The position numbers and the translations under genes are program-made. Under the pieces are notes generated by a model that ran no database searches, was not told where the DNA came from, and saw only the letters and a program-made list of their open reading frames with translations. From Undaria pinnatifida (Eukaryota; Sar; Phaeophyceae; Laminariales; Alariaceae): a DNA stretch of 64,000 bases. Of this stretch, positions 1-64,000 are shown piece by piece (within the stretch, counting starts at the first letter, position 1; the number at the start of each line of letters is the position of its first letter). The stretch lies in assembly GCA_012845835.1 (NCBI GenBank), contig JABAKD010000029.1:3506844-3570843 (forward strand). Direction: 5' to 3'.

Positions 1-262
1 TGGTCACAGGTGTCGTCCCTTCTCCCCCCCGGTTCTTGCCTACAGGTGTTATCGCTCATCGGGTTCAGCAATCCCTTTGCTCGCCGACATTTTATCGAGT
101 GTTGCTAACTCACGCTCTCGCGCTTTCCGCAAGCCAAATTTGTGCACAACAAACAGTCCCTACGAATACATACGAGTATGCACTCGGGGGGACTCGAACT
201 CACAAAAATGATATATACAAGTACCAGGCACGAGGATAACCTGATACGCCACCGGGGCGACC
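1..262 (-). mobile_element. tRNA-derived SINE, copy 1 (cut by window start)
   Basis: This is the first of four copies of a dispersed element of about 295 bp, read on the minus strand. Its 5' end (near 262) carries a tRNA-like head with a pol III A-box-like TGGCGTATCAGG and a B-box-like GAGTTCGAGTCC about 50 bp further on. The body is shared with copies at 9330-9622 and 13447-13746. The 3' tail lies outside the window. The small frames inside it are not genes. Confidence 0.72.
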
Positions 263-265
263 GGT

Positions 266-1860
266 ATAGGTATCGCTGGGCGGCAAAAAGATTGCAACAG
301 CCACGCGGAAAGAAAGCTTCGCCAGCACACTACATACAGCAGTGTTTGCCTACTCAACTCGGTGAGGGCAACAGCAGTAGCGACGGCAATCTTACATCAA
401 ATAGGTCTAAACACTGCAGCTAGATGTAGTGGTGCTCTACCATTATTAGTATTGATAATAAACAAATGTGGGTTATGCCAATCTATCAGGTATCAGGAAT
501 CGTAAGGACCGTTTGGGGATGCACATCAATACTCAAACGGCCCTCAAATTCGCAAACAGGATGGTATCATACACAGTACGAGGTAGTAGGTGTGTCCGAG
601 TACTGCGAGTATTCTGCTGCTGCCAAACGAGCACAAAACGGACGCAACAGCCTAAGTAACGGTAAAAGCTACTCCAGCCCCACCGCCGACAAGTGGGCAA
701 GGCAGGGCGGGGGGGAGGGGGTGCGAAAGGTAGGGAGCCAGGGAGGGAGATGGAAAGGGCGTGGGGGAGGGAATGGGTGGGGGGGGAAGGGGAGGAGGGA
801 AAGAAAAAAGGCTTGGAGAGGGAAGGAGGGATGAGGGGTGGAAAAGGCTTGGGGAGGAATTGAGATGGGAAGTGGAGGGGGGGGGGGCTAAGGGAGAAAA
901 ATAAGGCGAGGAAGAGGGCGTCAGGAAGAGAGGGAGGCAAAGGAGGGAGGGGAAAAGGATATCGGCCCTACTGCTGTAGACAATCAACAGCCCATGCTAC
1001 CCATTGGTTCAAGCGTCATGTCATGTCTCCGCGCACCTTGCAATTGCCGACGAAGCAGCTCCGTCGCATAGTCGGACATCTTCACGTTGTCGAATGTTGC
1101 ATGCATGCGACCACAAGCAAAGAAAGTTAGAATAAAAAAATATCAGTATAAAACAACCAGACATATTGAGACAGGGAGACAGCGAAGGCGACACGAGATG
1201 AGACGGGTTTTTTAGGAGGCATGGCAGCACAACGCAGATTGACAGGAGAACGTTGAGGCCTACCCCGGAGGTATATACTTCCACAAAAATATTTTTTAGA
1301 CGCAGTGGAAGTACAATAAGTTCGACATGAAGGAACACACAGCATACCGATGAACAGCGAAAGAAAAGCATTAGATGACGATGGGTGGGAGAAAAGACAG
1401 CAACGCAGACAACAGAGTCCGGTTGAGTACGTTACCAGATACCACACGACTTTCGGCAAAAAGAGAAAGAAAAAACCGGTCGATCGTCTGCTGTGCGATA
1501 CGAGCAAAATATTTGAGAATAGACGAGTATAGACGGCCCGGCAGAAAACAAGAAATGGGCCGAGGGGGTACAAAACTTCCGGTCTTTGGTATTGCGGAGG
1601 ACGGCGCACGAGAGCGAGGAAGGTAGAACGCCCGGCCGTCTCGAGGAGTGCTACCCGCCTAGCTTCGGCAGGGCTGCTGCTGACAAGAGCAGAGGCGGCC
1701 GCTGACAACAACCAGGCCGGCTTGTACGCCAAAACACACGAAAAATCACCTGAAACAAAGTGAAGCGATATTTTTTAATCGCCGCCACGTGACCTGACCT
1801 CCACTGTCTCCAACACTCGGACTACAAATACGACTGCCCAAATTTTGTCCGGAACCCGGC
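266..1860. other. Intergenic, no supported gene; purine-rich tract 660-960
   Basis: Positions 690-960 are a G/A-rich strand-biased tract containing a 10-bp G run near 880. A minus-strand frame spans 1127-1732, but it begins at TTG and is rich in aromatic and basic residues without a recognisable motif. A short plus-strand frame near 1550-1710 looks mildly coding but has no clear splice borders. No gene is called here. Confidence 0.4.
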
Positions 1861-1861
1861 T

Positions 1862-3226
1862 ACGGGTGACGGGAAGAGAACACCTCGCCGCCGGGACGGG
1901 GCACGGCTTGGCGCACCCTCGTGCGCGCATGAAAATCGGCAAGGTCGAGAGAGCTCACCTGAGAGCTAGCGCTTGGTGACGAACGAGGGGAAAACGAAAA
2001 GAAAAAGGAAACCGCAGCCCTAAAAGCAAAAAGGCTCGAAAAGGAGAGGCAAGGCTTTCCTGATCCCGCCGGGGAAGTGGTGTCGGGCGTACGCGATGCG
2101 TTTAGCCAAGTCCTTCGCACGAGCTGGAGCTGAAGCGGGTTGCAAAAGGCCAGCTACTGGGGGCGTATCGAGTCTCACAGCAGTGGGAGACCAACCTGCT
2201 TGTGAAGATGTTGCAAGCAAACCCAAAATATTGAAAAATTTACGCGCTGGGAGTTCGACGGTTTCTCGCACGCGTTTTCAAAGTCAAACAAACATTTTTC
2301 TGTGCTATCATCGAACTCCCTGCCTTCAACATTGTCCGAAAAACTCCTACGAGCACTCGAATAGGCAGAAGGAGGAGGTGCGCTGTTTACCTTCACGGAG
2401 ATTATGACCTCACACGCCCAAGAATGGCAGGTGGACTACGAAAAGGCGCGAGGGACGCTGAATTCGCTTCGCGGGACAGGCGATGATCGACAGGTTCGTT
2501 TTAGCGGAGTAATTCCTTTGTTGTCCGCAAGGCCCATGACCCACGACCGCCTGTATATACCTTCGTCGAGGGTCCATAGCACCCGCTGCTGCTCGCGGGT
2601 TCCGCATGGTGTGGCTGATACGCAGGGACGGGCGTGCGTATTGTCGAGGACGTTCGATTCTCCGTGCCGGAGAGGTAAATGTTTGTACCTATGGCGTATG
2701 GCAGTAAGAAAAACGTCGTAGCCCGTATAGTCTGTGTACCTGTAGGTATGTTTTGGCGAAGGCATGAGCGTAGCCAGCTCACAGCATCACAGCCTCAGCC
2801 TAACAACAGTTCAGCAGAGGAGAGATAATGACAGAAAAAATACATCAGAGAGAGACGCGAAGTAACGAAAGCATATGTGCTGTGTTATGGTACCGGGTAC
2901 TTTCTTATGATATCAGGTATCAGTACACGTGGAATTGCGTTTGCGTTAGTATACGAGCGGATGCCAGCTTTTTATTTTGACGGCGCCCAAGAAAGAGACC
3001 CCTTTGGAGCCGCCTGGAGCGTCAGTGGATCCAAAAGGAAAATGAGGACCCTGAAGGAGGAGCAGTGATTTTTGTGACAAACCGAGAGGTCAGCACAACA
3101 GTAGGCGGCAGGCCGAGGCAGCAGAACAGCCGCGCAGGGCGTGTCGTAACTGAAGTCGACCTCGTTGTAGCGGTTGGAGTGGAACGAGGCTGTTCGCATT
3201 CATTCGCTCCATTCCAATCTGTCTGA
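1862..3226 (+). pseudogene. Decayed coding region of unknown identity
   Basis: Several consecutive plus-strand segments read like protein but are broken by frame changes and stops. A Lys/Glu-rich helical segment covers about 1965-2130. It continues in another frame at 2125-2230 and a third frame from 2225, which meets an in-frame TAG at about 2362 and then stays open to about 2490. A further coding-like segment covers 2985-3226. I do not recognise the protein. It could be a degenerate transposon ORF or a host pseudogene; some breaks could instead be introns, although the gaps between frames are too short for that at two of the points. Confidence 0.35.
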
Positions 3227-3229
3227 GTC

Positions 3230-4200
3230 CGATGTGAGCTGGTGAGTTCTGGGCAACCGACCCCAGAAGATAGTGTACTTACGTAGCTCAGCTGACTTTT
3301 GCGGCGGGACCGTGCAGCTCGACTCTAGAGCAGGGGTACCGTCACGTGGGCAGCGAGTGCTCCTGACACAGAGAACAGCTTTGCACGCAATTTTATCGCA
3401 AGGCAAGCCTCACACAACACGATGCTAGCCATCCAAGTGGCACCGTCGGGACAATCCGAGAAGCTGTGATATTTCCGTCGGGGCTTGACAAGGACTACTG
3501 CAACTTGTACGAACAATAGTGCCACGCTTTTGCCAGAAAATACAAGGGGCTTTGCAGGCCGCCGGTCGTAGGTTTGTGCGTAAGCGCAAAAGGAAGGATG
3601 GGGGTAAGACACGATGCCAGATATACATACGTGCTATTAATATTTAATTTTATTTACCAACAGTAGGTCGAGCGGGGCCAGGCGAAAACGGAAAAGGAGC
3701 AATTATTTAATACCAGGTACCTGGTACAGGTTTTGACTACCGCTATCAAGTGGTAGCAACCTTCCCGGCGCAGGGAAGGGACATAGATGAACACAGAAGC
3801 CGGTAGCTGATACTGCCATACTTCGTACAGCACCAACAGTTTCGACACAACGTAAATGAACAATGTGAAATGTTGGAGGAAAACGCAGAAAACGAGACAT
3901 ACGAAATAAAAGCATGGAAAAACGACATGAATGTGGAAAGCAAGCAAGGGCCGCTCTTACCGGAGACCTTTTTTGTCTTAAATTTCCTGAATTTCCCAAA
4001 TTTCCGTATTTGTGGAATGTGTCTTGAACTACGGAGGCGATCTGTCATAATTTGTGAAATTCTTCAGCCCCAATAAATATGGAAAAGTTGACAATCACAA
4101 ATTAGGAAATCCTGTCGTCGATTTCCATATTTCGAATGCAGTGCTCCGACAAGCGCCGCGGCTCAACGCTAGGACGATCGGGTAGCTTCAAACGTTGATC
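3230..4200. other. Intergenic, AT-rich, nothing recognised
   Basis: No frame with coding character was found. Around 3975-4010, 4095-4125 and 4600-4620 there are related AT-rich words of the form AAATTTAGGAAATT, flanking the small ORF at 4322-4585 on both sides. They may mark the ends of a repeat unit that contains this ORF. Confidence 0.35.
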
Positions 4201-4321
4201 AGGGTGGTCCAACATTATGACCGATGGAAGAAAGTGGCGTGGGCCTCCGGAGGACTCATCCTCGAGTCGTACGAAACCACGATTCAGCCTTCCCAACTAT
4301 CCAGACACGAGGCGCAGAAGC

Positions 4322-4585
4322 ATGAGGGCTATCGCTGGTGTCCTCGTCGTGCTCGGCATGTTCCTGACACCAGGGGCTGCTATCGCCGGATTGCACGAAT
4401 CTACTTGCCCTGGGTGCTTTCCCCTGCAGTCTTTCGGGATCTTCGCTCATGCTTGCTGTGTGACGACGCGCGTGATTGCTGGTGTGGGTGGTGGCGGTCT
4501 TGCTTTATGGCTCGGCTTTCAAAAATCAGGAAAAAAAAAGAGAAACAACGCCGCGCTCGATAATAGTGCAGACGTATTTTCATGA
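4322..4585 (+). CDS. Small secreted or membrane protein, hypothetical (87 aa)
   Basis: An intact single-exon frame of 87 residues. The first ~22 residues look like a signal peptide: a basic start (MRA), a hydrophobic run, and a small-residue cleavage site around AIA-GL. A short Cys-containing segment follows (TCPGC, then ACC). A second hydrophobic glycine-rich stretch (AGVGGGGLALWLGF) leads into a basic KSGKKKR tail, which suggests a membrane anchor with a cytosolic tail. The frame is also open upstream to an ATG at 4217, but only the ATG at 4322 puts the signal sequence at the N-terminus. I do not recognise a family. Expression is unproven and the ORF may belong to a repeat unit. Confidence 0.4.
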   Translation: MRAIAGVLVVLGMFLTPGAAIAGLHESTCPGCFPLQSFGIFAHACCVTTRVIAGVGGGGLALWLGFQKSGKKKRNNAALDNSADVFS

Positions 4586-4589
4586 AAAC

Positions 4590-5240
4590 CCTGGAAACAC
4601 AAGATAAAATTTAGGAAATTCACATCTCCGATAGAAACGGCCGTAAGAGCCGAAAGTGAAAGCAGGGAACGGCATCACTGAAAAAGCGCAACAACAACAG
4701 CTACATGAAGCATGACAGCGTGAGGAGTTGCACAGGCGTGTTGATAGTGTTATTACGCCGCCAGCAGTATAAACTGGGTTTTGGTCCAGAACTGAAAACA
4801 AGGGCAATTTATTTGCTTGAATTTTTTCTCGCTTCAACCAGGGTGTTACCCGAGAAGGAGAAGATCGGGTCTTCACCCCTTTAGAGCCCCTAACCCCTCC
4901 TTGTACTAAACCCAAGGAATTTTGTCCCCAAAAACGGGTTTCTAGTTGTAAAGGGGTTAATGGAGCGCACGGAAGGGAGAGATGCAACCCTTGCATAATT
5001 TATTTTCAGAGATTGCCCTTGCACAGCAACATCAACAGCAAAACCAGAATATCGATAAATCGCAACAAAAATGACACAACACTACACGAAATCCCCATTA
5101 TACCGCAAAAAAAAAACACGAAATGACACCGAACAAATGAAAATCACGCAAAGTCGCAAGATATCACTTGAAATATCGATAAATCACTCCAGAATAATAC
5201 AACAACAGAACAGTACATGTAATCCTCACAATATCAAAGT
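4590..5240. repeat. AT-rich diverged repeat, left copy
   Basis: From about 5040 to 5240 the sequence is an A-rich stretch with recurrent words such as ATCGATAAATCGCAACAAAA and ACACTACACGAAAT. Related words recur at 6040-6470 on the other side of the alanine-rich ORF, so the ORF sits between two copies of the same diverged repeat. The part from 4590 to 5040 shows nothing recognisable. Confidence 0.45.
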
Positions 5241-5243
5241 AAG

Positions 5244-5750
5244 TCACACGAATTCAAACAATAAAACAAGGGCAAAGTTGTCTATGAACTGCTGGAGCAT
5301 GGCCTCGACGTGCTCGGTTTTAGACGCGCCACCAGCCACCGCATCCTGCAGGGTTTTAAAGGAGGCAAGCAGTTGATCCATCGTCGACTTGAGGCGGAAC
5401 ACATCTCCGTCTATCCGAGCAAACTCGCCAGACACCTGCCCTTGCCCGCGCAGCACTTCAGCCGATGTTACCCCCGCAGCCTCGGACACAGCGGGACTGG
5501 GGCTAAGCAAAGATGGTGCCGCGGTGGCAGACGCAGCAGTAGCAGCAGCCGAAGCGGCTGCGGCACGGCGACCTTCGGACTCAGCTTGCACAGCAGCCAG
5601 AGCTTCGGCACGGCGTTTGTCGACCCCAGCTTGCACAGCGGCGACAGCAGCATGAGCCTCGACTCGCGCAGCAGCCGAGGCGGCCTGATTAGGACCGCGT
5701 ACAGCAGCAGCCACGAGAGCTTCAGCCTCCGGTGACTTGCACTTCTCCAT
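5244..5750 (-). CDS. Alanine-rich coiled-coil protein, hypothetical (168 aa)
   Basis: An intact frame reads from the ATG at 5750 to a TGA at 5244-5246. The first ~85 residues are very rich in Ala with regularly spaced Glu, Arg and Lys (words like AAARVEAHAAVAAVQAG and RRAEALAAVQAESEGRR occur as an imperfect internal repeat), which fits a long amphipathic helix. A Pro/Ser break follows at about residues 88-95. The last third again looks helical, with a heptad-like pattern around FRLKSTMDQLLASFKTLQDA. I see no enzyme motif or signal peptide. A GTG five codons upstream is in frame but the ATG is preferred. GC-rich composition contrasts sharply with the AT-rich repeats on both sides. Function unknown. 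Confidence 0.45.
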   Translation of the reverse strand: MEKCKSPEAEALVAAAVRGPNQAASAAARVEAHAAVAAVQAGVDKRRAEALAAVQAESEGRRAAAASAAATAASATAAPSLLSPSPAVSEAAGVTSAEVLRGQGQVSGEFARIDGDVFRLKSTMDQLLASFKTLQDAVAGGASKTEHVEAMLQQFIDNFALVLLFEFV

Positions 5751-5989
5751 CGACGGGGAGTGCACGAACTTAAACTAGCCTTAAACTAGAACTTAAACTA
5801 GTCTGTATCACACCTTGGACCTGTAAGCTCTGACTCTGCTCCCCTACGCGCTCCGCGTGCAGGTCGTCGCCTACACAGCTGGGCCAGGTGTGCCCAATGC
5901 TATCGCTCATACGACTATGAATTACCGCATTGATCTGATTGGTCAAACTTCTTACGTACGTACAAAACCCATATTTTCTCGTACTTCGA

Positions 5990-6470
5990 TAATATTTTGC
6001 AAAATCGCAGAGTATCACTCGAAATTTTGAAAGAATTTTCGATAGATGTCGATCAATCGCAACGAAAAATCATTAAATCGTACACAGCACTACACGAAAT
6101 TGCTCACGATATAAAAAAAACAACACAAAATAGTACTCCGGAGTATAATATTACCTCAAATCACTCGAAATCGTAAAGTCGCTCCAAAAATACACCAAAC
6201 CACACAATACTACTGCACAACATCCTAACCATATCAACAGAAACTATAAAAAATAACACAAAAATAACACAAAATCACGAATTTATCACTCGAAATCTCG
6301 AGCAATTACTCGACATAGCAACAAGGATATAGAAAATCGCACAAAAATACACGACATCCTCACGAAGTATCAACAATATCAGAATTATTTACGAGAAAAA
6401 AACACAGAACAAACGACAATCACGAAAAAATAGCAAAAAATCGATCGAAAATATATGTGCTACCTCTATT
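5990..6470. repeat. AT-rich diverged repeat, right copy
   Basis: A-rich sequence with short recurrent words (CACTCGAAAT, ACACGACAT, ATCGCAACGAAAA) matching those at 5040-5240. No gene is seen in it. Confidence 0.45.
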
Positions 6471-8400
6471 AAGCCCTCGATTTCCACCGCAACGTACATG
6501 ATACGTGCGAGAACGAGAAAAAAAAAAAAACCTGGTTCTCTCGGTACTCAATAGCCTCGTACCCCCCGTTCGTCCTCCCTCTGCCGACACGCCTCCGATT
6601 CAAGCACGCCCACGCTCTCCGCCCTCTCTGTATCAGGGTGGTCCGTTGGTCTGGGCGGATGGGCACGCCGTTTGAGCTAGTTCGACACCTCGCCGAATGG
6701 GGATTCAACTAACGCCCGTGTTGGTGTTGCTTTGCTCCCTGTACGAGAATTTAAGGACCGCTGGGGTATTAATATCAATATCCAACAGTTCTCACGTGCC
6801 GTCCAAAAAATACGCGCTCTGAAATTCTTCATACACCATTTCTCGCGCTCGAGCTCTGTACATCATGGTATACGTAGCTCTCTCTGAGCTGCTGGTGTAG
6901 ATGCTGCTGTACGTAGGACATACCGTACGTAGCAACGTTGACAGCACATGCGTAGCTCCATCACAGCTGCTACTGCCGTACAAGTCACACGTGCTGCGGT
7001 AGAATACGTAGCTCTCTGATCTCTCTCCCCTCTTGGCAGAAATTTTGATTGATGGCAGTTTTCGATGAAGCCGAGGTGGCATGTGTTCTTCGGGGCGTTT
7101 CGATTTTCTCTCAGATCCGAGCACGCAGCCTCCCGTGCAGGCGTCCACATTGGCGACGCTGGCCGGGTAGCCGACCCCCCCGTGGGTCGGAGGTCAGATA
7201 ACATGTACCGGAAAAAAACTTGCGACTAAATAGGCCCTGTCGGTAGCAAATGCGCCAAAACGCTAACAGTGCAGGGTTTTTTGGAGATCTCGTCGTAAAT
7301 CTCGGCATCAACGCCTCGCGCAGGCGCGACGGCGCTGACTGGGCGGGTCCGCGACGCCGGCCGTTGCAGGCGAGGCGGGGGCATGTCTCAGCGAAGAAAC
7401 TGCGCCGAAAGGCGGTCAGAGGCGGGAGAGGTCCGCAAATAGAAGAAATGGTCAGATCAACCTAAGGACTATAATATGTATATTTATATCGCAAGAGCCT
7501 TGTTTGCGGCCCGGTACTTTGCATCGTGAGCCTCCTGATCAGGCCATGGCTGTATGACGTGGGTCCTGCTGCGGACGAGCCCTGCGGCGTCCATATATGC
7601 TCCCCCCGATAAGTCCTATGCCATCCCATGTGCACCCATACCCTCGTATGCCTCCAGAGTATGAAGCAACATCCCTAGCACCAATCAGCTGCCGTGAATC
7701 TCGTTCCAAGTGGGCCGTTCGTTTTTGCTGCATAAGATTGCATTGGCTGCTCTGGGACGTATGCTTCCGCTTCCCAAAAATCACGGCCAGGGTGGGAAAG
7801 CTAGAAATCTCTTCGGTTTGATAACCAATCAGCAGCGAGCCTAATATTGTTATTTTCCAGGTTTCAAACGTGCCGACGCCTTTTGGGGAGTTACCACGTT
7901 ACCACAAGCCCTCAGAGTGTTTTGGTTGTTTCATGCAATTGGATCGCATTTGATGAGCTGATTCCAGCAAGAAACGCAACCTTCCACGTTCGAACTGCGC
8001 AGAAGCACACTTCTTGGAATGAGTCTGGGGGGTGGGATGTTCTTTGCAGTTGAACGAGTAACATCATAGTAACATAAGAAGGAAACAGTCACGAAAAAAA
8101 TGACGATTTACGAAGCGCCGCTGTTAAGAGGCCACATGAATCACTTGACTATATAGAGGGGGTGTCTGCACTGCAGTGCACAGAGGGGTACGACGCGCGC
8201 GCTTCGCGGTGATACTCGCGCTACTGCACCTGCACCCTGAACCCTGACAAAACCAACACCAGAAACTACCCTCCTGCACTGCCAAAAAAAAAACGAAACA
8301 AAACAAGGAACACCAACTTAGGTGCCGTCTCTTGGTCTTCATCCTCGTCTTGGTTTTGACGCGTGATCAGATCGCATTCGTCGGTTTTTTTGTCGCTATG
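6471..8400. other. Intergenic, no supported gene
   Basis: Short GC-rich frames occur on both strands around 6550-6720 (-), 6860-7200 (-) and 7250-7465 (+). None has a recognisable motif, start context or splice partner. The missing 5' exon(s) of the downstream SNARE gene could lie in this stretch or in 8.6-12.3 kb, but I could not identify them. Confidence 0.3.
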
Positions 8401-8404
8401 TATG

Positions 8405-8605
8405 TGTCACAAACAGATTGATTGGCATCACCCTGTTGACCCTGGTACAAGCTATTAATACTAATAGTTCTAAGGGGAGTCGCCGACCTGTATCCTTGAT
8501 GAGGACACAAACCCGGTGATCCTCGCGATCGGAGTATCACGAACAGCTTGCAAAGACGAGTTTCGACGAATGCTTGGATCTCGCAGCTGGAGTGTATTTT
8601 ATTTT
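8405..8605 (-). mobile_element. CAGCTG-type non-autonomous element, diverged copy
   Basis: Reverse-oriented copy of the family whose fullest copies are at 27025-27330, 41718-41985, 50165-50470 and 51475-51722. Shared blocks include CACCCTGTTGACCCTG, GGGGAGTCGCCGACCT, GCGATCGGAGTATCAC and the end block GATCTCGCAGCTGGAGTGTA. Confidence 0.65.
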
Positions 8606-9329
8606 TTTGTAGTATGGGTCGCAAAATGTTTGAGGACGTACTTGTTTTTTGTGTGTTTTCCCCATCCCCTGTTTTCCGAAACCCAAAACACGACCAATGG
8701 CTTCGATTTCAACTTGACAAAAAACGTGCGACCAAGGACCAGGCGGGATCAATGGGAGATTGGATTTTTTTTTCTTCTCCTTCACATTCGCTGAAGACAT
8801 GAGCTGAAATCGCAAGGGTTGTAAGTAGATTACGTCGGCGATAGTCAAGTCGAGAAGACGATCTTGCCTTTTTGTACGCTGTTCGTACGGTGCCATCCGG
8901 AGTACTACACTTATATGTTTCGAAGTATAAACAGCAGAAGTGGAAACACGAAAACACGAGTGTGATCAGTTTTTAAGTACATGACTTGTGACTTGTTGAA
9001 CAGCTTGTTGTGAACGTTAGGTTTTCGTGCTTTTTGGTCGCCCGTGTGACAAATTTTGTCCCTTGCCAACAGCAGCAGCAGTACAATTGAATTCGTTCGT
9101 GTGAGTACTGCTGTGGTCGGACAGACTCTTAATAGTCCAATGTAAAATTTATATGAGTAGACAGCTTTGGCTCCTATTGAACATTCAAACAAGAGGGCAT
9201 TTAGGAGAATTCGGTGCGTTCCACAGGCAAGGCATGATTCACCATCCTAGTATGCCATCTCGTTCGCGTGTACACCAAATTTTGAATGGCATACCCTCGT
9301 GTCAGATGTCGGCACCATACATATATATT
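8606..9329. other. Intergenic, nothing recognised
   Basis: AT-rich sequence with short overlapping frames on both strands but no coding signature, repeat or RNA structure that I can support. Confidence 0.3.
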
Positions 9330-9622
9330 TTCACACACATCTACTTTCCAGCTTCTGGACAAGCCGTGGTCACAGGTGTCGTCCCTTCTTCCCCCCGGTT
9401 CTTGCCTTCAATTTTTATCGCGCATAGGGTTCAGCAATCCCACTGCTCGTCGACTTTTCATCTAGTGTTGCTAACTCACGCTCTCGCGCTTTCCGCTAGT
9501 CAATTTGTGCACAAGAAAAAATTCCCCACGAACGTATACGAGTATGCAGTCGGGGGGATTCGAACTCACGGAACTGACTTATACCAGGCTCGAGGATGAC
9601 CGGATACGCCACCGGGGCGACC
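9330..9622 (-). mobile_element. tRNA-derived SINE, copy 2
   Basis: Full-length copy of the SINE family. Read on the minus strand it starts with a tRNA-like head (A-box-like TGGCGTATCCGG, B-box-like GAGTTCGAATCC) and ends in an A-rich tail next to 9330. The body matches copies 1 and 3 nearly base for base. Confidence 0.75.
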
Positions 9623-10099
9623 GGATACATTTTAAACCATACCAGGTACCTGGTGTATAACAGGGCGCCCAACAACGAGCACAACTTGGTCGAAAAAACT
9701 GTTTTTCGAATGTGTGAGAAAGCGCGATCTTGGGCTTCAGTCGAAAACAACGGGCCGTTTTCGACTGATAATATCCGATTGTGTAAGAATTGGCCTAGTT
9801 GGCCTCACCGAAAAATGATGTTATTTTGAGAAAAAATGAAAGTGCAACCCCATGGACAATCCCATAATATAGGTATACAAGCAGTACTTTAGAAAGCACA
9901 CAATGTATTCTAACGTTCATGAATATAGTATAGTATGTTGGTTGCTTTAGTTGCTCTAGTTCAACCATCCCGTCAGTCGGAAAGGGTTTGACCGAGTGGT
10001 GCTACCGCCATCGTGGAACGCGTCTGCTCGTCTCCGCGTACCGACCGCGTGCGGAGCATCACCTTTAACCGCCACGCCCGCCCGCCCCCCCCCGCACCC

Positions 10100-12040
10100 C
10101 CCATGGTGGACCTCCACTTCACGACGATTTCACCGATCCCAACCCTCAGCAGGTTTGGACAATGACCTGTTCGGCGGTCAGCGCGGACACAGGGGCTTCA
10201 GCGATTTAACCCTTTTAGCACCTTAGTCCCGACATGGGCAAAAAACACTGAAGAGTTAGACTAGGAAAAAAATAGGAGTTGGGAAGGGGTTAAGGGGGAC
10301 GGAACCATGGAAGTATCACCCATAACATGATGCCTCCTTGTTGGTTCAACGTCCCAGGGCCAACGCTAAAGCCACCGTGTCCGGGCTGATTGCCGAACGG
10401 GCGGGCATTGTCCAATTCTGCTGTAAGTTGTGGACGACAGTCTCCGTGATAAAGTGGAGGTCACTGCGGTAGGGACGGTGGCGGCTAAAGGGGGACCCCG
10501 GTGACATATGTACCACCATTGGCACTCACACGAGGTCGTCAACGGGGTGGGGCGCGAGGCGTCCCGTCCCGCCCCGAGCTCAGCGCGCCCCGCCCCAGAC
10601 CGTGTATGTATGATTACCGCCAAGAAGACGTGTTCATAACATTTTGTTTTTTGGTCGTCGCTGCATCGCACTATCTGAATCATATTACGTGCCAGGTCCC
10701 CGGTAGAGCAGTGCGCGTGCAGAGAGGAACAGTCGCTGGGACCTTATTTCTTGCGGCCTTGTGTTCTACCAGTAAATCACTGGCAGTTATACACGACCAC
10801 AGCTTGCGTCATCGAAAAGTCAAAAGGGGAACCATGCCTGCCTACGGCACGCCTACCGCAGCCATAGCAGCCACCCCGGATCCGAAACGTTTCGGCTCGT
10901 CTCCCTATACCGGCCACGTGCAAAGCAAGGCCTTCACCCATTCGAGCATACCACTTGTTCGACCAAAGTAATTCATTGGTCAAATACTGACATTTCGGAC
11001 TGTTTCATTGGCCGGCACATGCACTCACAAGGTTGCACCCCGTTTGGCACCCTGATGCCACGCAGGCCTGATCCTACCCGGACCTGAGCCTTCCAAACTA
11101 ACGGACCCGGGGTATGCACGTAGCCGCGGGCACGGCCCATCCAATCACCCGGTTCCGACGCGGACGAAAATCGAGGGTTGGCCGCAGCCAGTCGAGGTTC
11201 GACTACAGACAGCATTTTTTTTCGTCTCGCGTGTAATACCCTCTTTTCAACCGCCATGACTTCCCACCGTAGGGGCTTCACACTCTATCGTGGAGATTAC
11301 ACCCCACAACCCACCGCAGGTTTTTGGACAGTGGCCCGTTCAACGGTCGGATGTAGACAGCGTGGTTTCAGCGTTGGCGCTGGGGTGTGGAACCAGCACG
11401 GAGGCATCGCATTAGCCAGCAGGTTCGGACAGTGGGCCGTTCGGCGGTCGGCGTGGAAAGAGCGGGTTCAACCGTTGGTGCTGGGGCGTGGAATCAGCAT
11501 GGAGGCCTCACCCATATTGCGATGCCTCCTTGCTGGCTCCACCTACCACCACCAGCGCTTCGCCGACTCTTTCCATGCGGAACGCCGAACGGGCCATTAT
11601 CCGAACCTGCTGCAGGGTGTGGACGGTAGTCTCCGTGATCAACTTGGGGTCCACAACGGTGGGGGCCGTAGCGATTTTAGGCGCTGCTGTGCGCGCGGTG
11701 GGTACACGGAGAGAGACGCGTGCTGCGGAAGCGGACGTGCCAATTGTTACTCACGGGGATCTTCAACTGAGGCGTTCCAAGTACCCAACATTGTTGGAAC
11801 TCGTTTTGGGTTCTTCAAGTTGTTCGCTATATACCTAGGCCATGGGGCTATTCCTCGGGTCGCATCTAACGCAACGCCTCTTTGCTGGTTCCACTTCCCG
11901 GTAACAACGCTGAACCTGCTGTGTCCATGCTGTCCGCCGAACGAGCCATTTTCCAAACCTGCTGTGGGGCGTGAACGGTAGTCTCTCGTAATGGAATGGA
12001 GAGCCACGGCGGGGGCTGTGGCCTTTTCGGGAGGCTTCGC
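10100..12040. repeat. Cluster of inverted (foldback-like) repeat units
   Basis: A core of about 100 bp recurs at least five times in both orientations. Forward copies lie at 10105-10210, 11300-11385 and 11405-11500; reverse copies lie at 10340-10470, 11560-11680 and 11880-12010. The core contains words such as GTTCGGCGGTCAGCG and TTTGGACAATG. Adjacent forward and reverse copies could form large hairpins. The frames inside it, including the long plus-strand one at 11178-11981, are a by-product of this GC-rich repeat. I see no transposase. Confidence 0.55.
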
Positions 12041-12321
12041 TGCTCAGGCTGTCGCGCACCGTGCCACATTCAAGATAACACACCCTTTGGACGGTTTTCC
12101 TAGTTTTTTTCTCGAAGCATGGGGAATATAGCACGGCAGCTGTGAGCTTGACCGAATCACTAGTTGATAAGCTGTTGCTGAGTTACACTTCCGGGTAGTA
12201 CCCGCGGTACCTTACACCTTGTTTGTTGTTGTTCTCGCTTTGACTCACGGCCATAATCTAGCGGTCGCTGTTCCGGTGCGTTACAAAACAACTTCACACT
12301 GTTATTAATTGTGTGTCACAG

Positions 12322-15300
12322 GTGGCCAGGTTAGCTGCGTCAGTCAAGGGCCTGGAGGAGCGGTTGCAGGCGATGGAGATGAGGCCCATCGATTTCGCAG
12401 TGTGAGTTCCGAGCCCGATTGATCCCGCCGGTGTACCGTGTTCTTTGTCTTTTTTGTTCTGTGGTTGTACAGTAGGTCGTGAAGCTGACTCTTAGGCCGG
12501 TGCTCAATTTCAAAATCAAGGTTATAAAACCAAAGAATCGAAACCGACGTTACAAGGCCGAACCAGCCATACCGGAGTAACACAAGCATATTATTTTTAC
12601 CTAACCAAGTACGTTGCGAAACCAGACTTGCCAAAACCTGCCCCCGGTTGTTTGTGTCACATGAAAGAAACCATCGCGATACACCTCTGTGACCTGGCTC
12701 TCTTTTCCCTGCATGCTTCCTTGCTCGCTTTACGCTTGCCCATGTTACAACACCAACATAACCAAACTTGATCCAAGCAAGCGAAGTAACAGAACCCAGC
12801 CACAACACCACACTTCCCAAACCCTACCCGCGCCTTTTGGCACCACGTGTCACAAACCAACGACTTTTCCTGTGTCGACTTTGTTCTCTTCTCCCTGCTT
12901 ACTTCACTTGCTCGCTGTCTACCCAAGTTGCAAACCAAAGTGGCCAAATCTTATTAGCAGGGGCAAAATTTCGAGACCAAGCAACAAAACCAATAAACAA
13001 AAACAAACTTCCTAAAACCTGCCCGCGGTTTTTGGTATAATAGCGCGTGCGAGAAACCAAAGGGAGGCCCCTTTGTGAACTTGGTCTCCTCCCCGTGTTT
13101 GCGTGCTTACTTGCCTCTTTGCCTCATTGCCTGCCTTTGTTTGCTTGCGCTCGGTTGCTCATAACTCGGCATTGTTTTTTTTTTGTGATCCGGCGTGTTT
13201 GTGCTTGAGCAGTGGGCAAGGAGAGCTCGCTAGGAGGAGAGCTGGGCTCGAAGCGCTCCGGCGGGAAGTGGTGAGATATGGAGGGAAACGTAGGGGGGGG
13301 GGGGGGGGGGGGGGCGAGATAGAGCAAAGGAGAAATTAGGATGGATGCAGAGATGATGATGCTAACGGAGATGAAGGAAACAATACTAATAATATACACA
13401 CCTCGAACAGATCACATCTATATCATATAGATTATATGGATTTTTCATTTATTTTTTTCACACGTCTACTTTCCAGCTTCTGGACAAGCCGTGGTCACAG
13501 GTGTCGTCCCTTCTCCCCCTCGGTTCTTGCCTTCAATTTTTATCGCGCATAGGGTTCAGCAATCCCACTGCTCGTCGATTTTTCATCGGGTGTTGCTAAC
13601 TCGCGCTCATCGCGCTTTCCGCAAGTCAACTTGTTCACAAGAAAAATTCCCCATGAAATTTTACGAGTATGCACTCGGGGGGACTCGAACTCACGAAACT
13701 GACCTATACCAGGCTCGAAGATAACCTGATACACCACCGGGACGACAGGCTATATAGATCATCTAGACTATCTACAGTAGATCCTGTATCTGGCGTTATG
13801 GGATGGAACAGAGTACAACTCCAACCGAGGAAATATGTGATAGATCGTGCAGATCGTACGGCTCCCACCCGGTGACATTGAGCTAGACCACACAGATCCT
13901 GCCTGATATGTCTAGATCATCAAGTGGGGATCGGTGATCCGAGAGGCAGTCAGACACACGCCGCACGGCAGCATCACAACAACGTTCACCCTGCACAGGC
14001 GAGGCTTAACGCTCCCCGCTCAGCAGAAGAGCAATTCACTTTCAACACCCTGAACACGACCAAGGCTAACATCAAGGTAAGACGTTGCCTTAGTCTGTGT
14101 CGCCTCGAGACACTTTCCCTTGTGTTTCCCTAGGGGACACTCTCGGTGTTGTCTCACTGGTTCTCGGTCTCCTTCCTTGATTGCCTGTGTATGATTTGGG
14201 GTGTGGCAGGCGAGACCTTATCTCTTACCTCGAATATATCCGGACCGTTTCGCGCTGTGTACCATACCGTACCCATTATACCGGGGCGGGCACCACCACC
14301 TTTACCACGATACCGTACGCCTGTTGGAATAACGGTATACTTTTCCCACTTACCGGTTACCGGTAGTTCACCATACTTAGCGGTTACCAGTACGTTACCA
14401 TACTTGCCGGTTGTCGTTACGTTACCATACCTACCGGTTACCGATATTCTTGTATTCACACTTAAAAATAAACTACAGCTGTGAGATCGAGGATTTCGTC
14501 GAAACTCATTTTTGCAACCTGTGTGTGATACTCCGATTGCGCGTGTTACGGCGCGTGTATGTCCTCATGAAGGGTAAAGCTCGACGACTCCCCGTAGTAC
14601 CAGCTAGTACCAAGACATACGGGTTACCGTTGCAATGCCGTATTTACTGGTTACTGATACTTTACCCGTTACCATCAGTTTACAGATTCGTCGATTACCG
14701 GCTCACTACTATAGTCACCGGTTACCTGCATTTTTACTGTATGAATCCGGGTACCGATACGTTTCACCTTATTTATCGGTTACCGGCCCTTTCTTGTATA
14801 TACCGGTTACCGTTACAGCACCATATTTACTGGTTACCGGTACTTTGAACATTCTCTGTCAAGGTGGATAGCTGCTTTGCTACACAGCAGTACCAGGTAG
14901 GTCTATGAGCCTCCGAGTCGCTGACCGATAACGTAATCGCCCAAACCCCTTTAGAACTACACCCGTAGTCTGGGGGACAAACTACTTGGAAACACTGTGG
15001 GGTCTTTTTTACAGCAGTAAAAATGGTTAATTATGATTTTTTTATACTTCGTACAGGGCAAAATTGACCACGAAAATTGATTATTACGGCATCGGCCACC
15101 GCTGATGCAAAAATTGGTTTCTTCAACTCGTTTGAGGCTTTAGTATTAAGCAGAAATTGACGACAAAAATCGACGATCTCGGCATTGGCCCCCGCTGGCG
15201 AAAAATGGTTGATTAACTCCTTTGAGACATGTTTAAGGGAAAAACTGACCGAGGAAAATGATGATTACGGCATCGGCAACCGCGGGTTCAAAAATGGTTA

Positions 15301-18300
15301 ATGAACTCGTTTCACAACAGTAATTATGGTTAATTTGATGTCTTTGATACTTCGTACAGGGCAAAATTGACCACGAAAATTGATTATTACGGCATCGGCC
15401 ACCGCTGGTGCAAGAATGGTTGTTTTAACTCGATTGAGACTTCAGTTTTAGGCAGAAATTGACGACGAAAATTGACGATCTCGGCATTGGCCTCTGCTGG
15501 CGAAAAATGGTTAATTAACTCCTTTGAGACTTGTTGAAGGAAAAAAACTGACCGCGAAAAATAATGAATTCGGCATCGGCAACCGCGGGTTCGAAAATGG
15601 TTATTGAACTCTTTGTACAACAGTAAAAATGATTCATTTGATTTCTTTGATACTTCGTACAGGGCAAAATTGACCCCGAAAATTGATTATTACGGCATCG
15701 GCCACCGCTGGTGCAAGAATGGTTGTTTTAACTCGTTTGTGACTTCAGTTATAGGCAAAAATTGACGACGAAAATTGATGATCTCGGCATTGGCCTCTGC
15801 TGGCGAAAAATGGTTAATTAACTCCTTGGAGACTTGTTAAAGGGAAAACTGACCGCGAAAATGATGAATTCGACATTGGCCACCGCGGGTTCGAAAATGG
15901 TTAATGAACTCCTTTGAGACTTGTTACAGGGCAAAAATTGACCACGAAAAATTGACGATTACGGCATCTGCCACCGCTGGCGCAAAAATGATTAGTTGAC
16001 TCCTTTGAGACTTGTCATAGGGAAAAACTGACGACGAAAATTGAAAATTGACGATTACGGCACCGGCCACCGCTGGTTGGGGGTTCATAAATTGGTGTCC
16101 GTATTACCTTGAACAGGCCAACAACGCACAACGCTCGTAGGGGACGGTACTACTTGTTTTTGCACTGCTACTGTACGCGCGCACGCTACTCGTAGATTCT
16201 TGAAAATATAACTCAATTATCGTTTTTTTGGTCACCATACTTCATTTCGATCAAGCCGTCAATAGGGTACAGTTCGATGCGAGTCGACGGGGGAAGAAAT
16301 AGCTGAAAGCTTCTCACGATGAAAAATGGAAGCACGTCCCGTAGTCGGGAGGGGAGAAAAAGCCTAGCATACTTAGCGACCCCGGGTCTGAGTTATGTCT
16401 AGGGAGGGGAAAGGGGAAAGGAAAAGTGCGAAGATGGTAGAAGGGACGCGCAAAAAAATACAAGAAGAGGGTGAAGCGAGTAGGCTGTAAAAGATTTGGC
16501 GCTCCACGGCCAGACATCCTGATTTTCTGTGGTGTCCCAAGAGGACGGAAAGAGGGGTGCGTACTGATCTTCTGTGGTGCTCCCAGAGGACAGAAAGAGG
16601 ATTTGAGAGTGCGAGGAGCACGTTTCTTGCAGCTTCGAACGAAGCAAAACAATACACAAGGCCTTCGAAAGGCAAACCCCATGACCCGTGACCCTCGTTC
16701 GCCGGTGTGCTTTCTGGAGTTTCCAAGATTGTGGAGCACTCATCTACGAAACGACACACTGATTGTGCCGCATGTACCGTAAATCGGCGTTTGACAAGCC
16801 CTAAAGCGCACTGCTTGTAGCACCTTGTGCTGCTCTGGCCTACTCGCTATAGGCGACTATGCTCCCGATAGCTACGTGGTGCTACTGTTTGTTGTACGCC
16901 TGGAAGTTGATAGGCAAGTACCTATTATTGAAATGACCCCTTGATGGAGGTGACAACGGCAACGGTGTTGCAGTACATCAACACTTAATGACAGATATTT
17001 GTTAAGAGAGGTAAGGCGTGTGTGCGTTCCAACGACCAGATTTTGGACCAAGAACAACTAGGAACAGCTAGCAATAGTAGCCTGCCACCTTTCGCCCCCG
17101 CCCCCCCCTCTATGACCATAAGACTATGACATGATATGTACCCCCCCCCGCCCCCGCCGCTGTACATAAAAGACGTGTAGTGCTGTGAATACTACAGATA
17201 AAAGCTTGCCGTTCTATTACTTGATTCCTCATGTGATACGACGTTGGTGAGGTTTGTGGCCGTCAAGGGACATCCTTGGTACTTCCCCGGGTTTACTAGG
17301 TGCACATGGGTCACGCAGTTGGTGTATCGGATAGTTTCCCTCTGGGGGTGTTGCTGGTGACGTGATCATTTTTCGCCCATGTAGTCCGCCGACGATGTGG
17401 TCGCTCGCAGCCGGTCTCTGCTCCGTGGCTCGCAGCTCTGCAGTGCTTACGTGATCCGAAGGCTCGTAATCTGATAACGGGATCTGTGACGTCGGGGGGC
17501 ATCCTTTGGGGAATCCTTCCGGGTTTTCGACTAATATGTAGGCGTGCATGCTTTTTAGTCAAACTTGATCTACCTCTGTGAATCTCCGCATGAGGCGTGT
17601 GGTGCGGCTCCTGAGGTGCACAAGACAGCCCACAGGAAGCAAGACTGTTAAGCACTGTCAGTCGGGGTTTGTGTCAGATGATGTAATGGTCGGGGCTCCT
17701 GTGCGGCTCCATAGTTGAAGACGTGAGGGCTTCCTGCATTGCGCGGATGGTCTCGTTTATTAGATGCCTGGATCCGGGCTCTTTCAATTATGTTTCGCTC
17801 ATGACCGCGGGTGCTGCGTTCGTCGTATGCGTGGATGGCCAGCAGCAGAGCTACGACCTTGCCCATCACCAAGTGTAGGATCGCATACATGTCCTGGTTG
17901 ACTCCGCTGCGACGCCAGGCCGCATTCGACCGAACTGTTCCCCGCATTCCCGCCGGGTCGTTCACAACGTGCGACCGGGCCCATCAACGCATTCCACCGG
18001 GCCAATCAAGACCTTTATGCGATTCTATACTTGGTGACTGGCAAAGACGGTGGCTCTCCTGGTGGCCCACCCACGCCTACGACCAACATGGGACACGCAG
18101 TGATGGGGAACAGGGGGTGAAATACCTCGAATCCATGTATTTCACCGATGAGACCATACACGCAGTACGGGAGGTCCTCGCAGCTACAGACATGAAGTCA
18201 GACGAGGACTCCGACCATTAGATCGTGCAACCAGTCGGTTAGCCCCCGACTGACTGTGATTCCCTCCTGCGGGGTGTCTGACGTACCTCAGCGGCCGCGC

Positions 18301-21004
18301 ACGCTGAGATCCCGCTAAGTATACGTGTCGGTTACAGGAACATTACCGATATATACCTACCCCTACTCCAACTACGATGTTGATCCTAAGCCTACCCCAG
18401 CGCTCGGTCGTACTAACCCTCACCCTCGCCCAAACCTTCCCGTAACACTGCGATATATACACATTGTGTCGCACTCATTCGCGCTAACTCGTTGGCTCTC
18501 TAGGACGCTGCTCGGGGCGGGAGGGGCGCGACGGCGCCCAGGGACTCGCCGACAGGGGCTAGCGGCGGAGGAGGATCGAACGATGTTTACGGCTCCCGTC
18601 TCGAGCAGCAACGAGAAACTATGAAAGGTGAGCGGGTCAACCGCTCCACTGATGTTATGTGTCCCCTCGCGTTTTTTCGGTAGGAATTTGAAAGACACCT
18701 CAGCTCTCTCTTGATTTTTTTTATGATAATTAGAAAGACACCTCAGCTGTGACTTCCGAGAGTTTCGTCGAAGCGTATGCTTGCAAGCTGCCGCTGTCTC
18801 CTCTCAAGTTTTTAGATAATTTTGAGAGACAAAAAAGTTGTAAGGCCGATAAATTCTTCGAAAATCGTAGTTGCAAGCTACGCGTGGTACTTCGATCGAT
18901 CGTGCGGGGTTTATGACCTACTGTCGTCAAGTACCAAGGTATGTATTCTAGCGCGTTTTTGTGCGATCCCTAGCCTGGGTTTTTGCTCGATTTTACTGGA
19001 TACCCCTTGCGCGATCCCGAGGCTTTATCTCTTGAACGATTCCCAAGCTAACCCTTGTGTGGTCGCTAGGCGGCTGCGCTAGCGCAAGAGAGTGATTGCT
19101 GCGCGTAGCATTGTCTTGGTGCTTGAGGAGAGTGGCTTGCTATGCTGTGCCCATACCGATAATCTAGTGGAACTCCTCGCCGCCGATCTGTATTATCCGA
19201 AGCGAATCGGGTGGGGAGGGTTGGCGTTGTTTTTCCGGCCCTGGCAAGGAATTGCCGAATAATTGTGAGAGGAATCGGGATTAGAACAGCGAGGAAAGTA
19301 GCCCTCTTAAGGGTTTTGTCTTTTTTGCACCATGTCAGGTTCTGTCTGCCTTTGTGTCTTCTCTTTTTCTGAGCGTCCCTGCCCGCGCGACCATCCGTGG
19401 CCCTTACTCCCCTTCCCTCCCTCCCCACCACCTCCCCCACCCCCTCAACCCCCGCCATACCCCACCCACCCTCACCCGTTCGCGTTCCCTCCTCTTGCTA
19501 GAGCACGACCGCATGCTGGCCGACCTGGGGCGAGGAGTCGGTCGGTTGAAGACACAGTCGGTCATGATCAACGAGGAAACGTCACTCCATGTCAGGCTGC
19601 TAGGCGACATGGAGGGGGATGCCGAAAGAGCTTCGTCAGGCCTCCGGAATGAAGCGCTGCACGCCGAAAAGGTTCGTTCTGTTCTTAAAACCCTTTTTAC
19701 AAAGCGAAAGTATTCCGCACGCTTTCCGAGTTGTTTTGCCCGCCAACATGTGGTGCAGTGCTTAAAGCTGCGAAACGAGACGCAGCAAGCCGGAAAAAAG
19801 ATGTTTGTTCTTCGCCCTTTTTGGAATTGCCAATTGTGCCACACTATTCTCGAGTTGTTTGTCCCCCAAAACATGGGTGCACTGCGAACAGCAGTGAAAT
19901 GAGACGCAGCACGCCAAAAAGGGTTTGTTCTTATCCCTTCTTAGCGTTGTGATAATTATCCCACACTAATTCCGAGTAGATTTTCGCCATAATCGTGGGT
20001 CAGTTCGAAAGATGCGAAACGAGGTGAAGCACACCGAAAAACGATTGTTGTTAACCCTCTTGGAATGGCGACAGTTATCCCACACACCTTTCCCAAGTAG
20101 GTTGTCCCCAGACATGTGGGTGCATTGCTTAAAGCTGCGAAATGAGGCGCAGCACACGCCGGATTTTTTTTTTTTTCTTACCCCTTTTTAGAATTGCGAC
20201 AGTTATCCCACACTAATCCCAAGTAGGTTGTCCTCGAAAACATGGGTGTAGTAGTGCCAAAAGCCGTAAAACGAGACGCAGCACCCCGGAAAGGGTTTGT
20301 TTTTGATCCTTTTTGGATTTGCGACAATTGTCCCACACTAATCCCGAGTAGCTTGCCCCCCAAAACATGTGTGCAGTGCTAAAAGCTGCAGCACGCTGGA
20401 GAAAAAATGTTTGCTCTGCACCCTTTTCAGAATTGTGACAATTGTCTAACACTAATTCCGAGTAGTTTGTACTCAAAATCATGGGCGCCGTTCGAGAGCT
20501 GCGGAATGAGGTGCAGCACGCCGAAAATCCTTGACCCTTTTTAGAGTCGCGACGGTTTTCCCTCACTTTTGCCGAGTTTGTCCCTAAAAATCGTGTCGAC
20601 AGTTTGAAAGGTGCGGAATGAGGCAGCACGCCGAAAATATTTTTGTTATTTACCCCTTTTTAACAGCGTCGGTATTGTTAAGGACGTTTGATTTTTTGTG
20701 GGAAAATATCCAGTACTACAAGGGTTAAGAGCCATCTTCCCTCACACTGGCTGCGTTTTGTCCAGCGTATACACCTGCCCGTAGGTACTATTAATAATTA
20801 TTTTCAAGTACCCTCTACGAGTATATCGCCGTGGTAACCCCCCCCCCCCCCCATTCCCTTTCATCCCTTTTTGCTCGCCGTCGCCGCGGTTGGAACTCCC
20901 GTTAAAACCGCCAGATTCGGGAAAAGAGCAAGACGTTTAACCTCTACGTGATCATCATAGTTTTGGCCATAATACTCGCGATTCTTGTATTCGCGGGCAT
21001 CTGA
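12322..21004 (+). CDS. Qc-SNARE, syntaxin-8/SYP5-like (5' exon missing)
   Basis: Membrane-anchored SNARE expected to act in vesicle fusion on the endosomal/vacuolar route. Modelled exons are 12322-12401, 13213-13270, 13999-14076, 18504-18627, 19502-19671 and 20915-21004, all with AG/GT borders and matching phases (600 nt, 199 residues plus stop). The first three exons encode a helical Habc-like part, including RPIDFAVGQGELARRR, which resembles plant SYP5. A Gly-rich linker follows, then the SNARE helix at residues ~115-170 (HDRMLADLGRGVGRLK to LRNEALHAEK), then a hydrophobic anchor (LYVIIIVLAIILAILVF) and stop. The ionic zero layer, normally Gln, is His143 (CAT at 19588). About 40-50 N-terminal residues are expected upstream and were not found. 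For the first exon a second frame is also open, but the helical frame fits the family better. Confidence 0.78.
13290..13312 (+). repeat. Long poly-G run in a SNARE intron
   Basis: An uninterrupted run of about 21 G residues lies just downstream of the exon ending at 13270. Similar long G or C runs occur at 20838, 23158, 29703, 42215, 42559, 50773 and 51410, several of them next to repeat elements. Confidence 0.8.
13447..13746 (-). mobile_element. tRNA-derived SINE, copy 3
   Basis: Full-length reverse-oriented copy, about 300 bp, inserted in a SNARE intron. The tRNA-like head is at 13746 and the A-rich tail (AAAAAAATAAATGAAAAA on the minus strand) is at 13447. The word ATATAGAT occurs on both sides (about 13426 and 13753) and may be the target-site duplication. 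Confidence 0.75.
14255..14860 (+). repeat. ACCGGTTACCG minisatellite split by an inserted element
   Basis: Degenerate repeats of ACCGGTTACCG and CCATAC run from 14255 to 14460 and again from 14590 to 14860. Between them, at about 14462-14600, sits a 5' fragment of the CAGCTG-type element starting CAGCTGTGAGATCGAGG. The arrangement suggests insertion into a pre-existing minisatellite, all inside the 4.4-kb SNARE intron. Confidence 0.6.
15010..16078 (+). repeat. 303-bp higher-order tandem repeat
   Basis: The block TACTTCGTACAGGGCAAAA starts near 15045, 15348 and 15651, giving a period of 303 bp and about 3.4 copies. Each unit is built of three to four related ~80-95-bp sub-units sharing the words ATTGACGACGAAAATTGA, CGGCATCGGCCACCGCTGG and AATGGTTAATTAACTCCTTTG. 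Not coding in any frame. It lies wholly within the 14077-18503 intron of the SNARE gene. Confidence 0.8.
16086..17640. other. Intron sequence, short duplication at 16518-16612
   Basis: A ~50-bp segment with the words TTCTGTGGTG and AGAGGACGGAAAGAGG is present twice in tandem at 16518-16612. Frames are open on both strands there, but they have no start, splice or family support. A minus-strand frame at 17229-17549 may belong to the retroelement remnants just downstream. Confidence 0.35.
17650..18221. pseudogene. Inverted pair of copia-like gag fragments
   Basis: Two remnants of the same retroelement gag lie head to head inside the SNARE intron. The minus-strand arm (about 17920 down to 17660) reads NQDMYAILHLVMGK followed by HAYDE. 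The plus-strand arm (about 17960-18221) reads NQDLYAILYLVTGK, then after a frame change HAYDQHGTRSDGEQG, YLESMYFTDETIHAVREVL and an acidic end. This order (short beta/helix core, then a helix with conserved Tyr, then KSDEDS) resembles Ty1/copia gag polyproteins. Both arms are frame-broken, so neither is functional. Identification is by pattern only. Confidence 0.45.
19660..20680 (+). repeat. ~120-bp tandem array in SNARE intron, derived from exon end
   Basis: About eight diverged units, spaced 111-126 bp, each contain CTGCGAAACGAGRCGCAGCA, then TTTGTTCTTACCCCTTTTT, then CACACTAATCCCGAGTAG. The first block matches the 3' end of the exon at 19502-19671 (LRNEALHAEK) and the second matches the start of its intron. 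The array therefore arose by repeated duplication of the exon-intron junction. Confidence 0.72.
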
Positions 21005-21916
21005 CGGACTACCGGGCCAGGCTGGACCAGACCCGATCTATGCAGAGTTGTTGTTCCCCGGATTTTGTGTGCAAAGTGGGATTATTCCGGGATTTTTCTA
21101 TGCCGGCGTGGGATTATTCCGAATTTTCTATTTCTTGCGGGGGAGTGTTTGCGCTTTCGGTATTGGAGGGAAATTTCCGTTTTTCTACTCCGACCGTGTA
21201 CAACAAGGACGCCATGAGACGGCTGCTTGGTCGCCGTCAGTCAGTCATACATTTAGGAGACTCCACACTAACAATAGTGTTGTGACGTCAAGACGGCCGT
21301 CCGTCACAGACGTAACCTGGCGTCTCCCGGCATCCTCGGTGCAAAATGTGCTTGTTGGAGGGGTTGGGTGCTGCTTGCCGTTGGTATCGATGTCGCTTTT
21401 GTTGAAGATCGGTTAATACGTCGTCTTCGTAGGAGGCGAGTTTGTTTTGGAGGGAATATCAGCCGACTCCGCGGCGGAACCTTGGTTTTCGCGCTTTCGA
21501 TCCGTTGCCTCCGACACCAAAATAGCGTTTCCTTTGGGTGGGTTTTCTGCCTGTGGTTTGGACACGCTCCTTCCAACAATGCCCCAAAACGCGTTCCTTC
21601 GGGTGGTTTTCGTCGCGTGTTTTCGACGCTCTGCTTCCGAAATCGCGTAAAACGCGTTCTTAAGGTGGTTTTCTGCGCGTGTTTTGGGTTCAGCGGGAGG
21701 TTGCTTCCGAAATCGCGTAAAACGCGTTCTTAAGGTGGTTTTCTGCGCGTGCTTTGGGTTCAGCGGGAGGAAACTTGCTCCCGAGGGAGGCGTGTTGGGG
21801 GGCGGTTAGTAGGGCCATGGTACCGGTGGGGTCGGACGCTTTTGGGGTGGAAATATAGAGTTTCACGTGCGAGGAGCCGCTGAAAATCAATGGTGTAGCG
21901 TTACCGTAGCGACTGA
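21005..21916. repeat. SNARE 3' flank with a 71-bp tandem duplication
   Basis: After the SNARE stop, a 71-bp unit starting GCTTCCGAAATCGCG is present twice in tandem (from 21632 and 21703), with a partial diverged copy just before. The remaining sequence shows no supported gene. Confidence 0.5.
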
Positions 21917-22145
21917 TTCTACGATAGCCCCCCCCAAAACCAGCGGTTTTCTTTAAATACCGTTTCATGGCTCTCGACACGAGGAAGGGCGCTAATGTGT
22001 TTTTTATTGTTTGCAAAGGACTACTAGTACTATCGAACGATGACGTCAGGGTGGCAAGGGGCACCGTATTTCAGGAGGTACGGCCGGGAGCTGGTTTCAG
22101 AACCGGCGCTTTCGTTAAAGAAAAGTTGGGGGGGCTACCCTAGAA
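21917..22145. mobile_element. MITE-like element, TTCTACGATAGCCCC ends (copy 1)
   Basis: Starts TTCTACGATAGCCCCCCC and ends with the inverted GGGGGGCTACCCTAGAA, about 229 bp. The word CGACT lies close to both ends and may be the target duplication. The internal sequence matches the element at 50559-50794 in reverse orientation. No coding frame. Confidence 0.62.
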
Positions 22146-22174
22146 CGACTCGCTAGCGTGCGTGTTCGTTTTGA

Positions 22175-22429
22175 CGCTTGCTACGATAGAGGTTGCACTG
22201 TTTCGTCTGAAGTGGTTTTTGAATGACTTAAGACACTCCTTAACCCAAAATCGTCGGAAATGGGCAAATTTGTTTTGCATGATTGTCGTTCTGTACCTAG
22301 GCCATGGGATTTTTCATCTGGTAGCAGCTGTATTCTCCTCTCAATCAGTTTTTGGGGAGGGACATGTCTCGAGCTCTCAAATTGGGAAACACTCGGAAAA
22401 AAAGTGCTGCACCTCTATCGTAGCACGCG
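22175..22429. mobile_element. MITE-like element, GCTACGATAGAGGT ends (full copy)
   Basis: About 255 bp with near-perfect terminal inverted repeats: TTGCTACGATAGAGGTTGCA at the left and TGCACCTCTATCGTAGCACG at the right. Related copies lie at 39206-39454, 49378-49686 and 56936-57190, with a half copy at 42000-42115. Confidence 0.7.
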
Positions 22430-23156
22430 TTTTTTTTTTGGTGTGGCGAAAAATTCGTTGAGAAGGTTCGGCGAACGTTTTCAACCTCAACTCGAGAGCT
22501 GATTTTCCAGCAGCGAGCGAGCTGTCGTGTTGTGCGGTAAACACTGATCCGTTTCGATCAGCGCGTTTGGTTTGCAAGCATTCAGTCGTCACTCAGCTCT
22601 CCCGCCCGCTCGCGCTTTTGAGAGCGTGGCCACGTAGATCCACGGTTATTTTTTGTTGTTGTTGCTAAACCGTCTTGTTTGTGTACATACCATATATATA
22701 TTTGCATGGCCTCCATACCTAGTGAAATTGGATACGTACCGAGTTGGTTTAGAGATAATGCCGGCAGGGAGGCCACGAGCCTACGCTTCACCTTTTCTTT
22801 TTTCTGTGGATCACAGCAAGCAGCACGCACATGACGCATCCTGCAGCAAGAAAAGTTGTTGTACGTTTGTTGTTTTTTTTTTGTTTGTTCAGAGGGTCGA
22901 CGGTGGTAGAGCAGAAATATGGTGGTGTGGGTGGATGGCAAGCCTGGGTGGACATAGAAGCCGAGCGGAGATAGCAATAGCAGCGGTAGTCGTACGCTTT
23001 CGAACAACACGAGACGAGCGATACATGAACACACAGCACGAAGTTGGGAAAGGAACGAGGAGCGGAGTCCCTCCGCCTGACGAATTAAGTCGCTGATATA
23101 GAGCGAAATCGGGGTTTGTCTACAGGGTCTACAAGGCAGGGAGGCGGAGGGAGGAC

Positions 23157-23480
23157 GGGGGGGGGGGGGGCGTATCATTTGTTGATTGCCTTAGTCATTT
23201 CGCCATTGACCGCGCATCCCTTTCGAGACGGAGCGCCGTTCCTACTCCTAATGGAGGGACCTCTAACATTTGGGCGCTCAGTACGTTCCATGTATTGGAG
23301 TACATGTTTTGCATATATATTTTCCTCCCTGTCTGGCCGTCTGTGGTCATCATCTATCCCATGCCTAGGTAGCGATCGTTTTCTCACTGCTAGATTAATA
23401 TCTAATGTACCAAACTTCTCCATGTCATTTCCATGTAGGATCTGACCCTCGCCTGCATTGCGCCATGATTTTTTCGTGCC
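23157..23480. mobile_element. Dispersed repeat next to a poly-G run (copy 1)
   Basis: A G run of about 14 is followed by ~300 bp that match 42208-42500. Shared words are CATTTGTTG, GCCTTAGTCATTT, ATTTGGGCGCTCA and AGCGATCGTTTTCTC. In both copies the G run is at the same edge, so it belongs to the element. Class unknown. Confidence 0.6.
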
Positions 23481-24122
23481 ATATTTAGAACGCGAAGTCT
23501 TTCATTAATTTTCCTCTCGGTAAGATATCTACTATTAAATACTAGTATAAAATTCATAAGGAAGAGCAGCTGTGTGCGCCTTCTTCCTCCCGAATACTGG
23601 TAAATCTCTTTCGCAGACGATAAACAGACAGAAGACGTTCACACACTTCGTGCGGGGGGTGGCGGAGAAAAGCCAGTAACGGTCACTCTCGTCACAATGG
23701 CGTATTGTATGCATACATACCGACAACAAACTGTAAGATACATCTCACAGGTAACGAGAGCAGGTACTACATCAAGCAGGAGGTGATTAATAATGTGCAG
23801 AAGCACCACAATGCAGAAGCACCACAAAATACAACCAACCAAGGTTTTATGATGTCTGGGTTGTTGCTGTGTTGCTGTGCTGCGGTGTTCCCATATTGCC
23901 AATAGTTTCGCCCAAAAAAAGTACCAGTAACAACGTACTCCTGCAGGATATCCTGGTGGTATCTTTTGGACCATGACCATGAAGGGATGCAGCAACATGA
24001 TGAAACGTTTTTTTTTCTTTAGATGGGTTTTCGTAGAGGTTCATCATGCCGCGTATTTTTTTTTATTTTCTCCATATTGAGCGGATCAAAAGATCAGTGA
24101 CTCTCGCTAACGCGGGAACCCA

Positions 24123-24326
24123 GGACAACAGCAACAGCGACCGCACGCAGACCCCAAACCCCCTCCTCTTCAGCCAGACACATCGAGGTCGAGGACGGCC
24201 TACCCACGTCTTGGCCCTCCCCCCGGCATATACCACCATCCGAGCAGAGAGGTTGTCTCGCCGATCCCTCGTTGTGTGACTGACACGCGGGATACCACAA
24301 CTCTCTCCGCCGAAAAAGGAAGCAGG
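24123..24326 (+). CDS. Isolated exon-like frame, hypothetical
   Basis: A plus-strand frame of about 65 codons opens after an AG at 24122 (AACCCAG) and runs to a good donor GCAG|GTATGA at 24327. The protein is rich in Gln at the start, then Pro/Ser/Arg (PGIYHHPSREVVSPIPR). No neighbouring exon could be joined with confidence and no domain is recognised. It could be an internal exon of an unseen gene or chance. Confidence 0.25.
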
Positions 24327-24739
24327 TATGATATTATATGATACGATGTGATACGCTATGATATGATACGAGCCTTCTCGTCTAGGCTCTTTGCTCGAGG
24401 ATAGATGGCAAGAGGCCTGTGTTCCGTTTGCCCGGGAGGGTGGCTTGAAGGTCAGCAGTGTTTTTTTCGTGGCATTGCAACATGATCGAGGCAGCTGCCC
24501 GTCTGCCTGGCGTCAAGGTCTCTTGTTTCCACCCTTGCCGTCGGGTGCTCCGGCCGTCGTTGCACCCCCCAATCGGGTGTTGTATCATATCCGTGTTACA
24601 GTACTACATACGAAGTACTAAATAAACAGGTATGTTTGGTAAAGTTCAAGACAAAGCATCGTTTGGGCGACGGATTGGGCATTGGGTATCTAAAAGCAAT
24701 CACACCACCTACTGCTATCTTTGTTCGTGATATCGCAAT

Positions 24740-25730
24740 GCAACCAGTGCACGAACGTGGTGCTTTGAACAGCTGTGGCGCCAGCCAGCAGCTTATCGGC
24801 ACGTGCAGGGGTTGATGGCGGCCAACCACTGCCGCCATCGCCGCGCCGCACGCTCTACCACTGCTGTCAGTTGGAAAAATAGCAGGGGGCAGGATACTTG
24901 AAACTGATGCTTCGATGGTGTGAAGGAAGGAAATAAATCGAGAACCTTTTTTTCGGGAGATATGATCGGCAGTGCGTACGAGGTGCTAACAGCTAGAAGA
25001 ACAGCATACCCCCGCACCGGCGCGAGCAGGGGTTGCTTTAGGGGATGCTCGAGCATTGATTGATTGCGGCCAACCGCCGTCGCTGCCGTTGCGTTTGCTT
25101 ATAAAGCGCCTGGGAGGGACTCCCCGGGAAGGTGGTTTCTTACCATCGTTTAGGAAGGACATCGAATTGGGCAACGTTGGTGGGTGGATAGTCTATGACC
25201 AGTGCATAGTAGGCGTGGTGCATTGAACAGCTGTGGTGCCAGCACCGCACCAGCACGTTCAAGTGTAGGGGGCGCTCATGGTCTGCTCGAGCGCTGCTGG
25301 CGACCAACCACCACGACCTATCGCCGTTTGGTCTGTTGTTGCTGCCAGATGGGAACATAGCAGGACGCATGTACTGAGGGTTTTGAAACTGATCCTCATG
25401 ATGACCTGACTATTAATAGGAAGGAAATCGAGAAAACTTTTCCGAATAGGACAAGTGCATAGCGTCTAGTCTAGTCTAGACTATATACATACGCGGCGCC
25501 CATCTTATAACAGCTGTGGTGACCGCACTACACCGGTACGTGCACGCGCAAGGGTTCCACCAGGGGCTGCTCGGGGGCGCCGATTGATGGCGGCCAACCA
25601 CAACCACCGCCGTTTGGTTCACCACTTTTCTGGCAGTTGGGAAAAGAGCAGTGGGGAAGTGGAGGTTGAAACTGATGCTGTTACGACGAAGTGAATCTAC
25701 TGAGAAGATTTTCTTCCGACACCGCGGGCG
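24740..25730 (+). repeat. Tandem array of ~290-bp diverged units
   Basis: Three full and one partial unit begin near 24740, 24990 (partial), 25195 and 25485. Each contains GAACAGCTGTGG, a block like GATGGCGGCCAACCAC, CGCCGTTTGGT and GTTGAAACTGATGCT. Frames in it are not conserved between units, so it is treated as non-coding. Confidence 0.6.
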
Positions 25731-26039
25731 CACGATGCTTGGGAGATTTATCTGGAAATATTGAATTTAAATATGATCATCCATCTATGATACGTATGAT
25801 ATGATACCATGATGATGAGCATATTATCTCGTCGATTGCGAGTTGTTTCTCTTGCTTTGGCGACCAGGCTTCCGCTTTGCAGCTACGATAGAGGGCGGTG
25901 TAGGCAATGTGCCGTGCCCTCAGCAATAAAAAAACACGAACATAGGCAGGCCTGTTTTAGTCTGTAGCATGGATAGGCAGGTCCCAAAGAGGCCCACCAT
26001 GCCGCGATGGGCAATGGAGCGGGGGCGGTGTGGAAATTA

Positions 26040-26960
26040 TTCATGCTCTCATAACGATGCCACTTTGGCCATTTTGCCCCAAATTTGTCAACGATCTGCA
26101 ACGATCATACTTCGTGAAAGAGAGTTTCGTTGTACTGGTATGACGATAATCAAAAGAACATGCTAGTCTAGACTAGACTAATATCCTACCTTTTAGGATG
26201 TGCGACCCGCGGTCATTTTGGCCATTTCGGCCTTTTTGGCCCTATAGTCTATATATTTTTCTATATATTTTGCTTCATGAAAAGAGGTCATCCAGCCGTC
26301 GGCGCATCGTCAACTACAGTCTAGCTGAGAGCTTATTCTCGGAGCACCCGCAAAAAAAGCGCCACCATGTATATCTTGGTAGTGGGTAGGGTTGCTTGGT
26401 AGTGGATAGGGTTGGTTGTACGTCAGTCGCGGTGAGGATACACATACTACAACTATAATACCTGGTACGTACCTAGTATGTGCTTGTATTTGCCGCTGTT
26501 CACCTGAATCCACCAATAATACTTGCCTGCACTTACCCAGTATTTGCATACACCAGGTATCTAGAAGACTAGACTAAATGATGATGTTTTGTGATGGAGA
26601 TTTATTATAAAAAAGGAAAATACACTTCTCCAGCTGTGAGATTGAAGATTTTGTCGAAACTCATTTATTTGTAATGATTGGTATGATGCTGGTGAAAGTG
26701 GGTACACAGCAGTACACGAGCACAACAACAGAGTAGGAATATCCTCTCCCTTTTAGGAGGTGCGACCTGCGGCCATTTTGGCCATTTTAGCCCTATTTTA
26801 TCAGCGATCTGCAACGATCGTACTGTGTGATGGAAGTTTTGTTTGTACTGTTAAGGTGATACTCATGTAGACTATCATGTACACGATTACATACAACAGA
26901 GTAGAAGTATCCTCTCCTCTTCTTCAGGAGGTGCGACCTGCGAGCTTACGCCTCTCAAGC
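26040..26960 (+). repeat. Cluster of short repeats with GGAGGTGCGACCTGCGG
   Basis: Related segments at 26045-26170, 26185-26270, 26735-26870 and 26895-26950 share TTAGGAGGTGCGACCTGCGG, CATTTTGGCCATTT and GATCTGCAACGATCGTAC. A palindromic CTAGTCTAGACTAGACTA occurs at 26162-26180 and a similar word at 25463. No gene. Confidence 0.5.
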
Positions 26961-27024
26961 CCCTTTGTTGCGAAAGGACGGTAAGTCTCCCGCCCACGCA
27001 AAGCACATAAATATTACCAAGTAT

Positions 27025-27330
27025 AAAAATTAAAATACACTCCAGCTGTGAGATCGAATATTTTGTCGAAACTCATCTTTGCAAGCTGTGTGTGATACTC
27101 CGATCGCGCGTATTACGGGTTGTGTGTCCTCATTAAGGATATAGGTCGGCGACTCCCCTTGCAACTACAGTGTAGCTATCAGGGTCAACAGGGTGATGTT
27201 AGGCAGTCTGTGCGCGGAAACTATAAAACCCGTTTCTGAGGGGGACAAAATCTGACAGCTGTGGAAGGAAATGCATCAGTTTATCATGTGAATCCTGTAA
27301 GTCGAATATCCGGTGAGGGGAGGGCGGAGT
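27025..27330 (+). mobile_element. CAGCTG-type non-autonomous element, full copy
   Basis: About 300 bp. Subterminal inverted repeats are CAGCTGTGAGATCGAA near the left and ATCTGACAGCTG near 27250. A fragment of the same left end is at 26620-26680. Conserved flanks (AAAATTAAAATACACTC on the left) show that the element extends past the inverted repeats. Confidence 0.68.
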
Positions 27331-28363
27331 TTTTAATATGTAGGATGTACAGCCCCTGCCACTGTCTTGCCACTTTGTACTTAAATATAAGTAACTCTAT
27401 ATTATTATTTCAATACAAAACGGTCATTATATTTTCGTATTTTTGTATGAAGTGAAACACTCAGAACATTCGTACGTACTCGTACGGTATTAATATATTA
27501 TTGTATATAATAGCAATGTTAGTACTGCTTGTATACTGCTGCTGCTGTAGACTGAAACGAACCGTTCTCTCGTGCCAGGATAGACAGCAGTACACACAAG
27601 GGGACCGAAGATCGTGTAATATCTACAATACAGCAAGATATAGCGACGTCAAGGGGACTATAGACCACGTAATATGTACCAGCAACAACGTGATTCTCTC
27701 GGTAGTTTTGCCCAGCAGGCTCGTCAAGGAGGAACTACTGTACCGTACAAAGTGAAGATATCCTTATCCATGGTCGCATCGGCAAAATGGCGGCGTATGT
27801 ATTATCTTGAATTTTTCACGTATATCATACGTACATACCCATATTATTATTTTGTTTTGTTTTTGTTTTTGTTTTTTTTTGTTTTTGTTTATTTCGTATT
27901 CTCTCTTCCAATGTATTTCTGTTGCTGACGTATGTATGTTGTGCCTGTCGTACCCAGTACTAGGGCATGACATTGCGTTGTCGAATGCATTACGATGCAT
28001 TATCTCTGTGTCGTAGCTTGTGACCACAGAGCTGATCTTTCTAGGGTGAAGAATCAGTACGGACACTGGGTGTGCTGGATGTCGACGAGTAGAAGAACGG
28101 TTTAACTGTTAATGTGAAGGACACACACACACCCATGATAGATACAATTGTAGCACGTATTAATAGTTGTTGTTGTTGTTGTTTTCACATTAACTCGCAT
28201 AATCAAGTCCGTGGTCACAGGACAGGCTCCAGTCACTCTGGAGCTGAGGAATAGTATGCGTATGTCGTACGAGATGCATACGTACATACCTGGGGTACGA
28301 TTTAAATACGTAAATACAACTTTTTTTTTCAGATCCTCCTGGAAGATCCGGGTAAAAAGCTTA
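27331..28363. other. Intergenic; weak coding-like frame 27560-27755
   Basis: A plus-strand frame from an AG at about 27580 to a TGA at 27753-27755 includes NNVILSVVLPSRLVKEELLY, which looks protein-like. It has no partner exon, start or known domain. The remainder is AT-rich with a T/G-rich tract at 27850-27890. Confidence 0.2.
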
Positions 28364-28784
28364 TGTTAAATTAAAGGTGGGGGACACAGAGTGCCCCCTG
28401 CAGGTCAGCCAATTGAGCAGGTCCTCGGAGAGTACTCACTTTCGTTCCTTCGTAGAGATGTAGCTTTATTCGTCCATTTTTTTTTTTTCTTTTCTGTCCT
28501 GCCGTCGACGCCACATGTTAAATTAAAGGTGGGGGACACAGAGTGCCCCCTGCAGGTCAGCCAATTGAGCAGGTCCTCGGAGAAAACTCACTTTCGTTCC
28601 TTCGTAGAGATGTAGCTTTATTCGTTTCCACCAGAGCCCGGGATAGCTTCTGAGATCGGAGGCGCGTGCCTCCGATCTAATTCCTAACTTCCCCGAATAT
28701 AAACCGCCAACCTTATCATACGAAACCCATCCAAATGATCTCAAATTCGGATACCTACAGGCCTTTCGAGGCCGTATCTTAACA
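28364..28784 (-). mobile_element. Miniature LTR element (TRIM-like)
   Basis: A 269-bp LTR (28516-28784, minus orientation, TGTTAA...TTAACA ends) is followed on the minus strand by a ~42-bp internal segment. That segment begins TGTGGCGTCGACGGCAGG, where TGGCGTCGACGG fits a primer-binding site, and ends in an A/G polypurine run. A second LTR truncated to its last 110 bp (28364-28473) follows. CTTA is repeated at both outer edges (28360-28363 and 28785-28788), as expected for a target duplication. No coding capacity. A solo LTR of the same family is at 51115-51383. Confidence 0.7.
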
Positions 28785-28789
28785 CTTAC

Positions 28790-29441
28790 GCTCCATACAC
28801 TTTGGTTGGTATACCAATTCTTGGCCATCTGCAGAACGCAGACTTGATGTTGACCTCGCCCCTTCGGCTAAGTCAACTACGGCGTACCTACCCGCTGTCG
28901 ATCGCCGTTCGTTGGCGTTTGAGTTGGCCAAATAATTTTGGTTCATAGCGCGTCCGTTCGGCCTCGGCGCCTGCGTGGTACATGGTACACCAGATACAAG
29001 GTATTTGATGGTGTGGTAGAAAGGGAAACCGTGCTGGGTTCAATCTGTGTGATGCTACGAGCATGGAACACCTTGCATGCTGGGTTCGCTGCGCCCCATT
29101 TAATCATACCATGACATGTGACGTGTTTAAATAGTATACTTATTAAAGTACATACTCTGGCACCCGAGTGCTGAACCCGCCTGCTTTGGTCATGCTCGGA
29201 TGTGTACCCGGGTTTCCCCAGAGTGTTGGTTCTGTGAAGCAATGAAGGGATCAACTGTGCATTGTCGGGAGGCGAATGGAAAAGTTGTAGAGGGCGCGTC
29301 CGAGGCACCCCTGAAAAGTGAATGCCTCAAATAGTGCGCCTTTTTTCACCCCCCCTCGGGACCACTGTCCTACCATAACAAGCCTATCCATGCGACACAT
29401 TCCGCCGCAACATTTGGCCACCAGCGTTTTCCGCCAGAACA
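28790..29441. other. Upstream flank of the EsV-1-7 gene
   Basis: No supported gene or repeat. The promoter and 5' UTR of the gene starting at 29442 would lie here. I see no obvious TATA or initiator that I would defend. Confidence 0.3.
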
Positions 29442-32400
29442 ATGTCCAGTGGCGGCAGTGGCGGCGGCGGCGGGTTCAACCAGGTCCCCTCTACCTCGTT
29501 GGATCCCCAGCAACCTCCGTCGCTCCAGCGTGGAGGGGGGGGAGAGGGGGGAGGGGCTGCCACACTGACCCCTTCCGGTCCAGAGGATGAGTACGTGGCG
29601 TACGTTGGACAAGACCCGCAGTTCGGACACTCCGGGGGGTGTTCGCAGCACGGCAGGCCTGGCAATAATGGTCCGACGGCGATGTTCTCCGGTAGGATGA
29701 TCAGGGGGGGGGGGGGGGGGGGGGTCGATGGCCGTATTTTTTAGCCCGCCCCAGCCTCCATATTTCAGCATCTCGCACGTAATTTATATTATTTTTTCCA
29801 GAATAATACTACACGGGTGTGTACGGTGGGGTACGTACCAGAGTATCCCAGCGATATTTTTCTCGGTCAATGCCCTACCGCGCCTCAACATCGGTATCTG
29901 ATACTTCGGCAAGTTCGGCACGACCTCAATACCGGTACACGACACTTCCGTAAGTTCGGCACACCAACCGAAAACATCGTCGGTACCGGTATACCCTACC
30001 GTACATACCGTTGCAATGTTTCCTGCCTCTATTATCCGGCATTCTCACCTGCTGCAGGAGCCAATTCTGTTGCCGCGGCGCCAAACATGCCTTGCCCGAG
30101 TCCGGCCCTGGAGACACCGACTAGGGCAACCGAAACAGTCGCGCCGTCCGTATTGCCGGCACAGCGTGACAATGAAGCTCCACGCAAACAAGACGTCGAC
30201 GTCGTTGGAGGCAAGCACATTGAACAGGGAGTAGGTGGCTGCTTTGAACGAAATGGTTGGCAGAGGGTGTCAGAAGAGATGCTTCTTCTTTGCGGAAGGG
30301 CACGGGCTGGTTGACGTTGAAAAAAACGAATGTATTCCCCACGCCGTTTTTTCGATTCAGACCGTGAAATTTTGCACACATCTTCTATGTGCTATTGCGA
30401 AGACCTCTCCTGTCGTTTTTTTTTTTGCTTTCGTTGTGATTTTTTGTCAGTTAAGATGTTTTTGGAGAATGTGGCCCACCTTAGACCAAACCTTTTCGGC
30501 GAAAAAAAAAACGGAGGTCACAGGCCTCGGGATGGGCATGTAGAACACGTGTGCAAATTTTCAGGGTCTATCTCTCAAAAACGGCGTGGACATTTTGGAC
30601 TTTTGTGCCTAAACATGAACAACACACGTTGTTTCCTGCAAAATACTTGGTTTTAGTGTAGGATCCAGTTTTCTCGCTAGATTCTGTTTAATGTTGAACA
30701 CAGGGAGGTCAGCTCTTCGATTTTTTGCGCGAAAATTTCTACAAACATGCCTTGGAGTACCCCCAACTGGTTCCTTTTTTTTTCTCGCCTCCGCTTGGAA
30801 AAAGCCTGAAAATTGTCGAAGAATATGAAGGTCTGTCATTGGCCGATACGAGTTTTCTCCTCGAGACAGCCCGAGGCCAATAAAACTAAAACTGGCCACG
30901 TCACACTCATGGGGGTCAGTATCACACCAAAATACTCACCCTTTGACAGGATATTGCGAGCGGCATTCATTCGCCGGGGAGATAACCTGTTTTGTTCTTT
31001 ACGTGAACCAGCCTGTGAACGATTTTCATCGGAACGACATCTACGCTAGATTGTCGGAGAGGAGAAGTAACAATAATGATAAATAATAATTAGATAGGTC
31101 TTTAGGTGCGGAGCTTTAGAAACGTCAAGTGCATCCCTCCCGTAGTATGACACCAGTGCGGAAATTTGTCTTTTCTGGCCACATCAGGTGGTGGTCATGG
31201 CCAAACGTCGGTCTACCCGTGGATGGTCCCGGGCAGACCCGTCCACAACACGCCAGGTCCGGTGGTGGAAACCCATCGGCAAGAGGCAAGGCAAGAGGTG
31301 GCCGCAAACCGTTTCGAGAGAGGCGTCCAGATACGCGGGGGGGGACCAACGTAAGCAGAATTGCGTCGAGTTCTTACGAATAGCCCTACACACTTTTTTC
31401 TGATAATGTTTGTGAATGATCGACGTTGAAGCTCATGCTTCGATTGTTTGCATGGAAAAAGTGATCGTAGTAATAGTGTCATCAACATACGAGGGAGGAC
31501 CAACGTAGGCAGGTCGCATCGAGTTTTTTTCACGGTGCATACGATACGCGAGCGAGGACGAAGGAGTTAGAACACATCGAGTTTTACGATGAACCCAACG
31601 CGCTGATGAAATGTGTATCATAGTTGCCGTGGACAATGACATCACACTCCCAATGCATTTTTTTCAACCTAAATTCCAGGTTTCCCGTGGAGACCGCCCG
31701 CGCCAGTAGTGACAGTGGGATAGATGTACGCATGGCTGAACCAATTTCTCAGCCTATCGCGGTCACTAGAACATCGCGTTGCCAGGTGAGTTTAGATCGA
31801 ACGAGTGGCTGCGTGGCTCAACACACTGTTCTGGCACGACCATTAAAACAGTACATTGCACGGTGATTATAGATCGAGCGGATGGGTGTGACGCTCAAAA
31901 CATTAATCAGTCTGACAACAGCATCTTGTAAAGCGATTAAAATGCGAACGGATAGATGTGTTTATCAACAATTTTCTCAACCTGTCGGGTGCTCCTAGGT
32001 AAGCGCGTCGCAGAGCGATGAAGAACGAACAAGGGTTGTCGACCTTGGAGGCTTTCATGGTAGGGTGACAAAACTACAAGGCGAACATCTTGCGCCTCCT
32101 TAGGCACAGCCAGGACGTGACCTTCCTTATCTCTTTTCCTATGCCTCAATTCTCGTACGTTGCTTCCAGTAGTTTGTCCCCCAAAATGTGGATTGAGTTG
32201 TACAAAGGTTGATATAGGTGTTGTCGGATCGCGGAGAATTTTTGGTGAACCCAAATCTTAGCTCGCAGTTGTCAGCGGTGTGTGGTTGTGTTCGCAAAAA
32301 TCGGGCGTCAGGTGAGACCAACGAGCACAGGAACACAAGAAAAAATACCTGGTACCTCGCACCTGGTCCTATTAATAGTATCTTTCTCGAAGGAGTGTGA

Positions 32401-33319
32401 TGGTAACTTGGTTTTATTGCCGTGCCTTGTATAATGTTTCCAGCAGAGATTTTGTTAGCCAGGTTTTGATGGCGATCCCCAGACAGTACCGACAATAGTG
32501 AACACGTATCGAAACCGAGTGACAGAGCGTGATGTCGTTTGCCTAACCTGTGAATTCGAGCTGCTGCTCCTTTTTTCATTAGTGCATGCCCAACCAATTC
32601 GTGTGCGCTCGACGGCCTCTTCCCCCCTTCCAACGTCGACACCCCTGCGGTGCGCTTGTGCTCATGACGCATCATAGTGATACCAACCGGCAGTACATAT
32701 GGACAATTCTCCAGCTTTCCGGGAAGTATGGCTCGAAAAACCTTGAATGAGTTGAACCAAAATAAAATATCTCGGCTCGAGCTGGTGCTCCTTTTTCGTC
32801 TGTGTGTGTGCGTATCCTCTTTAAAACAGCACCCAGGTATTGGGGTAGAAATACCTGGAAATAGTGTGGGATATGTTTTGCGGTGGTAAAAGGTTTTCGT
32901 TTGATCATTGTATACCGCTCGATCCTCTTCCCCCCCCTTACGTGGCGACAACACTGTGGTGCCCTTCTGCTGACGGCAAACCATGGTGTCACCGCTTGGC
33001 AGTACGAACATTGCCCCAACATTCCGAGGTATGGCGCGAAAGACGCGCCCCCGAGATTTTGTCGGTTTCACAAACGGATCGGCATGTACTTTGCAAGAGC
33101 TGGGGGAAGGTGGATGATCGCCACAAGGAACGGTGACGGTAAGCGACTGTGCTGGCTCTACTCTGCGTGCCGACCCTCTTTTGCGTGCTGACTCTCTTCT
33201 CCGAGCTGACTCTATTCTGCGTGTGAATGTACTGCGAGGCGTATCATTGTTGATATATGTATTGTTATGTTTGCCATCCTCCAGCGTTAAGCATGAGACT
33301 CAACATCGGCCACTCATAA
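29442..33319 (+). CDS. EsV-1-7 domain protein (one domain, ~288 aa)
   Basis: Modelled exons are 29442-29691, 30058-30234, 31188-31350, 31680-31785, 33003-33138 and, least certain, 33285-33319; every junction has AG/GT borders and matching phase. The N-terminus is Gly-rich and Ser/Pro-rich (MSSGGSGGGGGFNQ). The EsV-1-7 domain spans the fourth intron: Cys231 ends one exon and the next begins YEHCPNIPRYG, then FCRFHKRIGM. This gives the family pattern C-x4-C-x15-C-x2-H with PxYG and GM. Family founder IMMEDIATE UPRIGHT controls early development in Ectocarpus; the biochemical role is not settled. The second exon could instead end at 30230, and the last exon is one of several options. The phase would also allow splicing onward into the locus at 36.6 kb. 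Confidence 0.72.
29703..29722 (+). repeat. Poly-G run at an intron start
   Basis: About 18-20 G residues lie about 10 bp after the donor at 29692 of the EsV-1-7 gene. Confidence 0.75.
32553..32775 (+). pseudogene. Relic duplicate of the EsV-1-7 exon
   Basis: Inside the fourth intron of the upstream EsV-1-7 gene, a segment resembles the functional exon and its left flank. The shared landmarks are CGAGCTGCTGCTCCTTTTTT before it, GGCAGTAC at the acceptor, and AAGTATGGCTCGAAAAA opposite AGGTATGGCGCGAAAGA. In the frame matching the domain, KYGSK is kept while both cysteines and the proline are lost and a stop follows. The functional exon is about 308 bp downstream. Confidence 0.5.
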
Positions 33320-34547
33320 AGACGTTCCTACAAAGAAGAAAGCCAAGAGAAACCAAATAAAAATATATCTACGTACGAACCCTAGCTCATTTCCGTATAT
33401 GTTTCCTTATTACCCTCGGTGTAATATTTTTGGCTTTGTTACGAGAAATACGGAACACGCGCGGCCAACGTGCCACGCAGCTTGTAGAGCTGAGAGCCGA
33501 CCACTCAACTTGTCCAACTCCCAGCTAACGTATGACCACAGGTACGGTGCTATAATATGACACCATCCTTTTCCATTTTCCCTGCAGAGTTTAGACCTCT
33601 CGCGCGAGTGGGTCTGCACTTCACTCAAAAAAGGAGACCAACTAATGTCTTATTGGTGCAGCGTCCAACACAACTGTTTTATCGGTTTCTCTTGTTTTTT
33701 TTTGTAATTTTTGGGAACTTTTTGGAGGAATCGATGTTGAGGGTTGCGTGGCACATCGTCGGATGGCAAACAAATTAGCAATTGAAAAGGTCAATACCTC
33801 AAGTCTGCGCACGTAAAGGACTGCCGCGCGGTCGCAGGAGTAGCTCTACGTTCATCAAAACAAGGGTCTAAAAGCGAGTAGTACAAAACTAACTGGTCGT
33901 GTGAACTGAAGCAATTCATAATTTCAATCTCTCGTGGAGATTCCATTTGATTGTGTGCTCTTAACTCATTCAAGGCAATTTTTAACCGTCGGAGTGGCAC
34001 CGTCGGAGTGGCGCGTGGTTCCGCCCACTGTGGGTGTATATCTCTTCTGGTTTGGCCTTAGAAAATACCACTCTGTTCGGAAATATAAGAAAAACTTGGA
34101 CGTTAATATTGAAATTAACTGTTTCTTATATTTGCGTACAGATTGGTATACATTTTGTTGTTTTGAAGATAATAACTCAGCGTGCGTTGACTTTTCTGGC
34201 ACGAAAGTAGCATCACTGGACCCTGAACTTTAAAAGTGTCTATTTATTCGGTAAAAATAGCTGGGGGAACGCTGAGAAAGCATAACGTCACATCAGGGAG
34301 AAGCACGACTTTCGTATCAAGAGCATGATAGATAACTCGGATATGCTTAGCCTGCTTTCAACAGGGCTTGTACGGGTGATCGTCGGGTCACATGTTTAGT
34401 CGGGCTTTGCAGGTACCGACTACCCGGTCTTTTTCTACCTCTCATTGGCAACGCCCAGCAAAGCTGAAGACTCGTGCTATGGTAGGAGTGGCGCTTTATT
34501 TTTCTAAGGTTCCTCACCTGAAGATCTATCTACCCGAGGAGTCATCC

Positions 34548-34637
34548 TTCTTTTTTATTTTTGCACACTTCTAATTTCCAGCCTCTGGACAAGCCGTGGT
34601 CAGAGGTGTCGTCCCTTCTCCCCTCCGGTTCTCTCTA
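34548..34637 (-). mobile_element. SINE fragment, 3' end only (copy 4)
   Basis: Matches the last ~85 bp of the SINE family including the A-rich tail (GCAAAAATAAAAAAG on the minus strand). The tRNA-like head is missing. A different element starts immediately at the break. Confidence 0.65.
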
Positions 34638-34895
34638 TAGTGCGGTAGGGCTTGCGATTTTTGGGCAAAACGTTTCTGTATAGTGCGGTTGAGCTCCCCA
34701 AGCATGGAACTATCGGTTAGCATGATGACTTTGCGAGTATGTGTTGTTTGATAGGACTATCGCATATAACTGTTGATCGGGTTGCGCGAACGAATATCTC
34801 CGAAGTCATGTTTCCAGTGGTGATGGTGAGGTATTGAGTTCCTTGTTTTAATATGCTGCACCCCTATCGCGTGGGATGACTCCCACCCAATACCC
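34637..34895. mobile_element. MITE-like element with CTCTATAGTGCGG end (copy 1)
   Basis: About 260 bp that match 42762-43040: CTCTATAGTGCGG at one edge, GGGTTGCGCG inside, and CGTGGGATGACTC at the other edge. The right edge GCACCCCTATCGCGTGGG resembles the inverted end of the GCTACGATAGAGGT family, so the two may be related. Confidence 0.5.
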
Positions 34896-35830
34896 GAGTT
34901 TTTTGTTTCGATGATAGACCATCCCATTGGTTGGCGTATCTAGCGAATAATGTTTTACATACGCAATGGATCCAAAACATGCAGGTAGTTTATTAATCGA
35001 GGAACCCTGCTAGGGAGAACTGATTGGCCTCGATCCTATAGTAACACGGCTGTGTATATGCCGTCCGGAAATTGCTCCTTGAACCGTTGTCCCACTTCAT
35101 TTGACGAGCTTTCCGTGTGGTACAAGCTGGTGCACTGGCCCGTCCTGCAGCAATGTTCCCTGCAACGTTCCCCGCAACGGCCCCGGCAACGTTCCCTGAT
35201 GTTTATCGTGATACGCTAGTTACAAGTTGAATATACCATACACCGGCGAGCAGGAACAAACTCGAGTCTCGCCACATGGTGTATATGTCTGCATCTGGAA
35301 TATAAGGTGCTCAGGTTACTTGCACGAGGTGGCTGTACATAGCTAGATACATGTGGACCTCAAGGGTCACATCCCAATATCGTAACCGTTACCCGTCTTC
35401 CATTTTGCCCTTTTTAAGGTATCCGGAGGGCGAGTCCCACCGTGGTGCCCGGCGGCGGCACGACAACACGAAGCGCTTTCAATTACGGTTGCCGACCAGT
35501 GATGCCAGGTGCGCGCGAATCACTGTTGCGGTATTGCCCATGTAGAAAAAACAAGAGAAGAGAAAGAAGAAGACAAAATAAAAAACGGAAACGAAAACGA
35601 ACACTAAAACGATGCGGACCGAAGAAAAAAAGAAGAAGCGGGAGGTCGGTGTTGGCGGTACCCCCCCTTTTTTTGCGGAGCAGCGTAACGAACAATTCCA
35701 TAGCCGTGTATATTCGCCGAAGAACTAAGCGCAGTATCCTATTTTATGTTATCAAATAGGGTGGCTGCTTGCGCAAGTGGCCCTGGGCCGTAGAATTGTA
35801 CTTGGTAAGGCCTTAAAAGTGGTCTCCTTA
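34896..35830. other. Intergenic, no supported gene
   Basis: Three frames near 35560-35650 are Lys/Arg-rich because of A-rich composition. Around 35100-35200 the words AACGTTCCC and GCAACG recur. No gene, RNA or known repeat is recognised. Confidence 0.3.
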
Positions 35831-35838
35831 CAGTACCG

Positions 35839-36421
35839 TTGGCCGGGACATATCGCGGCCGCTGGCCGTACAGAAGGGGCTGTCGATCGAAGCAAGGTTG
35901 GGTACAGACGGAAGAGTTGTTGGTCTGGCTGTTTTTGAAGTGACATCTGCCGTAACCGCTGCAGCTCCCTGCAGCTTGTGTGGTCAAACGTCCTTCGCCG
36001 GAGGTGGACTTGTTGTGTTATATTCTGGTGTTTTGTTCGCGCACGGGTGGTTCCACCATTGCTCAATGCATACGGAAGTTCGCGCCCAACGCTGTTCGAG
36101 CTAAACTGAGTTTCTTGTACACCAAGGTTTCACATGCTGGACAGGTCAGCTATCCTCACTTGACCATCTAAATCTGTCAGGGACGATCTGTATGGTCAAG
36201 CTCATGTTACCCTGTGGGCGCCGTACGATCTGCGTAGCGTACCACATGTTTACTCTGTTGGACCTGTTATGTGGTATGTACAGATCCTGCACAACAGCTC
36301 ATAACCGCAGGTCCAGGATCTACCGCAAATGGTCTAGATGTTCTGTCTATAGACCATGATCTGTTCGAGGCGTGGAACGTTAACGCCTGTCACTACTGCA
36401 AACATGATTGCGCGCGTGCAA
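35839..36421 (+). CDS. Possible 5' exons or remnant coding sequence upstream of the EsV-1-7 repeats
   Basis: Several open plus-strand pieces look like protein. One begins after a good acceptor at 35838 (CTCCTTACAG) and reads GLSIEARLGTDGRVVGLAVF, then a Cys pair in CSLCGQ; it could end at a donor near 36003. Another runs about 36311-36421 and includes HYCKHDCARA, ending at A|GTGTTG in phase 1, which would join in frame to the 36579 exon. Between them, other frames (35.98-36.17 and 36.19-36.29 kb) also look coding but are not in phase with each other. Either these are true 5' exons mixed with remnants of another gene, or the whole stretch is a decayed element. Confidence 0.3.
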
Positions 36422-36439
36422 GTGTTGTGTTGCCCATAA

Positions 36440-37790
36440 ACGTGGGTGCAGTTCAAATCTGAGATTTTCTCACGAAATGATGGCCAGAGCAACCCCCGTT
36501 GTGCGAAGACCCCCCGGTTCCCCCTTCCCCCGGTGACTTTAACCTTGAGAAATCGTCGCATTTTGTGTGTTACGGCAGGCTTCAGCCTAGCGACCAAGCA
36601 GGGTGCATGCACCGTTCAATCTCCCGCCGAACCCGGAGACAAAGGGACGAGCCCCGATTCGGGGGCGACGCGGACGCTGTCGTTGTCGCGACCTTCTGTA
36701 TCGCGGCCAAATCCAAGTGAGAATACTTGGGGATGTCAGCGACGTTTGATCCCTTTTGGGACCCAAAACGTGGATGCAGTTCAAATCTGAGAGCTTCTCA
36801 CGAGGTGATGGCCAGAGCAACTCCCGTTGTGTGAACACCCCCCGGTTCCCCCTTTCGCCCTTTCCCCGGTGATTATAACCTAAGAAATCGTCGCATTTTG
36901 TGTGTTACGGCAGGCTTCAACCTAGCGACCAAGCAGGGTGCATGCGCCGTTCAATCTCCCGCCGGACCCGGAGACAACACGACACGACCCGATTCGGGGG
37001 CGACGCGGGCGCTGTCGGTGACGCGACCTCTTGTACCGCGGCCAAATCCAAGTGAGAATACTTGCGAATATATCAGCGACGTTTGATCCGTTTAGGACCC
37101 AAAACGTGGATGCAGTTCAAATCTGAGAGCCTCTCACGAGATAGTAGCCAACGTGACTCCCGTCGTGTGAAGACCCCCCGGTCCGCCCTTTCCCCCTTTC
37201 CCCCGGTGACTATAGCCTAAGAAATCGTCGCATTTTGTGGTCGTGTGTAACAGCAGGCTTCAGCCTAGCGACCAAGCAGGGTGCATGCGCCGTTCAATCT
37301 TCCGCCGGACCCGGAGACAACACAACACGCCCCGATTCGGGGGCGACGCGGACGCTTTCGTTGACGCGACCTTCTGTAGCGCGGCTAAGTCCAAGTGAGA
37401 AATCTTGCGGATATGTCAGGGACGTTTGATCCGTTTTGGGACCCAAAACGTGGATGCAGTTCAACTCTGAGAGCCTCTCACGAGATAGTAGCCAACGCAT
37501 CTCCCGTCGTGTGAAGACCCCCCGGTCCCCCCTTTCCCCCTTCCCCAGCGACTACAACCTGAAAAATCGTCGCATTTTGTGGTCGTGTGTAACAGCAGGC
37601 TTTAGCCTAGCGCCCAAGCAGGGTGCATGCGCCGTTCAATCTCCCGCCGGACCCGGAGACAACACAACACGCCCCGATTCGGGGGCGACGCGGACGCTTT
37701 TGTTGACGCGACCTTCTGTAGCGCGGCTAAGTCCAAGTGAGAAATCTTGCAGACATGTCAGCGACGTTTGATCCGTTTGGGACCCAATTG
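36440..37790 (+). repeat. Four tandem ~335-bp units, each with one 138-nt exon
   Basis: Units start CGTGGRTGCAGTTCAA at 36440, 36769, 37105 and 37449 (periods 329, 336, 344). Each contains an acceptor GGCAG or AGCAG, a 138-nt open exon and a donor CCAA|GTGAGA. Confidence 0.85.
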
Positions 37791-40700
37791 TAGCGTAAAA
37801 AAATATGCAAGTGTGGTCATCTCACCGAGGCTACGGTATTGTAGTATTATAATAATCACCTTTACTTTTAATACCTGAACCCTAATCCTGGCTGCATGAG
37901 AACAATCTCGAAATAAATAGAGATGATAGGACAATTTGATGTGACGTTTCAGCCATTTTGCCGAAGCTGGGTCAAATAGTAGACACAGTTGGGGGTGACA
38001 CGATCGAACGCGATGGATGCTATTTTGAACCACTCATAACACCATAAACACTGCTAACACGATCAACGTTGTTGGATGTTTTCTTGTGTCATTTGCAGAC
38101 TCAACGCGCGGCCGGATCCGATGCGAATTTCCTGGATGTCGCGTCCGTCTCAACATTGACGTTAACGGTAAGTTGCTTAGAGGCTTCGAGGATTCGTTTA
38201 TTTGCGTGTACGCGTGCGTGTGCGCGTGTGTGGAAGGGGGGTGGGTGGGGGGGTGCGAGAGATAAAGCGGTTCGCAATTTGGGTCAGGACAGGCCTGAGC
38301 GCTGTCTCGTGTATCGAGCCGATCAATGACCCCGCAGTCCCAGGTAATGTGAGGCTCAAGCGCAAGGCGCAACGTACCCTGCCGGCAGAGAAAAGGGCGC
38401 GCACGATTGGAAGATCATTTTGATGGAAACCCCATCTTCGGTGCGGCGCTGACGTTTCGCTAGTCTTTGCTGTGGGGGAAGCAGCTCTTTAACGGTTTGT
38501 GTTTTCCTTGTAGCCAGTCGATGGTTGGCGGGGGGTCAACGAAGAAATAGGTGCTTTTACCGAAGGAGATGGATTTCTATCAGAGCGGCATCTGCCCTGC
38601 GTTATCGAACGGCAAAAAAAAATATTGCCATGGATTGCAGGCAGTCGTCATTTAGTTAGAGCTCCCCACGGCGGCAAGCGCACCGGACGTCGGCATTGAA
38701 TATGTCTATGGTGGAATCGAGCTCCAACCCACACTAGATTTTGAGTTCGCGGGCAGTCAGTCGTAAGTATGTACCAGGTACGTGAGTATCACAGCGGAAT
38801 CACTTTTCGCTTTTCAACTCTCGAGCTTTTTTATTTTCACATGCAGGTTGGCATAAACAGGTTTATCTCTATGGTCCTGAATTTATGCGAGTCGTTTCGT
38901 CAGCCGCCACTGCTATTCTCCGGCATTCGGATAGTGCACCCGCGCATTCCTGATTATACTTATTTTCTGCAGTTTTCCTGGTTTTAGGGTTTGTGTAAGC
39001 TACACATTTCTGATGCGGTGCGTATGGCATTGCGTGGCCCAACTCTCAATGCGGCACTTGATATGTACGCGTATATCTGTCCCGTAGCGTTTGACCACAG
39101 AGCTTGCGTTTCTCTAGGAGGAAACTAGCACGGACATCGAATCATGTGCTGGATGTCCGTTAGGGTATAAAAACCGGTTTAACCCCTAGGGGACCGACAA
39201 CTCAAGGCGCGTGCTACGACAGAGGTAGCAGATTTTGGCTGAAACGTGTTGTAAACGACGTGACGTACCCCAAACCGTCAGAATTTCATTCATTTTTTTC
39301 AACATTGTGCTGGTGTTTACCTTCAGTAGGCCTTGGGACTGTTCATTTGGTAGAAATTAAATTTTATCGAAATCACTTTTTGGGTTAGGCATAGAGCTCG
39401 TCAAGTGCAGAGCTCCAGAAAAAAACATACTGCACCTCTACCTTAGGATGCGTCAAAAATGATAATGTGTGGTCAGTGATGGTGAGCGCGCTGTGCAAGT
39501 GTTGATCAAGTGTCATGCAGCGCGCGTGTTGTGGTGTGCCGCCCCTTGCGTTAGAGTTCGGGTACTCCGTCTACGATATCCTGCTTCGCTGGGCAGCCCG
39601 GGCGGTTTAGTATGGCCGACGCTGGAATCGTCACTTTTTTTCGTTGCTTTTTTTCGTCGCTTTTTTTCGTCACTTTTTTAACGCTTTGTTTTCGATGCTT
39701 CTCCAATCTGTAGTCCCTAAAAGGTTGTTGAAATAATACGCACACACCCTTGACCCCGACCAACTGCCTTGCCCCTGCAGACAGGAAGCCGGCGCGTCTC
39801 TGCTTCAAGCACCGGAAGAAGCCCGTCGCGTTGAAAACGAAGGGTCCCGTGTGTATACATCGCGGGTGAGAGCGAAGAGGGGATTCACCTGTTTGTTGTC
39901 CGCTGTAGGACCACCCACTGATAAGGAGGAACACAGAAGTAATCGAATACCACTATACACACAAAAACCTATATGTTCCCCCGTTTTCTTTAATCACTTT
40001 TGGTCCCGGTTACTGTGTTCCCCGTAATAACGTTCATAATCATCTATCCTACACGATTGCGTTAGTAGGTAGCGCTGCGCTACATCCGCTGCCCTATATA
40101 GTCACCGTGACTATGGGGTGTTGCGTTTTGTTGTTTTTTAGCTCATCTCATCTATTATTTTGGCATTTCCCCTCTCCTTGTCCGCCCCTAGACAGACCCC
40201 GGGTCACAAAGCAGGCTATCCCCCCCTCACCACTACAGCACGCTCCTTCTTTTTTATCGCGAAAATAATGTAGCACTTTCTTCCCTCGTCGACTCGTGTC
40301 GATATGCGCTTACCAAAGCTAATGAACACTCTCGGCAGTTGGTGTCTCTCGAAAATAAAATCTCCGTGTCGATATTCGAACCCCTGACTCCAACCTTAGT
40401 AGTGTTCGAAGTTAACCGCTAGACCACTGGGGCTACCTGTGATATACCAAATGTGTCAGAATACAAATACATGCAATGATATAATCAAACCGACCGACAT
40501 CAACATCACAACCCAAAGCCAACCCGACCCACCAAAAATAGCTTACAAATTCAGCAAAGCGAAGGATTTTATTTTTAAAGCTGACTTTCGTGGTTTGGGT
40601 TGCCCTTGGGTTGCGACATTCGTCGGTTTCAGTACTATTACTACATGGTTTGCTACCCAACCAAATATGGTATCCCGTCAACACCCTTACGTAGGGTAGT

Positions 40701-43700
40701 GGGTACTGACATATATAACCGACACCACCCAAGCGCCACAATGATCAGTACGGATGCCTGCCGTGGCTCTGCAGCTTCGCCACGCCTCGGTTTCGTATGT
40801 TTTGTTGTACGCTCGAGATCGAGGCTCGGGGCGATCGGGGTTAGGGTTTCACACGAAACAGCCGTAACGCTTTGACATCGGCTATCCCCCGCATGGCTAT
40901 CTCTTTCTTGCGATGCAGGTGTAACGTTCAGCCGCACTATGGCTTGCCCATGGGGCGTCAGCTGTACTGCGCCAATCACAAGGGCGATGGTATGGTGTGT
41001 ATCCTGAAGGGAGGACTGGTGATGGCGATCGAGAACGCAACCAGGTGCACTAATGACACATGCTGCTAAATAGTGCGGAAGGGGTGAACCTTCTTTTTGT
41101 GAGACCCCACGCGCGAGGAGATCTACACCAAAACCCAACAGCTAGCTTTCGACTCATAAGAAACAACCAAAAGCGCAACTCTATGAACTTATATTGCCAA
41201 TTCATGGCCGAGGCATACGATGGATAGTATTAATATCCATAAAACGGCGTTTCAACGATAAGGAGGCATTGTTACTCGAAACATGCTACGCTATAGGCCC
41301 ACCAATTATTTTTGTGAGGGTCCTCACTTGCGGAGCTCGATACCTACGAAATAAAAGTTGTTTAGAAAACTGAAAGTGCACCTCGATGAGCGAGCCCATT
41401 ACCTACTGTAGGTATTATGATGAGATTAGGGGGATGTTAAAACACATAGGCCACCCTTTGCAGGTCTTTCTACTAGGCAGGTTCCACGTTGGTCACTCGC
41501 TTGTACTAGATAAGCTCTTGTATGAGTTCCACACGCGCCACGGACGAACTGAACAGCGTGCAATTCCGCGAGGCAAAAACACCATTGCCTTTTCCCTATG
41601 AGCACATACCTTCAAAGGCATGTGAAACCCTTTTATATCCAGCCGTCTCCCATATCTTACGGCTTGTTAGGCTCCCAGGGTAATACCATGACAGTATACA
41701 AGCACATTGTACAGAATAAAAACACTCCCCAGCTGTGAGATCGAAGATTTCGTCAAAACTCATGGAAGCTGTGTGTATTACTCCGATGGCGCGTACTACT
41801 GGGTGCGTGTCATCATTAAGGACATAGGTCGGCGATTGTCCTTAGAACTAGTTTATACCAGGGTCAACAGGGTGATGTTAATCAATCTGTGTACGGAAAC
41901 TATAAACCCGGTTTTGAGGGGGACAAAATCTTACGGCTGTGGAATGCATCAATTTATCATGTATATCCTGTAGGTCGTATAGCCGATGGGAGGAGAGCTG
42001 GGTCATACATTACAAAATAAGAATGCCATTCCATTCCGACGATTTTGGGTGAAGGAGTCCCGCCATTCCGACATTATTTTAGCCGAAAGGTGCTACCTCT
42101 ATCGTAGCAAGCGCCAGCCGCTCCTTGAGGAGCCCCGTACGTTGGAAATGTTTTTGGCTAAAACGTGCCGTCTGTATCGACGCGCGCGTCAAATTCAAAG
42201 CAGGGGAGCGGGGGGGGGGGGGGGCATACTCATTTGTTGCTTGCCTTAGTCATTTGTCCATTGACCACGCATCTTTTTTGAGACGGATCGCCGTTTTTAC
42301 TCCTAATAGACACCTTCAACATTTGGGCGCTCATTACCCTTCTTCCATACACTACATAGAACCGTTTGCTTATCCTATCCCCGTCCTTTTTGCCGTCTGC
42401 GGCCCCCATCTATCTCCTAGGATAGCGATCGTTTTCTCGCTACTCTCCAGCCCAAACTCTTCCATGTCACATACGTCTAATTTTCTCATCTCTTACACAT
42501 CTCGTTCCTCCTTGTATATTTCACGTTCTCCTACTATGTGAGTCCTATTCTCTATTGTTGGGGGGGGGGGGGGGGCAGAGGAAACTGGCCATCGCTTACT
42601 CAAGCCAATCGTAGTGGGAGCGTTTTCTCGACTGGGCTGCATAACTTAAGCGAAATCCAACTTTTGGAATCTGCTGAATTCGATGCCGCTCGTTACTCCT
42701 AGCTTACACCGCGGTTTGGTTGCCTATCGGAGCTTCTTAACCTGCATCGGAATCATCCCTCTATATAGTGCGGGAGGGGTTGCGCTTTTGGGGGGAAATG
42801 TTTGTTACCTCTATAGTGGGGTTGGCCTCCTCAAGTGTGAAACTATATCGATTTCAATATGGTAATTTTCCGAGCATACCATGGCATATTAATAAGGGTT
42901 AGCGCATAGAATTGTTGGTGGGGTTGCGCGACCAAATGAGTTCGAACTCATGTTTCGGGTGAGGTATGGAGCTCTTCATGTGAGGGGGAGCTCAGAAACT
43001 TCTTTAAAAATTATGATGCCCCCCTAGCGTGGGATGACTCATCGAACCAAAACCCCAGCACCGCTTCAACGTTGTAGTAAAGTCATGTGAGCGGCATATT
43101 TGCTGTGGACATTTACATCGTGCTGAGAGTTGTACGTCGAGACCCCATGTCCAGCAGTGTTCTTAGCGCCGCGTTTGCGCGGTGCGATAAATATATAAAT
43201 AAAGGATACATATGTGTGTATTGTTTGATGCTGTTTCGTGGCCCCGGAACGAACGATACGAGAGTCGCAACGAGCGTAGTTACTATACCAGTTTCTGCGC
43301 ATGCCATAGTGGCTGTTCTCCTACTCGGTTGTTGATATCGTCTGCTTCGACATCGGAGAATAATTGACGCCTTGCATTAGCATGAATCCATTAAATTGAG
43401 GGTGTTGAAATGTATCATCTCCCTCGAACATGGAAATTAAAAATAATTGATGTCTTCAATTAGAGTATAGTACATCTCCCCCTCCTAATATACACAGTTT
43501 TGTGTTACTATTTTTTTCTGCGGATACAGCTGTGATAAAACGCCGGTAAGATCTTGGACACGTGTATGGTATTTATTATTTATCAAAAGAAAATAACTAC
43601 TGGGTGTTTTTGATTTTGATGCAGCCACCTACAGGTTTTTCGCTCTATCTTTCTCTACGTAAACGTTTCCTCCAAGTCAATAACCGCGCAAGACGGGAGG

Positions 43701-45489
43701 GGAAGGGGGGTATCTCCTCCGCCGAGAGTGGAAATTAACTGCGCCGACATTATTGGAGGCAAACTGCCTGCAATGAATGAAGGACATATTTCACGGCAGT
43801 TGAGTTAATAGTGGTATGAATACACTAAACTTAACCACCCTGGTCTGTGTGTTCTGTGCAGGAAGAAAGCCGAGAATTTTGCCAATCGCATTCTCCATCA
43901 AGGTGGCGACGGGCACACAGTAGAAGGCATAGAGGGTACGAACACTGGCACAGATACTGAGCTTAACCGCGGGGGGCATTTTGCGGTCCGCGAACAAGAC
44001 AATGCCGAACCGGCCTACACGCCACAGCAAGCAGACAGCCCTACCGAGAGCAGGTCGCCGCCCTCGCGGACCGTATACGGCTGCGACACGTCCCCTTTGG
44101 CTGACATGGATTTGCTCAAAAACGCACGGCAGTTAGCCCAGGCGGAGGCAGAGGCAAGCGGAACTGGTAAGCGTGCTAAAACACCCTCGCGGAAAGCATT
44201 AGAGGCGTCGGGGGTGGCCGGAGTAGTTCAGGATGCGCCGCAGCACATGACCAAGGAAATGAGGAACGCGAGTACGAAAACTACCTCGTCGCGGATGGCG
44301 AATCAGAGGCCAGGGTTAAAAGAGAATTGTGTGCGGGACTTTTTTGCAGGCCACGGGACCAATGATGTCGTCGGAAACGGCGGGTTTCTAGGAAGGTTTG
44401 GAGGCAGTGGGTTTAGTAGGGTTCGTGATGTTAGCGAGGAGGTGTCGCCCTGCGTGGGGGAGATATTGGAAGAGTATCTGGAGCAACGTCGGCAGCATGT
44501 GCAGGAACATCAGCAGCAAAAAGAGCAGCAACAGCAGGAACTGCAGGAACAGGAACACGATCAGCAACAACAGCAAAAGCAGCCGCAACACCAACGGCAA
44601 CAGCGACAGCAACCGAAAAGACAGTGTCAACAACAGCAGCATCATAAAAGTTCCGTTCTACAAAGGTCTCCTCAACCGCAGTCCTCATTCGGCGAAACTG
44701 GGGTGTTCAGTACCTCCAATCCCCGCCCAGGTCACGCTCCCAACAGGGGTACAGACAGTTCAATCGCCGATAAAACTCCCAATACCAAGAAACAGCGGGG
44801 TGAAGTGCCCGGAAAAAATGGAAAAAGGAAGGCTAATAAAAACGCCACTTGTGGGCTTAAAAACAACAGTGGCGGGCTTAACATCAATACTGGTGGACTA
44901 AAAATCAGCAATGGCATGCTTAAAAACACCTGTGACGAGTTTCAGAACGAACAAAATAATGAAGACGCAGGTGCCACGAAGATCGTCACACCGTGCGCGT
45001 TTGATGAGTGCAAGGCAGCGGCTACATACGGCGTCAACAACATCGTCCGCTACTGGTACGTTGTGTTTAGGCGTTTAATTACCTCGACTGGGGCGTCGCT
45101 TGCACGATCAACGAAGGCAATTTCTGTCGTGTTATTGTGTTGTCACCCAAACGATATCAATATGAAAAGTACAAGTCGTTTTCGTACGGCTTGCTTCATA
45201 CGGTCTACAGTCTCTGCCTCAGATATCCCATTGCCGATAGACCAAATGGTATTCCTAGGGCTTGCGTGGGTTGATTGTGTTTACATGCGGCGTCACCATA
45301 TGCGTCTCGAACGTCGACTCCGGCAGCTTCCTCCACCCAACGAACAACGGCATGCTGGATATTGTTCGAGTAGCTCTTTTAAGAAAAAAAGTGACAAACT
45401 GATTTCCCCTGGGCCCGTCCATGTGCGTTTTCTTACCTCCCGTTTTCAGTAAGAACCACCGTCTGTTCGGCATGTACAAGATCCCCTAA
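36579..45489 (+). CDS. EsV-1-7 domain protein with tandem exons and Gln-rich linker
   Basis: Modelled exons are 36579-36716, 36914-37051, 37257-37394, 37599-37736, 38099-38167, 39781-39865, 40919-41044, 43862-45055 and 45450-45489. All have AG/GT borders and consistent phases. The first four each encode a 46-residue Ser/Thr/Pro-rich repeat (LATKQGACAVQSPAGPGD). Three EsV-1-7 domains follow. The first is RCEFPGC...LCFKH, the second CIHRGCNVQPHYG...YCANHKGDGM, and the third CAFDECKAAATYG...YCKNHRLFGM just before the stop. Between domains two and three is a ~400-residue linker with an Ala-rich helix and a long Gln/His-rich coiled coil (about 44480-44640). Cys/His spacing is preserved across three spliced junctions, which supports the joins. 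No start codon was identified; it may lie at 35.8-36.4 kb or be the ATG at 29442. Confidence 0.68.
38299..38423 (+). CDS. Alternative terminal exon with basic tail
   Basis: After an acceptor at 38298 (GGTCAGGACAG) a frame in phase with the exon ending at 38167 runs to a TGA at 38421-38423. It contains LSAVSC, which restores C-x4-C-x15-C spacing but has Pro where the domain His should be, and a basic tail RLKRKAQRTLPAEKRAR that could be a nuclear signal. Splicing 38167 to 39781 gives a better domain, so this is listed as an alternative end. Confidence 0.3.
39206..39454. mobile_element. MITE-like element, GCTACGATAGAGGT family (copy 2)
   Basis: Left end GTGCTACGACAGAGGTAGCA and right end TGCACCTCTACCTTAGGATG are inverted repeats; about 249 bp, inside an intron of the EsV-1-7 gene. 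Confidence 0.62.
39498..39604 (+). other. Alternative exon-like frame before an EsV-1-7 exon
   Basis: A plus-strand frame after the AG at about 39497 reads toward YPASLGSPG and ends at G|GTTTAG in phase 1, so it could splice to 39781. It would replace the C-x4-C part of the domain with Arg residues, so the join 38167-39781 is preferred. Confidence 0.25.
40363..40437 (-). repeat. tRNA-like sequence, degenerate
   Basis: On the minus strand an A-box-like TGGTCTAGCGGTTA lies about 45 bp before a B-box-like GGGTTCGAATA. Neither the acceptor nor the T stem pairs properly, so this is a tRNA pseudogene or SINE head rather than a working tRNA. It lies in an EsV-1-7 intron. Confidence 0.45.
41718..41985 (+). 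mobile_element. CAGCTG-type element in EsV-1-7 intron
   Basis: Matches 27025-27330 over its length: CCAGCTGTGAGATCGAAGAT at the left, GGTCAACAGGGTGATGTTA inside and GGGGGACAAAATCTTACGGC at the right. Confidence 0.7.
42000..42115. mobile_element. Half MITE, GCTACGATAGAGGT family
   Basis: Only one end is present: GGTGCTACCTCTATCGTAGC at about 42089-42110, preceded by sequence matching the inner part of 49378-49686 in reverse. Confidence 0.55.
42208..42577. mobile_element. Dispersed repeat next to a poly-G run (copy 2)
   Basis: Matches 23157-23480, again with a G run (13-14 G) at its left edge. A second G run of about 18 lies at 42559-42576. Confidence 0.6.
42762..43040. mobile_element. MITE-like element with CTCTATAGTGCGG end (copy 2)
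   Basis: Partner of 34637-34895. Edges are CTCTATATAGTGCGGGAGGG and CCTAGCGTGGGATGACTC. Confidence 0.5.
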
Positions 45490-46395
45490 GCCAAAAATGA
45501 CGGCCGTATTCCAAATAAGGAATTTTTCCCGCCAACAAGATAGGGGGTTTGCGAGCGGGTACATCCGGGTAAGCGAGCTTCGCTTCGACGCATGGCCCTC
45601 GAGCTAAACCTTTCAAGGTTGCATCGTACTGCAATGTTTTCCTCACGGAATATGTTTGTTCCTGGAGGCGCCACTAACTGACGAGGGCGTTTCACGTTCA
45701 ATAGTCCGGAGGGGTGTTTGATTCAGAGGCGCTGTCGAGGTAAGGGTAGGGTTAGGTTTAGGGTTAGGTAGCGCACCGCTCCTGCTAGTCACGGGCTCGA
45801 GCACTTGCCGAAGTTTCTGTTGTAGCGGAGATTAAAGGTTAGTCCTGATATATGTTAGACAAAATAGGTGTCGTTGTTGTTCGGGTGCATAGAGCGTGTC
45901 CTTATATGGCCTGCTGTTGTTACATCGAAGTAAACGTTGTGCGGAATTCGGAAACGCGCAATGACAGCATAAGGGTTCATATTTTAGCTGGCTGTGCATG
46001 GTACGTACGTGGTAATGCATCGTAAACGAAGCGACGCAACGGGTACGTAGTAAGTGGCTTGTACGCGGGGCCATGGAACGCCGCCTCCTCTAGACAGCTA
46101 CGAGGGAGGCCCCTGATAGCTCCTCTCCTACGCCCCCCCGTCCCATATCACTCGAAGGGATGGGTTGCACCATAGGTACACTATTACCCCTTTGACCACT
46201 GCAAGAGAGAACCCACGCATATTTTCCACGCAATTGTCCCCAAACCGTGGGTGCGGTTCTGCAGGATTCTTTTGATTATTGTAGCCGCCGAGTGGGAACC
46301 ATTACTCTTCGTATATAGACATGCCCTGAAGCAGGAATACCAAGCGATTGTTATGTTCGCGGGCACTGCTCTGCGTGTCCCACCGAGAAAGTCTC
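45490..46395. other. Intergenic; short telomere-like motif at 45738-45772
   Basis: Downstream of the EsV-1-7 stop no gene is seen. At about 45742 the sequence TAGGGTTAGGTTTAGGGTTA contains several TTAGGG/TTTAGGG words, too short to be more than an interstitial motif. Confidence 0.35.
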
Positions 46396-47435
46396 ACCGC
46401 GGGCGCTCGGCGACGAAAGCTTTGAATGTCACTTTCGGCATCGAACCGCGAGGAGGGGTGCTTGAACTTCAACTCCGTCTCGAAGTGGTCCTAGGGCGGA
46501 GAGGGGCACGCTGCCTCTGCGCGCATGCGGTAGTTCTCTGGGGAAGTCAGTTGAAAGTTGATGGCTGGTGGATGTTTTGTCCGAAAACCTGAACCTTTTT
46601 AGCACTGTTTCCACGTTTTGGGGAAAAGCTACTTGAAATTAGCGCGGGACATATTTTTTGCGGTCGAAAAATAGTTAAGTGCATGACTTCGATCTACCTC
46701 GACGGACGCTCGAGACTCATTTATGCTTCGCCTTGCTAAGGGTAGAATTATAGGTTTCTTTACAGTGTGGTACGATGACGAGTAGTAGTAGGTGTTTTGA
46801 TGTCACAACCAAGGGGGCCACACCACGCGTGCTCGGAGTCGAAAGGTTAGAGTGATCGCTTTTGGCATCGAAGGCAACGGACCTTGAAGACGAATGCTCG
46901 AATCCCAACATTTTTTCGAAGTAAGCCTAGCGCAGAGGGGGGTACACTGCCTCTGCGTGCGTGCGGTAGACCTCTGGGCAGCCATTGCCGGCCAGGGGAC
47001 TTCCATCCGGAAGACTTACGTGGGCGTGGTCGATTTTTGCTTCGGTTAAAATTATAGGCCAGTTTGTTGTGGCACGTGTACCACTAGCATACTCCATAAA
47101 TACCTTGTCGGCTTCCCTAGGTAGGTAGGTAGGTAGGTAGGTAGGTAGGTAGGTAGGTAGGTAGGTAGGTAGGTAGGTAGGTAGGTAGGTAGGATTCAGG
47201 GCGCTTTCGTGTTATCACCGAGGAGATGATACCGCTTCAGCTCGGCGTCGAAAGCTTGGCAGTAACGTTTTTGGCGTCGAATCGTGCGGAAGGGTGCTTA
47301 AACTTCAACATCGTTGCGAAGTGGGCAAGGGTGAAGAGGGGTACGCTGCCTCTGCGCGCATGCGATAGTTCTCCGAGGCGGTAAGTTGTGGGTTGCCGGT
47401 TGATGAACTTTCAATCCGTATGACGTAAGTGCATG
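46396..47435 (+). repeat. Three diverged ~420-bp tandem units and a GTAG microsatellite
   Basis: Related segments at 46400-46600, 46826-47030 and 47238-47430 share CGGCGWCGAAAG, TTTTGGCATCGAA, ACGCTGCCTCTGCGCGCATG and TAGTTCTCTGG. A pure (GTAG)n run of about 70 bp lies at 47120-47192 between units two and three. Frames are not conserved between units. Confidence 0.58.
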
Positions 47436-49377
47436 CCGCTGATCCAGCCCGATAGACATGCTTGGGGCTCATATTTGTTTCCCGTTGTTGAGGATATTTT
47501 TGCATTCTGCTTCAGTACCAGCACGAGCACCAGTAGCTCAATCCATCGATGTACTGTTAGATTCCTTAGGTAGACAGGGCTCATGGCGTTTTCGGGCCAC
47601 CACGATTTTCGACCGCGCGGCCAATCGTAAATGCCACATTTTTTCTTGTCTTAGGCAACGAGACCCCCCACAATCTTAGTCTAGCAGATTGGCGATATTT
47701 TGCGCAAAAGATAGGATAGGTCTGTCCGTGGATACAGTACCGCTCCCTGCCATTGGGATGAGGCTGCATCTTTTTACCCCAGCCGTTTCTCACTGGCGAT
47801 GGCCTATCTTCAACTGAGTACTGGGCGAGGTACGGAGCTCAGCTCGCCACGTGAGGAGACGAGGAGGTTTTCGCGTTACCTCTGCCGTCCTATTAGCAGC
47901 ATGCGTCTACCGCCTACGCCAATTCAGAAGCGGACAAAAACATGGGTTCTTCGTACAGACAATTAGGCATGTCCGTATCGGGAACCTATCGACCAGAGTG
48001 AGACGGGAAAACAAATCGCGAGCAATAATATCTGTGCTTTTCGGGCGCCAAGGGTTCGACAGACCGGCTGGGCGAGATCAATGGCGATCCGTATTGTCGA
48101 CATCCTCGCCGACTAATTTCACGCGTTGTGATGGTTTAAATTTAGGTGTTCTTGCTGTCGATCAACCGCAGGGCCAAAACCGGCCGCGGGGTGGCCTAAA
48201 CTGTTAGAAACGAACCACGTTCACTGAGCAAGCGGTCAGTACTGACTTCTAGTTCGATATATCCAAAATAGACACCGGCAGGCGCTTGGCCTGTTACACG
48301 AGGCTGATTACATGACAGTACATATATGAATACATACACGTGCATGGAACCATTCATGAGTGAGGGGCGACAATGTTCTCGGATTTCACTCTTCTCTGGC
48401 TAGGGATATCCTGATCTCGTTGTTTACCGGCACAACATCCACAAGAATTATGTAAAGGAAAGTCGAGATACGCTTCGGACATTTTTACATGCTCCAACAG
48501 AGCAAGCTGTAACGTTAAGTATCACCCGCCGCTTTATATGTTTGCAACGCCTCTGGACCGTTTGGGCTCCGGGTTGGTGTCAGGGCTAGGGGCTGGCCAA
48601 GATCTGCGCCCCGTGTCTTCATCTCACTAGGGAGTGCATCTCCGCCCGTAAAAACGTACAGCATCGGATACTCCAACTGCCGGAATAACTATCCCAGGGC
48701 GTCGTAAGTAGGGCACTCGTTGCCAGCCGCCAGTGACGCTGCTTTCCTCGACGTGGCGCGTAAACGTTTCCGTGCAGTACTGCATGTGTTGCGTTTCCAC
48801 GAAGTACCCCTTTCGGAGCCCATGTGCGCCGACACAAACAAATACGAGTGAGTGCGATTCTTATCAAGCGACCATTAATAGGAAGAGAGTGCGGTAGTAT
48901 CACGCCATGCTACCATGCGTGTGTGGTATAATTCTTCGCATTGTAGACTAGGGCACGCACCCTCCCCCGGAAGCCTGGGCTGCTTCGTGTTAACCGATCA
49001 ATGCTGTAATCGCCCTTTTCTTGTTTCGACCTGATTTCCTCCTTTTAATCCCCAAAGGGGATGTTGATGAAGAAAGGACGCTGCAATTTTTCCGAAGTAC
49101 AAGGAATGCACGCAAGAGGAGGAACGTACCACACATTCTTGGACACGGAAAAAGGCACAGCGGTCGGGCGATGTGTAGGGTAGAGGAAGGCGTGTCCGAC
49201 CAGGGCAGTCCCGTGTGAATATCGCGCGAGAGGTTTCGTCGCAGTCGAGCCAGTGCGTCCACGTCTCGAAATATCTACAAGCGCCTCGAAACGCCTACAC
49301 ACATGCTGCACTACAATAATGTCGCCTACTCTTTGCGCGCGGAAATATAATGTACGTACCGGTATCGTGTGAAAAAA
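47436..49377. other. Intergenic, no supported gene
   Basis: Frames at 47851-48207 (+) and 48619-48903 (-) are moderately long but have no motif, start context or splice partner. No repeat match to the rest of the window was found. Confidence 0.3.
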
Positions 49378-49686
49378 GGCGGGTGCTACGATACAGGTAG
49401 CAGCACGTTTCGGAATAAATTTTATTTCTGAAGGACGGGGCTCCTTAAACCAAAACGTCGGAATGCCGTTCTTGCTTTGCGTTAGTGTTCGTTGTATTCC
49501 TACGCCATGAGAAGGTTGTTCCTCCGGTTGCACTTTATTTTTTTTCCTCAAACTAGATAGATTTTTGGGCGGGATATAGAGCTCTTCAACTTAAATGCCT
49601 CAGAAAAAAATGTTAATGAATGGCAAAAACAATAATAATGAATGGTGTACCTCAAGGGTAGTGTAGAGTGCCTCTACCGCGACATG
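49378..49686. mobile_element. MITE-like element, GCTACGATAGAGGT family (copy 3)
   Basis: Left end GGGTGCTACGATACAGGTAG; right end GAGTGCCTCTACCGCGACAT, a diverged inverted match. Internal words match 42000-42115. Confidence 0.5.
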
Positions 49687-50164
49687 TACCGGGTATCGTG
49701 TGCACGTATGCGCACAGGTCCTCGGAACAAACATCAAGCATCGATAATCATACACCAGCATAATACGCTATAGTACGTCATTTAGATAACGAAACTCTTA
49801 AGCAACGGCGTTGATTCAATCTTACGTAGGGCACAATCAATACAAATAAGCTAGCCACCAAATCGCGAGGCGTTCCAAAGGGTACGAGGCCCGGCGGTAT
49901 ACAACAACAGTACACCTTGAAGTAACAAATATATTAATATGATTCCCCGCCGGTACTATTGTAGCAAGTGCGTTCGTTGGTACCAACTGCGTCGGTACTA
50001 TATGTAACAAGTTCGTATCGCTCTGCGCCTCTCCCTTGCTCGTCTTCTGTGTTCAATTTGTCCAACCGTGCACCTGAACCAAGCTCTTCCCTTTCTCTCT
50101 TGAGGGCAATCATCGTGCCGTATACCCGGCCGTACCTGGTACTATATAGTCCTTCAAAACTCCG

Positions 50165-50470
50165 CCCTCCCCTCACCGGATATTCGACCTACAGGATTCA
50201 CGTGATAAACTGATGCATTTCCTTCCACAGCTGTCAGATTTTGTCCCCCTCAGAAACGGGTTATATAGTTTCCGCGCACAGACTGCCTAACATCACCCTG
50301 TTGACCCTGATAGCTACACTGTAGTTGCACGGGGAGTCGCCGACCTATATCCTTAATGAGGACACACAACCCGCAATACGCGCGATCGGAGTATCACACA
50401 CAGCTTGCAAAGATGAGTTTCGACAACATATTCGATCTCACAACTGGAGCGTATTTTAATTTTTACAATA
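50165..50470 (-). mobile_element. CAGCTG-type element, reverse full copy
   Basis: Reverse copy of 27025-27330, with CACAGCTGTCAGATTTTGTC at one inner end and CGATCTCACAACTGGAGCGT at the other. Confidence 0.7.
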
Positions 50471-50558
50471 TACACGGCAGACCGTACAATCGCGACACAC
50501 GTTTGTGGAGACAGGAAGCGGAAGGCTATCATGTTCAACTGATGTTATCTCCGAGTCG

Positions 50559-50794
50559 TTCTACGATAGCCCCGCCAATTTTCTTCAACAAAATCGCCGG
50601 TTTTGAAACCAGCTCCCGGCCGTAACGCCTGAAATCCAGTGCCCCTTGCAATCCCGACGACATCGTTCGATCGTCCTTTGCAAACAAGAAAATACATGGA
50701 GATATTTTTTTCATAGTATAGTTCCTCGTGACGAATAGCCATGAAACGTTCGTTCAAGAAATCGCCGGTTTTGGGGGGGGGGGGTATCGTAGAA
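50559..50794. mobile_element. MITE-like element, TTCTACGATAGCCCC ends (copy 2)
   Basis: About 236 bp; begins TTCTACGATAGCCCCGCC and ends in a G run followed by TATCGTAGAA. Matches 21917-22145 in reverse, including CCAGCTCCCGGCCGTA. Confidence 0.65.
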
Positions 50795-51114
50795 TCAGTC
50801 CTCCGCAGCATCGTCTACGAACCACATCAGAATTTACCCCCAAAAATCTGAGCTTTGCCCGACCAAACACCTACAGTACTACTACTGATGTGGTACTACC
50901 TGTCTGCAAAAAAACCGGTCTTGCTATTTTTATTTCCGTTCATGATTCGACCATCGACGACCCACACGCTGTCTTTGAGATATAATAAAAATATTTCAAG
51001 GACGTCAGCCGTGAGTTCGACGAATTTCGGTTCAATACTCATTTTTGCAAGCTGCGTTGTTGGTACTTACTTGTAATGTACTATGTGGGTGAGTTTTTTC
51101 TTTATGGGAGGAAT

Positions 51115-51383
51115 TGTTAAGATACGGCCTCGAAAGGCCTGTAAGTATCCGAACTTGAGACCATTTGGATGGGTTTCGTACGATAAGGTTGGCGGTTTAT
51201 ATTCGGGGAAGTTAGGAATTAGATCGGAGGCACGTGCCTCCGATCTCAGAAGCTATCCCGGGCTCTGGTGGAAACGAATAAAGCTATATCTCTACGAAGG
51301 AACGAAAGTGAGTACTCTCCGAGGACCTGCTCAATTGGCAGACCTGCAGGGGGCACTCTGTGTCCCCCACCTTTAATTTAACA
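51115..51383 (+). mobile_element. Solo LTR (269 bp)
   Basis: Same length and sequence family as the LTR at 28516-28784 but in the opposite orientation. It has TGTTAA...TTAACA ends, a TATA-like GGTTTATATT near 51196 and an AATAAA signal near 51280. No clear target duplication was found at its edges. Confidence 0.7.
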
Positions 51384-51474
51384 GAGTGCTGTTATTTTGT
51401 TCCAATATACCCCCCCCCCCCCCGCCCCCCCCCAAACCCGCTCGCTTTTGATCAAAACCAGGCCCCCCCTTTCC

Positions 51475-51722
51475 CTTCACAGCTGTCAGATTTTGTCCCC
51501 CTCAGAAACGGGTTTTATAGTTTCCGCGCACAGACTGACTAAAATCATCCTGTTGACCCTGATAGCTACACTGTAGCTGTAAGGGGAGTCGCCGACCTAT
51601 ATCCTTAATGAGGACACACAACCCGTAATGCGCGCGATCGGAGTATCACACACAGCTTGCAAAGATGAGTTTCGACGAAATCTTCGATCTCACAGCTGGA
51701 GTGTATTTTAATTTTTTTAATA
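51475..51722 (-). mobile_element. CAGCTG-type element, reverse copy
   Basis: Matches 50165-50470 almost base for base from CACAGCTGTCAGATTTTGTC to GATCTCACAGCTGGAGTGTA. Confidence 0.7.
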
Positions 51723-52199
51723 TATATATACCTGGTATATACGTATCATAAATATAAAAAAAATAAGGGCGTCAGCTAGCTGTGACTTCGACGAACTTCG
51801 GGTCAATACTCATCTTTGCAAGCTGCGTAGTTGGTACTTGTAATATACTATATGGGTGAGTTTTTTATTGGGAGGGGTCTTATTTATTGATTATTATTAT
51901 TTTTTAAATTATACATACATGACATGTTTGTTTATGTCTTGTTTTTCTCCACTATACTCTAATAGTTATAATGTTGGTATTTTTACTTCAGTTGGGAGAT
52001 TTTGAGCTAGATCTAACATCATATCTATGTTATAAATGTATTACCGTAGTTTCCACTATTATTATTGCTCTATCATATGTATGGCAGGTGGTTTATTTTG
52101 TTTTTCCCTCCGCTTTAACATCGGGAGGAGAACGAATACAGAGTATTACTTGTTATCTAATATGTCGATATTAATACAGCACTCGAGATTAAAAGTTGG

Positions 52200-52905
52200 C
52201 TCTACTCCCCAAAAAATAAACTCTGTGGGACTCCAACCCACGTTTCCAAATTGTTACGCTGTCACTCTAACATTTTATAAAAACATTTTCAGGACGTCAG
52301 CTGTGAGTTCGACGAATTTCAGGTCAATACTCATATTTTCAAGCTGCTTGTTCTGGTACTTGTAACATACTATGTGCGTATTTTTTTTCTAAATGGGAGG
52401 GGTCCTCTTCTTTTTTTCACAAAAAAAATGTTTTTACTCCACTAGACTATTATTATAATAAAATAAAATGATTGGTGTTGATATTTTTAGTTTTTTAGGT
52501 GGAGAATTTTGAACTAGATCTAACATCATATCTATTTTATGAATTTATTTCTGTTGTTTCCACTATATATTGCTCTATCATATTATGCATGGTGGACGGT
52601 TTGCGGATGGATGGCTTGGTCAGGGTTGTTGGTACTTGTGGTTAAGTGTGTAGGTAAGTTTTCTCCACCTGGGAGTGGTCTTACTATTTTGTTTTTTGCA
52701 CTATAGTCTAATGGCGGGTTTTGGTATACATCGGGAGTATGAAGACAGTAGTAGTAGTGATCTAATAGATATCATGTAAAAGTCCCAACCTGAATTTAAA
52801 AAAAAAAGAAAAAGATGGGAGTCTGTCGTGAGACTCGATCGAACCCACGGTGTTCCAAATTGATACATACATACGCTGTCGTGTCATCCTATAACATTTT
52901 ACATG
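52200..52905 (-). repeat. Two tRNA-like (B-box bearing) repeats
   Basis: On the minus strand GGGTTGGAGTCCCACAG (near 52230) and GGGTTCGATCGAGTCTC (near 52840) resemble tRNA B boxes, each preceded by GACAGCGTA at the position of an A box. Both are followed by A-rich tails. They look like SINE or tRNA pseudogene remnants. Confidence 0.35.
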
Positions 52906-53021
52906 TAAAAGTCCCAACCTAAAAAAAAACAAAAACAAAACGGAATTGTTCAGGCCGGGTACCCCAACCCCTAGATACATCTCTGTATCTCGTCTCCGTC
53001 GCCGTTGGCAGTTGTTGTGGC

Positions 53022-53265
53022 AAGTTGGCCGCGAGCAGTTGCACTTGTGGCAGTCAGTTTTGGCGGCAGTTGGCTTTTTTTGACGAGCAAATAATGGTTT
53101 CTCGACGAAGATCGAGGGTTTCGGATTTCGTCGAAACTCGTCTTTGTGATACCTTGATACTAGTTGGCCGCGAGCAGTTGCACTTGTGGCAGTCAGTTTT
53201 GGTGGCAGTTGGCATTTGACAAGAAAATAATGGTTTCTCGACGAAGATCGAGGGTTTCGATTTCG
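53022..53265 (+). repeat. Two tandem ~139-bp units
   Basis: The block GGCCGCGAGCAGTTGCACTT begins near 53028 and 53167 and is followed in both by CAGTCAGTTTTGG, GGCAGTTGGC and CGACGAAGATCGAGGGTTTC. Confidence 0.7.
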
Positions 53266-53295
53266 TAAACTGTAACCGCCAGACACATTGAAAAC

Positions 53296-53400
53296 ATGCG
53301 GTCTATCTTCTGCTGGCTGGTGTTGTTGGTGATACTGCACCCCCTACCCCCGCTGAGCAGCGCCTCGTCGTTGGTGTCTAAACCCCAAAACGCGGCGTAA
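53296..53400 (+). CDS. Short upstream ORF with signal-peptide character (34 aa)
   Basis: ATG at 53296 to TAA at 53398-53400. The encoded peptide starts MRSIFCWLVLLVIL and has a small-residue stretch LSSASS, typical of a secretory signal. Its stop overlaps an ATG (TAATG), which opens the frame that contains the start of the downstream oxygenase gene. It may be an upstream ORF in the 5' UTR, or an alternative first coding segment using the GT at TTG|GTGTCT. Confidence 0.35.
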   Translation: MRSIFCWLVLLVILHPLPPLSSASSLVSKPQNAA

Positions 53401-53507
53401 TGACATGTGTGAACATGATGTCCACAGACAGCATCGCCGCAGCTGGGTGCGCTCAGCCGAACGCTGCCACCTCTTTCGAGCGTCGTTGGCCCTCGGCCTC
53501 GGCTGGA

Positions 53508-56500
53508 ATGATGAGGAAGCCGCCCGTCTTTGTGTTGTCGCTGATACTGCTATCGTTGGCGGGAAAAGTCGCAGGGTTTTTCCCTGGTGGTGGTATTATT
53601 ACCCGTAACAGATATGGCACATCAGGAGCAACAACATCAACATCAGCAACACCATCAGCAGCAGGAGCAGTAGCATCAGGAGCAGGAGCAGCAGCAGGCA
53701 CCGCATCGGGGGCAGGAGCTTCGAAACGGGCGAGTACTGCTGTCTATGCTTCCACTGCAGCTGCTGCCGCATCGTCGGATAACCCTGCTGCTACTGCTGT
53801 TGGTGCTGCTGTGGTAGTTTCTTTCGGGCTGACGCTCGAGGAGAGGCTGGCGGCAAAGGAAGCTGTCTTTCGAAGAGGGCACCTGTTTCCGCTTGGAATG
53901 GAAATGCTTGACGCCACCGCCAGCGCGGGTACTCTCAGAGAGGTATGCTATTGTACGGCTGATAACTGAGATACAGCAGCAGTAGCTTACACGGGGGTGG
54001 GTGGGTGGGTGGGTGGGTGGGTGCCTCGTCCTATTGTGTTGGTGTGCAGGCAAGACAAGGGACGCCTGTGTTTCGATGTCTACTGCTACCAATGGGAGTG
54101 GACCACTGCCCGCGGGGGTGTTCTGACGGAAGTATGGAATACGACTGAGATTCAGTAGCAGCAATAGCAGCAGATTGATGATGATGATGATGATGATGAT
54201 GTTCTCGCATGGGCTTTTTTTCTTGGAATCTATTTATTGGCCGTGATTGAGACGGGGTACTCTGCGGGAGGTACTGGTGTGGGATACGACTGGGACACGT
54301 ACAGCAGCAGCTTGATGGCGATGATATCGCATTACTGCCATACTGCAGCTCATTTCCCTGAGATGTAGCTTGTAGTTGGACGCGGGTGGATGCTTGTTAC
54401 CTTGTTGTGGGCGTGCAGGACCATCTGGATGAGATGTCGTATATACAGAGAGCACGCCCAGCAGCACCGATCACCATCCGCTCCGCAACAACGCGAGTAC
54501 CGACTACGAGTAGTACTATACATGCAGGACGATTGGATCCATAGTCTAGACGACCAAAAGGATTTAGCAAATGGTCTTGCTTTTTTGCATTTTCACTGGG
54601 CGCATCCTCCATTCATGGTGTGTCATGCCCCTTAACATCAGTAGGATATCATACTGCAGGTGTACCACCACCGGTACATATGTGACGTCGCGATCGCGAA
54701 GGCTCTTTTTCCCTGCATTGGTTGGAATATATATAGTCTATATCGCACTACGCTGTGCTATGGCGTCATAGCACTAATGCCTTCAAATCATCATTTTTTC
54801 GCACAGCAGGGGGCGCCGGACTGCGGACCCGTTTAGACTGCACCAACAGTAGTAGCAGTGTCCATCGTCTATCGCGTGCTCGTATGTTGCATACCGCTCT
54901 TTGGATAAATACAAATACCTCAGCTGTGAATTTTGTGCGTTGATTGTGTCTTGAGGTTTTTCGAGGACAGCCAGCTTGATACATGTAGACCAATGACGGA
55001 GCGCTTTGGGTGAACTACACGTACTGGACAGATATCAACAAACTGCAAACGTTTCCAATGCCGTTCCAAAACACACGCATACCAAGCGCATCCACGTACC
55101 GCTCGCTGCTTCACCCTCGTTAGGCGGTGCTGAGTTCCGAATGCCACCCTGGAAACCTCAACCCTGTTTTTTTTCGTCTATGTGTGTCTGTACTAATTGT
55201 CTCGACGTTCTTTCAACCCAACGACATTTTTCTTCTTCGTTAGGCTGTACTGAGTGCGGCAACGACATCGACGACGACGGAGAGCGCGACAAACCAGGAG
55301 CGGGTTGGCGGGTCGGACCTCCCGCTGCAGAACGCGTTCTTGGAACCCCGCGGTTTTATGCCAAAGCTGCTGTTGGTCCTGTCTGCGGTGCCTAGCGTCC
55401 GCAGCAGCGACAGCAGCGATGCGGCACCCGACGGCGAGAGCTCGCAGTCATTGCTCTTGTCGGTGATGGAGGCGCTGGACGCTTGCGAGGCGGTGCCACC
55501 TGCGATCGTCTGCTGTCCGTCCCCATCGGGTTCGAGGAGACACAGCCAACGGGGTGGTGGAGACAGGTGGGGTTTTATTTGTTTCGGAATTGGGGTTCTC
55601 GTGCGCTCCTCCTCCGTCATTTGCTGTGCCACCACGCAGGGCAGGAGCCCAGCGCGGCCGCGTGCAGAATTATTTAGGAAAAACAGTAAGGTTTGGAGTG
55701 CTTGCTGGATTACGGTCGCGTTGGTAGTCTTGGGTGGCAAAGACCGGAAACACCGGCGGTAATTTGTTTCAATTTTTAATGTCGGTTGCTGGAGCTCTCT
55801 GCCGAGCAAGCCATCGTCTTGTCGGAAGCGGTAGTGTGTCAGGGTTCTACCTTTTTTGCTTTTTCAGCGATAACTTTTCCCCCCTGATTGCTAGGGAGCC
55901 ATTTTAAGAGGTTTTCCCTGTGTCCTCTTGTTGAGATGGGGCCGTCCGCGGCACCTCCGATTATGCAGTCATGGACCTATCCCACTGTGTGGTTCGCTCG
56001 ATTTCGTTAGCCATGGAGGATTATTGCAGCCTTCGAAAGCTTGCGGAACAACCTTTTCCTACCTAGCCGCCTCCGCGAATCGATATCCCTCTTACGGTTT
56101 GGTCCTCTACCATGCCTGCTGTTGGTGGGCGTGGCGGAGGGAGCGCTTCAAGACAAGTGGCACCGCTCTCGATTAGGCCCTCCCTCGATTTTTTCATCGT
56201 GTTTTGTAACAACTGACAAAGAAGCCTCAGCTGTGTTTGTGGATAAGATTTTGTTTTTCACCGGCGTATCCCACACTTGGTCGGTGTGTGTGCTTTTCCC
56301 CCCATTCTTCGGTCGGAATGCCTCGCCCGAACAGCTCCCGAGGTCTCCAAGAACTCCTCGACGAGTTCGAACCCGCGCTGCTGGACACCCAGCTGGCGGA
56401 CCTTTGGAGGCAGGAGGCGAAGCACCATTTCGAGTGAGTGACGCTCGTGGTCGGCCTTATTGTCTTTTTTTTGCCTCGATGTACGCGCATGTGTGAGTTT

Positions 56501-59500
56501 CAGGAAGCGTATCTGTCGCGGCTTGCCCTCCGAGTACATGGCATCGCTTTTTAATTGCTTGTTTTTTTCCCGACTCACGCGGGAAACTAGAGCTGGGAAA
56601 CGACACCACGGGCAAACGCGCTGCACTTTTCCAATTATGGCGTGTTCATTGCTGTTGTTACAAGTTATCTTCCTTTAGGACCCGGGTAATTGTAACCAAA
56701 TAAATGACCGTCGAGTGAGCGCGATACTCTTCAAGCATCCAGGAAGAGCTATCAGGATGTGAGCGTGCAGGGGTACACGAGCGTCGCCATCACCCTTCGC
56801 GCGTTTGTGCCGTACAAGCAGCCCGTTTGCATTGTTGCAGGCTCAGGCACGTCCCCTACCGTTAAAATCCAGGTTGCCCCGTGTGGCCGATGCTAAAACC
56901 ACACTGTAGTTTACGTACGACACGTCTTTTCGTTTCACGCGTGATACGATAGAGGTCGCGCACTCTTTTTTAGGCTGGATTTTTTTTTTCTGGGTGACGG
57001 GCTCTTCATCCGGAAAAAAAATCGTCGGAGAAAAAAAAGAAAAAAACATTCATAACAATTATTTTCGTTGTGTACCTACCGTCTCGCCATTGGGTTGCTC
57101 ATTGGGTGGCAAAATAGAGCTCCTCAAGTGAAGCGCCTCAGAAGGAAAATAGGACACATCTACCAAGTAATGTGCCCGTTCAAACCCTGAAGGGGCAAAT
57201 AGGTTTGTGTGGGATCGGCCAGCATCCATTCCGCTCTTATGGTTGGGTTGCTTTATGTTTGTCCCCTGGTGGCGCTTGATGGCAGGACACAGTGGTGCCT
57301 ATTCAAGTCGGCGTCGAAAATTGTTTTTCGTGTTTTGGAACGGTCCGCCCCCATCGCCGCGCCTCGAGAGACCTCTAGTGCGGGTTAAATTATTTCGTGC
57401 CCCCCCTCTCCACCCCCGCTTCCTGTTATCCTGTGCCACGTCGCTATTTGGTGTAAAGCTATCACCAAACCATGTTGTTAATAGGAGACCGCACTTTTAT
57501 GTGTGTGCTCAGCAGCAAACCCCCTCTGCCGATCAACAGCTTAGACCACCACACCAGGAGTACACGTACAAATATAGGCGAGTGGGGTGCAAAACGCCTC
57601 GCCCGCCCCGCTAATCTGGTATTAATTTGTTTCCGTTGTTGACCCGAAACTCAGCAAAAATGGACTGGCCGCGCCGTTGAGGACACACGAGACGGCCTGG
57701 ACCCCTTTCGAGCAAGAGCCAAAAGTCGCTCTCAACCTGGAGCTGGATGGGGCTTGGGTCGATTCGTCAGCGTCGCCGGGGGGACGGCGGTGGGACACGA
57801 GCAAGGTGAATGGTGGTCGCGGAAAATCGTATCCCCTTGTGCAATCAAGCACCTCGGCGTGTGTTGTTCTTTCGAGCTGCTCTATTAATAGGTTGTGGGG
57901 CAGGGCCTTTCTCTACAGGGCTGCGTTTCTCTGCGGCATGTTTTTCCCCCTGCATTTGCGTGGCCGAGTGGTGTCAAGCTTTTTTTCGTGTGTGTATTTT
58001 CCACGGAGCGGGAGGAAACCGTGAATTGTATCCCAACCGGCGTTTCCTTGGCAAGGCGCTAGCAAATTTCAAACCAATACATGAACAGCAGGGTGGCGGT
58101 TCTGGCATCTCTAGAAGAACCTCTTCTCGTGATGGAAACCGACCACGGGCAGCCCTCCCTCCCTCCCTCCCTCCCTCCCTCCCTCCCTCCCTCCCTACCT
58201 ACCTACCTACCTACCTCTCACTCTCAGATCGTGGTACTCGACGGACTCGTGGACGAAAAACTTTCAAAAGACTTACTCGACTTGGTCACGGAACCAGGGT
58301 GGGCAACCTCACGAGAGGCGGGAGACGGAACAAACAGCAAACAACCGTCGCCCCGAAAGGCGCCGCCGTTGTCCAAGTGGGAGCGCGGGTTGTCTGACGT
58401 CGAGTCGGACACGACCGCGCCGGGGGGGAGGGGGGCCGGCGCCGGGAGCTGGGGTCTAACGAACGACGGCATGGAGTGGCTGTGCCGGGAGGGAAAACAT
58501 CCGGCCGTCGTAGAGGTGGGAGGGTTTGGGGCGCGGGAGAGAGAGACAATCGACCCGATTTTTTTCGTATTTTTGCCAGTTCCGGGAACCAGGTACTGGT
58601 CTGTCTTGACCCTTTCAGAACTGCAGGCGCATTTATTTCGGGGCGAAACACTTGGGAATTAGTGTGCGATGACTATTTCAGTGGGAGCAAAACAGGGAGT
58701 TGGTTGTTCTTTACCAGCGTGTCTTAAGGATTCATTCTAAATTATTTGTTTTGCCTGTAATTCTTGAGGGCCTGATGCGGACCCAACCGATGCAGGTGGC
58801 TGGTGGGTGTGCCTCATAGCATTCGGTGTTGGGAGTTATACTATATTTTGTTCGGTGGGGGGCAGGGGGTTCGACTCGGGGGGCTTGCTTTGGTGAACGG
58901 GGAACCATTTCCGACGCCCGAAACCCCCAAAGAACGTGGAGAGTATAAAATGGGGGGAAATGTGCGTTACTTCGCTACCCTGTTTATGCTTAGGTCTCCC
59001 TTCTCGGGCATTCCGTACCGATCACGACCTTACTCGGTTCGTGTTGCGCCGCCCCGCAGTGTGTGCAGAAGCTAATTATGGCGTCCTCGTGTTTTTGTGA
59101 CTGCTGTCCCTGGCTCAGCGTGTACTAGGAGTCCTACGTGGTGACACATATAATCACGCTCTTTTACTGAACTGAAACAGCATCTGGGGGAAGAAGAGAA
59201 TAATTGCAAGCATTCCAACCAAACCACAAGCAGGTATCGTTTTTGAAAACAGTGCCGTAAAATGTAACGCTCTTGCTGTCAGAAGTCGATGGAGAGGGTT
59301 TGACCGGTGCTGCCGGTTGATGCTACACGGTGACATAAAATTGAGAAGTATTATTAGGAATCGGGAATCGATAAGAATAGTATGTTGTTTGTTGTTCATA
59401 AGAGAGAATTCGGCGTTATGGTTCATAGTTTATTTTGGCAGAGTACGTACGTAGCTTACTTTGACAGCAGCAGCTGGGATTGTTTGGTTGATCGCGCTTG

Positions 59501-62500
59501 TGGAGATATCAAGTGGATACCGCACGGGACGGTGCTGGCAGATTGCTAGAACACGCGAACAGACAGAGCTGTTGTTTACAACTGGACAGCGGTCGCTCAA
59601 TGGACCAGATAATTCGTGATTTCTCCCGCCCACCCACTCTTTTTCTTTCGATGGTGAGGGAACGGAGATATTATGAGGATGTAGATACTATTATCGTATA
59701 ACTGAGGGTATATGTACTTATTTCCTTTTTTTTGCTTTAGTGGCATGCGAGGGTTTATATCACGATATATAGTTTCTCGGAGAAGTTGTGTGGAGGAGTC
59801 AACGGTATTGGACCATTCGGTGTCCTAGTCGTCCGAGAATTCGCACAGTAGAACCCAGACAGTGGAGGGAGGGAGATGTGTTTATGAGCAAAGACATGTG
59901 GGTATGAGGCAGAGTTGGATACTGTGGTAGACATGTCAGTCAGCTGCTCTCCCTCCCAAGCCACAGAAAATGATAATATACCACGCAATTCGAACGATAT
60001 ATACAACAAATAGCACGATTTACGCATGCAGCGTTCGGAATCGCTCCTTTATATATGTATACTGTATACACATGTTGCCGGTCTCTGAAGCAGCCGCCTG
60101 TAGCACTGACTGCTGTCGTTGGCTCAGCGTATCTTGAGGTACTACACGGCAACATAATTAAACAACACCCATTTTAACTGAATAAGCAGCGCTCGGGATC
60201 ACTCCCTCAAATGCGCAGGTGCAGTCCAGACTGTGCAAGCTCTATCCGGACTTCGAGATCTCTCATATGCCGGAAGCTGTCCTCGGCGCCAGCACGCCTC
60301 GTATGGTGGCGAACGCTCCGGTATATGGAGATCATTTTTCGTGGCACGTGGATGCGGATCCGGCAGTGCTTCCCCCCTCGCCTTGGCGGGATTACTTCGG
60401 GACATACACCAACAGGTGCGTGAGAAAGGGACGGTGTCGCCTTTACCGCCGTCCGTGGCGTACCGTGGCGTACGGGCTACTCGGGTGGTGTTGTTATTAT
60501 AGTGGTGTTGGTGTTGGTGGTTTGGTTGATATTGGTGTTAGTGTTGGTGTTGGTGTTGGTGTTTGGTGTTGGTGGTGTTGGTGGTGGTGATGGTGTTAGT
60601 GTTGATGTTCGTGTTTGTGGTGTTGGTGTTGGTGGCGTTGCTGGTGATGTTTTTGGTGTTTTGGTGGGCGGAATAGGGGTGGGGGAACCGGTGTTCTCAC
60701 CGTAGCCTTTGTCGCGCACGCCGAATGTGTTTTTCGCACCCCACACGCTAACAAGGTGCAGGAAACGTTTTCGGTTTCGGCGCGTCGAGGGAACCATTTG
60801 AACAACCATAAAGTGTGTCGCGACCGTGCTTGTGGCACAATTGCGACGAGCGGGCTGTGTGCAGCATCAACCATCACCCACGTGTCGAGGTCGTGTGCCC
60901 CATCAACCATTTGTGTCGATCCAACACCGTGTGGTGGCATAGGCCCCCAGGAAGACGTCGTAAAGCGACTGCTTTGGAGGTGTGCTGCTGTGCAGGGGGT
61001 GGTCTATGGTTTTTCCGCCTTGTCTAGTATGTTTCGCACCGGGCGCCAAAGTTTGTCTAGTCGGATAAACCGGGAGGTACCCGGTAATGTTATACCCCCT
61101 GATGAAAAAACTTCCTCGCGAAAGTTTCCGCGCACAGATCTTGAATGCGGCTAACCGCAGGGATTAGCGGCGTTGCTCGTCCCGTGCCGTCTGCCCGAGG
61201 GAGTGTGTTCCGATCATGCGAGCCGCCGGGGGGGACATCCGAACGCCCTGTTCGGCTAGCTTGTATTTCCGCGGGCGGGGAAGTGGTCGCTCCCCTTAAC
61301 CCGTTTGCCATTGCAAACAGTATCGCGGTCTATCACCGATGGTGTTTTTCCATGAACGTGGGAGCGCTTCCATGGCTAACGATATCGGTTGACGGCAGTG
61401 TTTCCCCTTTGCCGGACAGTCAGCCGTCAAGACACGCCCAGCTCTAAAACTAGAATAGTAAGTCTAACGAGGCCTGGACAGGCGTCAACTCTAGACCGGC
61501 AACCAGACATGTTTTTTTGCAGGAAGGTTAACCCATTCCCGCCTTCCTCGACTCACCCTACCGCACCGAAACCGCGGAAAGCCCGGCATGCCGCTGCTTT
61601 CAACCCTGGTGATAGATAGATATCTCCACGCCGAGTGCCCCCCCTGTATAACCCTTTGCCTTTTTTTTTTTGCAGTCTAATGGCAAGTGCTTTGTCGTTT
61701 TGTCGCCTAAATACGGGTTGCACTTCTCACGAGTTTAATCATTCCCGCATAACCCCGTTTCCACACGTGGAAGTGTGGTGAGCTTAGGTTTTGTTTTCTC
61801 CATCCGCCGAAGGATACAAAAAAACAAATCCCACCGTAAACAAAGGTGTTTTTTCGGTCTATAAATCCATTTTTTTTTTTTCTTTTTCGTGCCCTAAACC
61901 CTAGTGCACTCGCAGATGAAGTTGTTAACCATTTTTATCCCCAAACCCGATTCCGCAGAGAACACGGCATGCCGCTGTTCACCACCCTTCTGATATATCT
62001 CGATGCTGAGTGGCGAAGGGAGTGGGACGCCGAGACGCTCTTCCTCGACGCACCGACGGGCACGGGGGTGTTTGTGCGGCCGCGGGGCGGGCGGGCGGTA
62101 ATGATGGACCAGGACGTGACGCACCGCATCTCTACCCCGTCTCAGGTGACGTGAGCGCTTGAGTATCTGCACGCCGCTCGGTCAGCAGTACTTTCTTGTT
62201 TTGGTTTAATAGATTTCTCATCTCGTGAGCCGCGCCCAGCACGCGCCGATGTCAATGCCGCAACCCGATCCAGAATTCTCCTCCATAATGTGCGGTAACA
62301 CTAGTCGCACGCGCGCCCCCTGCTCGTCCCCCCTTACCCCCCCTCCCGCGCGCGCGCGTCCGCACGGAACGCCCTTTACAGACCGCGGCAAGACCACGGT
62401 ATAGTCTTGTGTGGAAGCTGGTGTTCTTCCCTCGGTCGCACAGCCGACATGCTCGGCAGAGCATGGGCACGGAATCGTCGACCACTCCTCCCGCCGCCGC

Positions 62501-64000
62501 CGCCGCCGCCGCCGCCTCCGCCGCCGCTGCAAGCGACGGCGGCAGTGACACCGAAAGCCCATCGATCGCCCTCCCTGGATGGGGAGAATCCGTGCGGTTT
62601 GGATCGACACAGGGGGCCCGCTCGCCACGCCACGAGGAGCACGACGACGACCACGACCCCCCACCACCACCACCACCACCACCGCCCGGCTCTTCGATGA
62701 CGTCTCCCCCACCCGTCGACCGAAAAAACGAGCTAAACGGAGGGGATTCGTCGCGGACTGCGTCTGACGTTGGCAGCAACGGAGAGAATGCTGAAGCTCT
62801 TGCGGGGTGGGTGGAAAGTGACTGTGACGGGGAAGGGGCGTCGGGGTTGCCCCCTGCGGTCGAGGATCCGCCCATGGTGGAGGTAAAGCCGGTGGGGGCC
62901 AAGGGGATGGGACTGTTTGCTGCCAGGTGGGTGGGTGAGTGGGTGGGTGGGTGGGTGGATGGGTGGGTCGTTGGGTGCGTGATTGGGTAGGTGGGTGGGT
63001 GTGTAGGTGCGTCGGTGAGTGGATGGGTAAGGGTAGGTGGGTGGACGGGTAATGGGTAGGTGGGTGGGTGGGAGTGGTTGGGTGGGTGGCTGGGTAGGTG
63101 GGTGGGTGAGTGGGTGGGTGGGTGGGTGGGTGGGTAGGTGGGTGGGTGAGTGGGTGGGTAGGTGGGCGAATGGGTAAGGCGTAGGTGGTTGGATGGGAGG
63201 GGTAGATGGGTGGGTGGGTAAAGAGTAGGCGAGTGGGTGGGCGAGGAGTAGGTGAGTGGATGGGTAGGGTTTTAGGGATTGGTGCGTTTGCCGTCCGCCT
63301 TTCGTAGCGGTTGACATTGGGAGTTTTGCTGGGTCGCGGGCGAAGAATTTGGGTAGGAGGGTTCAGCGGAGGAGCTGTTGTTGTTGTTGCTGCTAACGGG
63401 GTGAGTCGATTCTCGTCTGTGTTCGCTGAGGTGATGCCGATCGAAGCAAAGCCATATCAATGAGCTCTTGTTATTTTCTCGAGCTGCTTTAAAGCGCGGT
63501 GCTCGCCTGATCGATGAAACCCCACGTGCTCTATCCCGACATTGCCGGTATGCGAGGGTATGGTCAGGGATGCGAAGTTCTATAATATTAAGGCGACAAC
63601 CATACATGACAATGAATACTACCCCCCCCCCTCCCCCCCGCGCGCGCGCCCCCCTTCTGCCTGGTCGGTGAAAACCCGACGTGCTCCGTCCCGGCATAGT
63701 AGGGATGAGAGGGTCTGTCATATGACCATGGCCATGCACAAACTGAGCACACCCCCCCCGCGCGCCCCCCCCCGCTTCCTCCCCCCTCACACTTGTTTTT
63801 TCTTGGTTCGCAGCCCCATTCCGGAGGGTGTGGTTGTTGGTTTTTACACCGGGGAAGCCTTATCAACCTCCGATCTCGACGCCAGATATCCCGACTTCGA
63901 GGGGTCGGAATACGTGATGCAGGTCGGTCCTGACCGATACCTGGACGCGCGAGATCCCGAGCAGTCGGGCATCACCAGGCGAGAGAGACGCGTTGGACAG
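53508..64000 (+). CDS. 2OG-Fe(II) dioxygenase fused to a SET domain (3' end beyond window)
   Basis: Modelled exons are 53508-53942, 55244-55566, 56335-56433, 56743-56872, 57516-57565, 57655-57805, 58228-58515, 60219-60415, 61959-62145, 62382-62926 and 63814 to the edge; all phases agree (864 codons so far). Residues 1-24 form a signal sequence ending VAG-FF, followed by an Ala/Ser/Thr-rich region. The oxygenase (2OG-FeII_Oxy_3 type) includes IVVLDGLVDEKLSKDLLDLV, the iron ligands His535 and Asp537 in GDHFSWHVDADP, ETLFLDAP, His613 in DQDVTHRIS, and a likely 2-oxoglutarate Arg (626) in RPRYSLVWKL. The same exon continues through poly-Ala and poly-Pro linkers into a SET start, GAKGMGLFAA, then GVVVGFYTGE, RYPDFEGSEYVM and YLDARDP. 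The catalytic SET motifs lie past the edge. The 50-nt exon is the least certain. Substrate unknown. Confidence 0.8.
53994..54200 (+). repeat. (GGGT)n and (GAT)n microsatellites in intron 1
   Basis: A GGGT run of about 28 bp at 53994-54021 and a GAT run at 54175-54200 lie in the first intron of the oxygenase-SET gene. The rest of this 1.3-kb intron shows no other gene. Confidence 0.8.
56936..57190. mobile_element. MITE-like element, GCTACGATAGAGGT family (copy 4)
   Basis: Left end GCGTGATACGATAGAGGTCG; right end near 57170 GGACACATCTACCAAGTAAT is a weak inverted match. It lies in the intron between the exons ending at 56872 and starting at 57516. Confidence 0.45.
58151..58217 (+). repeat. (CCCT)n/(ACCT)n run forming the polypyrimidine tract of an exon
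   Basis: A CCCT run passes into an ACCT run and ends 10 bp before the acceptor CTCTCAG at 58227, so the microsatellite itself supplies the pyrimidine tract for the exon that begins the oxygenase domain. Confidence 0.75.
60490..60665 (+). repeat. (GGTGTT)n minisatellite in intron
   Basis: About 175 bp of imperfect GGTGTT/GGTGGT repeats lie in the intron that separates the HxD exon from the distal-His exon. Confidence 0.8.
61527..61636 (+). pseudogene. Relic duplicate of the distal-His exon
   Basis: This segment matches about 61924-62013 of the functional exon region: TTAACC at the start, CGGCATGCCGCTG at the exon start, then a diverged ATATCTC and GCCGAG. The acceptor CCGCAG of the functional copy is CCGCGG here and the frame is broken, so it cannot be spliced in. 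The stretch covering the iron-binding His is not duplicated. Confidence 0.6.
62927..63265 (+). repeat. GGTGGGTG minisatellite in the SET-domain intron
   Basis: About 335 bp of imperfect GGGT/GGTGAGT repeats start at the donor itself (AG|GTGGGTGGGTGAGT) of the exon ending at 62926. The transcript strand is G-rich throughout and could form G-quadruplexes. Confidence 0.8.

Follow-up and report, generated by a model that had tools for sequence, protein, structure and literature searches.

Proteins that join a 2-oxoglutarate (2OG) oxygenase and a SET methyltransferase domain in one polypeptide have been described as JmjC fusions. A SET+JmjC protein is reported from the diatom Phaeodactylum tricornutum, a stramenopile, whose transcript the authors detected by PCR (data not shown), and a JmjC-SET protein, in the order oxygenase then SET, is reported from Neurospora crassa (PMC3145265). 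In the table of that paper, the SET+JmjC row holds one gene identifier and is marked "not found" for the two other genomes, the last being Ectocarpus (Esi identifiers). Outside such fusions, SETD7 and the Rubisco methyltransferase are given in a review as SET enzymes without a cysteine-rich post-SET region (PMC7764450).

In a 64-kb window of a eukaryotic genome assembly of 511 Mb, that of the brown alga Undaria pinnatifida, we modelled a gene of 12 exons and 932 residues that runs on the forward strand from 53508 to about 65866, with its 3′ end outside the window (Table 1). Its domain order is that of the Neurospora protein. The sequence-only reading could not name this architecture; related JmjC/SET fusions were already in print, and 2OG-oxygenase/SET fusions as such are not wholly new, but the fusions in that paper use JmjC, the demethylase class (PMC3145265), while PF13640 (2OG-FeII_Oxy_3) is the sole oxygenase match of the predicted Undaria protein, which would place it in a different oxygenase class. 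A literature search on 2OG/SET fusions found no PF13640 protein with a SET partner.

Gene model and fusion exon

Table 1. Exons of the modelled Undaria gene (window positions)
Feature	Position	Strand	Content
Exon 1 (tentative)	53508..53942	+	MMRKPPVFVLSLILLSLAGKVAG/FFPGG..., signal-peptide-like, then transit-peptide-like stretch
Exon 2	55244..55566	+	without recognised domain
Exon 3	56335..56433	+	without recognised domain
Exon 4	56743..56880	+	without recognised domain; acceptor/donor picked for phase
Exon 5	57655..57805	+	without recognised domain
Exon 6	58228..58515	+	IVVLDGLVDEKLSKDLLDLV...; putative N-terminal part of oxygenase region
Exon 7	60219..60415	+	oxygenase; metal ligands H521 (60345-60347) and D523 (60351-60353)
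Exon 8	61959..62145	+	oxygenase; distal metal ligand H599 (62122-62124)
Exon 9 (fusion exon)	62382..62926	+	last oxygenase strand RPRYSLVWKL, acidic linker, first SET motif
Exon 10	63814..63978	+	SET middle, IPEGVVVGFYTGE ... DRYLDARDPEQSGIT; GC-AG donor
Exon 11	window-equivalent 64654-64821, past window edge	+	RYINHSGQPN ... GEELTFDYGEE
Exon 12	window-equivalent 65764-65866, past window edge	+	YFDGEDE... then stop

The introns are GT-AG in 10 of 11 cases and GC-AG in one, with consistent phases throughout. The donor of exon 10 was taken as GC-AG because only this choice yields the conserved R-Y-I-N-H-S spacing; an alternative GT donor at window position 64000 is also in frame, but adds RERRVGQ. 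The introns flanking exon 11 hold degenerate copies of parts of that exon, and, together with the non-canonical donor, this means that splicing there may be untidy.

Exon 9 consists of 181 open codons flanked by TTACAG and GTGGGT, starting with TAARPRYSLVWKL and ending with GAKGMGLFAA. The first SET motif, GMGLFAA, begins at 62904 in the same frame as the last oxygenase strand, and a low-complexity, acidic linker of ∼140 residues separates the two. We scored the codon usage of each exon against 1000 equally long intron stretches of the same gene, taking the best frame of each, and no intron stretch scored as high as exon 9. Openness of the exon taken alone would be weak evidence, because its frame stays open in 66 of 2000 dinucleotide shuffles (some forward frame in 183 of 2000) and two antisense frames, 412 and 339 codons long, run across it. 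The claim that the last oxygenase strand and the first SET motif share one uninterrupted exon was borne out by the common frame and the coding-like codon usage, and, with the model extended past the window edge, the sequence supports the claim of one polypeptide carrying both domains. At the level of genomic sequence the fusion is confirmed, and we infer that a single mRNA joins all 12 exons.

The codon-usage score also supports the remaining exons from 2 to 12 (reached by 0-11 of 1000 intron stretches across this set), while exon 1 lacks this support: 133 of 1000 intron stretches reach its score and its frame is the lowest of three. Training used 23 of 38 loci of the genome, leaving out near-identical light-harvesting complex (LHC) copies (n = 7), pieces of an LHC cluster (n = 5), the studied gene itself and two stop-containing pieces. 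Two poorer training sets gave a less even result. Training on LHC copies only placed exons 1, 2, 4, 5, and 11 under the 95% intron level, with the frame of exon 2 not the best of three, while training on exons 6-12 of the same gene, in a set that had some wrong-strand training segments, placed exons 1 and 4 under that level and made the frame of exon 1 the best of three.

The two predicted catalytic heads and their relatives

The oxygenase half has the full HxD...H set that the sequence-only reading described, with H521 and D523 in HVD and H599 in DVTHR, and its candidate 2OG arginine is present as R610 (62391) or R612 (62397) within RPRYSLVWKL. We take the triad to bind iron and the downstream arginine to bind 2OG, judging by position and family knowledge. 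The PF13640 profile scores 24.0 bits on the full protein, under the curated cut-off of 27 bits, 27.0 bits on a 243-residue region and 29.6 bits on a 117-residue core (E = 1.4e-6). The match starts at residue 514, and because exon 6 precedes it, the domain role of that exon is a predicted one. The HxD...H...R layout and the core match are common to this protein and to the prolyl/lysyl hydroxylase-like PF13640 proteins. A six-frame PF13640 search of the genome returned four other places and missed the studied gene, whose domain is split over exons. Three Pfam scans gave no JmjC model (E up to 1 or 10, where HMMER filters drop most matches above ∼0.1), and the 243-residue region found no relative of solved structure by sequence up to E = 10.

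Other labels for this half were not adopted. A match to the NCBIfam FlmC-family 2OG-Fe(II) oxygenase (E = 3.9e-8, 33.6 bits vs. a cut-off of 240) was read as a sign of the superfamily only, the PHROG label "DNA endonuclease V" (26 bits) was dropped since the match spans the core with the iron ligands and finds no backing in any other library, and a weak hit of the N-terminal part to Myc_N (E = 0.27) was disregarded.

The SET domain (PF00856) was recovered well above its cut-off (60.4 bits vs. 22.4, E = 2.6e-16) at residues 781-897, covering profile positions 1-105 of 105. The domain search proposed for the spliced protein thus came out clearly for SET and, for PF13640, above the cut-off on the core and below it at full length. 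All the catalytic SET motifs are present: GMGLFAA (GxG), RYINHS, which is conditional on the GC-AG donor, and EELTFDY. An earlier suggestion was to read beyond the window for NHS and GEELxxxY-type motifs; RYINHS and GEELTFDYGEEYF were found there, so the refuting case of a SET half without catalytic motifs was not borne out. The last 164 residues (769-932) contain no cysteines and therefore no zinc post-SET; the cysteine-rich post-SET of zinc-bearing histone SET enzymes (SUV39/EHMT type) is absent. This zinc-free SET is shared with the class of Rubisco large subunit methyltransferase, a plastid enzyme, and SETD6 (PMC7764450), but that class carries a Rubis-subs-bind domain (PF09273), which is absent from the Pfam matches of the Undaria protein and has three matches elsewhere in the genome. 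An AnkI/LegAS4 identity was not adopted (39.1 bits vs. a cut-off of 550), the match being a superfamily sign only.

In a collection of prokaryote genomes, the SET part gave 65 pattern stretches and five confirmed loci, all in metagenome-assembled genomes of Moraniibacteriota, Paceibacterota or Parcubacteria. These Patescibacteria proteins are small standalone SET proteins of 131-166 residues, 31-37% identical across the aligned SET part, with 31 columns invariant in the Undaria protein and all five of them, many belonging to catalytic motifs (GxGLFA, RYxNHS, ELxFDYGEEYF). The block GEEL(T/S)FDYGEEYF occurs in four of the five, with GDELTFDYGEEYF in the fifth. They differ in having NHSC and a cysteine-rich tail, where the Undaria protein has NHSG and a cysteine-free SET part, and no oxygenase was recognised by eye near them among the listed open reading frames of at least 90 residues. 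Scans for relatives of the oxygenase in viral contigs (247-residue query), prokaryote genomes (117 residues) and plasmids (residues 1-625), and of the SET part in viral contigs, reported none; such negatives are uninformative on algal orthologues because the scans find close relatives only and the collections hold no algae. Searches of the alga's own genome returned two matches for the SET part and four for the oxygenase, all of them the studied gene, and may miss distant paralogues because only a few best candidates were scored. The SET profile has 14 matches in the genome, including the studied gene.

A presequence-like N-terminus

The modelled N-terminus has a signal-peptide-like stretch ending at VAG/FFPGG, so that position +1 is F and position +3 is P, and the 52 residues from this F include no D/E, 4 K/R and 14 S/T. 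An in-frame ATG is present upstream of the modelled start. Heterokont plastid presequences are described with this pattern and few acidic residues (PMC2567999; PMC4329603). Comparable starts in the same genome are those of PsbO (SVEA/FAP) and one LHC protein (ASA/FVP), which serve as examples without a control rate because they come from a scan of 22 loci that printed only motif-bearing frames. The scan also returned one further frame that is not a clear presequence. As a measure of chance, the loose pattern occurs in six of 340 open ATG frames (five distinct), with P at +3 in two of the five. The N-terminus resembles an ochrophyte plastid presequence, on weak support, and because exon 1 fails the codon-usage test, the presequence may be wrong or belong to another gene. 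Plastid targeting is conceivable, at somewhat less than even odds.

Candidate functions

We propose, with a probability of about one half, that the product of this one nuclear gene is a protein-modifying enzyme with two heads that act as cooperating writers, perhaps plastid-bound. The 2OG-FeII_Oxy_3-type head would use Fe(II) and 2OG to hydroxylate a residue of a protein, and the zinc-free SET head, on its flexible acidic tether, would methylate a lysine, either in that same protein or in one next to it. Should exon 1 be right, its N-terminal sequence would direct the enzyme into the secretory route and perhaps onward to the plastid, and the substrate would then probably be a non-histone protein of that compartment. 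Each head has its catalytic motif set and the two meet in exon 9; that both are active, where they act and that they share a substrate are predictions built on this. Two cooperating writers are likelier than a writer and an eraser because the oxygenase matches PF13640 and not JmjC. Of the two relations suggested earlier for the heads, opposing (demethylase) modification is accordingly disfavoured by the Pfam scans, and sequential or cooperative modification of one substrate is possible.

A nuclear chromatin enzyme, in which SET methylates histone lysines, the oxygenase reads or removes marks and exon 1 is foreign or misread, is unlikely but is the alternative to which we give most weight. Among solved structures, EHMT1/2, KMT2C/D, and SETD2 are some of the best matches to the SET part, a similar role was proposed for the Phaeodactylum and Neurospora fusions (PMC3145265), two lineage-specific SET families, given there with no substrates, are reported for brown algae (PMC13076208), and exon 1 is the weakest exon by codon usage. 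The lack of a JmjC match, of a post-SET zinc site and of any chromatin reader domain among the protein's Pfam matches argues against such a role, and so does, provided that exon 1 is genuine, a start that looks like a signal peptide, a feature that the sequence-only reading did not mention. The same start would suit an enzyme of the ER or Golgi with cell-wall or secreted proteins as the substrates of both its hydroxylation and its methylation, and both chemistries do occur on one lysine in a stramenopile, in the ε-N,N,N-trimethyl-δ-hydroxylysine of silaffins (PMC3820600). However, F at +1 and 52 residues without acidic ones better fit a plastid transit peptide, and silaffins are diatom proteins while the host is a brown alga, leaving a secretory enzyme rather improbable.

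Least probable among these alternatives are two genes with transcript ends inside exon 9, or a chimera with at least one dead head. Methionines do lie between the halves in exon 9 (MGTESS..., and MVEVKPVG directly ahead of the SET motif), and the low-complexity runs of this exon, the GC donor of exon 10 and the partial exon 11 copies in introns would agree with either. Against this stand both domain ends in one exon and one frame with coding-like codon usage, and recognised catalytic motifs that are intact in both halves.

Under the two-headed writer reading, Rubisco is a testable candidate substrate because structures of diatom Rubisco show both kinds of mark: hydroxylated Pro48, Pro155, Leu174, Lys150, and Lys198 and trimethyl-Lys346, which do not all occur in every species (PMC9833100). 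The red-Rubisco section of that review gives these modifications without naming the responsible enzymes. That a plastid-imported hydroxylase-methyltransferase adds part of the hydroxylation and trimethylation of a red-type plastid protein, with the Rubisco large subunit as first candidate, is a long shot; rbcL had no match in the Undaria assembly. The substrate that the predicted protein may modify, in two ways, could be one of the chloroplast or a secreted one. Provided that the joined form is produced, it would couple hydroxylation, which draws on O2, iron, and 2OG, to lysine methylation from S-adenosylmethionine, with a possible plastid address, and the gene offers a concrete candidate enzyme for Rubisco hydroxylation and trimethylation of the diatom type.

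The fusion gene and its coding support

The window was placed at bases 3,506,844-3,570,843 of contig 36 in an assembly of 511 Mb and 68 contigs, and addition of 20 kb from base 3,570,001 made the gene readable to its end. The spliced gene model, with exon ends picked on splice-site letters, frame and homology, predicts a protein of 932 residues from 12 exons with consistent phases and a TGA stop. The sequence-only reading placed two domain ends in a single exon, the last part of a 2-oxoglutarate (2OG)/Fe(II) oxygenase and the first part of a SET domain, and this is seen in the sequence; at that level, the fusion is a real feature and the observation is confirmed.

Ten of the 11 introns are GT-AG, and the intron that follows exon 10 requires a GC donor. 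This donor gives SGITRYINHS in the predicted protein, and an arginine precedes Y(I/M/L)NHS in all five aligned bacterial SET proteins. An alternative GT donor 21 bases downstream is in frame and adds seven residues directly before the catalytic motif. SET exon 11 is flanked by degenerate copies of parts of itself, one of its start and one of its end, each in an adjoining intron. By eye, one reads RINHKGQP and the other GELTFDYGEG; a local duplication of the exon may have left them there.

Codon usage was trained on 23 segments (1921 codons) from other genes of this genome. Each exon was then set against 1000 intron stretches of its own length, taken from the gene under study and scored in their best frame. 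The scores of exons 2 to 12 were matched by 0 to 11 of 1000 intron stretches, and that of the fusion exon by none; in two earlier runs with poorer training sets, several exons were less clear-cut. The presequence exon, exon 1, is without such support, since 133 of 1000 stretches score as high and the other two frames both score above the one used; it is repetitive, so the test is worth less there, yet this does not rescue it. The open frame of the fusion exon is unremarkable alone, staying open in 66 of 2000 shuffles (that frame), and open frames call for caution in this region, where the antisense strand has frames of 412 codons and 339 codons across the adjacent GGGT/GGTG repeat.

Coordinates of the gene and neighboring features (window positions unless stated, with the same numbering carried on past the edge at 64000; L002 is the flank sequence from contig base 3,570,001)
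Feature	Position	Remark
Gene (+)	53508 to ~65866	runs past window edge
Exon 1	53508-53942	tentative presequence exon
Fusion exon (exon 9)	62382-62926	oxygenase end and SET start
GGGT/GGTG repeat	62927-63270	long, imperfect; opens intron 3′ of fusion exon
Exon 10	63814-63978	GC donor
Exon 11 (SET)	64654-64821
Partial exon 11 copy	64285-64319 (L002 1128-1162)	77% identity
Partial exon 11 copy	65007-65033 (L002 1850-1876)	85% identity
Exon 12	65764-65866
Open frame (+)	43812-45449	546 codons, glutamine-rich runs
Light-harvesting (LHC) gene pieces	assembly contig 27, about 1.40-1.52 Mb	cluster

The oxygenase and SET halves

The HxD...H set and candidate arginine claimed for the oxygenase are present (H521-V-D523, H599 and R610/R612), in the layout of the superfamily. 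The score for Pfam PF13640 (2OG-FeII_Oxy_3; cut-off 27) rises as the query is trimmed, from 24.0 bits for the full protein to 27.0 for 243 residues and 29.6 for a 117-residue core, and the Pfam scans listed no JmjC or other oxygenase model. A six-frame PF13640 search of the genome found four other places and missed this gene, and the 243-residue region matched no solved structure in a sequence search up to E 10. Judged by its family, the oxygenase half is probably a protein hydroxylase.

The SET half matches the entire PF00856 profile (60.4 bits, residues 781-897), and its best solved-structure matches are LegAS4-like chains, EHMT1/2, KMT2C/D and SETD2. The closest genomic relatives reached are five small SET proteins from Patescibacteria-type MAGs (31-37% identity in alignment), which carry NHSC and a cysteine-rich tail, whereas the algal protein has NHSG. 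Its last 164 residues contain no cysteine, and thus there is no zinc post-SET, as is also described for SETD7 and Rubisco methyltransferase in the portion consulted of PMC7764450.

The sequence-only reading could not name this architecture from common model organisms. Joining of a 2OG oxygenase to SET is already known (PMC3145265, in excerpt): Phaeodactylum has a SET+JmjC protein, whose transcript was detected by PCR in data that the authors do not show, and Neurospora has one of the JmjC-SET type. A 2OG-FeII_Oxy_3/SET pairing was not found in the literature searched, a set without most subscription journals. The Undaria protein combines the 2OG-FeII_Oxy_3 class, a zinc-free SET and a presequence-like start, and this combination, as predicted, is what is new here. 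Two brown-algal-specific SET families are mentioned in the accessible part of PMC13076208.

Proposed joint modification and possible plastid targeting

It is plausible that the protein acts as two tethered writers, where the oxygenase head would hydroxylate, the SET head would methylate, and the linker (roughly 140 residues, low-complexity, net charge −15) would give the two heads access to a single client protein or complex. Sequential or opposing modification had been suggested earlier; in the opposing form, the oxygenase would undo SET-type methylation, which requires a demethylase-class oxygenase, and the fusion protein gives no sign of one. The cooperating form, two writers, is the likelier. 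Stramenopile precedents for both chemistries on one protein are the diatom Rubisco large subunit, with hydroxylated Pro, Leu and Lys and trimethyl-Lys346 (PMC9833100, in part), and silaffin, which carries trimethyl-hydroxylysine (PMC3820600, in part). By analogy, Rubisco is a candidate client only; rbcL had no match in the assembly. The Rubis-subs-bind domain, a mark of the classical Rubisco-methyltransferase class, matches at three other places in the same genome, and these loci are competing candidates for plastid lysine methylation.

The N-terminus reads MMRKPPVFVLSLILLSLAGKVAG then FFPGGG, and the 52 residues from the first F of FFPGGG hold 0 D/E, 4 K/R and 14 S/T. In the sections consulted of PMC2567999 and PMC4329603, heterokont plastid proteins have a signal peptide followed by an ASAFAP-like motif whose F lies at +1; the transit peptide after it has many hydroxylated and few acidic residues. 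PsbO (SVEA|FAP) and one LHC (ASA|FVP) have similar starts in this genome, as examples and not a rate, since only motif-bearing frames were selected; for most LHC copies, the first exon lies outside those read. The assembly holds 61 matching LHC pieces beside these heterokont-type presequences, in keeping with a brown alga, and several LHC pieces on contig 27 are near-identical where translations were compared (L024-L028, pieces of LHC genes). A loose presequence pattern occurs in 6 of 340 ATG-open frames in 83 kb (5 distinct, two with P at +3), and among the five only this start has no acidic residue within 40 residues from F. Such chance matches count against targeting, as do an in-frame ATG upstream of the exon 1 start and the codon usage of exon 1. 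Given a real fusion, we put plastid targeting at roughly two chances in five. If so targeted, the protein could be an unusual plastid-protein modifier.
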